From assembly GCA_021824565.1 (NCBI GenBank), contig JAKAKL010000022.1, positions 1-64,000 on the forward strand: a stretch of 64,000 nt of DNA, written 5' to 3'. The notes below the pieces were generated by a model, which was given only the letters and a program-made list of their open reading frames with translations, ran no database searches and was not told where the DNA came from. The DNA is from Bacteroidota bacterium (GTDB lineage: Bacteria; Bacteroidota; Ignavibacteria; Ignavibacteriales; Ignavibacteriaceae). Below, piece by piece: positions 1 to 64,000 of this stretch (positions are counted from its first letter, which is position 1; the number at the start of each line of letters is the position of its first letter). The position numbers were made by a program, and so were the translations under genes.

Positions 1-2
1 TG

Positions 3-134
3 GTGAATGAAGTAAAGAATGCAGGAACATTCAAAGTTAAATTTGATGCGAGCAGGTTATCAAGCGGAGTTTACTTCTATTCTATACAAGCTGGGAAGTA
101 TCATGAAACTAAGAAACTTTTATTGCTAAAATAA
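3..134 (+). CDS. C-terminal end of a type IX secretion (Por) sorted protein, partial
   Basis: Only the last 43 codons lie in the window and the gene starts upstream. The frame reads SSGVYFYSIQAG, then KYHETKKLLLLK and a TAA stop. The pattern of a Gly-Val-Tyr-Phe-Tyr strand followed by a short lysine-rich end is that of the type A C-terminal sorting domain used by the type IX secretion system of Bacteroidota and Ignavibacteria. The passenger domain is not visible, so the function of the exported protein is unknown. The family call rests on this short tail only. Confidence 0.75.
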   Translation: MNEVKNAGTFKVKFDASRLSSGVYFYSIQAGKYHETKKLLLLK

Positions 135-167
135 AATAGATAATAACGAGTGATAATAAAAAAGTTT

Positions 168-207
168 ACTCAACGCTGCGCGATAATATTATTGTACGGC
201 GTTGAGT
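168..207 (+). terminator. Inverted repeat downstream of the partial sorting-domain gene
   Basis: An 8-bp perfect stem (CTCAACGC at 169-176, GCGTTGAG at 199-206), extended by one A-T pair, encloses a 22-nt AT-rich loop. It begins 35 bp after the stop codon. No strong T run follows, so it is a possible terminator or mRNA 3' stabiliser rather than a classical intrinsic terminator. Confidence 0.4.
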
Positions 208-311
208 TGTTAATGTCACGCTGGCGGCAATTATCTACCTGTATATTATTCCTCATCGTGTATTATTAAAGATAGCTTAATTTTTCATTGTGAACATAGA
301 AAGGAGTTAGT

Positions 312-713
312 ATGCCTTCTGTTCAAGTTAGATATATTGTAAAAGATGTTGATGCGGCGATACAATTTTATTGCAAGAATTTTAATTTCCACATGGATAT
401 GCATCCAGCGCCGCCATTTGCAATGCTTTCGTTAGGCGAGTTAAGGCTTGTACTTAGTGCTCCAAACCCGGAAGGCGGAGGAGGTCAGCAAATGCCTGAC
501 GGCACTGTGCAGCAGCCCGGCGGATGGAACCGATTTGCAATCGAAGTTGAAAACCTGGAATCAACGGTTGAAACACTCCGCAAAGCTGGAGCACATTTCC
601 GTAATAATATTGTAACCGGAGTGGGCGGCAAACAAATTATTGTCGATGACCCTTCGGGAAATCCGGTGGAGCTGTTCCAGCCGGTATTAAATGAAGCGAG
701 GCTCAAGAAATAA
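312..713 (+). CDS. VOC-family (glyoxalase/bleomycin-resistance fold) protein
   Basis: A 133-residue single-domain protein of the vicinal oxygen chelate fold. The N-terminal half has the typical opening (VRYIVKDVDAAIQFYCKNF) and the C-terminal half closes with VDDPSGNPVELFQP, where the Glu is the usual last metal ligand of the fold. The start is an ATG preceded by AAAGGAG at good spacing. Such proteins bind a divalent metal and include lyases, dioxygenases and resistance proteins; the substrate cannot be told from sequence. The gene stands alone, with 271 bp before the next gene, and no operon partner suggests a role. Confidence 0.8.
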   Translation: MPSVQVRYIVKDVDAAIQFYCKNFNFHMDMHPAPPFAMLSLGELRLVLSAPNPEGGGGQQMPDGTVQQPGGWNRFAIEVENLESTVETLRKAGAHFRNNIVTGVGGKQIIVDDPSGNPVELFQPVLNEARLKK

Positions 714-985
714 ATTCCGGATTGTTTGAATACGGTTTTAATGGTAAAGGTATTATAACATTGTTTATTGATTGCAAGTTCATATTCCTGAAAAAAAATC
801 ATTAGTAAATTTTGCGGCAAAAAAGGATACTACAGACAAATACTTAATAATATCTCTTCAACTTTTATCCGGGAGCTGATGTGACATAATAAGGAAAGAA
901 GAAGATTTTAAAAGTTATTGTGTTTATCTTTGTTAAGCGATTTAATGCTTAAAACAAAAATTTATAAAAACACCAGCGGGAGTTC

Positions 986-1717
986 ATGAAGTATACATAT
1001 TTATCTGTTTCTGAGACCGGACTTAAGAGGTTTGATAACGAAGATGCGATCGGCGTTATGGAAATTAACGAAGGGCTGCTTGCGATTGTCTGCGACGGAT
1101 TAGGCGGGAATAAAGCGGGCGAAGTTGCTTCCAGGTTAGCGATAGAAACTGTGTTCAACCGGTTTTATGATCTTGAAAATATTGATTGGCTTGAAAAAAT
1201 CAAGCTGTCAATAATGGAAGCGAACAAATCAGTCTACGAACAGTCGGAGTCGAATAATGATTTAAGAGGAATGGCAACGACTGCCGAGGTTCTTTTCTTA
1301 AAGGATGACACTGCATATTGGGGACATGTAGGAGATTCCAGGATATATCAGTTGAAGAATAATAAATTAAAACAGTTGACCAAGGATCATTCTTTGGTTC
1401 AAAAGCTTATCGACGAAGGATATCTTACAATTAAAGAAGCAGAGAACCATCCTAATAAAAATATTATAATGCGCGCTCTCGGCGAGCAGAGTAATATTGA
1501 AATCGACTTGAGTAAACAAAAAATAAATTTAAAGGATAACATGAAGTTTTTTCTTTGTACCGACGGCGTTTCTGCTGTAATAAACGATGAAGAGCTTCAG
1601 GACATTCTAAGAAATACCGATATGGAACTTATCTCTAAAACTCTTACTCAATTAATTGAAGAACGAGGAGCTCCGGATAATTTTTCTTTTATAATAATTA
1701 CACTGAGCAATAGATGA
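986..1717 (+). CDS. PP2C-type Ser/Thr protein phosphatase (Stp1/PrpC-like)
   Basis: A 243-residue cytosolic metal-dependent protein phosphatase. PP2C motifs are in order: RFDNEDA near residue 15 (metal-binding Asp), DGLGG near residue 38, GHVGDSRIY near residue 112, LTKDHS near residue 129, FLCTDGVS near residue 190 and the final APDNFSFI. The length is typical of bacterial stand-alone phosphatases of this family. Its stop codon overlaps the start of the next gene by 4 bp (ATGA), and that gene encodes a Ser/Thr kinase. The pair is therefore very likely translationally coupled and the phosphatase is expected to reverse that kinase. A TATCTTTG box at 925-932 could be a Bacteroidota-type -7 element, though no clear -33 box is seen. 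Confidence 0.92.
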   Translation: MKYTYLSVSETGLKRFDNEDAIGVMEINEGLLAIVCDGLGGNKAGEVASRLAIETVFNRFYDLENIDWLEKIKLSIMEANKSVYEQSESNNDLRGMATTAEVLFLKDDTAYWGHVGDSRIYQLKNNKLKQLTKDHSLVQKLIDEGYLTIKEAENHPNKNIIMRALGEQSNIEIDLSKQKINLKDNMKFFLCTDGVSAVINDEELQDILRNTDMELISKTLTQLIEERGAPDNFSFIIITLSNR

Positions 1718-3621
1718 TCGGCAGCGTAATAGAACATTACAAAATTGTTTCTGTTTTAGGCGAAGGCGGAATGGGAGTTGTATATCAAGCCTTTGATTTA
1801 AAACTTGAAAGATACGTTGCATTAAAAATATTGAACAGGGAAGCGACAACCAATCCTCAATTCATAGCGAGGTTCAAAAGAGAGGCGAAAAATCAGGCAA
1901 AGCTTACTCAATCTAATATTGTTCCAGTTTACGGTTTTACGGAAGAACGGAACATGCTTGGTATAGTGATGGAATTTGTCGACGGCGAAACGCTTGAACA
2001 CATGATCCAGAGAAAAGGCAAGCTTGAGCTTAAAGAGTCGCTGCAGATTTTAAAACAAATATTAACGGGAGCCGGCTATGCGCACTCAAAAGGGTTTGTG
2101 CACCGCGATATAAAGCCGTCGAACATTATTATTAACCACGAGGGTGTTGTTAAAATAATGGACTTTGGAATTTCAAAATCAATAAATGACGCTAAAGGAA
2201 TTACAAAGACCGGTACGAAGATCGGAACGATTCTTTACATGAGTCCTGAGCAGATAAAAGCAATGGAGCCGACAAGTCAAAGCGATATATATTCAATCGG
2301 CATTACCTTTTATGAAATGCTTTCCGGGAAAACGCCGTTTGACTCGGGAACCGAATTTGATATTATGGAGGCGCATCTAAAAAAGAATCCTCCCAAAATT
2401 AATAACATCTACGGCGGACTTTCACAGGAAGTCGACGCAGTAATTAACAAAGCTTTAAGCAAGACTCTCGTAAAGAGATACCAGGACTGCGAAGAGTTTT
2501 TAGCCGACGTGGAAAGGCTCAGCCAAAAAATTACCACGGTAGAATCGAAGCAAAAAACAAAAGCGGAAAGAAAAGATAAAGCAGTCAAAAAAAATTTATC
2601 AAGAGTAAGGTTTTATTTTTATGCGTTTATATTCTTCTGCATAATAGGCGGCTTGTTTTATTTTGTCTTTAGCACCGTTTCAGAGTTTTGGCGCGGCACA
2701 GATAAAGCTAATCTTCTGAATAAAGAATTATCAGTATTTCAAGATGATCAGGCAGTAAGATCTACCTGGCGGCAGATTAAAACGCCGATAAGCAGCACAC
2801 TCAATTCAATCTATTTTATTAATGATTCAACCGGATTTGCATGCGGCAACCAGGGCGCGGTAATTTCAACACGAGACGGCGGAAATAGCTGGCAAACGCT
2901 CAGCGACTCATCGCAAATTAATCTGTATAATATTTTTTTTATGAACCAGTCCAGGGGATTTATAGTAGGATCAAACGGAACTATTTTAAATTCTACAGAC
3001 GCAGGAAATACCTGGCAGAAAATTATAAGTGTCACTGCGGAAGCGCTATTTAAGATTTATTTTCTTAATGATAATAAGACCGGGTTTATAGTCGGCGCCG
3101 ATGGGACAATCTTAAGAAGCAACGACGCCGGTGCAAGCTGGTATCAATTAAATTCTCCGACAAAAGAAGTCTTATACAGCATAGGATTTACGGATGATAA
3201 CAAAGGCTTTATAGTTGGATGGAACGGAGAAATGTTAGAGACCAGTGATCAAGGTAATACCTGGACTGAGGCGAGAAAAGTAAGCGATCAATATTTGAGA
3301 GACATAAAATTCTTCAACGGTTCTACCGGGATAATAGTAGGAGGCGGGGGATTAATTGCAAGATCGGATGACGGCGGAGATGACTGGAAAATTATTTCTT
3401 CCAATACCGTATCAGGTTTGTATAGTATTAACATGCTGGACCAATCGCATGGACTAATTTTGGGCAATAAAGGTGAAATTCTAACTACAAATGACGGAGG
3501 GAAGAATTGGAAGAACAACGCAAGCGGGAGCTATGCATCGCTTATGTCGATGACGGAAACTCCGGCAAAGAAAATATTTATAGTTGGCAACAACGGTGTA
3601 ATTCTAACAAATACAAATTAG
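1714..3621 (+). CDS. Receptor-type Ser/Thr protein kinase with C-terminal Ycf48-like beta-propeller
   Basis: A 635-residue protein in three parts. Residues 1-270 are a Hanks-type kinase with the glycine loop GEGGMGVVY (16-24), Lys38 in ALKIL, the catalytic loop HRDIKPSN starting at 130 and DFG at 150. A linker rich in Lys follows, then one membrane segment at about 299-318. Residues about 335-635 hold seven repeats of roughly 40 residues, each with a G-F-x-x-G-x-x-G-x-I core followed by DGG-x-x-W. These resemble Ycf48/BNR blades and suggest a closed seven-bladed propeller outside the membrane. PASTA domains, common in cell-wall-sensing kinases, are absent. The gene overlaps the phosphatase upstream and is followed by murA after 51 bp, so a role in sensing envelope state is plausible but inferred. 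The propeller ligand is unknown. Confidence 0.9.
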   Translation: MIGSVIEHYKIVSVLGEGGMGVVYQAFDLKLERYVALKILNREATTNPQFIARFKREAKNQAKLTQSNIVPVYGFTEERNMLGIVMEFVDGETLEHMIQRKGKLELKESLQILKQILTGAGYAHSKGFVHRDIKPSNIIINHEGVVKIMDFGISKSINDAKGITKTGTKIGTILYMSPEQIKAMEPTSQSDIYSIGITFYEMLSGKTPFDSGTEFDIMEAHLKKNPPKINNIYGGLSQEVDAVINKALSKTLVKRYQDCEEFLADVERLSQKITTVESKQKTKAERKDKAVKKNLSRVRFYFYAFIFFCIIGGLFYFVFSTVSEFWRGTDKANLLNKELSVFQDDQAVRSTWRQIKTPISSTLNSIYFINDSTGFACGNQGAVISTRDGGNSWQTLSDSSQINLYNIFFMNQSRGFIVGSNGTILNSTDAGNTWQKIISVTAEALFKIYFLNDNKTGFIVGADGTILRSNDAGASWYQLNSPTKEVLYSIGFTDDNKGFIVGWNGEMLETSDQGNTWTEARKVSDQYLRDIKFFNGSTGIIVGGGGLIARSDDGGDDWKIISSNTVSGLYSINMLDQSHGLILGNKGEILTTNDGGKNWKNNASGSYASLMSMTETPAKKIFIVGNNGVILTNTN

Positions 3622-3672
3622 AATATTTGTAAATTTGTGTAGAAAATTTTTTGCAGAAAGTTTGAGGAAGAA

Positions 3673-4935
3673 TTGGATAAATTTGTAATACAAGGCGGGA
3701 AGAGATTATCGGGGAGAGTAGAAATAAGCGGAGCTAAAAATGCTTCGCTCGCATTAATGCCGGCGTGTTTGTTAGCGTCCGGCAAGTCAACTCTATATAA
3801 CACACCAAAGCTTAACGATGTATATACAATGGTGAAGCTGCTAAAGCATCTCGGAGTTGAAAGCAATTTTGAAAACCACACACTTGAATTGGACACAAGA
3901 AAAATAATCAGCCAGGATGCGCCTTACGAGCATGTAAAGAAAATGCGTGCGTCAGTTTATGTGCTGGGTCCGCTGCTAACGAAATTCGGAACAGCGAAAG
4001 TATCTCTGCCCGGCGGATGCGCATGGGGACCGCGCCCGATAAATCTTCATCTTGAAGGTCTAAAAAAATTAGGTGCTGAAATTGACCTGGTCGAAGGATA
4101 TGTAGTAGCAAAAACCAGAAGATTAACAGGCGCAAGAATTAATTTTGATATTTCATCTGTCGGCGCAACCGGAAATATTTTAATGGCTGCAGTTCTTGCA
4201 AAAGGTACAACGGTAATTAATAACGCAGCTATGGAGCCTGAGATTACAAACCTTGCCGAGTTGCTTCAAAAGATGGGAGCGAAAATTTACGGTGCGGGAA
4301 CTTCGACTCTTGAAATAGAAGGCGTAGAAGAGCTCCAGCCCGCAAAGATTGAAACTATCCCGGACAGAATTGAAGCCGGCACTTTATTAATTGCGGCAGC
4401 GATGACCGGAGGCGAGATTACACTAATCAATTTTCCACCTAATTTAATTGGATCTGTCATTTCAAAATTAGAAGACAGCGGCTGCAAAATAAAAATTAAC
4501 GGCAGCACAATTTCTATCTCGAGCGCTGAAAGAATAATTCCGGTTGATGTTACTACCGCAATATATCCGGGCTTCCCGACGGATATGCAAGCACAGTGGA
4601 CGGCTTATATGTCTGTTGCAGATGGAACTTCAACGGTGACCGATACAATTTATCTAGATAGATTTAAACACGTGCCGGAATTGGAAAGACTTGGCGCTAA
4701 TATAAGCGTGAATGAAAACAGAGCTGTAATAAAAGGCGTAAAAAAACTAAGAGGCGCGAAAGTTATGTCTACAGATTTAAGAGCAAGCGCAAGTCTCGTT
4801 TTAGCCGGGCTTGCAGCAGAAGGCGCCACTGAAGTCCTCAGGGTTTATCATCTCGACAGGGGCTATCAAAAGATCGAAGAGAAATTAAGTATGTTAGGCG
4901 CAGATATTCGCCGGGAAGAAGGAAGCGAATATTAA
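3673..4935 (+). CDS. murA: UDP-N-acetylglucosamine 1-carboxyvinyltransferase
   Basis: A 420-residue cytosolic enzyme that transfers enolpyruvate from PEP to UDP-GlcNAc, the first committed step of peptidoglycan synthesis. The N-terminal AKNAS segment (21-25) and the active-site loop SLPGGCAWGPRP are present; Cys116 is the catalytic cysteine that fosfomycin alkylates, so the natural Cys-to-Asp resistance form is not seen. Late motifs FPTDMQAQW and LRASASLVLAG are also typical. The start is a TTG at 3673 preceded by GAGGAAG; no upstream ATG fits the family N-terminus better. It sits between the kinase and a membrane metalloprotease-like gene that begins 2 bp after its stop. Confidence 0.96.
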   Translation: MDKFVIQGGKRLSGRVEISGAKNASLALMPACLLASGKSTLYNTPKLNDVYTMVKLLKHLGVESNFENHTLELDTRKIISQDAPYEHVKKMRASVYVLGPLLTKFGTAKVSLPGGCAWGPRPINLHLEGLKKLGAEIDLVEGYVVAKTRRLTGARINFDISSVGATGNILMAAVLAKGTTVINNAAMEPEITNLAELLQKMGAKIYGAGTSTLEIEGVEELQPAKIETIPDRIEAGTLLIAAAMTGGEITLINFPPNLIGSVISKLEDSGCKIKINGSTISISSAERIIPVDVTTAIYPGFPTDMQAQWTAYMSVADGTSTVTDTIYLDRFKHVPELERLGANISVNENRAVIKGVKKLRGAKVMSTDLRASASLVLAGLAAEGATEVLRVYHLDRGYQKIEEKLSMLGADIRREEGSEY

Positions 4936-4937
4936 TT

Positions 4938-7157
4938 GTGTCATTTTTAAAAATAATCAAGAAGAATAATTTCCTGCCGGTATATCTTTTTATTATTATA
5001 TTTTTTGATGTATATCTTCAATTCATTCCTCTTACAAAAATATTCAGTTTTGAATATTCATTTGTTAATGCAATCGTACTTTGCTTACTAAGCGGAATAT
5101 TTTTTATCTCTTCATATAGAAAAAGCGAAGAAAATTATTCTTCGTTCAATTTTAAGAAAAAAATACTGCTTGCAAATTTATCTTTTCTCTTGCTGCCTTT
5201 AATAATCTCGGTTATAAATTCATTCTTTACGATAAGCTGTCCGTTGTCGGATGGATTATCATTTTATTTCGTAATTACGTTTCCGTCTTTGATCGTGGGC
5301 GTTTCTCTTGGAATTATCTCGGTGAAATTATTTAGACATTTTTCAATCCTGTCGTTTATTCTTTTATTTATTGCAATATTAATCATCCCTTTGTTTGAGT
5401 TCTACTTTAATCCGCAAATTTATTTTTACAACCCGATATTCGGTTTTTACCCCGGCACAATTTACGATGAAAACTTAAGCGTTAATCTAAATCTCGTTAT
5501 CTACCGGCTCTTTAATATATTGTACTTTGGAGCGATATTTTTGCTGCTATATAAAAAAAATATTTTCCCAAATAGATTTATAAAAAAGATTTTCTTTGTT
5601 GTTATTTTATTAGTTGCAATCTCTTTTAATTATTTTTCTTCAGCGTGGGGATATTCAACTTCTTTTTCAAAACTAAATAAAGAATTAAGCAATAAAATTG
5701 AGACTCAACATTTTGTAATTCATTTCCCGGCGCAAATAAATCCATCTTTTATGAGAGCAGTTTGCTTAGCCCACGAATATTATTATTCAAGACTTAGTAA
5801 ATTTTTCGGCTTCACCATGAGCGCAAAAATTAATTCATATATCTTCGGAAATAATGAACAAAAGAAAGATCTTATTGGGACAGCAAATGCCGACATTGCA
5901 AAACCATGGCTGAACTGCTCATTTATAACTCTTAATGATTATGGCGAAACTCTAAAGCACGAACTTGCGCATTGTTTTTCGTCGAAGATGGGAACAGGAA
6001 TATTCAAAGCGGCAAGCGGACTGAACCCAGCGCTGATTGAGGGGATTGCAGTGAGCGCAGATCCATTTTATGACGAGCATTCAATTGATTTTATGGCGGC
6101 TCTTGCATACGATCAAGGATACAGAATAAATATTAAAACACTTTTTAGCGGGTACAGCTTTTATTCAAATGCATCGTCAGTGTCTTACATTTATGCTGGT
6201 TCATTTGCAAAGTTCCTTATAGATAAATACGGCATTAAGAAATTTCAGAAATATTATTCGTCCGGTTCCTTTGAATCATCATACGGAGTTTCATTCGATT
6301 CAACAGAAAAAGAATTTTACAAATCTATAGATACGCTGCATTATGCATTTAATATAAATGAAGCCGACTATTATTACGGCTACAAATCTATTTTCTACAA
6401 AATATGTCCGCGTTATGCTGCTTCACAGTCGGCAAAAGCATGGCGGTTTTTTGCTAAGTCTAATTATCATTTAGCGGATAAAATTTTTATTAAGATAATC
6501 AAACTCACAGGTAATTATTCAAGTTTGATAGGACACTCAGAATGCCTGGTGAAGCAAAACAAAATTAGTGACGCAGTAAATATTCTGAAAAATAAGGTCA
6601 ATGATTTTCAAAGAACATCATATTACTTCAGCATTGAACTTAAACTTGCTGACGATTATTTTATTGCAGGCGATGCAGCTAAAGCGGATTCAATATATAA
6701 GAGCATGACAAAACAATATCCAAGTGAAAGATTGTTCTGTCTTGCAAAGATGAGGCTTGAACTTAGTCCGGACAGAAATAATTTAATGAAATATTTGGAC
6801 GGAAGTGATCACGACAGATTCATGCTTTTAAAAAAGGTGAATGAAAATAAATATAATTATTATTCAATCCCGGTGCTGATCGAACTTGCAAAATATTTCA
6901 ATGCGGATTACAAGAATATGTTAAAAATATTTTCAAAGCCGGTTGAAGCCGACAATTTTACCGGAGTTTACGCTGCATATAAAATATCAAATTATATGTT
7001 TGAGAATTTAGATTTTCAGAATGCATTAAAGCTTGCGGATTTAGCGGTTGAAAATAACCGCAATAAAGATTATCATGATATTCTTCAAGAAAATTACGAC
7101 AAAATAAATTGGTGTAATTCAAACTCTTCTTATATTTTTGCAAACGTAAAAAGATAA
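4938..7157 (+). CDS. Polytopic membrane protein with HExxH peptidase-like domain and TPR-like C-terminus
   Basis: A 739-residue protein that starts with GTG only 2 bp after murA, so it is co-transcribed. Residues 1-235 contain about six or seven hydrophobic segments. Residues about 255-470 form a soluble domain with HELAH at 341-345 and a downstream ALIEG with Glu368. This arrangement matches gluzincin zinc peptidases (clan MA), where the two His and the distal Glu bind zinc and the HExxH Glu is catalytic. The remaining residues are helical with TPR-like character (for example AGDAAKADSIYKSM). I do not recognise a named family with this full architecture. Substrate and topology are unknown; the location beside murA suggests, but does not show, a cell-envelope role. 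Confidence 0.7.
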   Translation: MSFLKIIKKNNFLPVYLFIIIFFDVYLQFIPLTKIFSFEYSFVNAIVLCLLSGIFFISSYRKSEENYSSFNFKKKILLANLSFLLLPLIISVINSFFTISCPLSDGLSFYFVITFPSLIVGVSLGIISVKLFRHFSILSFILLFIAILIIPLFEFYFNPQIYFYNPIFGFYPGTIYDENLSVNLNLVIYRLFNILYFGAIFLLLYKKNIFPNRFIKKIFFVVILLVAISFNYFSSAWGYSTSFSKLNKELSNKIETQHFVIHFPAQINPSFMRAVCLAHEYYYSRLSKFFGFTMSAKINSYIFGNNEQKKDLIGTANADIAKPWLNCSFITLNDYGETLKHELAHCFSSKMGTGIFKAASGLNPALIEGIAVSADPFYDEHSIDFMAALAYDQGYRINIKTLFSGYSFYSNASSVSYIYAGSFAKFLIDKYGIKKFQKYYSSGSFESSYGVSFDSTEKEFYKSIDTLHYAFNINEADYYYGYKSIFYKICPRYAASQSAKAWRFFAKSNYHLADKIFIKIIKLTGNYSSLIGHSECLVKQNKISDAVNILKNKVNDFQRTSYYFSIELKLADDYFIAGDAAKADSIYKSMTKQYPSERLFCLAKMRLELSPDRNNLMKYLDGSDHDRFMLLKKVNENKYNYYSIPVLIELAKYFNADYKNMLKIFSKPVEADNFTGVYAAYKISNYMFENLDFQNALKLADLAVENNRNKDYHDILQENYDKINWCNSNSSYIFANVKR

Positions 7158-7189
7158 AACAATTTTAATCAAGCGGATAAAATTATCAA

Positions 7190-8596
7190 ATGAATTTCTC
7201 TGAAAAACTCTTTCGGTATTCCTTTCTTATTGAAGCTTCAAACACGGCGGAAGAAAAAAAAGTAGAGGCATATATTGTCGGAGGATTTGTACGCGATTTG
7301 ATACTGCAGAGAGAAAAAAACGAAATAGATTTTTTGATAATTGGAGACGGCACCGAGTTTGCGTCAAGTTTTGCCAAAAAGCTAAGAGTAGATAAGATCT
7401 CCATTTTTAAAAATTACGGAACCTCACACTTCAAGTTTGAAAATTATGACCTGGAGTTTGTCGGCGCAAGAAAAGAATCGTATACAAAAGAAAGCCGGAA
7501 TCCGGTAGTTACTGCTGGCACTTTTGAAGATGATATTAAGCGCCGCGACTTCACAATAAATACTCTTGCAATCTCAATCAATAAAAAAAATTTCGGGGAA
7601 ATCGTAGATACATTTAATGGTTTTAAAGACATTGAAAATAAAATTATTAAAACTCCAATTGATCCGGAAATAACTTTTAATGATGATCCGCTGAGGATAT
7701 TACGCGCGTTTCGTTTTGCTTCGCAGTTAAATTTTACTGTGGATGAAGAAATAAATAATTCGGCGAATAAGCTGAGAGAAAGGCTGAAAATAATTTCACA
7801 GGAAAGAATTACAGATGAATTTTTTAAAATACTTTCCTCGCCGCAGCCATCGGTCGGATTGAAACTTTTATTTTATTCCGGTGTAATGGAAATAATTTTT
7901 CCTGAAATCGCAAACCTTTCCGGCGTTGATCAAAGAAAAGATTATCATCATAAAGATGTTTTTCTTCATACGTGTCAGGTGGTCGATAATATTTCCAGAG
8001 CGACAGATAATGTTTGGCTCAGATTTGCTGCGCTTGTTCACGACATCGCTAAGCCGCAAACAAAAAGATTTGTCGAAGGAACCGGCTGGACTTTTCACGG
8101 GCATGAAGAAATCGGCGCCCGCATGATGAAAGATATTTTTGTAAAGCTTAAACTGCCGTTTAATAAAATTGAATATATCGAAAAATTAGTCCGCCTTCAT
8201 CTTCGTCCCATTGCGCTGGCTAAAGAAGAAGTAACCGACAGCGCGATAAGAAGACTAATCGTCTCTGCCGGCGAAGATCTTGAAGATTTAATAACTCTAT
8301 GCCGCGCCGACATAACAAGTAAAAATCCCGGGAAGGTTTCAAAGTATCTTGATAATTATGAGCGGGTAATGAAAAAAGTTTGGGAAGTTGAAGAGAAGGA
8401 TAAATTGCGCGCCTTTCAATCTCCCGTCCGGGGTGAAATTATAATGGAAGTTTGCAATCTAAAACCGTCGAAAAAAGTCGGTGAAATTAAAACTGCAATC
8501 GAAGACGCAATACTCGACGGAATGATTGGCAACAATTATGATGAAGCTTACCGGTATTTGCTATCGATAAAAGACAAATTTCTCAACGATAATTAA
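7190..8596 (+). CDS. CCA-adding/poly(A) polymerase family tRNA nucleotidyltransferase with HD domain
   Basis: A 468-residue class II nucleotidyltransferase. The head carries GGFVRD (31-36) and NEIDFLIIGDG, the position of the metal-binding acidic pair, which here reads E45-x-D47 rather than the commoner D-x-D. FDDPLRILRAFRFA around residue 160-175 is the family neck motif. A C-terminal HD phosphohydrolase-type domain follows, with HHKDVFLHT near 251 and H284-D285 in ALVHDIAKP. Such proteins add or repair the 3' CCA of tRNA; a poly(A) polymerase role cannot be excluded. The start ATG follows the previous gene by 32 bp. Confidence 0.88.
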   Translation: MNFSEKLFRYSFLIEASNTAEEKKVEAYIVGGFVRDLILQREKNEIDFLIIGDGTEFASSFAKKLRVDKISIFKNYGTSHFKFENYDLEFVGARKESYTKESRNPVVTAGTFEDDIKRRDFTINTLAISINKKNFGEIVDTFNGFKDIENKIIKTPIDPEITFNDDPLRILRAFRFASQLNFTVDEEINNSANKLRERLKIISQERITDEFFKILSSPQPSVGLKLLFYSGVMEIIFPEIANLSGVDQRKDYHHKDVFLHTCQVVDNISRATDNVWLRFAALVHDIAKPQTKRFVEGTGWTFHGHEEIGARMMKDIFVKLKLPFNKIEYIEKLVRLHLRPIALAKEEVTDSAIRRLIVSAGEDLEDLITLCRADITSKNPGKVSKYLDNYERVMKKVWEVEEKDKLRAFQSPVRGEIIMEVCNLKPSKKVGEIKTAIEDAILDGMIGNNYDEAYRYLLSIKDKFLNDN

Positions 8597-8824
8597 AATT
8601 GTTGAGATAAATACCTGTATTAAGTGAAATCCTGATTTGTATTTACGCCGTACAAATAAAAATATTACCGCCTGTAAATATCATATTTCAACTCAACACT
8701 CAAATTTTATTTTTGTAACCAAAATTGAATTGAATTTAAGATTCTAACAATTTTAATTAAGTTTGAATGCTGACAGCCCAAAATAATTTTGGTAAAAAGA
8801 GATTAAAAAATATCGGAGTTAATA

Positions 8825-10192
8825 ATGCGTTTCTTCCATAAATTCATCCTTTGCGTTTTGGTTTTCCCATTTCTTGCTTATGGGCAAAAAACTTTAACGC
8901 TTGATCAAGCTGTAAAAATAGCTCTTCAGCGCAATACTACCTTGCAGAAATCTTTGAACAGTCTTAAAGCTTCCGAATCAAATTACAAAGCAGCATGGGG
9001 AAATCTTCTGCCAAGCATTAATGCTGACGGCAGCTACGGTTGGAATCGTTCTGTTCAACCTGGCACGAGCGGCAGAACATATACTTTTCAGGGCATTACG
9101 ATCAACCTGCCTCCGACACCAAGTTCAACGACCGACACTTATAATTATTCCGCCGGCGCAAATGCTTCATGGACTTTATTTGACGGACTTTCAAACATTG
9201 CGCAAGTTTCAGAATCAAAAAAACAATTAGAGTCTGCAAGACTTCAACTTGAAAATTTAAAACAGAATATCGTCTTTCAAACAATTAGTCTTTATTATGC
9301 CGTTGTTAATAATCAACAGCTTTTAAAAGTTAAACAAGATAACGTAAAGTGGAATAAACAAAACCTCGAAACAATTGTTGAAAAAAATAAAATTGGCGCG
9401 GCAACTCTCGCCGATGTTTATGCGCAGCAAGTTCAGGAAGGAAATGCGGAACTTGATCAAATCCAGACGAGCAATAATTTGGAAACTGCGAAGAGCAATC
9501 TTTTATATTATCTGGGACTTGATGTTTTGCAGAATTATTCTTTCTCCGATTCATTAACATCAAACGAAGAAGACGTCTTGCATTCGGATCTTTCTTCAGA
9601 ATTTAAAAACATTGATGAGCTTGTCGCTCAAGCTTTATCAAAACGTGCGGATTATAAGAGCGCAATTCTTGATTACGAAGGTGCCGAGAACGGAGTAACG
9701 GCTGCTGAAGGCGGTTATTATCCGCGGCTGACAAATACATATGGATTTAATTTATTTTCGAACCAGCTTGATAATTTGACTAAATCAAGAACTTATTCTA
9801 TCGGACTGACATTAAGCATTCCGATTTTTTCTGGCTTCAGCGTAGATAATCAAGTTCAAGCTGCAGAAGTAAATGCTATGAATAAAAAAGTCGACATGGA
9901 TGACTTAAGACGAACCATAAAACAGAATCTACAGCAGACATATCTAAACGTACAGGCAGCAGAAAAAAGCCTGGAAGTAAGCAAGAGAAATGTAGCTTCT
10001 GCTGCAGAAAACCAGAAGATTACTCAAGAAAAATATACATTAGGCTCAGGTACACTGCTGGATGTCTTAGTTGCTAATTCCAATTATACAAACGCGCAAA
10101 CAAGTTTAATAAATGCCGAGTTCCAATATATAGTGCTCAATCAGCAGCTTAAATATTATCTCGGCGTTCTCAACTATAAGCAGTATGAATAA
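8825..10192 (+). CDS. TolC-family outer-membrane efflux channel
   Basis: A 455-residue protein with an N-terminal signal peptide ending near LAYGQ and two internally similar OEP repeats. Typical features are LTLDQAVKIALQRN after the signal peptide, long alpha-helical stretches that would form the periplasmic tunnel, and GGYYPRLTNTYGF in the second half before another strand and helix set. Homologues form trimeric outer-membrane channels for type I and tripartite exporters. It is the first gene of a run that continues with a membrane-fusion protein, an ATPase and permeases, and is the likely outer-membrane exit duct for that system. The start ATG is preceded by GGAGTTAAT. Confidence 0.92.
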   Translation: MRFFHKFILCVLVFPFLAYGQKTLTLDQAVKIALQRNTTLQKSLNSLKASESNYKAAWGNLLPSINADGSYGWNRSVQPGTSGRTYTFQGITINLPPTPSSTTDTYNYSAGANASWTLFDGLSNIAQVSESKKQLESARLQLENLKQNIVFQTISLYYAVVNNQQLLKVKQDNVKWNKQNLETIVEKNKIGAATLADVYAQQVQEGNAELDQIQTSNNLETAKSNLLYYLGLDVLQNYSFSDSLTSNEEDVLHSDLSSEFKNIDELVAQALSKRADYKSAILDYEGAENGVTAAEGGYYPRLTNTYGFNLFSNQLDNLTKSRTYSIGLTLSIPIFSGFSVDNQVQAAEVNAMNKKVDMDDLRRTIKQNLQQTYLNVQAAEKSLEVSKRNVASAAENQKITQEKYTLGSGTLLDVLVANSNYTNAQTSLINAEFQYIVLNQQLKYYLGVLNYKQYE

Positions 10193-10219
10193 ATTTTTTT
10201 TATTAGGAGAAAAACTCAG

Positions 10220-11491
10220 ATGGCAAACGGAAAACAAAAAAAATCAAAAAAGAAAGTAATGATCTTCTCCATAATAGGAGTTTTAGTTCTTATACTTATT
10301 TTAATTGCGTTCTTAGGAAGCAAGAAAGATGAAATAGTTCCTGTTCAAATAGAAAAAGCTTCTATCAGAACTATAACTCAAAGCGTTACTGCAACCGGAA
10401 CGCTTGACCCTGAATTTAAAGTCGCAATAACACCTGAAGTAACAGGAGAAATTGTTGAGCTGCCAGTTAAAGAAGGAGATTTTGTTCAGAAGGGACAGCT
10501 TCTTATAAGAATAAAGTCAGACGCATATCGTGCTCAAGTTCAGCAGTCTGAAGCGGGTCTTAATTCTGCTAAGGCAACACTTGCAATGAACAAAGCCCAG
10601 CTCGACAAAGTTACTTCCGACTATAATAGAACGAAGGAACTGCGTGCGAAAAACTTAGCGAGCGATGCCGATCTTGAAGCAGCGAAAAGTACATATCTGT
10701 CCGCTAAAGGCGCTTATGAAGGAGCTCAGGCTCAAATTGCTCAAATGGAAGCAGCGTTAAAAGTTCAATTGGATCAACTGAGCAAAACTACTATTTATTC
10801 GCCTATGGCTGGCACTGTAAGCCAACTAAATGTTGAACTCGGCGAAAGAGTTTTAGGAAGCGGCTTCAGCCAGGGAACAAATGTAATGACTATTTCCGAT
10901 CTAAAAAGCATGCTTGCAGTAGTTGATGTTGATGAGAATGATGTTGTTCTTGTATCGACAGGTGATACTGCAAGAATCAAAATAGATGCTTTTGGAGATA
11001 AAGTGTTTAGAGGAATTGTTTATCAAATCGGCAACAGCGCTCAAACAACTGGTACAAGCACTCAGGATCAGGTTGTTAATTTTGAAGTAAAATTAAAGTT
11101 CCTTGATTTTGATGATAAATTCAGACCGGGGATGTCGTGCAACGCAACAATCGAAACCAAAACTTTGCATAATGTATTAAGCGTACCGATACAAAGCGTT
11201 ACCGCAAGAAGCAATATGATGGAAATGAAAGATGGTTCCGGGCAGGATAATCAGAAGAAAAAAGACAACGGAAATAAAATCCAGGAAATTGTCTTTGCTG
11301 TAAATAATAATAAAGCCAAGAGTATTAATGTGAAGACTGGAATCAGCGACGATAATTATATCCAAATTACAGATGGACTAAAGCCGGGGCAAGAAGTTGT
11401 CACCGGAAGCTATAAGGCAATATCTACTGATTTGCACGACGGCTCTGATGTAAGGGTTGAAAATAAGAATAAGATGTTCTCGAATCATTAA
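10220..11491 (+). CDS. MacA-like periplasmic adaptor (HlyD/RND membrane-fusion family)
   Basis: A 423-residue inner-membrane-anchored periplasmic adaptor. A short basic N-terminus is followed by one membrane helix at about 14-32. The first lipoyl-like half (VTGEIVELPVKEGDFVQKG) comes next, then a coiled-coil hairpin rich in Ala and Gln, the second half (TTIYSPMAGTVSQLNVELGE) and a beta-barrel with FRPGMSCNATIET. An insert rich in Lys, Asn and Gln lies at about 340-355. It begins 27 bp after the TolC gene and would bridge the channel and the ABC subunits encoded downstream. MacA-type function is inferred from gene order. Confidence 0.9.
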   Translation: MANGKQKKSKKKVMIFSIIGVLVLILILIAFLGSKKDEIVPVQIEKASIRTITQSVTATGTLDPEFKVAITPEVTGEIVELPVKEGDFVQKGQLLIRIKSDAYRAQVQQSEAGLNSAKATLAMNKAQLDKVTSDYNRTKELRAKNLASDADLEAAKSTYLSAKGAYEGAQAQIAQMEAALKVQLDQLSKTTIYSPMAGTVSQLNVELGERVLGSGFSQGTNVMTISDLKSMLAVVDVDENDVVLVSTGDTARIKIDAFGDKVFRGIVYQIGNSAQTTGTSTQDQVVNFEVKLKFLDFDDKFRPGMSCNATIETKTLHNVLSVPIQSVTARSNMMEMKDGSGQDNQKKKDNGNKIQEIVFAVNNNKAKSINVKTGISDDNYIQITDGLKPGQEVVTGSYKAISTDLHDGSDVRVENKNKMFSNH

Positions 11492-11511
11492 AACTAATCT
11501 TGGAATAGAAG

Positions 11512-12228
11512 ATGAACATAATAAATATTGAACATATTGCTAAGGTTTATCAAGTCGGAACAGAAGAAGTTCACGCACTCCGGGATGTTTCATTGAATAT
11601 TGATAAGAATGAATACGTTGCAATAATGGGACCTTCCGGCTCGGGAAAATCAACCTTAATGAATATGCTTGGATGCCTCGATACTCCAACGTCCGGTAAA
11701 TATAATTTTACCGGTGTCAGCGTTAGCGAGATGAGCGATAACGAGCTTGCAAAAATTAGGAACAAAGAAATTGGTTTCGTGTTTCAAACATTTAATCTAT
11801 TGGCTCGTTCAGATGCGCTGCATAATGTTGAACTGCCGCTTATTTATGCCGGTGTAGGCGCTGCGGAAAGACGTGAGCGTGCAGAGCAGGCGTTAATTGA
11901 TGTCGGGCTGAAAGAAAGAATGCATCATAAGCCGAATGAACTTTCAGGCGGACAAAGGCAGAGAGTTGCGGTAGCACGTGCACTTGTTACGCGCCCTTCA
12001 ATAATATTAGCAGACGAACCTACCGGCAACCTTGATTCAAAGACCGGCGAGGAAATAATGATATTATTTAATGAAATTTATGAGAAGGGAAATACAATTA
12101 TTCTTGTTACTCACGAAGAATATATTGCGGAGCATGCCGCCAGAATAATAAGAATAAAAGACGGTTTAATCGAATCTGATGGTCCGGTAGAAAATAGATA
12201 TATTCCTAAAGCCCGCTTTGCGGAGTAG
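11512..12228 (+). CDS. MacB/LolD-type ABC transporter ATP-binding protein
   Basis: A 238-residue stand-alone ATPase with intact motifs: Walker [10 protein letters not shown] starting at residue 40, a Q-loop in FVFQTFNL, signature LSGGQ starting at 144, Walker [14 protein letters not shown] and an H-loop in LVTHEE. The spelling belongs to the MacB/LolD/FtsE subfamily, which works with FtsX-like permeases that drive periplasmic conformational changes rather than classical transport. In Proteobacterial MacB the ATPase and permease are one chain; here they are separate. It is the only ATPase in the cluster, so it probably serves all three downstream permeases. Confidence 0.95.
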
Positions 12229-12288
12229 CTGCGGATAAATGATGTCTCAAAAGAATCTTTTTGAAATTATAATTATGGAATTTAAGTT

Positions 12289-13533
12289 ATGTCAAAGCTT
12301 GCTTTCTTATCTTTTGAAATAAAGGAAAGCTTCCTGATTGCAATTAGAGCGATCAGAGCTAATAAGATTCGATCTGCACTTACAATGCTCGGAATCTTTA
12401 TCGGAATTACAGTTGTAGTTTTAATGACGACTGCAATTAAAGGAATCGATAATTCTTTTCAAAAGGGAATTAGCGCGCTTGGATCAGATGTACTTTATAT
12501 TTCCAAATGGCAATGGTTCTCAAACACTGACTGGTGGAGAATGCGAAATAGAAGACAAATTACAATGGAAGAATTTCAAAAATATAAAGCGCTTGCAAAG
12601 CTTCCTCTTGCCGTCGCTCCCACTGTCGCTACGAACCAGAATATTAAATATAAAACTAATGCTGTTAATAGCGTTTTTGTTACCGGCTCCGATGCGGACT
12701 ATATCAAGACGACAAACTTTACTTTTGATCAAGGAAGATTCTTCACCGATATTGAAAGCAATGGAGCAAGAAATGTTGCAGTGCTAGGCAATACTGTAGC
12801 ATCGACTTTATTTCCTCATGGAAACGCGGTTGGCAATGATATCAAGATAGGTCCGGTTACATACCGCGTTGTAGGAGTATTGTCGGTTCAGGGTAGCTTT
12901 ATACTTGGCAGCTTTAATCCTGATAACCAGGTTTATGTTCCCATTGGAACGATATTTAAATATTTTCTTGACGAGCGGCATCAAAGCGTAACAATAGACG
13001 TTCGCGCTGCAAGCCCCGCTCTGATTGCGGATACTAAGGCAGAAGCGGAAGGAATCTTCAGAAAAGTAAGAGGATTGAGCTTTAACCAGGAAGACGACTT
13101 TTCAATCAATCAGCAGGAAGCTCTTATTGACAATTATAATAAAGTCGTTGGAGTTATTCAGATTGCAGGCTTATTCATTACAGGGCTTTCCTTATTTGTA
13201 GGCGCAATCGGAATCATGAATATTATGTTTGTATCTGTTCGTGAGAGAACGAAAGAGATTGGTCTGCGTAAGGCAATCGGCGCAAGGAGAAGTTCTATAC
13301 TTGCCCAGTTCCTTTTAGAATCTTCAGTAATTTGTCTCGTCGGCGGAGTGATCGGTCTTATTGCTGCTATATTATTAAGCTTCCTTGTAAATCAATTTAT
13401 ACCGACTTCAGTTCAATACAGCGCGGTTATATTAGCGATAGTTGTTTCATTAATTACCGGGCTCATTTCAGGTTTTGCACCCGCATATACTGCTGCAAAG
13501 ATGGACCCGGTTGAAGCATTGAGGTTTGAGTAA
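12289..13533 (+). CDS. MacB/FtsX-type ABC transporter permease, first copy
   Basis: A 414-residue permease with one N-terminal membrane helix (IRSALTMLGIFIGITVVVLM), a large periplasmic MacB core domain of about 220 residues, and three C-terminal membrane helices. The cytoplasmic loop SVRERTKEIGLRKAIGA is the hallmark coupling segment of FtsX-like permeases, and the terminal MDPVEALRFE is also typical. It follows the ATPase by 60 bp. It is more divergent from the next two permeases than they are from each other. The substrate (antibiotic, peptide, lipid or siderophore) cannot be inferred. Confidence 0.93.
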   Translation: MSKLAFLSFEIKESFLIAIRAIRANKIRSALTMLGIFIGITVVVLMTTAIKGIDNSFQKGISALGSDVLYISKWQWFSNTDWWRMRNRRQITMEEFQKYKALAKLPLAVAPTVATNQNIKYKTNAVNSVFVTGSDADYIKTTNFTFDQGRFFTDIESNGARNVAVLGNTVASTLFPHGNAVGNDIKIGPVTYRVVGVLSVQGSFILGSFNPDNQVYVPIGTIFKYFLDERHQSVTIDVRAASPALIADTKAEAEGIFRKVRGLSFNQEDDFSINQQEALIDNYNKVVGVIQIAGLFITGLSLFVGAIGIMNIMFVSVRERTKEIGLRKAIGARRSSILAQFLLESSVICLVGGVIGLIAAILLSFLVNQFIPTSVQYSAVILAIVVSLITGLISGFAPAYTAAKMDPVEALRFE

Positions 13534-13534
13534 A

Positions 13535-14767
13535 ATGAGAATAACAGAAACACTCCAAATTTCCCTTCAATCCATTAAAGGGAATAAATTAAGAACGATG
13601 CTGACAGTCCTCGGCGTTGTTGTCGGTATATTTTCAATCATAGTGATAATGACTATCATAACTATGCTCCAAAACAGCATCCAGAACGGTTTCTCGCAGC
13701 TCGGGCAGAACACATTTCAGATACAAAAATTTCCTGCTATCATGACAGGCGGTCCGGGTGCGTGGCTGAAATATAGAAATAGGAAAGATCTTACTCTCGA
13801 CGATTACTATCGCTTAAAAGATATGCTTAAGGAAGCACAATATATCGGCGCTGAACAGTGGCAATTCGGCAAAGTTGTAAAATTTGGGAACAAAGAAACT
13901 AACCCTAACATACAAGTTGCCGGTATTACAGCGGATGCTTTTAAAACAAATAACTGGTCGATTGAAGAAGGCAGGGAAGTAAGAGACCTTGACGTAACTT
14001 ATTCCAACGATGTTTGCGATATAGGACAGGACGTGGTTGAAAAATTATTTCCGAATATCGACCCTGTTGGGCAATACGTCCGCGTTGACGGCTTGCCGTT
14101 AAAAGTTATCGGAGTACTTGGTAAACAGCCGTCGCTTTTCGGCTCAAGCAATGACAGCTTTATCATCATGCCTATTACTACTTTTCAATCTAAGTACGGT
14201 AAGTACGGAAGAAGCATTAACATTACAGTTATGTCTTACAGCAACGCTGATTATAATAATGTTATCGACGCAGCGATAGGCTACATGAGAACAATTAGAA
14301 AAGTTGAACCCGGTAAGGAAAATGACTTTGATATTTTTAGCAACGATTCTTTGATAGGACAGATAAATAATATTACAGGCGGAGTAAAGATAGGCGCAAT
14401 GGCTGTTTCAATTATTGCTTTAATTGCTGCTGGTGTAGGAATAATGAATATTATGCTTGTATCAGTAACAGAACGTACAAGGGAAATAGGAATTAGAAAA
14501 GCGATCGGAGCAAAGAGGAGCACAATATTATCTCAATTTCTTTTTGAAGCGATTACACTTTGTTTAATCGGCGGATTAATCGGGATAGTTCTTGGAGTGG
14601 GAGTAGGAAATCTTGCCGGCGCTCAGCTTAATGCGCAAATGGCTGTTCCGATTGATTGGGTATTCATAGGATTTTCACTATGTATTTTAGTAGGCGTTAT
14701 ATTCGGAACTTATCCGGCATATAAAGCTGCTAATATGGATCCGATCGAAGCTCTAAGATATGAATAA
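13535..14767 (+). CDS. MacB/FtsX-type ABC transporter permease, second copy
   Basis: A 410-residue FtsX-like permease. I place the start at ATG 13535 rather than an in-frame TTG at 13526, because the protein then begins MRITETLQIS and aligns end to end with MKITEIFSVS of the next copy. It has one N-terminal membrane helix, a MacB core domain, three C-terminal helices, the loop SVTERTREIGIRKAIGA and the end MDPIEALRYE. It starts 1 bp after the stop of the first permease, so the two are translationally linked. It shares long near-identical stretches with the third copy, such as IVGIFSIIVIMTII-type and YMRTIRK segments. Confidence 0.92.
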   Translation: MRITETLQISLQSIKGNKLRTMLTVLGVVVGIFSIIVIMTIITMLQNSIQNGFSQLGQNTFQIQKFPAIMTGGPGAWLKYRNRKDLTLDDYYRLKDMLKEAQYIGAEQWQFGKVVKFGNKETNPNIQVAGITADAFKTNNWSIEEGREVRDLDVTYSNDVCDIGQDVVEKLFPNIDPVGQYVRVDGLPLKVIGVLGKQPSLFGSSNDSFIIMPITTFQSKYGKYGRSINITVMSYSNADYNNVIDAAIGYMRTIRKVEPGKENDFDIFSNDSLIGQINNITGGVKIGAMAVSIIALIAAGVGIMNIMLVSVTERTREIGIRKAIGAKRSTILSQFLFEAITLCLIGGLIGIVLGVGVGNLAGAQLNAQMAVPIDWVFIGFSLCILVGVIFGTYPAYKAANMDPIEALRYE

Positions 14768-14804
14768 TCTTTTTGATTATAGAATTGTTTAAAGAAATAA
14801 GAAT

Positions 14805-14835
14805 AGTCCTTTTTATATTTTTATAAAAGGTCCAA
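14805..14835 (+). terminator. AT-rich hairpin between the duplicated permeases
   Basis: The segment CCTTTTTATA, a short T loop and TATAAAAGG form a 9-bp stem with one bulged T. The intergenic space of 175 bp contrasts with the tight spacing of the preceding genes. The hairpin could attenuate expression of the third permease, but the stem is AT-rich and weak. Confidence 0.3.
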
Positions 14836-14942
14836 TCCGTCACAATATTAAAATCGTTGATGGTTTGATTTTTTAGTTTATTTCTTTAACTCACTTTTTG
14901 TTTAGCTATATTTTTATTCTCTAATTTAAAGAGGGACTATGA

Positions 14943-16175
14943 ATGAAAATTACTGAAATATTTTCTGTGTCGACAAGTTCGATAAAGACAAACAAGCTGA
15001 GAACGTTCCTAACTATCCTCGGAATTGTTGTGGGAATATTTTCCATCATCGTTATAATGACGATCATCTCTATGCTTCAAGCGACGATCCAGGACAGCGT
15101 TGCAATGCTCAATAAAAATACATTTCGTATTCAAAAGTTCCCTCAAATAATGACCGGCGGGCGCGAAGCGTGGCTGAGATACCGCAACCGTAAAGATATT
15201 ACAGTCGATGAGTATTACCGCTTTGAGTCTTTAATGCCTGACGTAAAATATATCGGAGCAATTTTAGCTTCTGACGGAAAAGTAATAAAATTTAACAGCA
15301 AAGAAACTAACCCGAATATTAATGTTATTGGCGGTACGGTTGGCGCGTTTTATACTTATAACATCGGGCTGCAGAAGGGAAGAGAAATAAGGCAGTTCGA
15401 TCTTGATTATACAAACCACGTGTGCATAATCGGAATGGATGTGGTTGATAAGCTCTTCGGAAGCATCGATCCGCTTGGACAAACAATTCGCGTCGACGGC
15501 AACCCCGTGCAAGTGATAGGCGTAATGGAAAAGCAGCCTGAACTCTTCGGCGAAAGTATGGACAATCTTGTTATAGTCCCTCTTACAACATACCTTGCTT
15601 ATTACGGTAAGAAAGATCAAAGCGTTGATATAACCGTGATGACATATAGTAAGGAAGATTATCAGCCTGCAATGGAAGCGGCGGTTGGATATATGAGAAC
15701 AATTAGAAAAGTGCCGCCGGGTAAAGAAAACGATTTTGATATTTCCAGCAACGAGTCAGTTATGTCGCAGATAAATGATATTACTGAGAATATAAGAATA
15801 GGAGCAATGGCTGTATCATTTATAGCTCTCATAGCAGCCGGAGTTGGCATCATGAATATAATGCTTGTTTCGGTTTCTGAGCGAACGAAGGAAATAGGCA
15901 TTAGAAAAGCAATCGGAGCGAAAAAGATCGATATACTTTTGCAGTTCCTTGTCGAAGCAGTTACACTTTCATTAATTGGCGGAATAATAGGAATAATACT
16001 TGGCATTGGAGCGGGACTGATAGCCGGAAGTCAGCTTTATGCTAAAGTGGTAATTCCTGTTGACTGGGTATTTATAGGATTGAGTGTGTGCGTTTTAGTC
16101 GGGGTCGTATTCGGAACTTATCCCGCTTATAAAGCCGCTAACATGGATCCGATTGAAGCTCTAAGATACGAATAA
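14943..16175 (+). CDS. MacB/FtsX-type ABC transporter permease, third copy (tandem paralogue)
   Basis: A 410-residue permease of the same length and layout as the second copy: N-terminal helix, periplasmic MacB core, three C-terminal helices, loop SVSERTKEIGIRKAIGA and end NMDPIEALRYE. Similarity to the second copy is visible throughout, including ALIAAGVGIMNIMLVSV and FGTYPAYKAANMDPIEALRYE-type C-termini, so a tandem gene duplication is the simplest explanation. The periplasmic domain differs more, which could give a heterodimer with a different binding surface. It is separated from copy two by 175 bp with a weak hairpin, and may have its own expression level. Confidence 0.92.
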   Translation: MKITEIFSVSTSSIKTNKLRTFLTILGIVVGIFSIIVIMTIISMLQATIQDSVAMLNKNTFRIQKFPQIMTGGREAWLRYRNRKDITVDEYYRFESLMPDVKYIGAILASDGKVIKFNSKETNPNINVIGGTVGAFYTYNIGLQKGREIRQFDLDYTNHVCIIGMDVVDKLFGSIDPLGQTIRVDGNPVQVIGVMEKQPELFGESMDNLVIVPLTTYLAYYGKKDQSVDITVMTYSKEDYQPAMEAAVGYMRTIRKVPPGKENDFDISSNESVMSQINDITENIRIGAMAVSFIALIAAGVGIMNIMLVSVSERTKEIGIRKAIGAKKIDILLQFLVEAVTLSLIGGIIGIILGIGAGLIAGSQLYAKVVIPVDWVFIGLSVCVLVGVVFGTYPAYKAANMDPIEALRYE

Positions 16176-17003
16176 GATGCGCCGGATATTTTTTATTTCT
16201 CTTATGTTAAGATGATCCTTAAAGTTTTGTTGCATCGGGGATTTTTTAAACTTTATTTTATTTTCCCCTTGCGGCTCTAAAATAAATTATTTAAGTTATA
16301 ATCAATAATTAATTATGACAAGATATTTGGGAAGGATTTTGAATAATGATTGCAATGGGTAAAGGGAATAATACGCAGCCCGCTGAACAGACATTCCAAT
16401 TTACACGCTCCGGATGTTTTATACTTCAATTTAAATTTATATGATTTGGCTTTTGCTTTCTGTTGTGAAAGCAGATTAAGCACTTAGTGCGCTTAATATA
16501 ATATTTTGACTAATGTTCTTTGAAAACCGGATTTTGTTTTTTATGGAGAAACGTTTCATATAATAACAAAGTTTTTAGCTGTTATTTATTTAAACAATTA
16601 TTCTTTTTCCGGATACTGCCGCTTAGTTATTACGCGATATGTTTCATTCGATGAAATAGTATGAATAAAGCGATCTAATGATAAAGCATTTTAGTTATGC
16701 AAATAAGCATTTCGTGCATGAGATGCAATATCCCTTTGTTGATATGTACTAATTCATTAGGAAGAAGCTGTATATTATTGAAGAGAAGCAGCATCTTGAC
16801 AAGGAGGAGCACTATCTTCATAATGGAAAGCTCCATCTTGTGACAGAAATGCTGCTATTTGTTAATAAGAAGCAGCGTATCATTGTTGAAATCTTTTATG
16901 TAACGGAGATAAATCAGAAGAATTGAAATAAAAGGATGAATATTCAGGCTCAATAAAGAGTCAATATTCAATTATTATAATAAAATAATATAAGGAGGTT
17001 CTT
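16176..17003. other. 828-bp intergenic stretch without a convincing gene
   Basis: No standard gene is visible. Small ATG frames exist at 16346-16444 (32 codons) and 16697-16843 (48 codons), but neither has a good ribosome binding site with family-like sequence. An inverted repeat ATTAAG/CTTAAT lies near 16474-16497, and another (TGAATATT, CTC/GAG, AATATTCA) at about 16937-16970. The middle holds the 21-bp repeat array listed separately. The stretch ends in a strong AAGGAGG ribosome binding site at 16992-16998, ahead of the frameshifted small gene. Confidence 0.6.
16766..16891. repeat. Degenerate 21-bp tandem repeat, six units
   Basis: Units start at 16766, 16787, 16808, 16829, 16850 and 16871, an exact 21-bp period. 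The shared core is AGC, three variable bases, then ATCTTG or a close variant, followed by a purine-rich end (GAAGA, GGAGG, GGAAA). Weaker similarity extends one to three units upstream (from about 16703) and one downstream. The + strand has an open frame through the array, from 16753 to the TGA at 16924-16926, that would give a seven-residue repeat, but it has no ATG before the middle of the array. The units have diverged in sequence while keeping exact spacing. Confidence 0.65.
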
Positions 17004-17389
17004 ATGGCTTATAAGAAAAAACAAATCTCAAAAACAGTAGTAAAAGCTACTTCACGTCTTGAAGGCGTTAATGAGATAGATAAAAAAAATCTGCACCTAT
17101 TAATTATGGAAATGACGATAGGAAACTAACGTCAGTAGAGTATAAAGCGCAGATTGATACATGCACCGGTCTTACCGAGAAGAAAAATCAAATACTCGAA
17201 AATGCAGATATAGTTAGTAATCAATTAAAAGCAGAAGAAAAAAATCTTGCACGGATGACGAGTGAGATTCTCTCAAGCGCCAAAGGAAAATTCGGCATAG
17301 ATTCTAATGAAGTCGAACAACTTGGCGGCACGCGTAAATCCGACAGGAAAAAGCGTACTGCAAAAAAACAGACTCCAGCAAAACAATAG
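17004..17389 (+). pseudogene. Small conserved hypothetical gene interrupted by a -1 frameshift in an A8 run
   Basis: A strong AAGGAGG precedes ATG 17004. The first frame reads MAYKKKQISKTVVKATSRL and ends at TAA 17127-17129. From the A8 run at 17082-17089 the coding sense continues in another frame to TAG 17387-17389, including NYGNDDRKLTSVEYK, a helical middle and EVEQLGGTRKSDRKKR. One missing A (nine would give three Lys codons) joins both into a protein of about 128 residues. The acidic-Glu then GG-T-R-K-S-D/E-R-K ending resembles a widespread small hypothetical family from memory; its function is unknown. It could be a recent pseudogene, an assembly error or a site of transcriptional slippage. 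Confidence 0.7.
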
Positions 17390-17408
17390 TTTGTTCCCTA
17401 CAGCGCAT

Positions 17409-17456
17409 CATAGCAAAGGCGGCTGCGCGGGATTTGTGCAGCCGCTTTATGCTATC
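17409..17456 (+). terminator. Long GC-rich hairpin downstream of the frameshifted gene
   Basis: GCGGCTGC (17419-17426) pairs with GCAGCCGC (17438-17445). The stem continues outward through an AAA/TTT segment and ATAGC (17410-17414) with GCTAT (17451-17455). It lies 20 bp after the TAG. There is no long T run, so it may be a bidirectional terminator or an mRNA-stabilising stem. Its position supports the small gene being, or having been, a transcribed unit. Confidence 0.6.
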
Positions 17457-17497
17457 TTTAAAATTTTAGTTTAACAATATAAATATGGAGACAAGAA

Positions 17498-18334
17498 ATG
17501 AAAACTTTCGTGGTTATTTTATCTGTAATAGTATTATCCATAAGCGAAATTTACGGACAAAATTTTTATGCAACTTTTCACACCGGCTACGGATTTGGAA
17601 CCGCACCAAGAGAATATATAAATTATACTACAACATATAATTCCAACAATAATATTTATAATAGTATATCTAAAAGTGTTTCTTTTGGAGAAGGATATTA
17701 TTTAACATGCAGCTTTGGATATAATATTAATCAAATTTTAAGTGTTGAGTTAGCTTTGCAATATTCAAGCAGCGCTTCACAAGATTTTGGCAGCAATTAT
17801 TATTTTTATTCTAGCCAATATTCGATCTACAGCGAAGAAGTTTCCGGTCATTCTTATCTTGCAAATCCTTCGATTTTAATTTCAACTAGTATTAATGATT
17901 TTAAACCCTACTTAAAAATTGGTCCCATTATAGGTATTGCTGATTTAACAGTAAATTCAAATAATAATTATAATAATACAAATTCAACTCAAATTACAGA
18001 AACACAAACATTTCTAAACGGCGGTGTAGCTTTTGGATATAATGCTGCAATTGGCGTTACTTATGATGTTGCGCAAAATATCGGACTAATGCTCGAAATA
18101 AATGATAGAAGTCTTTCCTACGCTCCTACGAAAGGAGAACTGCAAAAATATACTGTCGATGGAGTAGATAAATTACCTGGTCTGCAAGTATACGATAAGC
18201 AAATTGAATTTAAAGATAATATTACCTCTACTTCAAATACTCAGCCAAACTATAATAATCCGCAGCAGCAGCCTAAAGTTCAATATCCTTTCAGCAGTGT
18301 TGCAATATCTTTCGGCGTAAAATATAGTTTTTAA
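17498..18334 (+). CDS. Outer-membrane beta-barrel protein, unknown function
   Basis: A 278-residue protein with a signal peptide ending near SEIYGQ and alternating polar/hydrophobic segments typical of a small barrel. Strands such as FYATFHTGYGFGTAP, YYLTCSFGYNI and FKPYLKIGPIIGI are visible, and the last residues (ISFGVKYSF) end in Phe, the usual outer-membrane insertion signal. It is rich in Asn, Ser and Tyr. A low-complexity loop of Asn and Thr lies near residue 155-170 and another with Pro, Gln and Asn at about 250-262. The start ATG has GGAGACAAGAA upstream. It is followed by another envelope protein after 48 bp. Confidence 0.75.
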   Translation: MKTFVVILSVIVLSISEIYGQNFYATFHTGYGFGTAPREYINYTTTYNSNNNIYNSISKSVSFGEGYYLTCSFGYNINQILSVELALQYSSSASQDFGSNYYFYSSQYSIYSEEVSGHSYLANPSILISTSINDFKPYLKIGPIIGIADLTVNSNNNYNNTNSTQITETQTFLNGGVAFGYNAAIGVTYDVAQNIGLMLEINDRSLSYAPTKGELQKYTVDGVDKLPGLQVYDKQIEFKDNITSTSNTQPNYNNPQQQPKVQYPFSSVAISFGVKYSF

Positions 18335-18382
18335 TAAATCATTAGATGAATTATATTTCAGCCAAAGCCAATTGAGGAATAA

Positions 18383-19375
18383 ATGAAAACGGTAAATATT
18401 AAAATTCTATTTTTATCAGTATTATTTAGTTTTGCCATAATAAATGCGGATGCGCAGCAGCCTGCGGAACAAAAAATTGCAATACTTCCTTTCAGCTCTT
18501 CGGGAATAGATTCTGTTTCCGTGCAAACCGCCGAATCAATTTTAAATCTTGAGCTTTCCAGGCAGCAAGGTATAAGCGTAATACAATTAAAACAAAGCGC
18601 CGATTCAATGAGCTTTGTTGATTGTATGGATTCAAAATGTGCAATTGAAATTGGTAAGAAAGCAGGCGCTGATAAAGTAGTCGGATGCAAGCTTGCAGCT
18701 TTAGGCAACAAGATAATCATACAATATTTCCTTGTGGATGTAAAAGCCGGGAAGGAAATTCTGCTCGATCAATTAACCTCCGCTACAGTTGAAGACCTTG
18801 AAACAGTAATGAAAAGAATTGCGAAAAGCGTTTATGATTTAATTCCAGCATCTGAAGATGCGTCAGTTGGAAATATTTTAAAAGGAGAATCTACAAATCC
18901 GTTGAGAAGAGCGTCAAGGAAGAATGTCGGTTTATCTTTCGGCTATCTTTACCCGCAGAACGGCTATGATGATAATTCAAGATCGTTCGTGGTAGATCTT
19001 AATTTGGATTATGAGCTTCAGGACTATGCGGTAGGAATGATGTTCGGGATTCGCCAAGGATTTGCTATGAATGTTTACGGCGAATACCTTGTGTCTGAAA
19101 AAGATATTTGTCCTTATATAGGCGGAGCTTTCGGCTTTCACTGGGTATCTCATGATAATCCGACTACAGTCATGATTACAAATCCGGCTAACAACAATAC
19201 ATATACTAGTGCGAATCAAAATAACTTAAGAAGCGACGGCTTTGAGCTTTCTGCAATTACAGGCTTAAGAATTCTGCATACGTATAATTTCCAGGTATTG
19301 TTGAATCTTGAATTTATTTATTCTCTTAATGATTACCACGACAGCGCTATTGTTTTTACCATCGGAATATTATAA
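18383..19375 (+). CDS. Exported protein with TolB/CsgG-like N-terminal domain and barrel-like C-terminus
   Basis: A 330-residue protein with a signal peptide ending near NADAQQ. Residues about 27-150 begin EQKIAILPFSSSGID and continue with a regular alpha/beta pattern (AESILNLELSRQQGISVIQ and ADKVVGCKLAALGNKI). This resembles the nucleotide-free Rossmann-like domain of CsgG/TolB-type periplasmic proteins. Residues about 175-330 switch to amphipathic strands (VGLSFGYLYPQ, YICPYIGGAFGFHW) like an outer-membrane barrel. Two Cys (near 78 and 83) could form a disulfide in DCMDSKC. The combination suggests an outer-membrane protein with a periplasmic sensor or assembly domain; function unknown. Confidence 0.65.
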   Translation: MKTVNIKILFLSVLFSFAIINADAQQPAEQKIAILPFSSSGIDSVSVQTAESILNLELSRQQGISVIQLKQSADSMSFVDCMDSKCAIEIGKKAGADKVVGCKLAALGNKIIIQYFLVDVKAGKEILLDQLTSATVEDLETVMKRIAKSVYDLIPASEDASVGNILKGESTNPLRRASRKNVGLSFGYLYPQNGYDDNSRSFVVDLNLDYELQDYAVGMMFGIRQGFAMNVYGEYLVSEKDICPYIGGAFGFHWVSHDNPTTVMITNPANNNTYTSANQNNLRSDGFELSAITGLRILHTYNFQVLLNLEFIYSLNDYHDSAIVFTIGIL

Positions 19376-19480
19376 TGAAGTAATTGCTTGGTCCCAAAAA
19401 GTTTTAATACTATTGTAAATGGACTTGATAAAGGAAAGGCGTAAATTTAGATTTGAAATTCATAAAACTTAATTCGTCTT

Positions 19481-22400
19481 TTGAAATTTTATTCTTTATC
19501 TCTTTTAATAATAAGTCTTGCTGCCGCTCAATTAATTAATGCACAGCAAAAATATTATACAGCAATTGTCTCAGATACAATTCAAATTAACTTTGGTAAT
19601 AGTTATAAATTATCCTGTCCGGTAATTGTCCCTTTTTCGGAAATAATATCTCTTAAAGGGAAAGTATTAACTTCAAAAGATTATAAAATATCATATTCAA
19701 CCGCTTCGTTCAGCTTGTCCGACAGTCTTCCTTATTCGGTCTTCGACACTTTAATTGTTACTTACGAAACTGTTCCTCTTTATCTTAAAAAAGAATATAA
19801 GAACCGGACATTAGCATATAAGTTCAACGAACAGCTTGGCGACACGGTTAGAGAATTAAAAAGTGAGAGCGAACCATTTACGGCAGAAACAATATTCGGC
19901 AGCGGTATGCAGAAAAGCGGAACTATCGTGAGAGGTTTTACAGTCGGAACTAATCAAGACCTTAGTCTTAACAGCGGTCTCCGATTGCAATTATCGGGAA
20001 GACTTTCAAAAGATATAGAATTAGTCGCCGCTTTAACTGATCAAAATTCTCCCATACAGCCTGAAGGAAACACTGCGACATTAGATCAATTGGATAATGT
20101 ATTCATTCAACTAAAGCATCCAAATGTAACTGCTACTTTCGGCGATTATGAACTTAAGGAACAATACGGCGAGTTTGGTCCAATCGACAGAAAACTGCAA
20201 GGGCTTTTAGGAGAATTTAATTATGCAGGACAAAAAGGCTATGTTGCAATTGCAAGTTCGCAAGGCAAGTATAATAATAACAGCTTTACCGGCGCCGACG
20301 GAGTTCAAGGTCCATATATTTTAACCGGAGCGAATAACGAAAGGAATATCATTATTATTGCCGGAACTGAAAAAGTTTATGTCGATGGTATACTCATGAA
20401 AAGAGGCGAGCAAAATGATTATACAATTGATTATGCAAATGCACAGCTTACGTTTACTCCGAATAGGTTAATCACTTCTGCGAGCAGAATTTCAGTCGAC
20501 TTTCAGTATACCGACAGAATGTTTGACAGAACTTTTTTCGGAGCAGGAGTTGAATCGAGTTTGTTTCATAATAAGCTTGGAATAAAAGTTCAATATCTGC
20601 GTGAAGGCGATAACCAGGATGCTCCGATTGATATTTCACTTTCAGATTCAGACAAAGCAATTCTTGCGGCGGCAGGCAACGATCCGATGAAGGCTGTAAA
20701 ATCGGGCATATCTTTGGCGCAGCCGGATTCATTAGGGCAAATACATGGAATCTATCAGCGAATTGATACTGTAATAAACGGTTCTTCATATTCTTATTAT
20801 TTATATAATCCTGGAAATCCGAATTCTCTTTATACTGCGGTTTTTAGTTATGTAGGTTCTCAGCTTGGCGATTATATAAAAGAGAGTATAGGCGATTTTA
20901 AATTTGTTGGCATTAAGCAGGGCGATTATGCTCCGATAATATTTCTTCCGCTTCCAGAGTTGAAACAAAATGTAAACACAGCATTCGACTACAAACCTGA
21001 AAAGGGAATAAGTGTAAGCTTTGAATTAGCAGGAAGCGATTGGAATCAAAATAGATTTTCTTCGCTTGCAAACAGTACGACTCTCGGCTATGCAAGAAAT
21101 TTTCTTTTAACAGTTGATCCCAGGAAAATTGAAATTGGTAATATTAATCTCGGACAGCTCGGGGTTTCTTATCATGATCGCTTTATACAAGCTAATTATA
21201 CTTCGCCTGATCGAATTGATCCTGTTGAGTTCAATAGATATTATAACATTACTCCGTCTTCAACACCGGAGAGCGAGCAGCTTCGTGAATTAGGATTAAC
21301 TCTTATTCCTATTTCAGAGCTCAGTATAAATTCTTCGCTCGGAATATTACAGCAGGGAAATAATTTTAAATCAACGCGCTACAACAATACCGTGAAGTTA
21401 TCTGATAATAAATCATTTGGACTGGATTATAATTTAGACTATGTAGCATCAGAAGACCTCACGTTCAAAAGCTATTGGCTTAGACAGCAAGGGAACGCAT
21501 ATTATAATTTTTGGAAACTAAAGCCCGGCATTGGCTTTCTTGCTGAAAACAAAAATGATCGTCAAAGCGGCGTTGATTCACTTCTTTCAACAAGCTTAAG
21601 ATATTATGAAGTTGATCCTTTCCTTGAGATGCTGGATTTTTACGGACTGCATTTTCTGGCTAAATATTCTTTACGGGATGATTACGCTCCGCTGAATGGA
21701 ATTATGACGAACCAGGCAAACACTTCATCGCAGTCTTTTGAATTAACATACAGCGGAAGTAGGAAATTTAATTCTACTTTAAATTTAACAGTAAGCAATA
21801 AAAATTATTCAGAAGCATTTAAGAAAATCGGATACTTGAACAGTCAAACTATATTAGTAAGGTCGCAGTCAAAATTTAATTTTTGGAATCCCATATCCGG
21901 TGATTTTTATTACGAAGTTTCAACACAAAAATCTGCTAAGCTGCAAAAAGTATTTGTGCAAGTGCCGCAAGGAACGGGCAATTATATTTATCTTGGAGAT
22001 TTAAATCATAACGGAATAGCAGACGAAAATGAATTTCAGCCGACGCTTTATGACGGTAATTATGTTCTTGTTACTATACCGACTGATCAGCTTTATCCTG
22101 TAATTGATCTAAAGACAAGCACAAGATGGAAAGTAATCTATGGAGATATTTTTGATAGGGGATCAGCGCTTCAAAAAATTCTGCAGCCTTTGTCTTCGGA
22201 AACGAACTGGCGGGTAGAAGAAAACAGCACGGAGCCGGATTATAAAAAAATTTATCTGCTGCAGTTTTCAGATTTCCAGAGGGACGCAACAACAATTAAC
22301 GGAAGCAATTTTATTCAGCAGGATTTATTTATATTTGAAAATAATCCCGATCTAAATTTTAGACTTCGCTACGCACAGACTAAAAGCCTCAATCAATACA

Positions 22401-22945
22401 GCGGAGGCTCGGAAAGAATTTATAATAGAGAACAAAGCCTGAGAATCAATTTTAAAATGGTTGAAGAGATAAGCAATCAAACTGATGTTGTTAATCAGAC
22501 AGATAATGCTGGCGCTTCTGTGATTTCCAATCTTGCAAAGGAAATCTCAGGTGATAATATTACTTCGGATTTTTCATATAGACCTGAAAGAAATGTTGAA
22601 GTCGGATTTGTAATCAAAGTGGGAAGAAGCGAGGATGATTATCCGTCAACTCCGACAATAATTAATTTGAATTCTCAGACTTTAAGATTTAATTTATCTT
22701 TTGCCGGTACAGGAAGATTGCGAATTGAACTGGAACGCGATGAGCTGCGTTCAAACAATACTAATAATTTTATTCCCTTTGATCTAACTTCGGGAAACTT
22801 AATCGGGAAAAATTATTATTGGAGATTTAACTTTGATTATCGCCTTGCTGCAAATTTGCAGTCGACTGTCAGTTACGATGGCAGAGCGTTGGGAAATGAG
22901 AAAATTGTTCACACTGCCCGCGCCGAAGTAAGAGCATATTTTTAA
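19481..22945 (+). CDS. Very large outer-membrane/surface beta-rich protein, unknown function
   Basis: A 1154-residue protein with a signal peptide (MKFYSLSLLIISLAAAQLIN) and no other membrane helix. After a beta-sandwich-like N-terminus, the segment from about residue 150 (TIVRGFTVGTNQDL, LSGRLSKDIELVAALTDQN, VTATFGDYELKEQYGEF) and the motif DYTIDYANAQLTFTPNRLI near 310-330 are repeated barrel or filament-type strands. The last residue is Phe, typical of outer-membrane barrels. I do not recognise a named family. The start is uncertain: TTG 19481 is the only start in frame before the signal peptide and lacks a ribosome binding site, whereas a good AAAGGAAAGG lies before another TTG at 19452 in a different frame. 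Confidence 0.7.
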   Translation: MKFYSLSLLIISLAAAQLINAQQKYYTAIVSDTIQINFGNSYKLSCPVIVPFSEIISLKGKVLTSKDYKISYSTASFSLSDSLPYSVFDTLIVTYETVPLYLKKEYKNRTLAYKFNEQLGDTVRELKSESEPFTAETIFGSGMQKSGTIVRGFTVGTNQDLSLNSGLRLQLSGRLSKDIELVAALTDQNSPIQPEGNTATLDQLDNVFIQLKHPNVTATFGDYELKEQYGEFGPIDRKLQGLLGEFNYAGQKGYVAIASSQGKYNNNSFTGADGVQGPYILTGANNERNIIIIAGTEKVYVDGILMKRGEQNDYTIDYANAQLTFTPNRLITSASRISVDFQYTDRMFDRTFFGAGVESSLFHNKLGIKVQYLREGDNQDAPIDISLSDSDKAILAAAGNDPMKAVKSGISLAQPDSLGQIHGIYQRIDTVINGSSYSYYLYNPGNPNSLYTAVFSYVGSQLGDYIKESIGDFKFVGIKQGDYAPIIFLPLPELKQNVNTAFDYKPEKGISVSFELAGSDWNQNRFSSLANSTTLGYARNFLLTVDPRKIEIGNINLGQLGVSYHDRFIQANYTSPDRIDPVEFNRYYNITPSSTPESEQLRELGLTLIPISELSINSSLGILQQGNNFKSTRYNNTVKLSDNKSFGLDYNLDYVASEDLTFKSYWLRQQGNAYYNFWKLKPGIGFLAENKNDRQSGVDSLLSTSLRYYEVDPFLEMLDFYGLHFLAKYSLRDDYAPLNGIMTNQANTSSQSFELTYSGSRKFNSTLNLTVSNKNYSEAFKKIGYLNSQTILVRSQSKFNFWNPISGDFYYEVSTQKSAKLQKVFVQVPQGTGNYIYLGDLNHNGIADENEFQPTLYDGNYVLVTIPTDQLYPVIDLKTSTRWKVIYGDIFDRGSALQKILQPLSSETNWRVEENSTEPDYKKIYLLQFSDFQRDATTINGSNFIQQDLFIFENNPDLNFRLRYAQTKSLNQYSGGSERIYNREQSLRINFKMVEEISNQTDVVNQTDNAGASVISNLAKEISGDNITSDFSYRPERNVEVGFVIKVGRSEDDYPSTPTIINLNSQTLRFNLSFAGTGRLRIELERDELRSNNTNNFIPFDLTSGNLIGKNYYWRFNFDYRLAANLQSTVSYDGRALGNEKIVHTARAEVRAYF

Positions 22946-22966
22946 TAACAACATCCGGAAAATAAA

Positions 22967-23452
22967 ATGAATATTGTTTCTAAACTTGTAGAGGTTCATG
23001 TTTTTAGAATGAAAGGAAAGCATCTCGAATTTCTTTTGTTGAAAAGAAGTGAAAGGGAAATCTATCCAGGTTTATGGCAAATGGTTTCAGGTAAAATTAG
23101 AAAAAATGAAAAGGCTTATTCGACCGCGGTGCGTGAATTAAAAGAAGAAACAAATTTATCGCCGAAAAAATTATGGATCGTTCCGAACGTAAATTCTTTC
23201 TACGATGCCGGGGGTAATTCGATGAACTTGATTCCGGTATTTGCAGCCCTGGTTGATGAAACTTTGGAAGTTAGGATAAGCCGTGAGCACACAGATTTCA
23301 GATGGCTTTCAAAATCAGAAGCAATAAAAAGATTGGCTTGGGACGGACAGAGAAAGTCTGTAGAAATTATTTCAAATTATTTTCTTAAAGAAATGAACTT
23401 TCTTAATTTTAGCGAAGTCAAAATAGCCGGAAAACAATTTTATTGCGGATAA
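22967..23452 (+). CDS. Nudix hydrolase
   Basis: A 161-residue enzyme with a complete Nudix box: G-x5-E-x7-REL-x-EE-x-x-L, read as GKIRKNEKAYSTAVREL followed by KEETNL. Residues around LLLKRSEREIYPGLWQMVSGK place it near the NudB-like group that hydrolyses nucleoside or dihydroneopterin triphosphates, but substrate cannot be assigned. The enzyme is cytosolic and needs Mg or Mn. It follows the large surface protein by 21 bp and precedes a big Asp-box protein; no functional link is obvious. Confidence 0.9.
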   Translation: MNIVSKLVEVHVFRMKGKHLEFLLLKRSEREIYPGLWQMVSGKIRKNEKAYSTAVRELKEETNLSPKKLWIVPNVNSFYDAGGNSMNLIPVFAALVDETLEVRISREHTDFRWLSKSEAIKRLAWDGQRKSVEIISNYFLKEMNFLNFSEVKIAGKQFYCG

Positions 23453-23509
23453 TTTTTCCGTCTATTCAAATTTCAAAATATATTCAAATATTTTAGAAAG
23501 GAAACTGAA

Positions 23510-26500
23510 GTGAAACATCCAATACTATTTCGATTGTTTAAGCTAATATCTCTTAGTGTTCTAGTTATTATTTTTTCGCAGCAGTTATTTGCGCAAAAGG
23601 AAAATTCAAAAAGTTTTGATGCAGCTTCAGCTTTAAAATTTAGAAACATTGGTCCGGCAATCGGCGGCGGACGAGTTTCAGCAGTAGTTGGCATTCCGGG
23701 TCAGCCAAATATTTATTATATCGGAGCGGCGGGAGGAGGCGTGTTCAAGACTACCGACGGAGGTTTTTCATGGAAAGCAATTTTTGAAAAAGAACCGGTC
23801 TCTTCGATCGGAGCAATTGCTCTTGCTCCTTCAAATCCAAATCTGATCTGGGTTGGAACCGGAGAATCAAATATTCGCAACGATGTACTTAACGGCAAAG
23901 GAGTTTATTATTCTCCAGATGGCGGTACGACTTGGAAATGCATGGGACTAACAAACGTTGGACAAGTTTCTAAAATTATTATTGACCCTTCAAATCCGAA
24001 AATTATTTTTGTAGCAGCGCTTGGTCATGCCTGGGCGCCAAATAAAGATCGCGGGTTATTCAAAACTATAGACGGCGGTTTAACCTGGAAAAAAGTTCTT
24101 TTCATAAATGATACTACAGGGATTTCAGATGTTGTAATGCAGCCGGACAATCCTGAAGTTATGCTCGCAGCTGGCTGGCAGTTCGTGCGCTATCCATGGG
24201 CTTTAAATGACGGCGGAAAAGGAAGCGGAATTTATCAATCAAAAGACGGCGGCGAGACCTGGCAAAAAATTTCAGAAGGATTGCCTAAAGGATTGCTTGG
24301 AAGAATTTCTTTAGCCACTTCTTTATCTGATCCCGGACATGTTTATGCTTTGATCGAATCGAAGAAAGGTGTTCTTTGGGATTCGCATGACTTCGGCACT
24401 CACTGGCAAATGATAAGCAATAATCATGAGCTTAATGTACGTCCATTTTACTTTTCAAGAATGGAAGTATCTCCGAATGATGATCAGAAAATTTATTTCC
24501 TTTCTTTCTTAATTACCGTTTCAACCGACGGCGGAAGGACAGTTAAGTCTATCAACAAAGGAATCCATGTTGATCATCATGCGATATGGATTGATCCTAA
24601 AAATCCGGATAGAATAATCGAAGGCAACGACGGCGGAGTTTATCTTTCGATGAACGGAGGAGAGTCTTGGCATTTCTTAAACAACATACCCATCGAACAA
24701 TTTTATCAGGTTGCTCTTGACACCAACTATGCTTACAATCTTGGCGGAGGACTTCAGGATAATAATGCGTGGTATGGACCGTCGAGAAATTTGAATGGAG
24801 GAAGTGTTGACGGTTCCGGTTGGTTTATTGTGGCTGGCGGCGACGGCGAATATGTTGTGCCGGCACCAAGCAACCCTTCAATTATTTATGCTGAATCTCA
24901 AGACGGGTTTGTTCAAAGATTGGATACGAAAACAGGGATTACGAAACAAATACGCCCATACTTTTTTGATACTTCAGATAAAATTCCGGCAGATTTGAAA
25001 TATAGATTTAATTGGACAACTCCTATTGCAGTTTCCTCAAAAGACGCGGATGAAGTGTATCTCGGTGCAAATGTATTATTCAAATCTGAAGATGGAGGAA
25101 ATAATTGGCGTGCGATTAGTCCGGATTTAACTAAAGATGATAAATCAAAACAACTGATGAGCGGTGGACCAATTAATAACGACTTTAGCGGCGCAGAAAA
25201 TTATGGAACGATTCTGTCGATCGGACTTTCAGATTTAGATTCCAATGTTATATGGATTGGCACCGACGATGGACAGGTGCAGGTAACTAAAGATGGCGGC
25301 AAGAACTGGATAAACGTTACCAAAAATATTCCAGGACTTCCGGGCTGGGGTAGAGTTTACCAAGTTGATGTTTCTCCATTTGATCCTTCAGCTTGTTATA
25401 TCGCAGTTGACCGGCACATGCTGGACGATTCTAAACCATACGTTTTTAAAACTGATAATTTTGGAAAGACATGGAAGTTAATTTCCGAAGGGCTGCCGGA
25501 TGATTCTTATGCAATTGTAGTAAGAGAAGATCCAAATCAAAAAGGATTTCTTGTCGCCGGTACTGAAACAGGACTTTATTACTCGGACAATGATGGGGAA
25601 AGCTGGGAACAATTGAAAAGCAATTTTCCTACTGCGCCTGTATTTGATTTAAAGTTTGCCAAGAAGAATCACGATCTTGTTGTTGCGACTCATGGGAGAG
25701 GAATTTTTATCTGCGATAATATTTCACCTCTTGAAGAATTAAAAACTTCGGATAAGACTGAGTTCAAACTTTTCAGCGTTCTGCCAGCGTATCTTTTTAA
25801 TATCTGGTACAAGGGAGGATTTGATGAATCTGGAAAATACACCGCGCCTAATCCGCCAAGCGGAGCAGTCATTGATTACTTTGTTCAAGATTCAATTAAG
25901 GCTACAAAAGAGGAAGTTGCAAAACATCAAACTCCGGTTAAGATTGAAATTACAGATGCAAACGGCGGCGCCGTTGATACTTTGTACGGAACTGAACATA
26001 AAGGAATAAATAGAATTATCTGGAATCTCAATTATTCTAGCGGGCATTTTTATGCTGCCGATACGGCTCACGGCAGGCACGCGAATTTTCATGCCGGACC
26101 TACAGCGTTGCCAGGGAGGTATGAAATTACCGTCGAGTTCAACGGTAAGAAAGAATCGCAGTCATTTGAATTAAACCCCGATCCGCGTCTTCCTTACAAT
26201 TTAGATAATGCAAAGAAACAATTTGAAGCTGTGAAAAATGTTCAAGACGAGATTTCTTCGATGAATGACTTGCTTACAAGGATTGATGAGATTCATGAAC
26301 AAATTGAAAATGTTAATCATGCAGTTAAGATTGTCTCTACCGAAGATAATAAAAATGAATATAAAGACTTGTTAAAAAATTCTCACGATGTTGATTCGCT
26401 GTTGACAGTCATTAAAGATACAATTATGGAAACTAAAGCCCAGCCTGGAGTTGGTGAGGACGACATCCATTATCTTACAAAGCTGCGCAACTGGATTTAT

Positions 26501-26710
26501 AATTTAAGATATTGGCTATCAAGCGATTATGACTCTGAACCAAATGAAATGCTGACCAATGAAGAATCGGAAATCCAGACGGCGCTTAACGGCTATATTG
26601 AAAAGTTCAATGATATAATTACAACGAACATTCCTGCTTTGAACAAATATGCAGCAGAGAAAAATATTCCGATATTGATTGGAGGTCATCCAATAAAAGT
26701 TAATAATTAA
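23510..26710 (+). CDS. Large exported Asp-box (BNR/sortilin-like) beta-propeller protein
   Basis: A 1066-residue protein with a signal peptide ending near FAQKEN. Residues about 40-740 contain many Asp-box repeats, of the form S-x-DGG-x-TW (for example TTDGGFSWKA, SPDGGTTWK, SKDGGETWQK, SEDGGNNWR and SDNDGESWEQ), which build one or two multi-bladed propellers like sortilin/Vps10 or glycosidase-like exoproteins. The remaining part has an Ig-like strand region with NPDPRLPYNLDN followed by helices. The GTG start at 23510 is preceded by AAAGGAAAC. No C-terminal sorting domain is seen. Such proteins are common in Bacteroidota, and glycosidase or protein-binding roles have been proposed; the catalytic role here is unproven. 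Confidence 0.8.
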   Translation: MKHPILFRLFKLISLSVLVIIFSQQLFAQKENSKSFDAASALKFRNIGPAIGGGRVSAVVGIPGQPNIYYIGAAGGGVFKTTDGGFSWKAIFEKEPVSSIGAIALAPSNPNLIWVGTGESNIRNDVLNGKGVYYSPDGGTTWKCMGLTNVGQVSKIIIDPSNPKIIFVAALGHAWAPNKDRGLFKTIDGGLTWKKVLFINDTTGISDVVMQPDNPEVMLAAGWQFVRYPWALNDGGKGSGIYQSKDGGETWQKISEGLPKGLLGRISLATSLSDPGHVYALIESKKGVLWDSHDFGTHWQMISNNHELNVRPFYFSRMEVSPNDDQKIYFLSFLITVSTDGGRTVKSINKGIHVDHHAIWIDPKNPDRIIEGNDGGVYLSMNGGESWHFLNNIPIEQFYQVALDTNYAYNLGGGLQDNNAWYGPSRNLNGGSVDGSGWFIVAGGDGEYVVPAPSNPSIIYAESQDGFVQRLDTKTGITKQIRPYFFDTSDKIPADLKYRFNWTTPIAVSSKDADEVYLGANVLFKSEDGGNNWRAISPDLTKDDKSKQLMSGGPINNDFSGAENYGTILSIGLSDLDSNVIWIGTDDGQVQVTKDGGKNWINVTKNIPGLPGWGRVYQVDVSPFDPSACYIAVDRHMLDDSKPYVFKTDNFGKTWKLISEGLPDDSYAIVVREDPNQKGFLVAGTETGLYYSDNDGESWEQLKSNFPTAPVFDLKFAKKNHDLVVATHGRGIFICDNISPLEELKTSDKTEFKLFSVLPAYLFNIWYKGGFDESGKYTAPNPPSGAVIDYFVQDSIKATKEEVAKHQTPVKIEITDANGGAVDTLYGTEHKGINRIIWNLNYSSGHFYAADTAHGRHANFHAGPTALPGRYEITVEFNGKKESQSFELNPDPRLPYNLDNAKKQFEAVKNVQDEISSMNDLLTRIDEIHEQIENVNHAVKIVSTEDNKNEYKDLLKNSHDVDSLLTVIKDTIMETKAQPGVGEDDIHYLTKLRNWIYNLRYWLSSDYDSEPNEMLTNEESEIQTALNGYIEKFNDIITTNIPALNKYAAEKNIPILIGGHPIKVNN

Positions 26711-26796
26711 TTGAAAACTACTAAAGCTTTTGAAAGTTCGTCATGATTCAGAGTCAAAACACAAAAATAAAATTATGCTTTATATAGTCAATTAAT

Positions 26797-26804
26797 TATT
26801 TTTG
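26797..26804 (+). promoter_or_regulatory. Bacteroidota-type -7 box upstream of the pfkB-type gene
   Basis: TATTTTTG matches the TAnnTTTG consensus and lies 38 bp before the TTG start. The -33 element is not clear. It follows a 131-bp gap after the previous gene, so a promoter is expected here. Confidence 0.35.
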
Positions 26805-26841
26805 TACATATTTATTTAAGAATATATCACAGGAGTAAGAG

Positions 26842-27759
26842 TTGGGTTTACTGGTAGTTGGTTCTCTTGGTTTAGATACTGTTGAAACGCCTTTTGACAA
26901 AGTTGAAAATGCACTCGGCGGTTCGGCAACATATATTTCGTTAGCAGCAAGTTATTTCAGCGGACCGGTATATCTTGTCGGTGTGGTTGGTGAAGACTTC
27001 CCGAAAAAATATATTAACATGCTTGAGAATCATAATGTTGATCTCGAAGGACTGCAAATAGTTAAAGGCGGCAAAACTTTTCGCTGGTCAGGCAAGTATC
27101 ATTATGATTTAAATGTACGTGATACTTTGTTGACGGAGCTTAACGTATTTGAAAATTTTGACCCGATAATCCCTGATAAATTTAAAAAAGCAAAATTTGT
27201 ACTTCTCGGCAATATCGATCCAACGCTGCAAATAAAGGTCCTTGACCAGATGGATGGACCACATTTTGTTGTGGGCGATACAATGAACTACTGGATTGAA
27301 GGAAAGAAAGATGCGCTTCTTGAATTATTAAAAAGAGTAAATGTATTAATTATAAATGATTCCGAAGCTCGTCTGCTGGCTAAGGAAGCTAATCTTATCA
27401 AAGCATGGAAAACTATACGCGAAATGGGACCGGAAATTTTAATCATAAAAAAAGGCGAGCATGGAGCACTTCTGTTTACCGATGAAACAATTTTTTCTGC
27501 GCCTGCTTATCCGATGGAAATGATCTACGATCCTACCGGCGCAGGTGATACTTTTGCCGGCGGATTTATAGGTTATTTGCATAAGACGCAGGATTTGGGT
27601 CCTGAAAATATGAAACGCGCGGTTATCTACGGAAGTGCGATGGCTTCGTTCTGCGTGGAAAAGTTTAGCACAAAGGGATTAGAAGATCTTGAATATTTAA
27701 GGGTCCAAGACAGGTATCGAGAATTCTTAAAGCTTTCAAGATTTGATGAAAGATATTAA
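26842..27759 (+). CDS. PfkB-family (ribokinase-like) sugar or nucleoside kinase
   Basis: A 305-residue cytosolic kinase. The N-terminal VGSLGLDTVETPFDKVENALGGSATYIS segment is split between substrate-binding strands, and DPTGAGDTFAGGFIG holds the anion hole and catalytic Asp236. Length and both PfkB signatures are normal. The start is TTG after ACAGGAGTAAGAG. The next gene, mtnA, begins 21 bp later and recO overlaps that, so the three are likely one operon. A role with MtnA in ribose or methylthioribose salvage is an inference from position; the phosphate acceptor is not readable from the sequence. Confidence 0.88.
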   Translation: MGLLVVGSLGLDTVETPFDKVENALGGSATYISLAASYFSGPVYLVGVVGEDFPKKYINMLENHNVDLEGLQIVKGGKTFRWSGKYHYDLNVRDTLLTELNVFENFDPIIPDKFKKAKFVLLGNIDPTLQIKVLDQMDGPHFVVGDTMNYWIEGKKDALLELLKRVNVLIINDSEARLLAKEANLIKAWKTIREMGPEILIIKKGEHGALLFTDETIFSAPAYPMEMIYDPTGAGDTFAGGFIGYLHKTQDLGPENMKRAVIYGSAMASFCVEKFSTKGLEDLEYLRVQDRYREFLKLSRFDERY

Positions 27760-27780
27760 TTAGCCGCTTTAATAAATTAA

Positions 27781-28809
27781 ATGCAAACTTTAGAAGTAGG
27801 ATTGGATAATTATTTCTCAATCAAATTTGAAAATGATAAATTCATTTTTCTTGATCAGACAAAACTTCCGCTTACCGAGATTTATGTTGAAACAGATTAT
27901 TACGAAAGAATTGCAGAAGCAATTGAAAGACTTGAAGTCAGAGGAGCGCCTCAAATTGGTATTACTGCCGCGTATGCAATGGCTCTTTCAATAAAGAATG
28001 TCCCGCAGAAATTATTTCAAGAAAAATTTGATGCTGCTTATAAAAGATTAGCTCGGACAAGACCCACGGCTGTTAATCTATTTTTTGCGCTCAACGAAGT
28101 TAAGAACGAATTTGAAAAATTTAAGCATGAAAAAAATCTATATGCTATTCTTTTAAACAAAGCAAAAGAAATTCATAGGAATGATGTTGAATATTGTGAG
28201 CGCATAGGTGAAAACGGATCGAAAATATTTAACAGAAAATCCAATGTGCTTACACACTGCAACACCGGGAGATTAGCTACCGGCGGAGATGGTACGGCAT
28301 TCAATGTAATTAAAACCGCACACTCAAAAGGTCTCGTAAATTTTGTTTACGCAGATGAAACTCGCCCGCTGCTGCAAGGCTCAAGATTAACTGCGTTCGA
28401 ACTTGAAAAAAATAAGATACCTTTTGCGATTCAAACTGATTCCATGGCGGCAGTGCTTATGCAGCAAGGCAAAGTGGATTTAGTTATTACCGGTGCTGAC
28501 AGAATTGCGTTGAACGGTGATACGGCAAATAAAATCGGCACGTATAATTTAGCTGTGCTCTGCAACTTTCACAATGTACCTTTTTATATTGCCGCGCCAA
28601 CGACTACTATTGACCGCTCCCTCGCTTCGGGCTCCGGAATTATCATTGAGTACAGAAATAAAAAAGAAATTTTAAATTTTAATGGACATCAAATTGCCCC
28701 AGAAAATTATGAAACATTTTCACCCGCGTTTGACGTTACACCTTCGCATTTGATTACCGGCATAATTACTGAAGAGTCTGTAAACTTTTTCCCATACAAT
28801 TTTATTTAA
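27781..28809 (+). CDS. mtnA: S-methyl-5-thioribose-1-phosphate isomerase
   Basis: A 342-residue protein of the MtnA/eIF2B-like family that converts methylthioribose 1-phosphate to methylthioribulose 1-phosphate in methionine salvage. LDQTKLPL near the N-terminus, VRGAPQIGI near 60, THCNTG with Cys160 and TGADRIALNGDTANKIGTYN with Asp240 match the catalytic Cys and Asp of characterised MtnA. No other methionine-salvage gene lies in the window. A ribose 1,5-bisphosphate isomerase activity, known for relatives, is less likely given the canonical RGAP motif. Its stop overlaps the recO start by one base. Confidence 0.9.
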   Translation: MQTLEVGLDNYFSIKFENDKFIFLDQTKLPLTEIYVETDYYERIAEAIERLEVRGAPQIGITAAYAMALSIKNVPQKLFQEKFDAAYKRLARTRPTAVNLFFALNEVKNEFEKFKHEKNLYAILLNKAKEIHRNDVEYCERIGENGSKIFNRKSNVLTHCNTGRLATGGDGTAFNVIKTAHSKGLVNFVYADETRPLLQGSRLTAFELEKNKIPFAIQTDSMAAVLMQQGKVDLVITGADRIALNGDTANKIGTYNLAVLCNFHNVPFYIAAPTTTIDRSLASGSGIIIEYRNKKEILNFNGHQIAPENYETFSPAFDVTPSHLITGIITEESVNFFPYNFI

Positions 28810-29546
28810 TGAGCGAAATAGTCAAGACCGAAGCCGTGGTTTTGAGCAAAATGAATTACGGCGACACAAGCTATATAATTTCTCTTTATACAAAAGAGTT
28901 CGGGAAGATTTCTGCGATTGTAAAAGGCGCACGCAGCCCTAAATCTAAAATCGGTTTAATGACCGATCCATTAAATTATATCCAGATAGTTTTATACAAA
29001 AAAGATTCTCGTGAACTTCAAATTATTTCCAGCGTAGATTTGGTAGAAGGTTATATTTCTATCAAAGAAGATTTAGATAAGCTGAAATATTCTCAGGCTA
29101 TACTTGAACTTGTAAAAAAATTAACAGTTGAAAATGAAGTGAACCATAGATTATTCAGCGGCATTATTAGAATCTTTGAGCTTTTAAATTCATCTGATGA
29201 ATCGCCGATTATTTTATTCGGACGTTTCTTATTTTTCTTTATCGGTGAGCTTGGTTATGAAATATTGCTTGATAAATGTTCGGTTTGCGGAAAATCAATC
29301 CCAGGCGAAAATGAATTGTCGTACAATTTTGGAAATGGTATTTTGTGTCACGTATGTAGGAAAGAAAAAGCAGAATCATACTTATTTAACTTGGAACTTT
29401 TTAATTACCTCGTTTGTCTAAAAGGCAGAAAAAAAATAAAAGCTACTGATCAGCTTGCGGAAAAAGCAAATACGTTTATGGAAAATTATTTGAAGTATCA
29501 TATTCCTGATTTTAATGGAATTCAATCATTACAAATTTTTAAGTGA
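28809..29546 (+). CDS. recO: DNA repair protein RecO
   Basis: A 245-residue RecF-pathway protein. The N-terminal OB-fold opens with TEAVVLSKMNYGDTSYIISLYTKE-type sequence split over strands, followed by GKISAIVKGARSPKSK. The helical C-terminal part has a zinc site formed by CSVCGK and CHVCRK, spaced about 33 residues. RecO anneals ssDNA and helps RecR load RecA at gaps. The ATG overlaps the mtnA stop (TAATG), indicating translational coupling. No recR lies nearby. Confidence 0.92.
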   Translation: MSEIVKTEAVVLSKMNYGDTSYIISLYTKEFGKISAIVKGARSPKSKIGLMTDPLNYIQIVLYKKDSRELQIISSVDLVEGYISIKEDLDKLKYSQAILELVKKLTVENEVNHRLFSGIIRIFELLNSSDESPIILFGRFLFFFIGELGYEILLDKCSVCGKSIPGENELSYNFGNGILCHVCRKEKAESYLFNLELFNYLVCLKGRKKIKATDQLAEKANTFMENYLKYHIPDFNGIQSLQIFK

Positions 29547-29623
29547 GATTTTATAAAAAAATTATACCAATGCATAACAGCAGAGTAAGTAAAAAATATT
29601 AATCATTAAACGGAGAACGTAAA

Positions 29624-31108
29624 ATGAAATCAAAAAAATTTTTGAGTGCGATAATCCTAATAGTTGTAGGGATTATTTTCGGAGCATTGCTCGTATCCGG
29701 CTTCAGCTTGGTTAGACCTAGCTTTGCCGATATAAGATTGGGGGCGCCTAACCCGCCTGTAAATCTTGATGCCGATGCATCTTCGTTCAGTAAGGCTTTT
29801 ATTGAAGTTGCAAAAAATGTAACTCCTGAAATTGTTCAGATTACCGTCGTAGCTAAGACTGATCAGGATCCTCATCAAAATTTGTTTCCTTTCCAATTCT
29901 TTAACATGCCTAAAGAAGAAGAAGGCTCCGGCAGCGGAATTATTATTTCAACGGACGGATACATAGTTACAAATTATCACGTTGTGAAAAATGCGACGTC
30001 GGTGAAAGTAGATTTATCGGATAGAAAAACTTACACTGCAAAGGTAATTGGAACAGATCCGCTGACCGATATTGCAGTTATTAAGATTGATGCGAGCAAT
30101 TTGCCGGCTGCTTATCTTGGCGATTCATCGGATTTAAAAGTCGGTCAATGGGTTATGGCAATTGGAAATCCTCTTGCTCTGACTTCTACCGTTACGGCTG
30201 GAATTGTAAGCGCGCTTGGCAGAGGACAGCTTGGACTGATCAATAATAGATACGGCGTGGAAGATTATATACAAACCGATGCTCCGATTAATCCCGGGAA
30301 CAGCGGAGGCGCATTAGTTGATCTTTCCGGCGCAGTTATAGGAATGAATGCCGCAATAGCTACTCGTGGAACCGACAGCTTTATCGGATATGGGTTTGCC
30401 ATTCCGATTAATTTAGTTAAGTCGGTTGCAAAAGATTTAATTGCTCACGGCAAAGTTGACCGCGGCTATATCGGAGTAGAAATAGAGAACGTTGATGATG
30501 CAATGGCGAAGTCAATTGGTTTGAATAAGCCTGAAGGTGTTATGATTTCCGGAATAGTAAAAGGCGGTGCAGCTTCTAAAGAAGATATAAAGCCCGGCGA
30601 CGTTATTTTGAAGATTGACGGTAATAATGTTAATCAAGCAAATGATTTGCAAAGCTATATTGCTTCGCGCAGTGCCGGAACTACTGTTCATCTTGAAATT
30701 TTCAGAGATGGAAAAAACATTGAGCGTGATGTAACTTTAAAACCGCGTTCAGATGAAACTAAATCTACTGACGTTGCAGAAAATAACTCCGACAACAATG
30801 ATGAGTCAAATAGCGGTGTTGTAAAATTTGACAAGCTGGGTTTGTCGGTAAGAAATTTAACTTCACAGGAAAAATCAGATTTCAAGGTAAGCGGCGGTAT
30901 AATGATTTCCGATGTTGCTTCGTACAGCACGGCTCAGGATCAAGGATTGTTCCCTGGTGCGGTAATTGTTGAAGCCAATAAAGAAAAAATTAAAGATGCT
31001 GAACAGTTCAAGAAAATTGTAGATAGTAAAAAAGGCGGAGCAATCTTGTTGAAGGTAGTAGACAAGCAAGGAAACAGCCGCTTTGTCGGTCTCGAGATTC
31101 CAAATTAA
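29624..31108 (+). CDS. Do/HtrA-family periplasmic serine protease
   Basis: A 494-residue envelope protease-chaperone. A membrane-anchoring or signal segment lies at 7-28. The trypsin-like domain has His119 (NYHVV), Asp149 (DPLTDIAVIKI) and Ser227 (GNSGGALVD), so the triad is intact. Two PDZ domains follow: the first near 275-375 (YIGVEIENV and IKPGDVILKIDG), the second near 410-494 (LGLSVRNLT, ends VGLEIPN). An acidic, Asn/Ser-rich linker joins them. Such proteins degrade misfolded envelope proteins. The ATG follows AACGGAGAACGTAAA. A strong terminator closes the unit. Confidence 0.93.
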   Translation: MKSKKFLSAIILIVVGIIFGALLVSGFSLVRPSFADIRLGAPNPPVNLDADASSFSKAFIEVAKNVTPEIVQITVVAKTDQDPHQNLFPFQFFNMPKEEEGSGSGIIISTDGYIVTNYHVVKNATSVKVDLSDRKTYTAKVIGTDPLTDIAVIKIDASNLPAAYLGDSSDLKVGQWVMAIGNPLALTSTVTAGIVSALGRGQLGLINNRYGVEDYIQTDAPINPGNSGGALVDLSGAVIGMNAAIATRGTDSFIGYGFAIPINLVKSVAKDLIAHGKVDRGYIGVEIENVDDAMAKSIGLNKPEGVMISGIVKGGAASKEDIKPGDVILKIDGNNVNQANDLQSYIASRSAGTTVHLEIFRDGKNIERDVTLKPRSDETKSTDVAENNSDNNDESNSGVVKFDKLGLSVRNLTSQEKSDFKVSGGIMISDVASYSTAQDQGLFPGAVIVEANKEKIKDAEQFKKIVDSKKGGAILLKVVDKQGNSRFVGLEIPN

Positions 31109-31130
31109 AAAATAATTAGATTTATATTCA

Positions 31131-31160
31131 AAAGCGCCCGATTATTCGGGCGTTTTTTTT
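31131..31160 (+). terminator. Rho-independent terminator after the Do/HtrA-family gene
   Basis: CGCCCGA (31135-31141) and TCGGGCG (31146-31152) form a perfect 7-bp stem with a TTAT loop, followed by eight T. It lies 23 bp after the stop codon and is the clearest intrinsic terminator in the first half of the window. Confidence 0.92.
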
Positions 31161-31168
31161 ATATTTGC
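31160..31168 (+). promoter_or_regulatory. Possible -7 box for aroC overlapping the terminator T run
   Basis: TATATTTGC fits TAnnTTTG and ends 22 bp before the aroC start. The following GCACGAAAAAACACGG is very similar to the bases before nadE. The -33 element would fall in the terminator stem and is not evident. Confidence 0.4.
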
Positions 31169-31189
31169 ACGAAAAAACACGGTGAATTA

Positions 31190-32401
31190 ATGATAAGATT
31201 TCTTACTGCAGGCGAATCTCATGGAAAAGCTTTAACGACGATTGTTGAGGGCTTTCCTTCAAACTTAAAAATAGAAAATGAATATATTAATTTTCATTTG
31301 AAAAGAAGGCAAGCAGGATATGGCAGAGGTTTGAGAATGAAAATCGAAACTGATACGGCGGAAATACTGTCCGGCATCAGATTTCAAAAAACTTTAGGTT
31401 CTCCGATTTCATTGCTCATTAGAAATAGAGATTGGGAAAACTGGACTGAAAAAATGACTGCCGATAAGAAAAAAACGGCGGTTGAAAAAATTACAATCCC
31501 ACGCCCAGGGCATGCTGATTTGGTCGGCGTGTCAAAATATAATTTTGATGACATTAGAAATTCAATCGAAAGATCGAGCGCAAGAGAAACAGCAGCACGA
31601 GTTGCAGCGGCGTCAATCGCAAGAAAGTTCCTAGATGAATTCGGAATTTCTATCGGAAGCTTTGTTGAAAGCATCGGCGGCATTTTCCCGAGAACAAATT
31701 TTTCAAAAAATCTTTATGACAACAACTTGCCTAAAAATTTTTCCGGATGGGATATTTCTGCAAAAGCCGATCGGAGCGATGTTAGAGTTTTAGATACGGA
31801 ACACGAAAGACAGATAATTAATAAAATAAAAGCCGCAAAGAAAAAAGGAGATACTTTAGGCGGAACATTTTTCGTGGTGGCAACAGGTTTGCCATTGGGA
31901 CTTGGAAGCTTCGTTCATTACGATACGAAACTTGATGCTGAACTTGCTCACTCGGTTATGTCTATCAATGCGGTTAAAGCTGTGGAGATCGGTACTGGGT
32001 TTGGATGCGCAGAAAAATTTGGCTCTGAATCTCATGATGAAATCGTTAGGAAAGGTGAAATTATTTCGAGGAAGACAAACCGGGCTGGCGGTATTGAAGG
32101 CGGCACTTCAACGGGACTTCCAATAATAGTTAGAGCAGCGATGAAACCAATTGCAACATTAATGAGCCCGATAGAAAGCGTCGATCTAAAAACGATGAAA
32201 CCTGTTGATGCCCGGAGAGAGAGAAGTGATTTTGTCGCAGTTCCAGCGTGTGCCGTTATCGCAGAGTCTATGGTAGCATGGAGCCTGGCAAAATTCTTTT
32301 TGGAAAAATTCGGAGGCGATTCAGTTGAAGAGACAAAAGATAATTTTCGTGCTTATACTCAAAAATTAAATAAGCGTGTAGAGAAAAATTTTAAAGGATA
32401 A
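31190..32401 (+). CDS. aroC: Chorismate synthase
   Basis: A 403-residue FMN-dependent enzyme that makes chorismate from EPSP, the last step of the shikimate pathway. Signatures are LTAGESHGKAL at the N-terminus, LKRRQAGYGRG near 40, RPGHADLVGVSKYNFDDIRN near 105, RSSARETAARVA near 127 and GGIEGGTSTGLPI near 302. Length and motifs are typical of bacterial AroC. No other shikimate gene is nearby; the next gene begins 8 bp later, so they are probably co-transcribed. Confidence 0.96.
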   Translation: MIRFLTAGESHGKALTTIVEGFPSNLKIENEYINFHLKRRQAGYGRGLRMKIETDTAEILSGIRFQKTLGSPISLLIRNRDWENWTEKMTADKKKTAVEKITIPRPGHADLVGVSKYNFDDIRNSIERSSARETAARVAAASIARKFLDEFGISIGSFVESIGGIFPRTNFSKNLYDNNLPKNFSGWDISAKADRSDVRVLDTEHERQIINKIKAAKKKGDTLGGTFFVVATGLPLGLGSFVHYDTKLDAELAHSVMSINAVKAVEIGTGFGCAEKFGSESHDEIVRKGEIISRKTNRAGGIEGGTSTGLPIIVRAAMKPIATLMSPIESVDLKTMKPVDARRERSDFVAVPACAVIAESMVAWSLAKFFLEKFGGDSVEETKDNFRAYTQKLNKRVEKNFKG

Positions 32402-32409
32402 TTTTCCTC

Positions 32410-33054
32410 ATGCTTGTCGTTAGAAAATTTATATTCAATTTATTTTATGAAAATACATATGTCGTCTGGGACGAAGATAAGAAAGAATGCATTGTAGTTG
32501 ATGCCGGTTGCTCCAACAGCAGTGAAGAAGAAAAAATAAGTTCCTATATAAATGAGCACGGACTTTCGATAAAATATCTTATCAATACTCACTGCCACAT
32601 TGATCATATCCTTGGGAATAATTTTATCAAAGAAAAATATTATCCGGAGTTTTTAATTCCGGAACGTGATAAAGAATTACTTGAAAGCGCAGACACGCAA
32701 GGCGCCGCCTTCGGCTTGCATGTTAATACGCAGCCCGAAGCAGACGGTTTTTTATCTGAAGAAAAAAATATTTTTGTCGGCAAATCTGAAATAAAATTTT
32801 TATTCACGCCGGGACATACGCCGGGAGAGTTTTGTCTTTACTTTAATAAAGAAAAATTTTGCTTGACCGGGGACGTCTTATTCAAAAATAGCATCGGGCG
32901 AACAGACTTGTGGAATGCGGATTATGATACGCTAATAAATTCTATTAAAACTAAATTATTAACTTTACCGAATGAAACTCTAATTTATCCTGGTCATGGA
33001 GAAAGCAGTAGAATTGAAATTGAAAAAATGACGAACCCTTTCTTATTGCTATAG
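32410..33054 (+). CDS. Metallo-beta-lactamase-fold hydrolase (glyoxalase II-like)
   Basis: A 214-residue cytosolic hydrolase. The metal motif THCHIDH sits at 60-66 with His61, His63, Asp65 and His66, followed by FTPGHTPGEFCLYF and LTGDVLFKNSIGRTD, the later metal-ligand strands. IYPGHGESS near the end gives the last His. The layout is that of the YcbL/GloB-like group, which hydrolyses thioesters such as hydroxyacylglutathione, but the substrate is not known. It lies directly after aroC and 54 bp before an ABC permease gene. Confidence 0.88.
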   Translation: MLVVRKFIFNLFYENTYVVWDEDKKECIVVDAGCSNSSEEEKISSYINEHGLSIKYLINTHCHIDHILGNNFIKEKYYPEFLIPERDKELLESADTQGAAFGLHVNTQPEADGFLSEEKNIFVGKSEIKFLFTPGHTPGEFCLYFNKEKFCLTGDVLFKNSIGRTDLWNADYDTLINSIKTKLLTLPNETLIYPGHGESSRIEIEKMTNPFLLL

Positions 33055-33108
33055 AATTGATCTTTCAATATATTGATTTATAAAAAAATAGTTCTTCGTC
33101 TGAATCAA

Positions 33109-33864
33109 ATGAATACAAAAAAATATCTTAAGTACTCCCACAAAACGCTTGCATGGATTTTATTCATCTGGATAATATTATTTGAGTTTATTTTACCGTC
33201 CAACAATTTTCTTCCCAAGCCTTCAATTGTTTTGCTCTCGTTCACTGCGCTGGTAAAGGATTATCATCTTTTTAGAAATATTTCTATTACGATTTCAGAA
33301 ATTTATCTGTCGATGTTCGTTGCTTACTACGTATCAAAAATATTCTTCCAATATTTAGGAAGTTTTAATTTCTTTCTTGACGCGGCAGATTCGATTTATA
33401 AATTCTTTAAATTTTTGCCTGTTATAATTCCCGGAATCTTTTTGATCTTCTGGATTCCGAATTCTAATTACACGGGATTTATTTTTGCATTCTTAATTTC
33501 TTTGACTGCAATTTCGGCTGCGATAAAAGAGGAGTCGTTAAAAGTTAAGCATGAATATGTAGATTCGGCTATTTCACTCGGCGCAAAAAAAAATATTATT
33601 GCAAGAGATGTTATTTGGAATGGCATTCAGCCTAACTTGTTAGACTTTATTTTTCAATTTCACTATTTCCTTTGGCTTAGCTTGCTGTTATTTGAATTTA
33701 TTAACGGTGGGTTCGGCATAGGCGCTATTTATAAATCTGCACTTCAATACAGAGACCTTTCATCATTGTTTTCTATTTCAGTTATAGTTGGGATAATAAT
33801 ATTTTTAGGATTTCTCGTCCTCAAATATTTGAGAAGAAAATTTTTCCACTGGAGCAATATTTGA
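33109..33864 (+). CDS. ABC transporter permease of the NitT/TauT (SsuC) type
   Basis: A 251-residue membrane protein with about six helices. The EAA-like coupling loop reads EYVDSAISLGAKKNIIARDV, then PNLLDFI, matching the D-A-x-x-x-G-A pattern of SsuC/TauC permeases. I prefer the ATG at 33109; an in-frame TTG at 33073 would add 12 residues, and neither start has a clear ribosome binding site. The ATP-binding gene overlaps the end by 4 bp. No periplasmic binding protein lies nearby. These transporters import anions such as nitrate, sulfonates or bicarbonate, but the substrate here is unknown. Confidence 0.78.
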   Translation: MNTKKYLKYSHKTLAWILFIWIILFEFILPSNNFLPKPSIVLLSFTALVKDYHLFRNISITISEIYLSMFVAYYVSKIFFQYLGSFNFFLDAADSIYKFFKFLPVIIPGIFLIFWIPNSNYTGFIFAFLISLTAISAAIKEESLKVKHEYVDSAISLGAKKNIIARDVIWNGIQPNLLDFIFQFHYFLWLSLLLFEFINGGFGIGAIYKSALQYRDLSSLFSISVIVGIIIFLGFLVLKYLRRKFFHWSNI

Positions 33865-34655
33865 GTAATTTAACATCAAAATTAGAAGTTAAAAACATAA
33901 CAAAATATTTTCATGGACTTGCGGGCTCAAAAATATGTGCGCTTGAAAATGTAAGCCTTGAAATTAATTCATCTGACTCAAAAGGAAGTATAAATTCAAT
34001 ATTATCAAAGCCTGGTGCGGGTAAAACCGTACTCCTTAAAATAATTTCTGCGATTGAAAAACCTACATCCGGTGAAATATTTATTGAAGGCGAAAAATAT
34101 TCCCGACCTGACGGGAGAATTGTTTTTATACCTGAAAGCCCATCATCTTTTCCGTGGATGAATGTTAAAGAAAATATAAGCTTCGGATTTAAATCAAAAA
34201 AAAATAATTTTGATGATACCGGGGAAAAATTAGAAAAATTAATTAGCCTTGCCGGACTGGAAGGATATGAAAACTATCATCCTCAGGAGAAAAACTCAGG
34301 TTTTAGATTTAGAATTTCACTTGCCCGCGCATTGGCGGCAGAACCCAAAATAATTTTAATAGATAATTCGCTTAGAACTTTTTCTAATGAAACTAAAAAA
34401 GAATTATACGAGCTTCTTCGAAGTGTTAAACTCAAAATGGATGTTGGTTTTATTTTGGCGACGACAAATATTAATGAAACAATAGAATTGTCTGATAAAA
34501 TATTTTTGATGCAGAAAAATCATGGTAAAATTTTCAGACAAATAATTGTTGAAGAATTTAAGAAAGACCATTTGTCCGAAGACGAGAATTATACTTTAAG
34601 GATGGAAATAGAAAAGGCTTTTAACCTTCACGAAGAATTTCATGATATATCATGA
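33861..34655 (+). CDS. Degenerate ABC ATP-binding subunit
   Basis: A 264-residue ABC domain paired with the upstream permease (4-bp overlap, TTG start). Walker A keeps GKT (SKPGAGKT, 49-56), but the first Gly is Ser49. Aligned to SsuB-type proteins, the Q-loop Gln is Glu92 (FIPESP), the signature LSGG becomes KNSG (144-147), the Walker B catalytic Glu is Asn169 (LIDNSL) and the H-loop His is Thr192 (LATTNINET). RISLARALAAEPKI is retained, so the fold is clear. ATP binding may persist while hydrolysis is probably impaired. The frame is intact and codon use looks normal, so it is not an obvious pseudogene. Confidence 0.82.
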   Translation: MSNLTSKLEVKNITKYFHGLAGSKICALENVSLEINSSDSKGSINSILSKPGAGKTVLLKIISAIEKPTSGEIFIEGEKYSRPDGRIVFIPESPSSFPWMNVKENISFGFKSKKNNFDDTGEKLEKLISLAGLEGYENYHPQEKNSGFRFRISLARALAAEPKIILIDNSLRTFSNETKKELYELLRSVKLKMDVGFILATTNINETIELSDKIFLMQKNHGKIFRQIIVEEFKKDHLSEDENYTLRMEIEKAFNLHEEFHDIS

Positions 34656-34699
34656 TTGTTTATTCGTTATTCTTATAAACTTCTACTTAGAAACATTAT

Positions 34700-36244
34700 A
34701 TGAAAAATAAAATAGAAGATCTGTTAAAGAAAAAAGAAAATGCGAAGCTTGGCGGAGGACAGGAAAAGATTGACAGCCAGCATTCAAAAGGGAAACTAAC
34801 AGCCCGCGAAAGAATAGAACTTCTTGTAGATCACGGCAGCTTCGAAGAGATCGATATTTTTGTTAAGCATCGCGCGACAGACTTTGGATTAGATAAACAG
34901 CATTTTGCCGGCGATGGTGTAATTACCGGCTATGCAAAAATTGATGGAAGACCTATAGCTTTATTTAGCCAGGACTTCACTGTTTTTGGAGGCTCGCTTT
35001 CTGAAGCTCATGCCGAAAAGATAGTTAAAATAATGGATGCAGCTTTAAAACTTGGGATACCGGTAATTGGATTAAATGATTCCGGCGGCGCGAGAATTCA
35101 AGAAGGCGTTGTTAGCCTTGGTGGATACGCTGATATTTTTTTACGAAACACGTTGGCGTCGGGAGTTGTTCCGCAAATTTCTGTGGTCCTTGGTCCATGC
35201 GCCGGGGGTGCAGTATATTCTCCCGCCATCACTGATTTTGTTTTTATGGTAAAAAATTCCAGCTACATGTTTGTTACCGGGCCGAATGTAGTCAAAACAG
35301 TTACTCATGAAGAAGTTAGTTTTGAAGACTTAGGCGGCGCAGAAACCCATGCATCAAAAAGCGGGGTTGCTCATTTTATTTATGACAACGAGGTAGAAAC
35401 TTTATTGAATGTCAGACGTTTAATGAGTTACCTTCCTCTTAATTACAAGGATAGACCGCTTGAAAAAAATTTTGAGATCGAAAGACTCAAACCGGAAGAA
35501 AAATTAAACATGATTATTCCTGATAATCCAAATAAACCTTACGACATGAAGGAAATTATAAATCTTCTTGTCGATGATAATGATTTTTTGGAGGTCCATT
35601 CAAATTATGCCGAAAATATGATTGTTGGCTTTGCAAGATTGGGAGGCATGGCTGTAGGAATTGTTGCAAACCAACCCGAAGTACTTGCCGGTGTGCTCGA
35701 CATAAATGCCTCTGTAAAAGGAGCACGCTTTGTAAGGTTTTGCGACGCCTTTAATATTCCTTTGTTGGTTTTAGAAGATGTTCCTGGATTTCTACCCGGC
35801 ACAGAGCAGGAATGGGGCGGTATTATTAGACACGGAGCAAAATTATTGTTCGCATTTTCTGAAGCGACAGTTCCTAAAGTTACAGTTATTACCCGAAAAG
35901 CGTACGGCGGAGCTTATGATGTAATGAATTCAAAACATATACGTGGTGATTTTAATTTTGCCTGGCCTTCGGCTGAGATTGCAGTTATGGGACCGAAAGG
36001 CGCAGTTGAAATTATTTTTAAAAAAGAAATTTCATCATCTTCTAAGCCTGAAGCTGAACTTGAAAAGAAACTGAACGAATATATCGATAAATTTGCTAAT
36101 CCATTCATCGCAGCTGAAAGAGGTTATATTGATGACGTGATCGAGCCAAGCCAAACGAAAATTAATTTGATAAACGTGTTCCAATTACTTAAAACTAAAG
36201 TGGATACTAACCCTAAAAAGAAGCATGGCAATATTCCATTGTAG
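34700..36244 (+). CDS. Acyl-CoA carboxylase carboxyltransferase (beta) subunit
   Basis: A 514-residue carboxyltransferase of the propionyl/methylmalonyl-CoA type. Visible motifs are [12 protein letters not shown] near the N-terminus, [26 protein letters not shown], the oxyanion segment [15 protein letters not shown], and [21 protein letters not shown] followed by [12 protein letters not shown] in the second half. It transfers carboxyl between carboxybiotin and an acyl-CoA. No biotin carboxylase, biotin carrier or decarboxylase subunit lies in the window, so it could belong to propionyl-CoA carboxylase or methylmalonyl-CoA decarboxylase. The start ATG follows the previous gene by 44 bp. Confidence 0.9.
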
Positions 36245-36393
36245 AATTTGCTGTTTTTTATGACTTATTACGGTTAAAATGGTACATAAGGCATTGAAAT
36301 TCTTTTTCTTATAATACTTTATATAACTTTTTACTTGATAAATAAAAAATCATGGATTATATTGTAACCTAAATTTCAAAATTTGGAGATTGC

Positions 36394-39282
36394 ATGAAAC
36401 AAAAAGTACTTGCATTCTTTGCTATGTCTCTATTTTCACTACTATTTATTTCTTGTAGCGCGAACAAAGAGATAGCAAAGGATCAAAACGCTCAAATCGA
36501 AAAGAAAGACATCCAGAAAGTCGGGATTGTCTCAGAAATGTTAGAGCAAGCTCGGCAATATTATGTTGCAGCTTTAGCAAAGGAAGAAAAAAACAGCACC
36601 ACGGAAACGGTAGCCAACTACGAATCCGCTCTTAGGATAATAAATAATCTAAGTTACTATCCTGGTATTGAACAGAACGAAGCATACATAGAATTGCAAA
36701 ATTCTATAATTGACGATTATAAAAAATATGTAGATAGTTTGCCTGAACTTCCTACTAATGTTTCGTTTGCTGCTCTTGAAGAGTGGATGGGGAAGTCCTT
36801 GCCAGAAATTAAAGGTAATGCTGTTAATAAGAACTTATCAAATCAAACAGTACCAGTTGCTACGGAAATGCCTTTAGTAATTAATTCATACGTGGAGCAA
36901 TGGATTGATTATTTTACTGGTAGAGGAAGAGACCATATGCAGCTTTGGCTTCAAAGGTCAGGAAGATATTTCCCAATGATGCAGAAAGTCTTTGAGAAAG
37001 AAGGACTGCCTAAGGAACTTATTTATTTGAGCATGGTTGAAAGCGGTCTTAACCCTACTGCGCGTTCCTGGGCAAATGCGGTAGGACTCTGGCAATTTAT
37101 TAAATCTACCGGGAGACTGTACGGACTTCAATCTGATTTTTATTACGATGAAAGAAGAGATCCTGAGAAAGCTACCATTGCTGCGGCAAAACATTTAAAA
37201 GATTTATATAATGATTTGGGCGACTGGTATTTGGTACTTGCTGCATACAACGCGGGCGAAGGAAGAATTACGAGAGCTATTAACCGTGCTGGTAGTAATG
37301 ATTTTTGGGCTGCTCGAGAATATTTGCCTCGCGAAACAAGAAGTTACGTACCGCAATTTATCGCGGTAAGCTTGATTGCAATGAACCCTGGAAAATACGG
37401 TTTCTCTCTTACGAATTTAGATAAACCATTTGATTACACAACTTGCAAAGTTAATGGCGCTATTGATTTAAATTATCTGGCAAAGGCTGCGGGTGTGGAT
37501 ATAGAAACGCTGCAGGAAATGAACCCTGAATTAACACAAATGGCAACTCCGGCAAACTACCCTGGCGGCTATCCTTTAAGAATTCCAAAGCTTTCTGCGC
37601 AGACTTTCGCATCTAATATTGCCAATATTCCTGAGAGCGCAAGAAGAAATTATATGGTCCATACGGTACGAAGAGGAGAGACATTAGCAAGGATAGCGGC
37701 ACATTATGGTGTTTCCAAATACGAACTTGCAGACGCGAATAATATCTCAGTTAGAACCCGTTTATATCGCGGTGTTAGGTTGAAAATCCCGATTGCAAAT
37801 ATTTCAAATTCCGATATTGCTTATAATACTAATACGCAGACAGCAGAAGACAACTCTATCGATAGTACTAATGAGCATGATAATTCAAGCGATGTTGCTG
37901 CGGAAAACTCTACATCCGATGAATACGTTTCTCCGTATATAGCATTGAATAAAAATATAAATGTCGATTCTACTTTACACCACATTATTCCTGCCGGCTT
38001 AGATGAGCAGAATAAACATAATAATATTATTGCCGAAACAAAGAAAGATTATGATAATAAAAATAATGTTGATACAACCTCAGAGAACATTATTGCACAA
38101 AATAATCCTATAGCCCCGCAAGGGACCGTTCCTGTTAATTATAAAGTTAAGAAAAACGACAGCCTTTTAGGAATTGCGGACTTATTTAATACTCGAGTAA
38201 GCGATCTTAGAAACTGGAATAATATCCCTTATACCACAAGTATCGTGGTTGGACAGAATTTAGTCGTTTATGTCCCCGCTGACAAGAAAGATTTTTATGC
38301 GAGTCTTGATAATCAAACGGCAATTGAAAAATCTTCTTTAAAATCCACAGTTGTGAAGAGCGAAAAAGAATGGATCTATCATAAAGTAAAAAGAGGCGAA
38401 AGTTTAAATTCAATTGCTGATAATTATGATGTTTCTATCGACGCTTTAAAAGATTGGAATAATTTATCTAGTAGTAAAATTGTTGCCGGCAAAAAATTAA
38501 AAATTTATACTGATAGAAATCTAAATTATGTTGCGGAAAATGAAGATGCGGCTTTTGATAAAACATCGGTGTTCCGATATAGAGTTAAAAGAGGAGAGAC
38601 TCTTACTGGCTTAGCAGTAAAGTTTGGAGTTCCTTCTTCTACAATAATGAGATGGAACCATCTTCGCAGTGAAGATTTAAGAGCGGGTCAATTCGTAAAA
38701 ATTTATACGAATAATCAGGTTTCCTCTTTTGGAGATAATACTTATAAGACTTCAGCAAACATTAATTATTATACTGTAAAGCCTGGTGATGCTATCGGAG
38801 AGATTGCCGAAAGATATAAAGTGTCTGTTGCAAACATAAGAAAGTGGAATAGGCTAAGAACAAATAGAATTGATGCGGGTAAAAGATTAAAAATATATTC
38901 CGATGTTGATATAAACGACATTGGCGTCAATAACGGAAATTCAGCCGGGGTTGAGAATTATAAAATCAGAAAAGGCGATACGATTGGAAGAATTGCTTTG
39001 AGGCATAATGTAACAGTTGCTGAATTAAAGAAATGGAATAAGCTTGGCGATAGCGATATTGAAGCCGGAAGGTCTTTGAAAATCTATTCTCATAATAGCG
39101 AAGGCAAGGTTGCAAATCATAAATCAATTTTAAAAAGCAAAGTAAAATTTCATAAGGTTGCGCCCGGTGAATCGCTTTACTCAATTGCGAAAAATTATGA
39201 TGTTACTGTTAAAGACTTGAAATCGATAAATAACATCTCAGGCAGCAAAATAAAAGTTGGACAAAAACTGAGGATTGAATAA
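36394..39282 (+). CDS. MltD-like lytic transglycosylase lipoprotein with seven LysM domains
   Basis: A 962-residue envelope protein. The N-terminus ends in a lipobox (LFISC) with a likely lipidated Cys near residue 21. An SLT domain occupies about 200-330, with catalytic Glu216 in SMVESGLNP and [17 protein letters not shown] later. Seven LysM units follow near 419, 582, 660, 727, 790, 854 and 918, most containing V-x-x-G-E/D-x-L and K-x-W-N. An Asn/Asp-rich linker separates the first and second. Such enzymes cleave glycan strands of peptidoglycan. Seven LysM units is more than MltD of Escherichia coli (two). The TPP riboswitch begins about 40 bp downstream. Confidence 0.92.
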
Positions 39283-39322
39283 ACAAAACTGGAGTTTAAA
39301 TTAAATAAACATAATTAATAAC

Positions 39323-39416
39323 TAAGCCGTTAGGGGTGTTGCCCCGGTAAGCCGGGATGACTGAGAACAAACCCTTAAACCTGATCTGGATAATGCCAGC
39401 GTAGGGAAACGGGCTA
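39323..39416 (+). ncRNA. TPP (thiamine pyrophosphate) riboswitch
   Basis: The conserved THI box is present: AGGGGTGTT after the P1 strand, CTGAGA at 39361, ACCCTTAAACCTGATCTGG and TAATGCCAGCGTAGGGAA. P1 pairs AGCCGTT (39325-39331) with AACGGGCT (39408-39415). It lies upstream of a TonB receptor, a thiamine pyrophosphokinase and a symporter. An intrinsic terminator follows, so regulation is by transcription attenuation. Confidence 0.97.
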
Positions 39417-39435
39417 AAGAGTAAGTAAGTTTTTT

Positions 39436-39462
39436 TAGCCGTTTCTACACGGCTATTTTTTT
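39436..39462 (+). terminator. Riboswitch-controlled intrinsic terminator
   Basis: TAGCCGT (39436-39442) and ACGGCTA (39449-39455) form a 7-bp stem with a TTCTAC loop and seven T. The left arm has the same bases as the 5' P1 strand of the riboswitch, so the P1 3' strand can pair with either. Without TPP this pairing would act as an antiterminator; with TPP, P1 forms and the terminator is released. The ribosome binding site of the next gene follows immediately. Confidence 0.9.
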
Positions 39463-39473
39463 AGGAGAACACA

Positions 39474-41951
39474 ATGAAAAACTTAATTACTCTTTTATTT
39501 TTTATTAATTCTATTCTGCTCGCACAGCAGATCTCAATTAAAGGGAAGGTAACAAGCGCAGAAAATAATCAGCCGTTATTTGATGCAAATATTTTAGTAG
39601 TAGGCAAGCATCTCGGTACAACAACAAACATAGACGGCAAGTTCATTCTGCACGGAAATATAATTGCAGGCGACATCTTAACGATCAGCTTTGTTGGTTA
39701 TGAAACCCAGCATTATATAATAAGCAAAGAAAATATTTCTAAACAAATTTTAGTTAAACTTAAGCAGCAAATAATTCCTTCGCAGACAATCCTGGTTGAA
39801 GGGAGTTTGGGAAAACAGGGAACTACTCCGCAGGCGTTTGATAAAATTACAAGGAAAGAGATTGACGAAACGTATACTGTGCAGGATGTGCCGAAATTTC
39901 TAAGCACATTGCCGTCGACAATAATCTATTCTGAAAATGGAAACGGCATCGGATATAATTATTTAAATATTCGAGGTTTTGATCAAAGAAGAATTTCTGT
40001 TTCAGTAAACGGAATTCCTCAGAATGATCCGGAAGATCATAATGTTTACTGGCTTGATTTTCCTGATCTGCTGTCGAGCACCGAAGTAATTCAGGTTCAA
40101 CGAGGTGCGGGATCCGGCATTGTAGGCTATCCAGCGATCGGCGGAACTATAAATATTATTACTTCAACTTTTTCTAATACGCCAGAACTTAATCTATCAG
40201 CGGCGGCAGGCAGCTACAACACAAGAAAATACAGCGCGTCTTATTCGAGCGGTTTGATTTATAATAAGTACTCCATTTATGCAAAGATTTCTCAAATTTT
40301 AAGCAGCGGCTATAGAAATAATTCTTGGACAAACTTTAACGCCTATTATCTTTCCGCAATTAGGTATGATAATAATCTTACTACTCAAATTAACTTTTAC
40401 GGCGGACCAATAGCCGACGGACTTGCCTATATGGGGCTGCCAAAATTTGCTATTAAAAATACAGATTTAAGAAAAGCAAATTATTCTGATTGGGGACAAA
40501 CCGGGAATTCATATGACTACACGGTTTTAAGACGTCCATCAGAAATTGAAAATTTTTCTCAACCGCATTTTGAATTATTAAATGAATATCGGATAAACAG
40601 AAATACTACTTTTAATTCTGCTTTGTTCCTGGTTATCGGCAACGGCTTCTTTGATTATGACGGTTCGTGGGCAGATACTACGATGCTTAGAATTTCATCC
40701 CAATATGGTTTTCATCCGACCCAAAATCCTGTTAACGCTTTAATCAAAGCCGAAGTTGATAATATGCAGTTTGGATGGATACCAAGAATCAGTATTAAAG
40801 AAGATAATTCAGAATTAATTTTTGGAGCTGAATTTAGGAAGCACCGCTCGACGCATTGGGGCAGTATCGACTTCGGCGAAGACCTTCCTGTCGGCTTAAC
40901 CAAGGATTATCGCTTTTATTATTTTAACGGCGGCAAGGACATAGTTAATGGCTTCGCGCATGGAACTTTTGACATTAACAAAAACATAAACATACTTGGA
41001 GAAATTCAACTCGCTTATCATAAATATTTATTCTACAACGAGAAATATTTAAATAATAACTTTACTGTCAGTAACACTTTTTTTAATCCGAAAATTGGAA
41101 TCAACTATAAATTTAATCAGTCGCAAAATTTATTTTTCTCTTACGCGAGAGTTTCGAGTGAACCAACTTTAGCGACTTATTACGATGGAGAAAGTTCATA
41201 CTTCGGTGCTACGCCGCAGTTTGAACAAAACGCAGATGGCAGTTATAATTTTAGTAAGCCTTATGTTTCACCGGAAACGATGAACGATTTAGAATTAGGC
41301 ACTTCATTCATAAAAAATAATTTTTCGCTTTCACTGAATCTTTATTATATGATTTTCGATAATGAAATTGTCGATAACGGAACAGTCGATATTTTCGGTC
41401 AACCCATTACAGGTAACATGAAAGCTACACTTCACAGAGGAATAGAACTATCTGGCATTTACAAACTGAATAAAAATTTTGAAGCTTATGCAAATGTAAC
41501 ATACAGCAGCAACATTATTCAGAGCGGCTGGTATTACGGCACCGCTAACTCGGCACGGATTTCAATTGATCTTAACGGAAACACTATCGGAGGCTTCCCG
41601 GATTTTTTAACAAACTTCGGATTAACATTCAAACAAAGCGGTGTGCTTCTCCAGCTAACCGGGAAATATGTCGGCGCTTTTTACTCTGATAACTTCGGAA
41701 AAAATCTAACAAGCTATTTAAATTCTTATCCCGGTTTTGTTGGATATCCGGATAATCAAAACGATTCTTATTTTAGCGCTGACTTTTACGGAAGTTATGA
41801 AACTAAAATTTTTGATTCATTAACACCTGCAAAAATATTTGTTCAGGTAAATAATATTTTTAATAAGCTCTATTCGGCTAATGCAATTGGCGGAGAATTT
41901 TTTCCTGCTGCCGAAAGAAATTTTTTAACCGGAGTTCAAATAGGATTGTAA
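39474..41951 (+). CDS. TonB-dependent outer-membrane receptor, probable thiamine transporter
   Basis: An 825-residue receptor with a signal peptide ending near LAQQ, a carboxypeptidase-regulatory-like beta domain (ISIKGKVTSAENNQPLFDAN), a plug domain (YNYLNIRGFDQRRISVSVNG, IQVQRGAGSGIVGYPAIGGT) and a long barrel ending with FLTGVQIGL. Thiamine specificity is inferred from the upstream TPP riboswitch and the pyrophosphokinase 4 bp downstream; TonB receptors under this riboswitch are described for Bacteroidota. The start ATG follows AGGAG, just after the terminator T run. TonB/ExbBD genes are not in the window. Confidence 0.9.
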   Translation: MKNLITLLFFINSILLAQQISIKGKVTSAENNQPLFDANILVVGKHLGTTTNIDGKFILHGNIIAGDILTISFVGYETQHYIISKENISKQILVKLKQQIIPSQTILVEGSLGKQGTTPQAFDKITRKEIDETYTVQDVPKFLSTLPSTIIYSENGNGIGYNYLNIRGFDQRRISVSVNGIPQNDPEDHNVYWLDFPDLLSSTEVIQVQRGAGSGIVGYPAIGGTINIITSTFSNTPELNLSAAAGSYNTRKYSASYSSGLIYNKYSIYAKISQILSSGYRNNSWTNFNAYYLSAIRYDNNLTTQINFYGGPIADGLAYMGLPKFAIKNTDLRKANYSDWGQTGNSYDYTVLRRPSEIENFSQPHFELLNEYRINRNTTFNSALFLVIGNGFFDYDGSWADTTMLRISSQYGFHPTQNPVNALIKAEVDNMQFGWIPRISIKEDNSELIFGAEFRKHRSTHWGSIDFGEDLPVGLTKDYRFYYFNGGKDIVNGFAHGTFDINKNINILGEIQLAYHKYLFYNEKYLNNNFTVSNTFFNPKIGINYKFNQSQNLFFSYARVSSEPTLATYYDGESSYFGATPQFEQNADGSYNFSKPYVSPETMNDLELGTSFIKNNFSLSLNLYYMIFDNEIVDNGTVDIFGQPITGNMKATLHRGIELSGIYKLNKNFEAYANVTYSSNIIQSGWYYGTANSARISIDLNGNTIGGFPDFLTNFGLTFKQSGVLLQLTGKYVGAFYSDNFGKNLTSYLNSYPGFVGYPDNQNDSYFSADFYGSYETKIFDSLTPAKIFVQVNNIFNKLYSANAIGGEFFPAAERNFLTGVQIGL

Positions 41952-41955
41952 TATT

Positions 41956-42609
41956 ATGCTGAAGGGATTGATCCTTGCTAACGGCAAAGCGCCGAAAAAA
42001 AACATAATTAAATATTTGTATGAGATCGGATATTCAACTTTGGTCTGTGCTGACGGCGGTTCTAATTCTGCAAAGCGAATGGGGTTAATCCCTAACGTTA
42101 TTATTGGAGACTTTGATTCTATTTCGCCTTCAACTTTGAACTTTTATAAAAACAAATCAAAGCTGATTCAAATAAAAGACCAATATAGCACTGACGTGGA
42201 AAAATGTTTGGACTATTTAATTAAGAAAAAATTTGAAGAAGTAATTTTGTGCGGCGTTACAGGTGATAGACTCGATCATACTTTTTGTAATCTTGGGATC
42301 GTTCTAAAATTCTTTAACAAGATATCGGTGAATATAGTGGCTGAAAATTCTTTCCTGAAGGCTTATACAGGAAGTGTAAAGCTTGCCACTGTTGCCGGTG
42401 AGACGATTTCTCTATACGGCATGAATGAAAAAACTAAGATCAAATCTACCGGTCTGAAATTCCCTCTTAATAATATTTCGCTGCCTTTTGGTAAGAAAGA
42501 AAGCACAAGCAATGTCGCTGACGGAAAAGAAGTAGAACTAAAAATTTCTGGAGGAATTATTTTTATCATAAGAGATTTCAACCTTCTGAGAAAAAATGGT
42601 CTCATTTAA
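41956..42609 (+). CDS. Thiamine pyrophosphokinase
   Basis: A 217-residue cytosolic enzyme that transfers pyrophosphate from ATP to thiamine, making TPP. The signatures VCADGGSNSAKRMGLIPNVI, GDFDSISP, YSTDVEKCLDYL and GDRLDHTFCNLG are in order and match the family; the C-terminal part has a thiamine-binding-like beta sandwich. It is 4 bp after the TonB receptor gene and overlaps the symporter start by 14 bp, so it belongs to the riboswitch operon. It would trap imported thiamine by pyrophosphorylation. Confidence 0.93.
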   Translation: MLKGLILANGKAPKKNIIKYLYEIGYSTLVCADGGSNSAKRMGLIPNVIIGDFDSISPSTLNFYKNKSKLIQIKDQYSTDVEKCLDYLIKKKFEEVILCGVTGDRLDHTFCNLGIVLKFFNKISVNIVAENSFLKAYTGSVKLATVAGETISLYGMNEKTKIKSTGLKFPLNNISLPFGKKESTSNVADGKEVELKISGGIIFIIRDFNLLRKNGLI

Positions 42610-43996
42610 ACCTGTTGACTTTGAAGTAATCATAATTTTCTTTCTTGTGGTACTGTCGTTTGGGTTTTACTTCGGCAGAAAAACTACTTCAGATGCTTCA
42701 GATTATTTGCTCTCCGGCAGAAAAGTCGGATTCTTTTTATTTGTGCTTACCACAGTTTCAAGCTGGTACGGCGGTATTCTCGGTGTTGGTGAGTTTACTT
42801 ATCGTTATGGATTGCTGAGCTGGTTTACTCAAGGAATTCCGTATTACATATTTGCAATTCTTTTTGCAATTTTCTTCGCAAAGAAAGTTAGGAAAGCAGA
42901 ACTTTATACAATTCCCGATAAACTCACAATCATATATGGAAAAAAAGTAGGACTGCTTTCCGCGATTTTTGTTTTCGTACTTGTTTCTCCCGCCCCTTAT
43001 TTATTAATGACGGCAAATTTAATTTCACTGATGTTTGGGACTGGAATTTTTGTAAGCCTAATTCTTGGGTTGCTTCTCTCGATTTCATATTTATTGAACG
43101 GCGGATTCAAAGCAAATATCTATGCCGATGCAATTCAGTTTTTTGTTATGTTTGGCGGATTCGCAATTGCATTATTTTTTGCCATTCATAATTATGGAGG
43201 GATGACCTATTTAAAGAATTCATTGCCGCACAATCATCTTCAGTTTACCGGCGGGGCATCAGTAACATATATTATTGTTTGGTATCTCATAGCGCTATGG
43301 ACCTTTGCCGATCCTGGCTTCCATCAGAGAAGCTACGCGGCTAAATCTGCTAATGTTGCAATGTATGGAATAATAATTTCCGTATTCTTTTTTGCCGTCT
43401 TTGATTTTCTGACCACATCAACCGGACTATATGCACGAGCTATTTTACCTAATCTTTCCAATCCAACTCTATCGTATCCGCTGCTTGCAGAGAAAATTCT
43501 TACGCCTGGATGGAAAGGAATTTTCTACGCCGCAATGTTTGCTACAATAATGTCGACATTAAATAGTTTTTATTTTCTCAGCGGGACTACTGTTGGCAGA
43601 GATTTTATCTTCAAATTGAAAAAAGTTAAGGAAGAAAAAAACTTAAAATATTATACTGTTTATGGCTTAATAATCTCAGGTGTTCTATCCATCGTGCTTG
43701 CATTTTATATCCCTTCAGTAATTGAGATTTGGTATCTCGTTGGTTCGATATGCATCCCGGCGATGATTCTGCCAGTTGTTAGTTCTTACTACACGCGGCT
43801 CAAAATAAATTCCAAAATAATTATTATCGAAATGATGGCCGCTTCAGTATCAAGTTTGGCGTGGAATTTTGTTAGAGATTATTTTTCTTACAGCAAAATC
43901 TTAAGCGAAGTTGAACCAATGCTGATAGGGCTTGCTGTAGCTTCCGTTATTCATACAGTAGGAATTATTTTGAAGAAGAATCTTTCTTTCGAATAA
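42596..43996 (+). CDS. Sodium/solute symporter (SSS family), candidate thiamine importer
   Basis: A 466-residue protein with about 12 membrane helices and SSS features such as SDYLLSGRKVGFFLFVLTTVSSW (split over TM1-2) and the loop ADPGFHQRSYAAK. The substrate motif for proline, pantothenate or glucose is not conclusive. It is the last gene of the TPP-riboswitch operon and overlaps the kinase gene by 14 bp, so it probably moves thiamine or a precursor across the inner membrane. Other Bacteroidota operons of this type commonly use a PnuC-like permease (PnuT) instead. The gene ends convergently with the terC-like gene, overlapping its 3' end by 32 bp. Confidence 0.82.
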   Translation: MVSFKPVDFEVIIIFFLVVLSFGFYFGRKTTSDASDYLLSGRKVGFFLFVLTTVSSWYGGILGVGEFTYRYGLLSWFTQGIPYYIFAILFAIFFAKKVRKAELYTIPDKLTIIYGKKVGLLSAIFVFVLVSPAPYLLMTANLISLMFGTGIFVSLILGLLLSISYLLNGGFKANIYADAIQFFVMFGGFAIALFFAIHNYGGMTYLKNSLPHNHLQFTGGASVTYIIVWYLIALWTFADPGFHQRSYAAKSANVAMYGIIISVFFFAVFDFLTTSTGLYARAILPNLSNPTLSYPLLAEKILTPGWKGIFYAAMFATIMSTLNSFYFLSGTTVGRDFIFKLKKVKEEKNLKYYTVYGLIISGVLSIVLAFYIPSVIEIWYLVGSICIPAMILPVVSSYYTRLKINSKIIIIEMMAASVSSLAWNFVRDYFSYSKILSEVEPMLIGLAVASVIHTVGIILKKNLSFE

Positions 43997-44894
43997 CCGA
44001 AAGCAGTATTGAACATAATAAGATTGTAGCAATGATTATCAAAGATGTGGTAACCGGAATAACATAAAATTCACTTATCATCATTTTTATGCTTACGTAA
44101 AATAAAATTAATGCTACTCCGTATTTTAAATAAGCAAACAATTCAACAACCCCGGCAATTGCAAAATACAATGCTCGCAAACCAAGCACTGCAAAAATAT
44201 TTGAAGTGATTATAATGAAAGTATCTTTCGTAATTGCTATAACAGCAGGTATGGAATCAACAGCAAATACAATATCTGATGATTCTATTAAGAGAAAGGT
44301 GAGAAATAAAGATGTAACAAAAACTTTTTTCTTTTCTTTTAGAAAAAATTTTTTGCCTTTGTATCCGGAATTTAAATTAAAAAATTTCTTAATGAATTTA
44401 ATTACATGATTCTTTTCAAGATCAACTTTGTAACCGGAAGTAAACGCCATTTTGTATGACGCATAAAGAAGAATAATCCCGAATAAGTATATTATCGGTT
44501 GGAACAAATTAATTAAGCCGACTCCGACAAGTATAAAAATTATTCTGAATATAATCGCACTTAAAATTCCCCATTTAAGGACATGCGGCTGGTTTGCTGC
44601 CGGAACATTCATTACGTTGAAGATCATCAGAAAGACGAAGAGATTGTCAACGGAAAGAGATTTCTCAATCAAATACCCGGTAAGAAATTCTATCGATTTT
44701 ATATCGCCGGATTTGCGAAAGAAAAATATGAATGCGCAAAATAAAAGAGCGGTGAAAATCCAAACACCGCTCCATGCTAAACTGCCTTTGAAAGAAAGAT
44801 TTTCTTTCCTTTTTTCGGTAAAAAAAATATCGACAAACAATAAGATTGAAACTAAGATTACGAATATTATCCAGCTTAAAAATTCATCGATCAA
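43965..44894 (-). CDS. TerC/Alx-family integral membrane protein
   Basis: A 309-residue protein with about eight hydrophobic segments. The motif SVDNLFVFLMIFNV and ESSDIVFAVDSIPAVIAIT are diagnostic for TerC/Alx, with acidic residues in membrane segments. Family members have been linked to tellurite resistance, Mn export and metalation of exported enzymes. The start is TTG preceded by AAAGGAAAAATA. It follows the arginine decarboxylase gene by 12 bp and is the last gene of the minus-strand unit. Its 3' end overlaps that of the symporter gene, so antisense transcripts there are possible. Confidence 0.88.
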   Translation of the reverse strand: MIDEFLSWIIFVILVSILLFVDIFFTEKRKENLSFKGSLAWSGVWIFTALLFCAFIFFFRKSGDIKSIEFLTGYLIEKSLSVDNLFVFLMIFNVMNVPAANQPHVLKWGILSAIIFRIIFILVGVGLINLFQPIIYLFGIILLYASYKMAFTSGYKVDLEKNHVIKFIKKFFNLNSGYKGKKFFLKEKKKVFVTSLFLTFLLIESSDIVFAVDSIPAVIAITKDTFIIITSNIFAVLGLRALYFAIAGVVELFAYLKYGVALILFYVSIKMMISEFYVIPVTTSLIIIATILLCSILLSVIRKKDSSSK

Positions 44895-44906
44895 TATTTT
44901 TCCTTT

Positions 44907-45452
44907 TTATGGTAATAGAACTCCGACAGCGATCACTGTAGTCCACAATCCGTTTTTATCTCCTTCGGCGGATTGTGTTACGTTAAATGAACGTACAATT
45001 TTCCCAGACATTTTATAAATATTTTCCCTTTCGCTCCAATCCGTATCTGGATTAAATTCAACTCCAAGAGTTGTAGCGAGCATTGTAGCGGCTAAGTCTT
45101 CTGCATAATCGCCGGCAACTTTTTCAGTTTCTCCAAAAGGATGATGCTCCGAAAGATAGCCATATTGGTTATTGTCTGCAGGCAGCGCAGCGCCGATTGA
45201 TGCCGCTATCAGACGGTTCGGCTCATTGGTAGAATTTCTTGCCATCACACAAAATGTAATTTGTCCTGGGTTTAATTCTTTTAAGCCGTCTTCTTTGCTT
45301 ATTCGTTTACAATTAGTCGGGAATATGCTGCTTACCGTAACAAGGTTGCAGATTTCTATTCCCGCGCTTCTAAGCGCAAGTTCAAATGAGGTTAAGTATT
45401 CCTTGTGCCGACCTACCCCTTTTGTAAAAAATATTTTTGATGGAACATACAA
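44907..45452 (-). CDS. Pyruvoyl-dependent arginine decarboxylase
   Basis: A 181-residue proenzyme that converts arginine to agmatine, with self-cleavage at the Ser-Ser pair of LVTVSSIFP (Ser41 and Ser42) to create the pyruvoyl group. Other family motifs are [25 protein letters not shown] and [23 protein letters not shown]. The length fits the archaeal and bacterial PvlArgDC family. The start ATG has AAAGGAGATG upstream. It lies 20 bp after tyrS and before terC. No agmatinase or agmatine deiminase lies in the window, so the downstream polyamine route is not visible. Confidence 0.9.
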
Positions 45453-45472
45453 GTTCTCATCTCCTTTCTAAT

Positions 45473-46684
45473 TTATGCTGTTATTTTAATGAATTTTCTT
45501 TTTCCAACTTTAAGTATTTTTTCTGAGTCTAGTTTTATCACAACAGCAATATCGTCAATTTTATTTCCGTCTATCGATACGCCGCCTTGCAAAACTAATC
45601 TTCTTGCTTCTCCCTTTGAAGGAGCGAAATCTACCTTTACAAGCAGATCTAAAATCCCGATTTCGCTTTCACTTATTTTAATCTCAGGAATTTCGTCCGG
45701 GATTTCTTTCTTTATAAATATTTTATCAAACTCGCTTTCAGCCTCATCCGCAGCTTGTTCGTTGTGGTACATGCCGACTAAATTTTTTGCGAGCCTTCTC
45801 TTAATATTCCTCGGATTAATTGCCGGGTTATTTAGCTGATCTTTAATTTCAGCTAATTCTGTATTTGAAATATTTGTCGCAAGTTCATAGTAATTATAAA
45901 TTAAAGAATCGGGAATTGAAAGAGTCTTTCCGAAAATTTCTTTTGGAGATTCAGAAATGCCGATATAATTATTATAAGACTTGCTCATCTTCTCAACGCC
46001 GTCTGTTCCTACTATCAGCGGCATCGTTAAGATAATTTGAGGTTCCATTCCGAATTCTCTTTGAATATCTCTTCCGACAAGTAGATTAAATTTCTGATCC
46101 GTTCCGCCAAGCTCGACATCGCTTTTAATAGCCACCGAGTCCATAGCTTGAGCCAAAGGGTATAAAAATTCATGAAGCAAAATCGGTTCGCCGGCTTTAA
46201 ATCTTTTTGTAAAATCATCGCGTTCAATCATTCGAGCGACAGTATATTTTGAAGAAAGCTTTATTACGTCTTCAAATGACATTTTGCCAAGCCACTCGGA
46301 GTTATACACAATTTTTGTTTTATCCCGGTTTAAAATTTTTGATGCTTGATCCAAATAAGATTCGCCGTTCCTTCTTGTCTCTTCTAGCGAGAGGGAAGGG
46401 CGGGTTACGTTTCTGCCCGATGGATCGCCGATCATTCCTGTAAAGTCGCCTATTATTAATATAGCTTGATGACCAAGCTGTTGAAACTGTGCAAGCTTTC
46501 TTAATACTACCGAATGTCCGAGGTGCAAATCAGGTCTGCTTGGGTCGCAGCCGAGTTTTACGATTAATGGTTTTTCCTCTTTTAAAGATTTCTCAATTTT
46601 TTTAACTAATTCTACTTCGGGGATTATCTCGTGAGCGCCCCTTTTAATAAGGTCTATTTGTTCATTAAGTGAAGGGAATTTCAA
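45473..46684 (-). CDS. tyrS: Tyrosyl-tRNA synthetase
   Basis: A 403-residue class I aminoacyl-tRNA synthetase. HLGHS (54-58) corresponds to HIGH, KMSKS is at 232-236, and ELGGTDQKFNLLVGRD near 191 is the Tyr-specific region. An S4 RNA-binding domain closes the chain. The protein matches the second TyrRS type (TyrZ-like), with KFKAGEP-type spacing, but subtype was not tested. The start is TTG, preceded by TGGAG at moderate spacing; no ATG is available. smpB lies 54 bp upstream and the decarboxylase 20 bp downstream. Confidence 0.95.
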   Translation of the reverse strand: MKFPSLNEQIDLIKRGAHEIIPEVELVKKIEKSLKEEKPLIVKLGCDPSRPDLHLGHSVVLRKLAQFQQLGHQAILIIGDFTGMIGDPSGRNVTRPSLSLEETRRNGESYLDQASKILNRDKTKIVYNSEWLGKMSFEDVIKLSSKYTVARMIERDDFTKRFKAGEPILLHEFLYPLAQAMDSVAIKSDVELGGTDQKFNLLVGRDIQREFGMEPQIILTMPLIVGTDGVEKMSKSYNNYIGISESPKEIFGKTLSIPDSLIYNYYELATNISNTELAEIKDQLNNPAINPRNIKRRLAKNLVGMYHNEQAADEAESEFDKIFIKKEIPDEIPEIKISESEIGILDLLVKVDFAPSKGEARRLVLQGGVSIDGNKIDDIAVVIKLDSEKILKVGKRKFIKITA

Positions 46685-46737
46685 CTCGAATTTATCTCCA
46701 GTGATTATTTACAAAATAATTAATTGATGAATTAGTC

Positions 46738-47193
46738 TTAATATTTAAAATTTCTTTCTTTATCGCGTTCATAATCTTTTTTTGCAATTGCTTCTCGTTT
46801 GTCATAGACTTTCTTTCCTTTAGCAAGCGCCAGTTCAACTTTTACTTTTCCGCTCTTAAAATATAATCGTAACGGAACTAAAGTAAAACCTTTTTCTTTT
46901 GTCTTCCCGATTAACTTTCTAATTTCTTTAGCATTAAGCAGCAGCTTACGGTCCCTAATCGGCTCGTGATTATTTATATTGCCTTGCTCGTATACGCTGA
47001 TATGCGCTCCAATCAGCCACGCTTCATTGTTTTTGATGGCTCCGTAGCTGTCTACCAGATTAGCCTTTCCTTGACGAAGTGCTTTGACTTCTGTGCCTTT
47101 TAAAACTATCCCTGCTTCGTAAGTTTCCGAAATTGAATATTCAAATCTCGCCTTACGATTGACAGTAATGTTTTTCTCTTCGTCTTTTGCCAT
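46738..47193 (-). CDS. smpB: SsrA-binding protein SmpB
   Basis: A 151-residue protein that pairs with tmRNA in trans-translation to rescue stalled ribosomes. Motifs are [41 protein letters not shown] and a basic tail ending RDKERNFKY. Length and ATG start are normal. The ssrA gene itself is not in this window. A TAATTTTG box on this strand at 47257-47264 is a possible -7 element. It leads the minus-strand unit smpB-tyrS-arginine decarboxylase-terC. Confidence 0.95.
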
Positions 47194-47473
47194 AAGAACT
47201 AAAAATTAGAATTAAAAATTATTTTTATTAAGGAATAAAATCAAGAAAAGACTTAACAAAATTACATTATTATTTGACTGTTAAAAAGAATTAATTTGTT
47301 CTTAATCAAAATATTCCCCATAAGACGTTAAAAATCACTCCATTAGGGTAGTATCATATTTCAAATCTTTGATTTAAATTTATACAAATTTTTTGGTGAA
47401 TTCTGCTTCCCAAGGATTTTCTTCCGGTTTAAATTAGACTTTGGCGCTTTCTATTTATTTATGAGGAATAATA

Positions 47474-49327
47474 TTGATTAAAAAGTTTTACTCTTTACTT
47501 ATTTTTTTGACTACCCTTGCTGCTATTGCAAAGGCGCAAAATTTTGAAGTTAATAAAATTGAGCCGCCTAATTGGTGGAGCGGAATGAAACTGAATAAAA
47601 TTCAGTTGATGGTTTATGGAAAAAATCTCGACGGCATTTCTGCAAGTTTTACTGATGAGAAAATTAAAGTCCTAAAAATTCATTCAGCCGAAAGTTCCTC
47701 TTATTCTTTTATTGATATTGAAATTCCAAATATTCTAAAGCCGGGCAATTACAAACTAAACATATCTAAAGGCGTATCTTCAGTATCCATTAATTTTCCT
47801 GTTTATAAAAAGTTGAACACTGCCGGAAATTTTAAAGGCTTTACTCAAAAAGATGTTATTTACTTAATTCTCCCGGATAGGTTCGCGGACGGCGACACTG
47901 CCAATAATAATTTTCCAGGAATGCCTGATAAATGCAACTTAAAAAATCCGATTGACCGTCATGGCGGCGACATACAAGGAATAATTAATCATCTCGATTA
48001 TCTCAAGAACCTCGGTGTTACGGCTTTGTGGATTTCTCCTCTCGTTGAAAATAATACCGAAAAACATTTATACGCTTACGCGGGTTATTCCGCAACAAAT
48101 TTATATAAGATCGATCCACGCTTTGGTACAGACGAGTTGTATAAAAAACTTGTAAAGGATGCTCACACACTTGGATTGAAAATAATCTTGGATCATGTCA
48201 GCAACCATATAAGTGTCAGCCATCCATGGATGAAAGATTTACCTTTTCATGACTGGATCAACGGAACCGTTAATCATCATCTGGCTACCAATCATGATAA
48301 GCTTGCTTTCGCGGATATTCATAGAGATTCGTCAACAATTTTCATAAACACACATGGCTGGTTTACTGATTACTTGCCCGATTTAAATCAGGCAAATCCT
48401 TATCTTGCAAATTATCTTATAGAAAATACAATCTGGTGGATTGAGTCAACCGGAGTTGACGGAATTAGAGAAGACACTTATCCCTACAGCGATCAGCAAT
48501 ACCTTGCAAGATGGGCAAAAACTATTCTTGAAGAATTTCCTAACTTGAATATCGTTGGAGAAGTTTGGACTGGCGACGCGGTCTTCCTTTCTACTTTTCA
48601 GCGCAACAATTGCTATCCTAAAATGACAAATACAAATCTGCCTGCAGTTACAGATTATGCCTTGTATGATTGTATAACCGCTTTCCTAAAAGGCAAAACC
48701 GGCTTAGGACCTATATATGAGGACTTTGCCAAAGATTTTATTTTTCCAGACCCGGATAACCTTGTAACTTTTATTGATAACCACGATGTTGTCCGTGCGT
48801 TATTGCAGGCTGACGGCAATGTAAATAAATATAAGATGGCATTAACACTTCTTCTTACTTCGCGAGGAATACCTGCTCTGTTTTACGGAACTGAAATCGG
48901 AATTGAAGGCGGAAACAGCAATGATTTAGCTCGCGCAGATTTCCCTGGCGGATTTCCAGGCGATAAAGAAAATGCTTTCACTCAATCCGGCAGAACAGAA
49001 AAAGAAAATGATATTTATAATTATGTCCATAATCTGCTTCTCCTGCGAAGCGAACACAAATCTTTGTCTGAAGGAAGGTTAATTCAATTCCCGCCTTCGC
49101 ATGAAACTTATGTTTACTTTAAATCTTACGGCGATGAAAAAATGATGATTGTGCTAAACAATAATCGGACAGACGAAGAGATGGGTCTTAGTCCTTTTAA
49201 AGATCAACTAACCGGTTATACACAAATTAAAAATTTATCCAGCGGCAAGGTTAGTAAACTGGACGCTAACACTATTATAAAACTTGATGATGAATCAGCA
49301 AATATTTTTCAACTAAATAAAAACTAA
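47474..49327 (+). CDS. GH13 alpha-amylase family enzyme, exported
   Basis: A 617-residue glycoside hydrolase with an N-terminal signal peptide (LLIFLTTLAAIAKAQ), an Ig-like N-terminal domain of about 90 residues (EPPNWWSGMKLNKIQLMVYG), a catalytic barrel starting at DRFADGD and a C-terminal beta domain. Catalytic residues are Asp334 in GVDGIREDTY, Glu363 in IVGEVWTG and Asp438 in FIDNHDV. The N-terminal Ig domain fits neopullulanase/cyclomaltodextrinase-like or SusA-type enzymes that cut maltodextrins. The start is TTG after GAGGAATAA. The sugar transporter gene follows by 49 bp, so import of the products is likely. Confidence 0.9.
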   Translation: MIKKFYSLLIFLTTLAAIAKAQNFEVNKIEPPNWWSGMKLNKIQLMVYGKNLDGISASFTDEKIKVLKIHSAESSSYSFIDIEIPNILKPGNYKLNISKGVSSVSINFPVYKKLNTAGNFKGFTQKDVIYLILPDRFADGDTANNNFPGMPDKCNLKNPIDRHGGDIQGIINHLDYLKNLGVTALWISPLVENNTEKHLYAYAGYSATNLYKIDPRFGTDELYKKLVKDAHTLGLKIILDHVSNHISVSHPWMKDLPFHDWINGTVNHHLATNHDKLAFADIHRDSSTIFINTHGWFTDYLPDLNQANPYLANYLIENTIWWIESTGVDGIREDTYPYSDQQYLARWAKTILEEFPNLNIVGEVWTGDAVFLSTFQRNNCYPKMTNTNLPAVTDYALYDCITAFLKGKTGLGPIYEDFAKDFIFPDPDNLVTFIDNHDVVRALLQADGNVNKYKMALTLLLTSRGIPALFYGTEIGIEGGNSNDLARADFPGGFPGDKENAFTQSGRTEKENDIYNYVHNLLLLRSEHKSLSEGRLIQFPPSHETYVYFKSYGDEKMMIVLNNNRTDEEMGLSPFKDQLTGYTQIKNLSSGKVSKLDANTIIKLDDESANIFQLNKN

Positions 49328-49376
49328 TAAATGGAAAAAACTTTAAAGTATTTAAAAACCAAATCAAAGGGATTTT

Positions 49377-50840
49377 ATGCTTAACATACAAAAAAAATTA
49401 ACAAACTCATTTTATGCTTTGTTAAGTCTGCCCGCGACGGCTATGGGCTTTGCGCTTTCAATTCAGATTTCCGCATTAAGCTGGATTCTATCTACCAAAT
49501 ATCATTTAAGAATCGAAGATGTAGGACTTGTTTGGGCTTCCGGTCCAATTGCGGGAATTTTAGGACAGGTTATAATTGGAATTATCAGCGATAAAGTCTG
49601 GCTCTGGAACGGTAGAAGAAGACCTTTCATTTTTATAGGAGGCTTTCTCGCGGCGCTAATGCTGCTTGCTCTTCCAAATATCGACGTTATCTCTCATGCT
49701 CTTGGCTTTAGCGGAATACTTGGGGTAGCCATTGCAGTTGCCTTAACTCTCGACCTCGCGATCAACGTCAGCTTTAACCCGACACGATCGATCATTGCCG
49801 ACATTACGCCTGAAGGTGTCGAACGAACCAAAGGATATGCCTGGATGCAGACTGTGTCAGGCACATTCGGCGTGCTCGCTTACGTCATCGGAGCAGTTTG
49901 GGATAATTACGTTTTAATTTATGTCGGTGTTATACTTGTCTTAGCCTTGTCGATCATTCCTACTTTCTTTATAGAAGAACCAAAAGAACTAAGCAGTTCG
50001 TCTTCCGAATCTTCTGCGGTTGAAAAAACTAAAACTTCTTTCAGCGAAATACTAAACAGCATTCAGCCGCTGTGGGGATTTTTATTGTACGCAGTTTATA
50101 TAATTACTGCCCGCCTAATTCATTTTGAATCGAAAAATTATATCGCGGAAATAATCTGCTTTGTAATTACGTTTTACTTCATATTAAAAGTCCTGTTTAC
50201 AAAGGCAGACGGCAAATCGGACGTCGAAGCCGGAATTATCGGATTTAAAAAAGTATTAGCCGCTCACTCTTTTACGTGGATTGGTATTCAAACCATGTTC
50301 ATCTATATGTTTGCTTATATTCAGTATAAAGTCTATAATATTGCGGCAGGGACTACTCCGCCGGACTCTATTCAGCTAGAGATGGGGAGAGTGGTTTCAA
50401 TCAGCTTCTTAATCTTAAATGCGGTCGGCGCTGTTCTACCAGCGTTTGTACTTGAGCCGATCACAAGAAAAATCGGAAGGACAACTACTCATGCGATTTG
50501 TATTTCAACGATGGCGCTTGGATATGTTGGTCTTCTGTTATTCGGATTTTCTCCAATGGTAATCTATCTGCTGATGGCTTTCTTAGGAATAGGCTGGGCT
50601 TCAACAATCAGTCTGCCATTTGCAATCATGTCGCAAAAAGTCGATCAGGCAAAAATGGGTTTGTATATGGGCTTGTTTAATCTTGCCGTAGTTCTGCCGC
50701 AGCTTGTAGCAAGCTTTGGTGTGGGACAAGCTGTCGGTGAGGCGTCTGATAAAAGTTTGATATTTATTGTAAGTGCTGTTACGCTTTCTATTTCAGCATT
50801 GCTCTGGTTCTTTGTTAAGGAAGACGTGCAGAAAGCTTAA
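49377..50840 (+). CDS. MFS sugar transporter (SLC45/GPH-like)
   Basis: A 487-residue protein with about 12 membrane helices. NGRRRPFIFIGG after TM2-3 and the conserved SDKVWL segment are of the type seen in SLC45/GPH-like disaccharide cation symporters. It directly follows the amylase gene and is probably the inner-membrane importer for maltose or maltodextrin. A middle loop rich in Ser and Glu lies near 200-215. A terminator-like hairpin with T9 follows its stop. Energy coupling (proton or sodium) cannot be read from sequence. Confidence 0.85.
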   Translation: MLNIQKKLTNSFYALLSLPATAMGFALSIQISALSWILSTKYHLRIEDVGLVWASGPIAGILGQVIIGIISDKVWLWNGRRRPFIFIGGFLAALMLLALPNIDVISHALGFSGILGVAIAVALTLDLAINVSFNPTRSIIADITPEGVERTKGYAWMQTVSGTFGVLAYVIGAVWDNYVLIYVGVILVLALSIIPTFFIEEPKELSSSSSESSAVEKTKTSFSEILNSIQPLWGFLLYAVYIITARLIHFESKNYIAEIICFVITFYFILKVLFTKADGKSDVEAGIIGFKKVLAAHSFTWIGIQTMFIYMFAYIQYKVYNIAAGTTPPDSIQLEMGRVVSISFLILNAVGAVLPAFVLEPITRKIGRTTTHAICISTMALGYVGLLLFGFSPMVIYLLMAFLGIGWASTISLPFAIMSQKVDQAKMGLYMGLFNLAVVLPQLVASFGVGQAVGEASDKSLIFIVSAVTLSISALLWFFVKEDVQKA

Positions 50841-50874
50841 TCCTTTTTCAGTAAATAAAAGATTAAATTCAATA

Positions 50875-50919
50875 CCCGCAAATGCCTGCTTTATCAGCGA
50901 GACAAGCGGGTTTTTTTTT
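50875..50919 (+). terminator. Rho-independent-type terminator after the sugar transporter
   Basis: CCCGC (50875-50879) and GCGGG (50906-50910) form the outer stem, with a bulky inner loop of 26 nt, followed by nine T. It lies 34 bp after the transporter stop codon and ends the amylase-transporter unit. Confidence 0.65.
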
Positions 50920-51294
50920 CTGCAGGCTCACGATTATCTTTAGAATTAATTACTCTGTCGATTCATTCATAGAAAGCAGACAATTACAAATAACAAAAAT
51001 TATTCGCGTATTCCTTGTCTGATAAAGAATAAATCATTATTTTAATTTTAGAAATTATAGGGACATTTTTTAGACTTAATGATGGTATTACAAATACAAT
51101 TTTACTTTGATAAGCAAACGGAGCTGCCTAAGTGCAAGTGCATATAACAACGGTTAATTGCTTCTCTTGCTTAGCCTCGTTAGACGAATTAATAAAATCT
51201 AACCTCAACCTTCAATCAGTACTCAACAAAATCTCTTTTAATAATTATATTACACACAGGGTGGAATATTACCCAAAATTATCAGGAGGATATA
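50920..51294. other. Intergenic region with an attC-like imperfect palindrome
   Basis: About 375 bp without a gene. At 51143-51185 the sequence runs from TATAACAACGG to CTCGTTAGAC, with partly complementary arms AACGGTTAATTGC and GCTTAGCCTCGTT. This recalls integron attC ends (GTTRRRY core GTTAGAC), but it is short and the inverse core is imperfect. A further inverted repeat (CTAAGTGCAAG with CTTGCTTAG) lies at 51129-51174. The TlpA-like gene start is preceded by AGGAGGATATA. Confidence 0.4.
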
Positions 51295-52947
51295 ATGCTT
51301 AAAATAAAACTTCTCTTTGTCGCTTTGCTTTCTTTTATGGCTGCTGGTTTCGCACAGACAGTTGTTACCGGAACTCTACTCGGCTTTGACGGCAAACCTA
51401 TGATTAAAGAAAAAGTAATTCTTAAATCTCCGCAATTTCCCTCGGTGGATAAGGATATTAAATCCGTTACGCCGGATAAGAACGGGAAATTTAAAATACA
51501 GGTAGATTCGGCAGGTATTTCGATGCTTTATTTCGTCGGCGTTGACCACGAACCTTATCAGATGGCTTTGTACGTCGATAAGCCTGAAAAAATTAATGTT
51601 AATGTTCGACTAAAAGCTTATAACTATTTAAATGATTTCAGCAAAGCGGCGCTGCTCGGGAATTTTAACGAATGGCTTGACGCTAAAGCTATTCTGATGA
51701 CTAAGAACAGCGACGGCACTTATTCAGCCGAGATCGATTCTAAATCGGATACTGTAATTTATCGTCTTAAAAATGTTGCCGACGGAGATCTAGTTGAAGG
51801 CACGCAGTCTGACGCGTTTGTTTACGATCTTTATTACGGTTACAACTCTTTGATCTTTTCAAAGCCGGGTAAAGTGAAAATAACTTTTGATCCGAACAAA
51901 CTTTTAAGATCGGATGCTAAAAGGAAAGTCTCTTTTTCCGATCCTCATTCTTTTGCAGCACGTTTCGCGCACGTATATAATGAAATCTTAGAGAACAGAG
52001 CAGCCGCGCAGAAAGCTTTAAAGGATTTTATGAGCGCCGGAAAAGATATAAGGGCTTTTAAATATGATTGGTCAAAGGCTGTGAAGAGTTATGAAACTCA
52101 AATTAAAGCTGAGAAAAATAAAATTATAAAAGACGAAATGCTTATCGGCTATCTCGAGCTGGCAACTGCACGCGCAGACTTGGATTCAAACGTTGCTAAG
52201 CAGGCTCTTGCTGACTTAACACCTGACTCTTTCTTGTGGTCGATTGATCCCGAGGCAATAGACGTTATTTTAAAAATAACACATGCTAACTTGCCGATGA
52301 TCAGCGAATATCTTGATAAAGTCGCAAACGAAAATAGCAGCGTCTCGGTAAAAACTTATACGCTCTACGATCTTTTTATGATCGCTAAATATTCCGGTAA
52401 AAATGATGAAGCGTCAAAGTATTACAATATTCTCGTTAACAAATATGGAGATACTGAAATAGGGAAAATGATAAAAGAAAGATTTACTGATGTCCAGCAT
52501 GTTAAAGTCGGCAGCCCGATGCCCGAGTTTTCATTTGTTTCGCTGGACGACTCATCAAAAGTAATAACCAATCAATCGCTTAAAGGCAAAAACTATATGA
52601 TTGATTTCTGGGCAACCTGGTGCGGTCCGTGCGTGGGACAGATGAAAACATTGAACGATGCTTATGAAAAATATAAAGGCAAGAACTTTGAAATGATCAG
52701 CGTTTCATTCGACCGGTCTGCCGAAGACGTAATGAAATTTCGACAGGGCGAATGGAAAATGCCGTGGTTTAATTCTTACGTTAGCGCTAATGATCAGCAG
52801 AAGATCATGAAGGATTTCGACATAATCGGAATACCAAATCCTATTCTTGTTAACGATAAAGGAATTGTCGTTGCTTTACAAGGTGATCTTAGAGATGAAA
52901 GCCTTGATAAAACACTAAATAATTTATTGGACACCGGGAATAAATAA
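51295..52947 (+). CDS. Exported thioredoxin-fold (TlpA/ResA-like) protein with N-terminal beta domains
   Basis: A 550-residue protein with a signal peptide ending near AAGFAQ. Residues 20-100 form a beta domain like those before many Bacteroidota thioredoxin-like proteins. Residues about 115-190 begin AALLGNFNEWLDAKAILMT and resemble a CBM48/AMPK-beta starch-binding-type module, a suggestion from the NFN-W pattern only. A helical segment follows. Residues about 405-550 are a TlpA/ResA-like thioredoxin domain with ATWCGPC (active-site Cys pair at about 443 and 446) and the cis-Pro GIPNPIL. It probably reduces or maintains disulfides outside the cytoplasm. Its partner is unknown. Confidence 0.85.
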   Translation: MLKIKLLFVALLSFMAAGFAQTVVTGTLLGFDGKPMIKEKVILKSPQFPSVDKDIKSVTPDKNGKFKIQVDSAGISMLYFVGVDHEPYQMALYVDKPEKINVNVRLKAYNYLNDFSKAALLGNFNEWLDAKAILMTKNSDGTYSAEIDSKSDTVIYRLKNVADGDLVEGTQSDAFVYDLYYGYNSLIFSKPGKVKITFDPNKLLRSDAKRKVSFSDPHSFAARFAHVYNEILENRAAAQKALKDFMSAGKDIRAFKYDWSKAVKSYETQIKAEKNKIIKDEMLIGYLELATARADLDSNVAKQALADLTPDSFLWSIDPEAIDVILKITHANLPMISEYLDKVANENSSVSVKTYTLYDLFMIAKYSGKNDEASKYYNILVNKYGDTEIGKMIKERFTDVQHVKVGSPMPEFSFVSLDDSSKVITNQSLKGKNYMIDFWATWCGPCVGQMKTLNDAYEKYKGKNFEMISVSFDRSAEDVMKFRQGEWKMPWFNSYVSANDQQKIMKDFDIIGIPNPILVNDKGIVVALQGDLRDESLDKTLNNLLDTGNK

Positions 52948-53250
52948 AATCAGTCTGTGGATCGGATAACAAACCCTTGAAACGGTTATTGTTATTTCTT
53001 ATTTTTTTCCGACCAAAAAGAAAATTTTGGTAACGTAGCGCAGACTTTAGTCTGCAAAAATGAAGTTTAAATGTATTATCAATACTTACAGGCTTTTCGC
53101 CAGGCTTCTGTTTCAGATCGTCTACAGAGAGACAGGTAGCAGGCAAAAAATGAAGTCTGTTAAACTTTTTGGTTGTATTACTGCAATATTTGTATTGTCG
53201 GGAAAAGACATACGCAGAATAAAAAACCTTTCGCGCTTTGCTTTGCAGCC
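52948..53250. repeat. Intergenic inverted and direct repeats between convergent genes
   Basis: GCAGACT, TT and AGTCTGC at 53040-53055 form a perfect 7-bp hairpin inside GTAGCGCAGACTTTAGTCTGC. At about 53094-53147 a second, longer imperfect hairpin pairs TTTCGCCAGGCTTCTGTTTC with the complement of GAGACAGGTAGCAGGCAAAA. The string GCAAAAATGAAGT at 53054 recurs as GCAAAAAATGAAGT near 53142. The whole lies between the tail ends of the TlpA-like gene and the UPF0316 gene, and may be a REP- or MITE-like element. Confidence 0.5.
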
Positions 53251-53769
53251 TCATCTTCTTACTCCTGCTCTGTATCCTCTATATGGAATTGAGCCTTGCA
53301 CTGTAATGAATGCGCTTTTATCGATTGATTCAATAAGATTTATTATTTGCTTCTGCAATTTCCTTGATGCAATTAAAACTATAACGGAAACGCCGCCTGA
53401 ACCGCCTTCTGCCGGAAGGATTGTTACACCGTATTTTGACTTCCTAAGCGCGTCGGCAATTGCATCTGTCTTATGCCGTGAGATAACGTTCAACTGGACG
53501 AAGCCGAACCCGATCTTTTGCTCGATTGTAATTCCAATTATGTTGCCCAGCCCGAAGCCCGTGGCATATCCGAATAGATTCGGAATGTTATCAAGGTGCT
53601 GGAAGATAAAACGTATTGCAAAGACCCATATTAAGACTTCAAAAAAGCCGACGATGCCCGCGTTGTATTTTTTACCCTGTACAACAAGAATTACTCTTAT
53701 GGTATCAAGCGAAACGTCGCAGATTCTCATTCCCATTATTAACAGCGCGCCGGAAAGAAGAGTTAACAT
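53251..53769 (-). CDS. UPF0316 (DUF5698/DUF2179) membrane protein
   Basis: A 172-residue protein with about three membrane helices at the N-terminus (LLIMGMRICDVSLDTIRVIL opening) and a cytoplasmic C-terminal DUF2179-like domain with YGVTILPAEGGSGG. It matches the UPF0316 family by its length and the sequence VSLDTIRV followed by AIRFIFQHL. The function of the family is unknown. It is a single gene on this strand; the longest plus-strand frame over it is an antisense shadow. The ATG is preceded by AAGGAGAAATAA. Confidence 0.88.
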   Translation of the reverse strand: MLTLLSGALLIMGMRICDVSLDTIRVILVVQGKKYNAGIVGFFEVLIWVFAIRFIFQHLDNIPNLFGYATGFGLGNIIGITIEQKIGFGFVQLNVISRHKTDAIADALRKSKYGVTILPAEGGSGGVSVIVLIASRKLQKQIINLIESIDKSAFITVQGSIPYRGYRAGVRR

Positions 53770-53862
53770 TTATTTCTCCTTAAAGATTTTTTTGTCTGCG
53801 GGAAATTTAAACAATTATAAAATTTATTTTATCTTTCGCCATCAGTTAAAAAGTATTATTAG

Positions 53863-54501
53863 ATGTACGAAAGAGAAAGATTAGATCTTGTAGATAAATT
53901 ATCAGAGCGGGGCATAGATGATATTTACGTTCTGAAGGCGATTGGCGAAGTAGAGCGTCATAAGTTTGTTCCGAAAGCAATGCGCCATCACGCATATAAT
54001 GATGTCGCTCTTCCTATCGGCTACAGCCAGACGATTTCGCAGCCGTATACTGTGGCTTTCATGACGCAGTCGTTAAAGCTGAAGCCTAATGCTAAAGTTT
54101 TGGAGATTGGAACGGGCTCCGGTTACCAGGCTGCCATCCTTTTTAAAATGGGAATGCAGGTTTTCAGTATCGAAAGGCAGTTTGAGATTTATAACCATAC
54201 GAGAAAACTTTTCGATCATCTTGGAATTAGAGTTAATACAAAATATGGCGACGGCACCATCGGCTGGGATGAATATGCTCCTTTCGACGGGATAATCGTA
54301 ACGGCAGGCTCTCCGACTATTCCTCAAGTTTTTAAAACACAGCTTGCAGCAGGTGGACGGCTTGTTATTCCTGTCGGCGATAAAGTCTCGCAGACATTAA
54401 AGATCGTTACAAAGATCGAAGACCAGGAGTTCAGCGTACAGGATGTTCCGGAATTTTCATTCGTCCCTTTGATTGGAAGAGAAGGTTGGAATCAAAAGTA
54501 A
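53863..54501 (+). CDS. pcm: Protein-L-isoaspartate O-methyltransferase
   Basis: A 212-residue SAM-dependent enzyme that methylates L-isoaspartyl residues in aged proteins, starting their repair. Typical motifs are RHKFVPKAMRHHAYND, ALPIGYSQTISQPYTVAFM, the SAM-binding VLEIGTGSGYQAAIL near residue 80 and PFDGIIVTAGSPTIP. Length and order match PCMT of bacteria. The start is ATG; no clear ribosome binding site precedes it. Its end overlaps the miaA gene by 16 bp in a different frame. Confidence 0.95.
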   Translation: MYERERLDLVDKLSERGIDDIYVLKAIGEVERHKFVPKAMRHHAYNDVALPIGYSQTISQPYTVAFMTQSLKLKPNAKVLEIGTGSGYQAAILFKMGMQVFSIERQFEIYNHTRKLFDHLGIRVNTKYGDGTIGWDEYAPFDGIIVTAGSPTIPQVFKTQLAAGGRLVIPVGDKVSQTLKIVTKIEDQEFSVQDVPEFSFVPLIGREGWNQK

Positions 54502-55409
54502 TTGTTATTACGGGACCGACGTGTTCCGGCAAGTCTTTTTTGGGATCGCTTCTGGCGGAGAAATTAAAATCAGAAATTATTTCCGCCGACAGCAGGCAAA
54601 TCTATAAATACCTTGATGTTGGCACGGCCAAGCCTTCTGAAGACGAGTTAAAGAAAATTAAACATCATTTTATTAACGAACTTGAGCCGGATGAAAAGTA
54701 CAACGTAAGCCGGTACGAAGGCGAAGCGTTAAAAATTATCGGCAGACTTATTTCTGAAAACAAGGTGCCGGTTATCGTAGGCGGTTCCGGTTTATATATT
54801 AAAGCAATTGTAGACGGGATATTCGATGAAGTAGATGTCGATGAAGATTTCCGCGCGGAAATGTTCGAGAAAAAAAATCTTTACGGCGGCGAATATTTAT
54901 ATGCTGAATTAAAAAAAGTTGATCCGGCAAGCGCGTCGAAAATGCTTCCGCAAAACTGGAAAAGGATTATCCGCGCGCTTGAAGTCTATCATCTTACAGG
55001 CAGGACAATAGAGGCGCATCAGAAGGAGCATGTTAGAAAAATAAATTTTAATTTTGTGCAATTTGGACTAAATTGGGATAGAAAAATTCTTTATCGGAAT
55101 ATCGAGCGCCGCGTTGATCAAATGTTTGAAGACGGTTTGGTAGAAGAGACAAAAAGAATTGTAAAGAGGTTTGATAAGAGTTTAAATTCACTTAATACTG
55201 TTGGATACAAGGAAATCATTTCATTTTTAGATGGAAACATTTCTCTGTCTCAAGCGGAAGAGCTTATAAAAAGAAATACAAGAAGGTTTGCGAAACGTCA
55301 GCTAACCTGGTTTCGAGCGGATGATAGGATTATCTGGCTTGATATAAAATCTCAAAAAGATTTAATAACAGCAGCGGAAGAAATTATCCGCAGAGAGGAA
55401 CTTCAATGA
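54486..55409 (+). CDS. miaA: tRNA dimethylallyltransferase
   Basis: A 307-residue enzyme that adds a dimethylallyl group to A37 of tRNAs reading UNN codons. Walker A is GPTCSGKS at about 10-17, then SADSRQIYKYLDVGTAKP, VGGSGLYIKAIVDG and NTVGYKEI near residue 238, followed by RNTRRFAKRQLTWFR. The start is TTG at 54486, inside the pcm gene; no ATG fits the family N-terminus. The next gene overlaps by 4 bp. pcm, miaA, the AtuA pair and prfB form a tight plus-strand run. Confidence 0.94.
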   Translation: MESKVIVITGPTCSGKSFLGSLLAEKLKSEIISADSRQIYKYLDVGTAKPSEDELKKIKHHFINELEPDEKYNVSRYEGEALKIIGRLISENKVPVIVGGSGLYIKAIVDGIFDEVDVDEDFRAEMFEKKNLYGGEYLYAELKKVDPASASKMLPQNWKRIIRALEVYHLTGRTIEAHQKEHVRKINFNFVQFGLNWDRKILYRNIERRVDQMFEDGLVEETKRIVKRFDKSLNSLNTVGYKEIISFLDGNISLSQAEELIKRNTRRFAKRQLTWFRADDRIIWLDIKSQKDLITAAEEIIRREELQ

Positions 55410-56773
55410 AAGAAAAAATTAGAATTGCTTCGGGACAAGGATTCTGGGGCGACTTGATCGACGCGCCGTATCAGCAAGTTACGAAAGGCGGGATAGATTA
55501 TCTTGTTATGGATTATCTTGCCGAAGTTACAATGTCGATTCTTCAGAAGCAGAAGAATAAAAATCCGAAACTCGGCTATGCAAAAGATATTCCCGAACTG
55601 ATGAAAAGGATTCTCCCGATCTGTAAAGAAAAGGGAATTAAGGTAATCACGAACGGCGGCGGCGTGAACCCGATTGCCTGCGCGGAAGCAGTGATTGACG
55701 TGGCAAAAAGTTTAGGCATCAATCAGCTAAAAGTCGCAGTCGTACTTGGAGATGATATTAAAGACAGAATCGATGAAATAATATCGTCCGGCTGCGAATT
55801 GAACAACATGGACACCCACGATTCCATCAAAAATATAAAAGATAAAATCTTAAGCGCGAACGTTTACTTCGGCGCCGTTCCGATTGTAGAAGGATTAAAA
55901 GCAGGAGCCGATATAGTAATTACCGGGCGTACTACGGATACGGGTTTAACCCTGGCTCCGATGATTTATGAATTCGGTTGGGATGTAAAAAATTACGACT
56001 TAATGTCCGCCGGAACGATTGCCGGGCATATACTTGAATGCGGCGCGCAATCTTCAGGGGGAAACTTTTTGGGAGATTGGGAGTCTATACCGGATATGGC
56101 TGAAGTTGGTTTCCCGATTGCTGAGGCTTTCCCTAACGGCGAGTTTATTATTACCAAGCATAATGGAACCGGAGGAAGAGTTTCGTATGAAACCGTTGCA
56201 GAGCAGCTTCTTTATGAAATCGGAAATCCAAAAGAATATATAACTCCCGATTGCGTCGCTGACTTTACTTCAATTAAACTTGAAGATTTGGGAAACGACC
56301 GCGTAAGAGTTTTTAACATCAGCGGAGAACAGGCAACTAAGTTTTACAAAGTTTCCTGCTCTTATGCAAGCGGGTATTCTTCTTCCGCGACGCTGACTTA
56401 TTCCTGGCCCCAGGCTTTGACAAAAGCTAAATCGGCTGACGCTATTTTAAGAAAGAGATTGCAAAATCTAAATTTAAAATTTGAAGAGATAAGGACGGAA
56501 TTTGTTGGCTACAATTCATGTCATGGTCCGCTTTCAGTTAAATTGGACGAAGATAATATAAATGAGATAATGCTCCGCGTGGCTGTAAGATCGGATGATT
56601 ATTATTCAGTGGAAAGATTCGGGAAAGAGATTGCTCCGTTAATCTTAACAGGACCTCCAAGCGTAACCGGCTTTGCGGGCGGCAGACCAAAGCCGAGCGA
56701 CGTTGTTGCTTATTGGCCCGCCTTAATGCCGAAGAACTTAGTTGAACCAAAAATTAAAATTGTGGAGATCTAA
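55406..56773 (+). CDS. AtuA-family (DUF1446) protein, large part
   Basis: A 455-residue protein of the acyclic terpene utilisation AtuA family. Signatures are RIASGQGFWGDLIDAP, VMDYLAEVTMSIL, TNGGGVNPIACAEAV, VITGRTTDTGLTLAPMIYEF and HNGTGGRVSYET. The reaction of the family is not firmly known; AtuA acts in citronellol or geraniol catabolism in Pseudomonas. The C-terminal ferredoxin-fold domain often fused to it is encoded here by the next gene. It overlaps miaA by 4 bp, which places it in a housekeeping operon rather than a terpene cluster. Confidence 0.85.
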   Translation: MKEKIRIASGQGFWGDLIDAPYQQVTKGGIDYLVMDYLAEVTMSILQKQKNKNPKLGYAKDIPELMKRILPICKEKGIKVITNGGGVNPIACAEAVIDVAKSLGINQLKVAVVLGDDIKDRIDEIISSGCELNNMDTHDSIKNIKDKILSANVYFGAVPIVEGLKAGADIVITGRTTDTGLTLAPMIYEFGWDVKNYDLMSAGTIAGHILECGAQSSGGNFLGDWESIPDMAEVGFPIAEAFPNGEFIITKHNGTGGRVSYETVAEQLLYEIGNPKEYITPDCVADFTSIKLEDLGNDRVRVFNISGEQATKFYKVSCSYASGYSSSATLTYSWPQALTKAKSADAILRKRLQNLNLKFEEIRTEFVGYNSCHGPLSVKLDEDNINEIMLRVAVRSDDYYSVERFGKEIAPLILTGPPSVTGFAGGRPKPSDVVAYWPALMPKNLVEPKIKIVEI

Positions 56774-56774
56774 A

Positions 56775-57086
56775 ATGAAAATAAGACTTAAAGAAATTGC
56801 TCACGGCAGAAGCGGCGACAAAGGCGACGCGGCTAATATCGGAATCATTGCTTATGATGACAAAGGATTTGAAGTATTAAAAAAATATTTAACTACAGAA
56901 AAAGTTAAAAAGCATTTTGAAGGGATTTGCTTTGGCGAGGTTGAAAGATACGAGCTGCCAAACTTGCGCGCCTTGAACTTTTTGCTTCACAATACTCTTG
57001 GCGGCGGCGGCACCGTGTCGTTAAAGCATGATGCACAGGGGAAAACATTAGCTGCCGCGCTGCTTAGAATGGAATTAGAAGTTTAA
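56775..57086 (+). CDS. AtuA-associated small ferredoxin-fold-like protein
   Basis: A 103-residue protein beginning MKIRLKEIAHGRSGDKGDAA, the motif of the C-terminal domain of AtuA-type proteins. GVERYELPNLRALNFLLHNT-like sequence (here GEVERYELPNLRALNF) and the glycine-rich LGGGGTVS follow. I use ATG 56775, 1 bp after the AtuA stop, instead of an upstream in-frame TTG at 56742 that would run into AtuA. It probably assembles with the preceding large protein as two chains of one enzyme. Function unknown. Confidence 0.8.
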   Translation: MKIRLKEIAHGRSGDKGDAANIGIIAYDDKGFEVLKKYLTTEKVKKHFEGICFGEVERYELPNLRALNFLLHNTLGGGGTVSLKHDAQGKTLAAALLRMELEV

Positions 57087-57122
57087 TTAAAAAATCATTT
57101 ACTGAACGAAAGAAAAATATTT

Positions 57123-58224
57123 ATGTATGCGGAAGAATTAAAAAGATTGAACGTACTTAAGAAGAGAGTCTCTGATCTACGAGGTTATCTTTGACGTCGA
57201 TAATAAAGACTCAAAGATAAAAGATCTTCAATACAGATCCACCGAGCCTTCTTTTTGGGATAACCAGATTGAAGCGCAAAAGGTACTGCAGGAAGTTAAG
57301 GTGCTCGAATCGTGGGTTCTACTTTGGCGCTTAATTGATAAAAAAGCTTCAAGCATCGGAGAATATATTGAGCTTGCCGAATCGGAAAGCGATAATACTG
57401 TCTCCGATGAAATTAATTCGGAATTAAATTCTCTTGAAAAGGAAATTGAAGACGCCGAATTTAAGAATATGCTTAGCGGAAAGGATGACGATAAGAACTG
57501 CATCCTAACAATACATTCGGGCGCAGGCGGAACAGAAGCGCAGGATTGGGCAGACATGCTGATGAGGATGTATTTACGCTGGGGAGAGCAAAACGGATAC
57601 AAAATGTCAATCGCCGATATTCTCGAAGGCGACGGCGCCGGTATAAAAAGCACCACGATTGAAGTTGCCGGGCAATTTGCCTACGGATATTTAAAAGCAG
57701 AAAATGGGGTTCACCGTTTAGTTAGAATTTCTCCTTTCGATTCAAATAAAAAACGCCATACCTCTTTCGCTTCGGTATTTGTTATACCGGAAGTAGACGA
57801 CACGATAGAGATTGATATTAATCCAGCAGATCTGCGAATTGATACTTATCGATCCGGCGGGAAAGGCGGGCAAAACGTAAATAAAGTTGAGACTGCTGTT
57901 AGGATAACTCATATCCCTACGGGAACCGTAGCTGCGTGCCAGAGTGAACGCTCGCAAGTGCAGAATAAGAACGGGGCAATGAAACTTTTGCGTTCAAAAC
58001 TTTACCAGCTTGAAAAAGAAAAGCAGGATGCTGAGCTTGACGAAGTTGAAAAGAGCAAAATGAAAATAGAATGGGGAAGTCAAATTCGTTCTTACGTTTT
58101 CCATCCTTATAATATGGTAAAAGATCATAGGACCGAAGTAGAGACTTCCGATGTTCAAGGAGTAATGGACGGCGATCTTAATAAATTTATAAAGGCATAC
58201 TTGCTGAAGTTTAGTAAGAATTAA
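57123..58224 (+). CDS. prfB: Peptide chain release factor 2, with programmed +1 frameshift
   Basis: RF2 of about 366 residues, ending translation at UGA and UAA. The first part runs from ATG 57123 to codon CTT 57189-57191, then an in-frame TGA (57192-57194). Skipping T57192 continues at GAC 57193 to the stop at 58224. The site GAGGTTATCTTTGAC has the classic CTT-TGA-C slip codons and an upstream SD-like GAGG. Motifs in the body are the stop-codon-reading SPF ([15 protein letters not shown]) and GGQ in [13 protein letters not shown]. Frameshifting autoregulates RF2: low RF2 allows slippage. Length and domains are normal after joining. Confidence 0.96.
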
Positions 58225-58335
58225 AATTGAAAATTTCATTAGCTTTTGAACTTAAGCATTAACTTGATCTATCGCAGATTCAAGATTAATTATAAGTTCA
58301 AGCTTAAGTTTAAGATCATGCATGCGGATATAATT

Positions 58336-58728
58336 ATGGTTAAGAAAAAGAAAGCGGTAAAAGACAAGAAAAAAAATAATCGCCAGGATTTTTTTGATCG
58401 AGTCTATAAGGTTGTTGGAGAAATTCCCTACGGAAAAGTTACAACATACGGAGATATTGCGGAAGCCTGTGGTACAAGAGCCGCCGCGAGAACAGTCGGC
58501 TGGGCTTTAAATGGTGCTAAAGAATCCGGACTGCCTTGTCACCGGGTTGTAAATAGATTTGGAGCTTTAACCGGGAAGCAGCATTTTGGCGATTTTCAGA
58601 TAATGGAAGATTTACTTCATTCAGAAGGAGTGGAATTTGATAAAGACGGCTGCGTGCTTATGGATAAATATTTGTGGATTCCGCCAAAAGCAAAATCGAC
58701 TTCTGGAACAAAGAAAAGTAAAAGATAA
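58336..58728 (+). CDS. MGMT-family DNA methyltransferase-like protein, DNA-binding domain only
   Basis: A 130-residue protein from ATG 58336; an upstream in-frame TTG at 58246 would add a tail that looks like the shadow of prfB-downstream sequence. A basic Lys-rich start is followed by GEIPYGKVTTYGDIAEACGT, RAAARTVGWALNG and GLPCHRVVNRFGALTGK. The PCHR motif keeps the methyl-acceptor Cys, unlike alkyltransferase-like proteins (PWHR), so O6-alkylguanine repair is possible. The usual N-terminal domain of Ada/Ogt is absent. It stands 111 bp after prfB and ends 6 bp before the converging gene. Confidence 0.85.
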   Translation: MVKKKKAVKDKKKNNRQDFFDRVYKVVGEIPYGKVTTYGDIAEACGTRAAARTVGWALNGAKESGLPCHRVVNRFGALTGKQHFGDFQIMEDLLHSEGVEFDKDGCVLMDKYLWIPPKAKSTSGTKKSKR

Positions 58729-58734
58729 ATTTCT

Positions 58735-59679
58735 TTACCAGTTTTCCGAATATCTTTCAACCTTAACCGAAGACACGCCGGCTTTTATGGTTAAATAAAT
58801 TTTCTTCTTCGCCGAATTAAAATTTTCTGTTTGATACAAATTTGAGCCGATTTTATTAAAGCCTTCAAAATCTTTTGAAGACAGAGCGAAGTCGGTTTTA
58901 ATTTCGCAGCCGGCAGAATCCGGCACTTGAATTTTAATGCTGGAAGCTCCGGTTCTTAAATTAAAATTAGAAACGTCGTTTCTATCTCCAAGTTTCAAAT
59001 TTAGAGAAGCAGCTCCCATATCCAAAGCAGCGTCTTGAATTTTGTAAGGGCTTAAATCAAAGTCGAGCGAAGCCGCTCCAACTTTGAAATTCATATTCCA
59101 AATAGGATTTGCATTTAATTCAAGTTCAACTTTATTCCTCACTTTCCCGTGCATAAAGCTGAAGTGCTTACTTTTCATATCGAGATAGACTGAAGCCTGG
59201 TCGCCAGAATCTGTTCTTGTAAGGTTATAATTATCTTTTATGCCGCCTGTATATGCATTTAATAGGTTATTTGTTGTATTGCCGATTATGAAAGTCCCGG
59301 CGCCTGCATCAAAATTAAAAATTGCTTTTTGTATTTTAGTCGAGTATGCTTCCGAATAGGAGGTAGTATCGTAGTTATCCTCAAAGTCGAAGCTGAATCC
59401 GTTGTTATTGTGAAATATAAAATGATCGCCGCTGAAATAGCATGCCGTTCTAAAACCGGTGAACAAAACTACGGCAAGAATAACGGCGGCAAAAATTGCA
59501 AGTAGGCTTTTGAAAAAGGAATTACCAACCATTAACGAGATGCCCCAGAATATAAATATCAGCGGCCATAGCTTCCATAAGTAGTCGAAGTTATAACGAA
59601 GAAAATTTAAATTGTCTAACAGAATTAGCGCGCCAATCGTAACGAACAACATGCCCCAGAATATATGTTTTGTTTTCAT
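58735..59679 (-). CDS. LiaF-like membrane protein with N-terminal helices and C-terminal beta domain
   Basis: A 314-residue protein. Residues 1-75 contain about three or four helices, including KHIFWGMLFVTIGALILLDN and LWPLIFIFWGISLMVGN (DUF5668-like). Residues about 110-314 form a beta-rich part with GAASLDFDLSPYKI, GAASLNLKLG, TGASSIKIQVP and GVSSVKVE, a repeated G-A/V-S-S/L pattern like the LiaF/YvqF C-terminal domain. Such proteins act in envelope-stress response. It follows a PspC protein by 18 bp on the same strand, so the two are co-transcribed. Confidence 0.75.
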   Translation of the reverse strand: MKTKHIFWGMLFVTIGALILLDNLNFLRYNFDYLWKLWPLIFIFWGISLMVGNSFFKSLLAIFAAVILAVVLFTGFRTACYFSGDHFIFHNNNGFSFDFEDNYDTTSYSEAYSTKIQKAIFNFDAGAGTFIIGNTTNNLLNAYTGGIKDNYNLTRTDSGDQASVYLDMKSKHFSFMHGKVRNKVELELNANPIWNMNFKVGAASLDFDLSPYKIQDAALDMGAASLNLKLGDRNDVSNFNLRTGASSIKIQVPDSAGCEIKTDFALSSKDFEGFNKIGSNLYQTENFNSAKKKIYLTIKAGVSSVKVERYSENW

Positions 59680-59697
59680 TTTAGCTCCTTCAAATTT

Positions 59698-60141
59698 TTA
59701 TTTCTTTGAATTAAGTAAAAGTGCCAGACCGATTGCAACCAAGACTAACGGCCAGAAATCATGGAAATAAAAATGCGGAAAATAATTATCCGCCAGAAAT
59801 AGAAAACCTAAAATGATTAACACAGCCCCAGCAAAACTTTTTCTTTTATGGATATGCTGCTCATAAACTCTTTGATCATCCTGCTGAGTTTGAGAAGCGT
59901 TGCCGGTGTCCTGCGGCTGAGCGCTCGGGGGAGTTTCCGTATGAACGTCATTTGGATACGGAGCTTCGGGTACAACGATCCACAGTATTATGTAGCCTAA
60001 AATGCCGCTGCCGCCCATAAATACTGTGACTATAAATAGAATTCTTACAAGTGTAGGATCTAGATCAAAATATTCGGCTATTCCTCCGGCAACACCTCCG
60101 AGCATTTTATCTTTACGAGAACGGTATAATTTCTTGTTCAT
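59698..60141 (-). CDS. PspC-domain protein
   Basis: A 147-residue membrane protein. I choose ATG at 60141, which follows CAGGAGTTTAAC; an upstream in-frame start at 60174 would add 11 residues. The PspC domain reads LYRSRKDKMLGGVAGGIAEYF, then DPTLVRILFIVT, with one or two helices. A Pro/Gln/Thr-rich linker (near 70-95) leads to a DUF5668-like helix pair (FAGAVLIILGFLFLADNYFP and FWPLVLVAIGLALLL). It is related to phage-shock-protein C and to LiaI-type proteins. It leads the two-gene minus-strand unit with the LiaF-like protein. Confidence 0.88.
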   Translation of the reverse strand: MNKKLYRSRKDKMLGGVAGGIAEYFDLDPTLVRILFIVTVFMGGSGILGYIILWIVVPEAPYPNDVHTETPPSAQPQDTGNASQTQQDDQRVYEQHIHKRKSFAGAVLIILGFLFLADNYFPHFYFHDFWPLVLVAIGLALLLNSKK

Positions 60142-60305
60142 GTTAAACTCCTGAAATAATTTTTTAATTCTCAACCGGTATATTAATTAATTCAAATTTA
60201 ATTGCTAAAGTTTTGTTATTATCGGCATTATTGCCTGAACTGCGGAATTTTTATTTCTCCGGCGGCGGTTTAAATAAAGAATATTTCAGTATATTCTTAA
60301 TCAAA

Positions 60306-60337
60306 TTGTAAAACGAAAAGTCCTTTTATATTTTTGC
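60306..60337 (+). promoter_or_regulatory. Bacteroidota-type promoter upstream of nadE
   Basis: TTG at 60306-60308 and TATTTTTGC at 60329-60337 are separated by 20 nt, matching the TTG (-33) and TAnnTTTG (-7) consensus of Bacteroidota primary-sigma promoters. The start of nadE is at 60358, 21 bp further. Confidence 0.6.
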
Positions 60338-60357
60338 AAGAAAAAAACAGGCAATAA

Positions 60358-61995
60358 ATGAAGATAGCTCTTTGCCAGATAAATACCATTATTGGCGATC
60401 TTGAATTTAACAAATCAAAAATTATTAATGGCTATAAAAAAGCCGTTAAAGATGAAGTTGATCTGGTAATCTTTCCGGAATTATCATTGACCGGTTATCC
60501 TCCGCTTGATTTAGTTGAGAAGAATGAGTTTAGACTGGCAGTGAAGAAAGCCGCCGATGAAATCGCTTCTGTTACCGGCGATGTTGGGCTTCTATTCGGG
60601 ACAATAACTGAAGATGATGATTTAATAGGGACGGACATACATAATTCGGCAGTCCTTTGTTACGAAGGGAAAATTCAATTTGTTCAGCACAAGACATTAA
60701 TTCCAAATTACGATGTATTTGATGAAATGCGTTACTTTGACATGGCTAAAAATGTTAGAGTGTTCAATTTTAAAGGAGAGAAGTTGGGAATATCTATTTG
60801 TGAAGACATTTGGAATGACGCCGATTACTGGCATAAGCGGCGGTACAGCGTCGATCCAGTAAAAGAATTAATCGATATAGGCTCGACAGTGTTAATAAAT
60901 ATTTCTGCAAGTCCATACGCTTACCAGAAAAGACAAAACAGACAGAAGATGCTTTCAGTATTGACAGGGAAAGATAAAATTCCTTTGGCTTACGTTTGTA
61001 CAGTTGGCGCCCAGACCGATTTAATTTTTGACGGCGCAAGTATGTGCTTTGACAATAAGGGTAACCTTGTAAAACTCGGTAAAGCTTTTGACGAAGATTA
61101 TTTCATCTTTGATACCAAGGGAAAATATTTTCCAATATTAAACTCCGAAGGAATTTTTGAGGAAGAAGTTTTAGATGCGCTGGTATATGGCTTACGGGAG
61201 TATTGCGAGAAATTAAATTTTAAGAAAGTTTTAGTCGGATTGAGCGGCGGAATTGATTCGGCGTTAGTTACTTACATTGCTGTTAAAGCTGTTGGTAAAG
61301 AAAATGTTCATGTGGTTCTTATGCCTTCCCAATTTTCGAGCGAAGGCAGCGTAAAAGATTCTGAGAAACTTATTGAAAATCTCGGCATCTCATCCGAAAA
61401 TATTTCCATACAACCTGTAGTTGATAAAATTTTGGAAATAATGTCGTCATCATTTAAGAATTTACCTCAAGGCGTAACTGAAGAAAACATTCAAGCACGC
61501 GTAAGAGGAATTTACCTAATGGCAATTTCTAATAAATTTAATTATCTGCTGCTTACGACCGGCAACAAGTCTGAAATGGCTGTCGGGTATTGTACCTTAT
61601 ACGGAGATATGAGCGGCGGTTTAGCAGTTATAGCCGATGTTTATAAAACCGACGTTTACCGGCTTGCGAAGTTTATAAATAAAGATAAAGAAATTATTCC
61701 TAAAGAAATAATAACTAAAGCCCCTTCAGCAGAATTAAGATTCGGACAGAAAGATCAAGACTCACTGCCCGAATATGAATTACTTGATCAGATATTGAAA
61801 ATGTATCTTGAAGAGAATCAAGAACTAAATGAAATATCAAAAGTAATCGGAGATGAAAAAATTGTCAGATACGTTTTGAGACTTGTAGATGTAAATGAAT
61901 TTAAAAGGAAACAAGCGGCTCCTGCTTTGAGAGTTTCAACAAAAGCTTTCGGATACGGAAGAAGATATCCTATCGTTCAAGGTTGGCGAAGATAA
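60358..61995 (+). CDS. nadE: Glutamine-dependent NAD synthetase
   Basis: A 545-residue enzyme that amidates nicotinic acid adenine dinucleotide to NAD. The N-terminal nitrilase-type glutaminase domain holds FPELSLTGYPPLDL (Glu), HKTLIPNYDVFDE (Lys) and GISICEDIW (Cys). The C-terminal synthetase domain has the P-loop GLSGGIDSALV near residue 295 and GNKSEMAVGY near 400. The length is normal for the bacterial fused form. It starts at ATG with no Shine-Dalgarno in the short leader, which fits weak SD use in this group. Confidence 0.95.
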   Translation: MKIALCQINTIIGDLEFNKSKIINGYKKAVKDEVDLVIFPELSLTGYPPLDLVEKNEFRLAVKKAADEIASVTGDVGLLFGTITEDDDLIGTDIHNSAVLCYEGKIQFVQHKTLIPNYDVFDEMRYFDMAKNVRVFNFKGEKLGISICEDIWNDADYWHKRRYSVDPVKELIDIGSTVLINISASPYAYQKRQNRQKMLSVLTGKDKIPLAYVCTVGAQTDLIFDGASMCFDNKGNLVKLGKAFDEDYFIFDTKGKYFPILNSEGIFEEEVLDALVYGLREYCEKLNFKKVLVGLSGGIDSALVTYIAVKAVGKENVHVVLMPSQFSSEGSVKDSEKLIENLGISSENISIQPVVDKILEIMSSSFKNLPQGVTEENIQARVRGIYLMAISNKFNYLLLTTGNKSEMAVGYCTLYGDMSGGLAVIADVYKTDVYRLAKFINKDKEIIPKEIITKAPSAELRFGQKDQDSLPEYELLDQILKMYLEENQELNEISKVIGDEKIVRYVLRLVDVNEFKRKQAAPALRVSTKAFGYGRRYPIVQGWRR

Positions 61996-62029
61996 TTATA
62001 TTACTCAATTAATGGAAGAATTAATTAAA

Positions 62030-63799
62030 ATGAAAAAAAGATTTGCAATATTAAATATTTTGTTACTTTTAATTTCAGTTCATATTTTCCCTCAGTTAAG
62101 TCTCAGCAGCCAGCACGTAAAGATAAAATCTTATTTATCCGTTGATAAAGTTTATCCCGGCGGTAATTTCAAAATAGCGGTTAAAGCCGCTGTCGAAAAT
62201 TCATGGCATATAAATTCAAACAAGCCAAATGAAGATTATTTAATTCCTACAGCATTGCAGATCGATTCTTCTAATGGATTTAAACTTGCGAATATTATTT
62301 ATCCGAAAGCTGATGAGATTAAATTAGCTTTTTCAGATAAAGCTCTTTCAGTTTGGGAAGGCGAAATAATTTTTTATGCTGATCTTAATGTTCCGCGGAA
62401 TATAGCTTCAGGAAATTATAATACCGTTGTGAAGCTTAATTATCAGTCATGTAATAATCAAACTTGCATGCCGCCAGCGATTGCTTTAGATACATTGAAA
62501 ATATCCGTTGTAAATTCCGGCAGTACAATATCTCAAATCAATCAGGATATATTTCAGAAAGACAGTTATAAAAAAGAAAATAAAATTTCTTCAGGCAGCA
62601 GCAGCACAGTCACTTCAACGCTTGCGTCCAGCGGATTGCTTCTCAGTCTAATTTTTGTCTTTCTCGGCGGTCTCGCTTTGAACTTGACTCCATGCGTTTA
62701 TCCGTTAATTCCAATTACGATTGGATTTTTTGGAGGGCAGAGCGAAGGCAGCACCAAACGGCTTTTCCTGATGGGATTATTTTTTGTGCTCGGCATGGCA
62801 CTTACGTATTCGGTGGTTGGAGTTGTAACTGCACTAAGCGGCGCTGTATTCGGATCTCTTCTTCAAAATACATTTGTAATAATTTTTATCTCGTTGATAT
62901 TTGTAATTTTATCTCTTAGCATGTTTGGGCTTTATGAAATTCAAATGCCGAATAGTCTTGTCGCAAAAGCAGGCGGCGCAAAGAACGGATACTACGGCGC
63001 CTTCTTTATGGGATTGACAATGGGAATTGTTGCTGCTCCATGCATTGGTCCCTTTGTGCTTGGGCTTGTAACTTATGTTGCCGCAAAAGCAGATCCATTT
63101 TATGGCTTTCTTATGTTCTTCGTGCTTGCTCTTGGTTTAGGCTTGCCGTATTTATTTCTCGCAATCTTTTCAGGCAAGATTAAAAAACTTCCGCGTTCCG
63201 GCGAGTGGATGGAATCGGTCAAACATATTTTTGGCTTTATCCTTCTTGGGATGGCTTTTTATTTTATTATTCCTTTATTGCCAAAAACCTTTTCCGGTTA
63301 TATTCTTCCAGCTTATTTTATAATCGCCGCGCTTTATATAATAATTTTCGATAAGCTTGCCAACAAGATCAGAGGATTCAGGATTTTTAAGATAGTATTT
63401 TCAGTCGTTCTCTTAGTAGTTGCAATTTATTTACTCATCCCTGAAAAGAAAAGTTCAATTGAATGGAAACCTTATCAAGAGAATTTGCTTGCAAGCAATC
63501 TTCCATTGAATAAAGGCGCGATAATCGATTTCTATGCTGACTGGTGTATTCCATGTAAGGAACTCGATGCTTCAACTTTCGCTGATCCTAATGTTATAAA
63601 TGAAACTAAAGATTTTATTTCTCTAAAAGCTAATATGACTAAAACTCTTTCACCTGAAGTTGAACGGCTACGGGAAAAATATAATATTATCGGCGTACCT
63701 ACAGTATTGATCCTAAATTCTAAAGGTGAAGAAGTAAAACGCATTACCGGTTATGTTAATGCTAAAGAATTTTCTGCGATCTTAGAAAGAGTCGAATAA
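62030..63799 (+). CDS. DsbD-like thiol:disulfide interchange protein
   Basis: A 589-residue inner-membrane reductase from ATG 62030; the ATG at 62012 adds six residues in frame and is also possible. A signal peptide (to about residue 24) is followed by a periplasmic domain with Cys pair CNNQTC, a membrane domain of about eight helices with active Cys in LTPCVYPLIPI and AAPCIGPFVL, and a C-terminal thioredoxin domain with DWCIPCKEL and GVPTVLI (cis-Pro). The three domains match DsbD, which moves electrons from thioredoxin to periplasmic partners. It converges with a thioredoxin-fold gene at the right edge. Confidence 0.9.
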   Translation: MKKRFAILNILLLLISVHIFPQLSLSSQHVKIKSYLSVDKVYPGGNFKIAVKAAVENSWHINSNKPNEDYLIPTALQIDSSNGFKLANIIYPKADEIKLAFSDKALSVWEGEIIFYADLNVPRNIASGNYNTVVKLNYQSCNNQTCMPPAIALDTLKISVVNSGSTISQINQDIFQKDSYKKENKISSGSSSTVTSTLASSGLLLSLIFVFLGGLALNLTPCVYPLIPITIGFFGGQSEGSTKRLFLMGLFFVLGMALTYSVVGVVTALSGAVFGSLLQNTFVIIFISLIFVILSLSMFGLYEIQMPNSLVAKAGGAKNGYYGAFFMGLTMGIVAAPCIGPFVLGLVTYVAAKADPFYGFLMFFVLALGLGLPYLFLAIFSGKIKKLPRSGEWMESVKHIFGFILLGMAFYFIIPLLPKTFSGYILPAYFIIAALYIIIFDKLANKIRGFRIFKIVFSVVLLVVAIYLLIPEKKSSIEWKPYQENLLASNLPLNKGAIIDFYADWCIPCKELDASTFADPNVINETKDFISLKANMTKTLSPEVERLREKYNIIGVPTVLILNSKGEEVKRITGYVNAKEFSAILERVE

Positions 63800-63806
63800 A
63801 AAATAT

Positions 63807-64000
63807 TCAAGAAATTTTATTTAGCTGTTCGATAAGTTCTTTTTCGCTTCTAAAACCATTGTTAACGAAGACCGGCTTTTTATCTCGCGATATAATAACC
63901 GTACTTGGAACGGTCCTTATCTTAAATGAAGAAACTATATCTTCTTTCTCAAAGGCATTAATATCAACAAGATTAAATCTTCCGCGGTTCCTTTGAAGCC
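63807..64000 (-). CDS. Thioredoxin-fold protein, C-terminal end, partial
   Basis: The minus-strand frame stops at TGA (63807-63809) and is open to the window edge (63 codons seen). It reads NLVDINAFEKEDIVSSF, KIRTVPSTVIISRD and KKPVFVNNGFRSEKELIEQL. The cis-Pro in RTVPST, the following beta strand and the final glycine are the thioredoxin C-terminal half. The active-site Cys pair would lie outside the window. It could be a thioredoxin or a periplasmic relative; its start and domain setup are not visible. Confidence 0.8.
   Translation of the reverse strand, partial: LQRNRGRFNLVDINAFEKEDIVSSFKIRTVPSTVIISRDKKPVFVNNGFRSEKELIEQLNKIS

Follow-up and report, generated by a model that had tools for sequence, protein, structure and literature searches.

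Receptor kinases that link the envelope to wall-precursor supply have been studied most in Gram-positive bacteria and mycobacteria, where sensing takes place via PASTA repeats. PASTA kinases are paired with PP2C phosphatases (PknB/PstP, PrkC/PrpC, Stk1/Stp1, IreK/IreP), and chains leading from a kinase to MurA comprise PrkA-ReoM-MurA in Listeria, IreK-IreB-MurA in Enterococcus and PknB-CwlM-MurA in mycobacteria, murA being the first gene of cell-wall building. Ycf48/HCF136, on the other side, are photosystem II assembly factors. PASTA signalling in Enterococcus acts on the MurA step through IreB (PMC12077105), and related kinase-MurA links are reported for Listeria and mycobacteria (PMC7286690 and PMC12723410 among others). 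A kinase with a different sensor is also on record, as Mycobacterium tuberculosis PknD is described as a kinase, a transmembrane segment and an extracellular six-blade NHL propeller (PMC1262709; PMC6213207); the first of these reports also places PknD in a phosphate-transport operon and mentions PQQ- and WD-repeat kinases. An earlier note on the DNA presented here knew of no characterised kinase of propeller architecture, a statement that has to be withdrawn, as PknD precedes it.

We analysed a stretch of 64,000 nucleotides (the window), which carries a PP2C phosphatase gene and a kinase gene sharing 4 bp (ATGA) between the stop codon of the former and the ATG of the latter, followed by murA and a membrane HExxH gene (Table 1). 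Both the overlapping pair and its adjacency to these two genes had been read correctly in the earlier note. The TolC-type gene of the operon fits a two-membrane cell. We consider, with a probability of roughly 0.6, that the locus encodes an order-specific envelope-sensing kinase-phosphatase pair, in which a periplasmic Ycf48-like propeller would act as the sensor and cell-wall precursor supply would be the likeliest output.

Table 1. Features of the kinase-phosphatase locus and its downstream genes (positions in the window).
Feature	Position	Strand	Evidence
PP2C phosphatase, Stp1/IreP family, 243 aa	986..1717	+	ORF, Pfam, NCBIfam
Receptor Ser/Thr kinase, 635 aa	1714..3621	+	ORF, Pfam, NCBIfam
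Kinase domain, residues 1-268	1714..2517	+	Pfam and orthologue alignment
Activation-loop T164 and T166	2203..2211	+	T164 in 45/47, T166 in 39/47 orthologues
Single transmembrane segment, residues 304-322, K/R-rich N-terminal side	2623..2679	+	Hydropathy and charge
Residues 352-635, with seven Ycf48/BNR-like repeats; predicted to form a seven-blade propeller in the periplasm	2767..3618	+	
Order-specific site: GWNG (W503) and Y527-L-R/K529	3217..3300	+	Orthologue conservation
murA, TTG start, 51 bp 3' of kinase	3673..4935	+	TIGR01072, 557 bits
Membrane HExxH protein, Peptidase_MA_2, HELAH at residue 341; most constant downstream neighbour	4938..7157	+	Pfam
CCA-adding/poly(A) polymerase-type gene, HD domain; follows HExxH gene in conserved gene order	7190..8596	+	Pfam
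TolC-type outer membrane efflux protein; last gene of the conserved order tested	8825..10192	+	Pfam

The phosphatase ORF matches Pfam PP2C_2 (E-value = 1.6e-16) and belongs to the Stp1/IreP family, scoring 236.4 bits with the NCBIfam model NF033484 against a cut-off of 230. All five metal-site motifs are present (DNEDA, CDGLGG, GDSR, CTDG and PDNF). The kinase ORF matches Pfam Pkinase over residues 9-257 (E-value = 2.6e-55) and falls among the Hanks-type, PknB-like kinases, as the catalytic residues K38, E57, D132 (HRD Asp), N137 and D150 (DFG Asp) are identical in 47/47 orthologues; since every one of them is kept, an inactive kinase is ruled out. PknB structures are the best structural matches of the kinase domain, and T164/T166 stand at the places of PknB T171/T173, its autophosphorylated TxT. 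The best NCBIfam model for the kinase domain is that of the PASTA kinases (NF033483; 335 bits over residues 7-292), but the score lies below the cut-off of 450 and Pfam found no PASTA or NHL domain in the 635-aa protein, which places it outside the Stk1 family and agrees with the initial description of a kinase devoid of PASTA domains. No PASTA kinase was found in the window's own genome, where PASTA domains occur only in a penicillin-binding protein and in a 259-aa protein (contig C136, L101:1063-1839); the latter has three of them and is otherwise free of Pfam domains.

The catalytic and the repeat part of the kinase are separated by a single hydrophobic segment, which begins at residue 304. 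Across the 47 orthologues, the 15 residues before the segment hold on average 4.8 K/R vs 1.7 in the 15 residues after it, and the net charge is higher before than after in 46/47. Together with hydropathy, this excess of positive charge on the N-terminal side supports a cytoplasmic kinase with its repeats outside the membrane, as had been proposed from the first reading. If the cell has two membranes, "external" would stand for the periplasm and not for the cell surface. The protein is thus almost certainly an active receptor kinase with a predicted periplasmic propeller.

The repeat region is a member of the PSII_BNR/Ycf48 family of Pfam (PF14870; 141.4 bits vs a cut-off of 27, E-value = 4.9e-41). 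Trp anchors at residues 352, 393, 434, 476, 517, 558 and 599 and Gly anchors at 378, 419, 461, 502, 543, 584 and 625 are each spaced by 41-42 residues, so that the region holds exactly seven Ycf48/BNR-like repeats, the number counted originally. In a sequence-profile search, the top-ranking solved structure is that of Ycf48 (2xbg, E-value = 1.2e-37). A propeller too divergent to be genuine is ruled out by the PSII_BNR E-value and this top solved match, and homology to Ycf48 gives good support to the propeller fold. An AlphaFold2 model built from the single sequence encoded in the window is of low confidence (pLDDT 64, pTM 0.56). With that model, Foldseek placed Ycf48 first (5oj5, E-value = 3.3e-15), with a TM of about 0.56 and an rmsd of about 8 A, and VIA-align returned many propellers (Z-scores reaching 16.8; rmsd 5.6 over 281 aligned residues). 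The top rows of the latter are WD40 propellers, several of which we take to be eight-bladed, and a model of such low confidence cannot fix the blade number. On the basis of Ycf48 homology together with this single-sequence model, the repeats very probably close into a seven-blade ring. The Ycf48 equivalog model NF010237 scores 142.1 bits, below its cut-off of 326. Three further PSII_BNR proteins are encoded in the same genome, each with a Por_Secre_tail and no kinase; given these secretion tails, secreted proteins are a possible source of the propeller domain. Other kinases of the same genome (L095, L097, L099) carry PD40 propeller-like, PEGA and TPR regions.

Beyond the Gly and Trp that define the repeats, three positions of the propeller stand out, namely Y527 (47/47 orthologues), R/K529 (47/47) and W503 within GWNG (42/47). 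In canonical propeller topology, W503 would occupy a B-C turn and Y527 a D-A loop on the same face of the neighbouring blades 4 and 5. The combined GWxG...Y-x-R/K pattern is present in 45/54 kinase-bearing frames, a count that takes in cut and repeated frames. It is missing from 13/13 non-kinase propeller frames of related genomes, a set that leaves out the cut orthologue L032, and from 29/29 propeller frames of other groups. The Y-L-R/K site has no counterpart in the Ycf48 alignment shown by the profile search. We regard a ligand site on the W503/Y527/R-K529 face as possible, if a little short of even odds; two aromatic residues together with a basic one would suit a sugar or peptide ligand.

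An orthologue of the propeller kinase was detected in 55/62 genomes of the window's order, which rules out a local oddity. Altogether, 59 genomes were searched, own included, and 52 loci were taken from relatives; 49 of these have the fused frame, which in three of the 49 is cut by a contig end. The window brings the number to 50 genomes, while the total of 55 also counts contig-end fragments in G044, G033, G021 and G199 and an orthologue-size frame in G177, accepted by score only. The kinase is missing from the remaining seven (G013, G024, G025, G029, G034, G035 and G192). In a tree with 126 other kinase domains, those of the orthologues group in a single clade (support 1.0), in which the four nominally "other" members proved to be the window kinase, included a second time, and orthologue fragments. 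Repeated formation of the fusion is ruled out by this single clade. In a phylum sample of 296 genomes, with 8 candidates scored per genome, an orthologue-size frame at E-value ≤ 1e-75 was found in 24/28 genomes of the window's order and in 0/268 of the others. None of 80 loci found by generic kinase motifs carries this propeller. Among 50 genomes of other groups, chosen via 50 of these 80 loci, 20 gave a propeller match; 30 loci taken from them, with flanks of about 1500 bp that would cut off a distant kinase, yielded 29 propeller frames, 0 with a kinase. Viral contigs gave 11 pattern matches to propeller relatives, none of which was confirmed. In the samples searched, the fusion was therefore not found outside the order.

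The downstream side of the kinase is visible in 47 of the 49 fused-frame loci. In 41/47, spread over three families, murA is the next recognised gene, with a gap of at most 200 bp except in L070 (631 bp), and the HExxH gene is present in 43/47. The four loci that miss it are L047, which ends inside murA at the contig end, and L055, L069 and L070, which keep kinase and murA. In the six loci without murA, the HExxH gene follows the kinase after 17-60 bp. A neighbourhood that varied among relatives had been named beforehand as a refutation, and these counts turned out in favour of the earlier note. Upstream, PP2C lies within 60 bp of the kinase in 26/27 loci of the window's family with that side in view (the miss being L076) and in 0/21 loci of the two other families, so the kinase-PP2C coupling is limited to one family of three. 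For 8/15 loci examined in these two families, all large upstream frames shown point away from the kinase, which, judging by ORF calls, may head its operon there. Concerning other orders of the class, murA adjoins the HExxH gene with no kinase in G107, G126 and G071 (loci L270, L271 and L272), while nine further murA loci of the class have no recognised HExxH gene alongside. As judged by this distribution and not by a dated tree, murA and the HExxH gene seem to have been paired first; the kinase would have been added in the ancestor of the order, and PP2C in a single family.

Losses on either side of the kinase-murA junction bear on the output of the system. The kinase alone is gone between PP2C and murA in G024, G025, G034 and G192 (L265, L266, L267 and L268; gaps of 38-139 bp), which retain the phosphatase without its partner, and both kinase and PP2C are gone beside murA in G013, which makes five genomes with murA but no kinase. 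Conversely, six kinase-bearing genomes (L053, L059, L064, L065, L066 and L076, from G017, G026, G046, G038, G022 and G015) have no MurA match at E-value ≤ 1e-80 in the operon or elsewhere in the genome, and their single PF00275 gene is in each case AroA. The same absence of murA is seen in G029, G035 and G021, the last being 81% complete and holding a kinase fragment. Additionally, murB was not found in G026, G015, G035, G038 and G046, is present in G022, G029 and G021, and has a match just below the cut-off in G017. An MraY-type family match exists in 14/14 genomes tested, in a family that also covers related transferases. Tannerella forsythia is reported to have no MurA/MurB and to rely on imported MurNAc (PMC5790795; PMC7670621), and by analogy the genomes lacking murA and murB may be MurNAc auxotrophs.

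Since the kinase is kept in six murA-less genomes, MurA cannot be its sole target. The proposal of the earlier note that the pair regulates envelope synthesis via murA thus stands in part, as the adjacency is conserved but each of the two genes also persists without the other. MurA was scanned in 43 sequences of the kinase-bearing group, 5 of genomes that lost the kinase and 12 of other orders, and no Ser/Thr tracking kinase presence was detected, the candidates mostly staying Ser/Thr where the kinase was lost. Based on gene order, control of MurA is a plausible output of the kinase, while the MurA step as its target is a tentative assignment to which we give somewhat better than one chance in three. 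The same losses would be expected of a general receptor kinase with targets unrelated to MurA, sharing an old housekeeping operon for stable expression. The murA-HExxH adjacency in other orders without any kinase points the same way, as does the parallel of PknD, a propeller kinase described as part of a phosphate-transport operon (PMC1262709). Against it stands the position of the kinase directly before murA in so many loci of three families, mostly at short distance, and we find such a general role rather unlikely.

A different partner could be the membrane HExxH protein, a putative metalloprotease that the propeller or the kinase would control with murA as a passenger; it is the more constant neighbour and comes directly after the kinase in all six murA-less loci. 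However, three loci keep kinase and murA without a recognisable HExxH gene, and the HExxH gene stays with murA in kinase-less genomes and orders, which makes this partnership improbable. A propeller serving as periplasmic scaffold or assembly chaperone, as Ycf48 does for photosystem II, with the kinase reading assembly status, is highly improbable: the closest solved relatives are indeed Ycf48 assembly factors, some with bound D1 peptide, but the secretion tails of the three other Ycf48-like proteins argue for recruitment from secreted propellers and the Y-L-R/K site is unmatched in the Ycf48 alignment of the profile search.

In the preferred reading of an envelope-sensing pair, the periplasmic propeller would use its W503/Y527/R-K529 face to bind a ligand or a protein of the envelope, and binding would cluster the kinase and lead to trans-autophosphorylation at T164/T166. 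Cytosolic targets would then be phosphorylated, the PP2C phosphatase acting as an off switch that reverses the reaction, and cell-wall precursor supply would be the likeliest output, via MurA or a protein acting on MurA. As a whole, it would work like the PASTA-kinase/Stp1 and PknD systems. The lack of PP2C at the kinase locus in two families of three speaks against this reading. A bolder version holds that the order independently built receptor-kinase control of the MurA step, the propeller reading a wall building block or fragment at the Trp/Tyr/basic site; retention of the receptor after loss of murA and murB is what one would expect if it reads cell-wall sugar supply. If so, the lineages without murA and murB would have to import MurNAc. 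We hold this version to be distinctly unlikely. An order-wide kinase with a different sensor before murA would demonstrate that this logic arose anew with another sensor, and it may represent a new means of adjusting wall synthesis to envelope state, kept by most of the order. The conserved propeller site offers a defined, testable candidate site for the signal, and the natural losses, of murA or of the kinase, allow comparative testing.

In the open-licence PMC literature, subscription papers lying outside that scope, neither a description of a kinase fused to a Ycf48-type propeller nor a paper on Ser/Thr kinases of Ignavibacteria was found. Compared with described systems, the kinase resembles PknD in its N-terminal Hanks-type kinase, one transmembrane segment and C-terminal outside propeller, assigned here by sequence, charge and hydropathy. 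Unlike PknD, with its six NHL blades and phosphate-transport operon, it carries seven Ycf48/BNR repeats and no NHL, and lies in a phosphatase-murA operon. With the PASTA kinase pairs it shares the best model for its kinase domain and an adjacent Stp1/IreP-family phosphatase, but the propeller replaces the PASTA repeats and the score stays under the family cut-off. The repeat type is that of Ycf48/HCF136, the closest solved structures by both profile and Foldseek, whereas fusion to a membrane kinase and a score below the Ycf48 equivalog cut-off set it apart. The secreted Ycf48-like proteins of the same genome have PSII_BNR in common with it and are without the kinase and the GWxG...Y-x-R/K signature. 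As in PrkA-ReoM-MurA, IreK-IreB-MurA and PknB-CwlM-MurA, a receptor kinase would be linked to the MurA step; unlike in those three, the link comes from gene order only, the sensor is different and the window's own genome has no IreB/ReoM homologue. The layout is therefore already known in kind, while the Ycf48-type sensor, its near-universal retention in the order and its place in a murA operon appear to be new.
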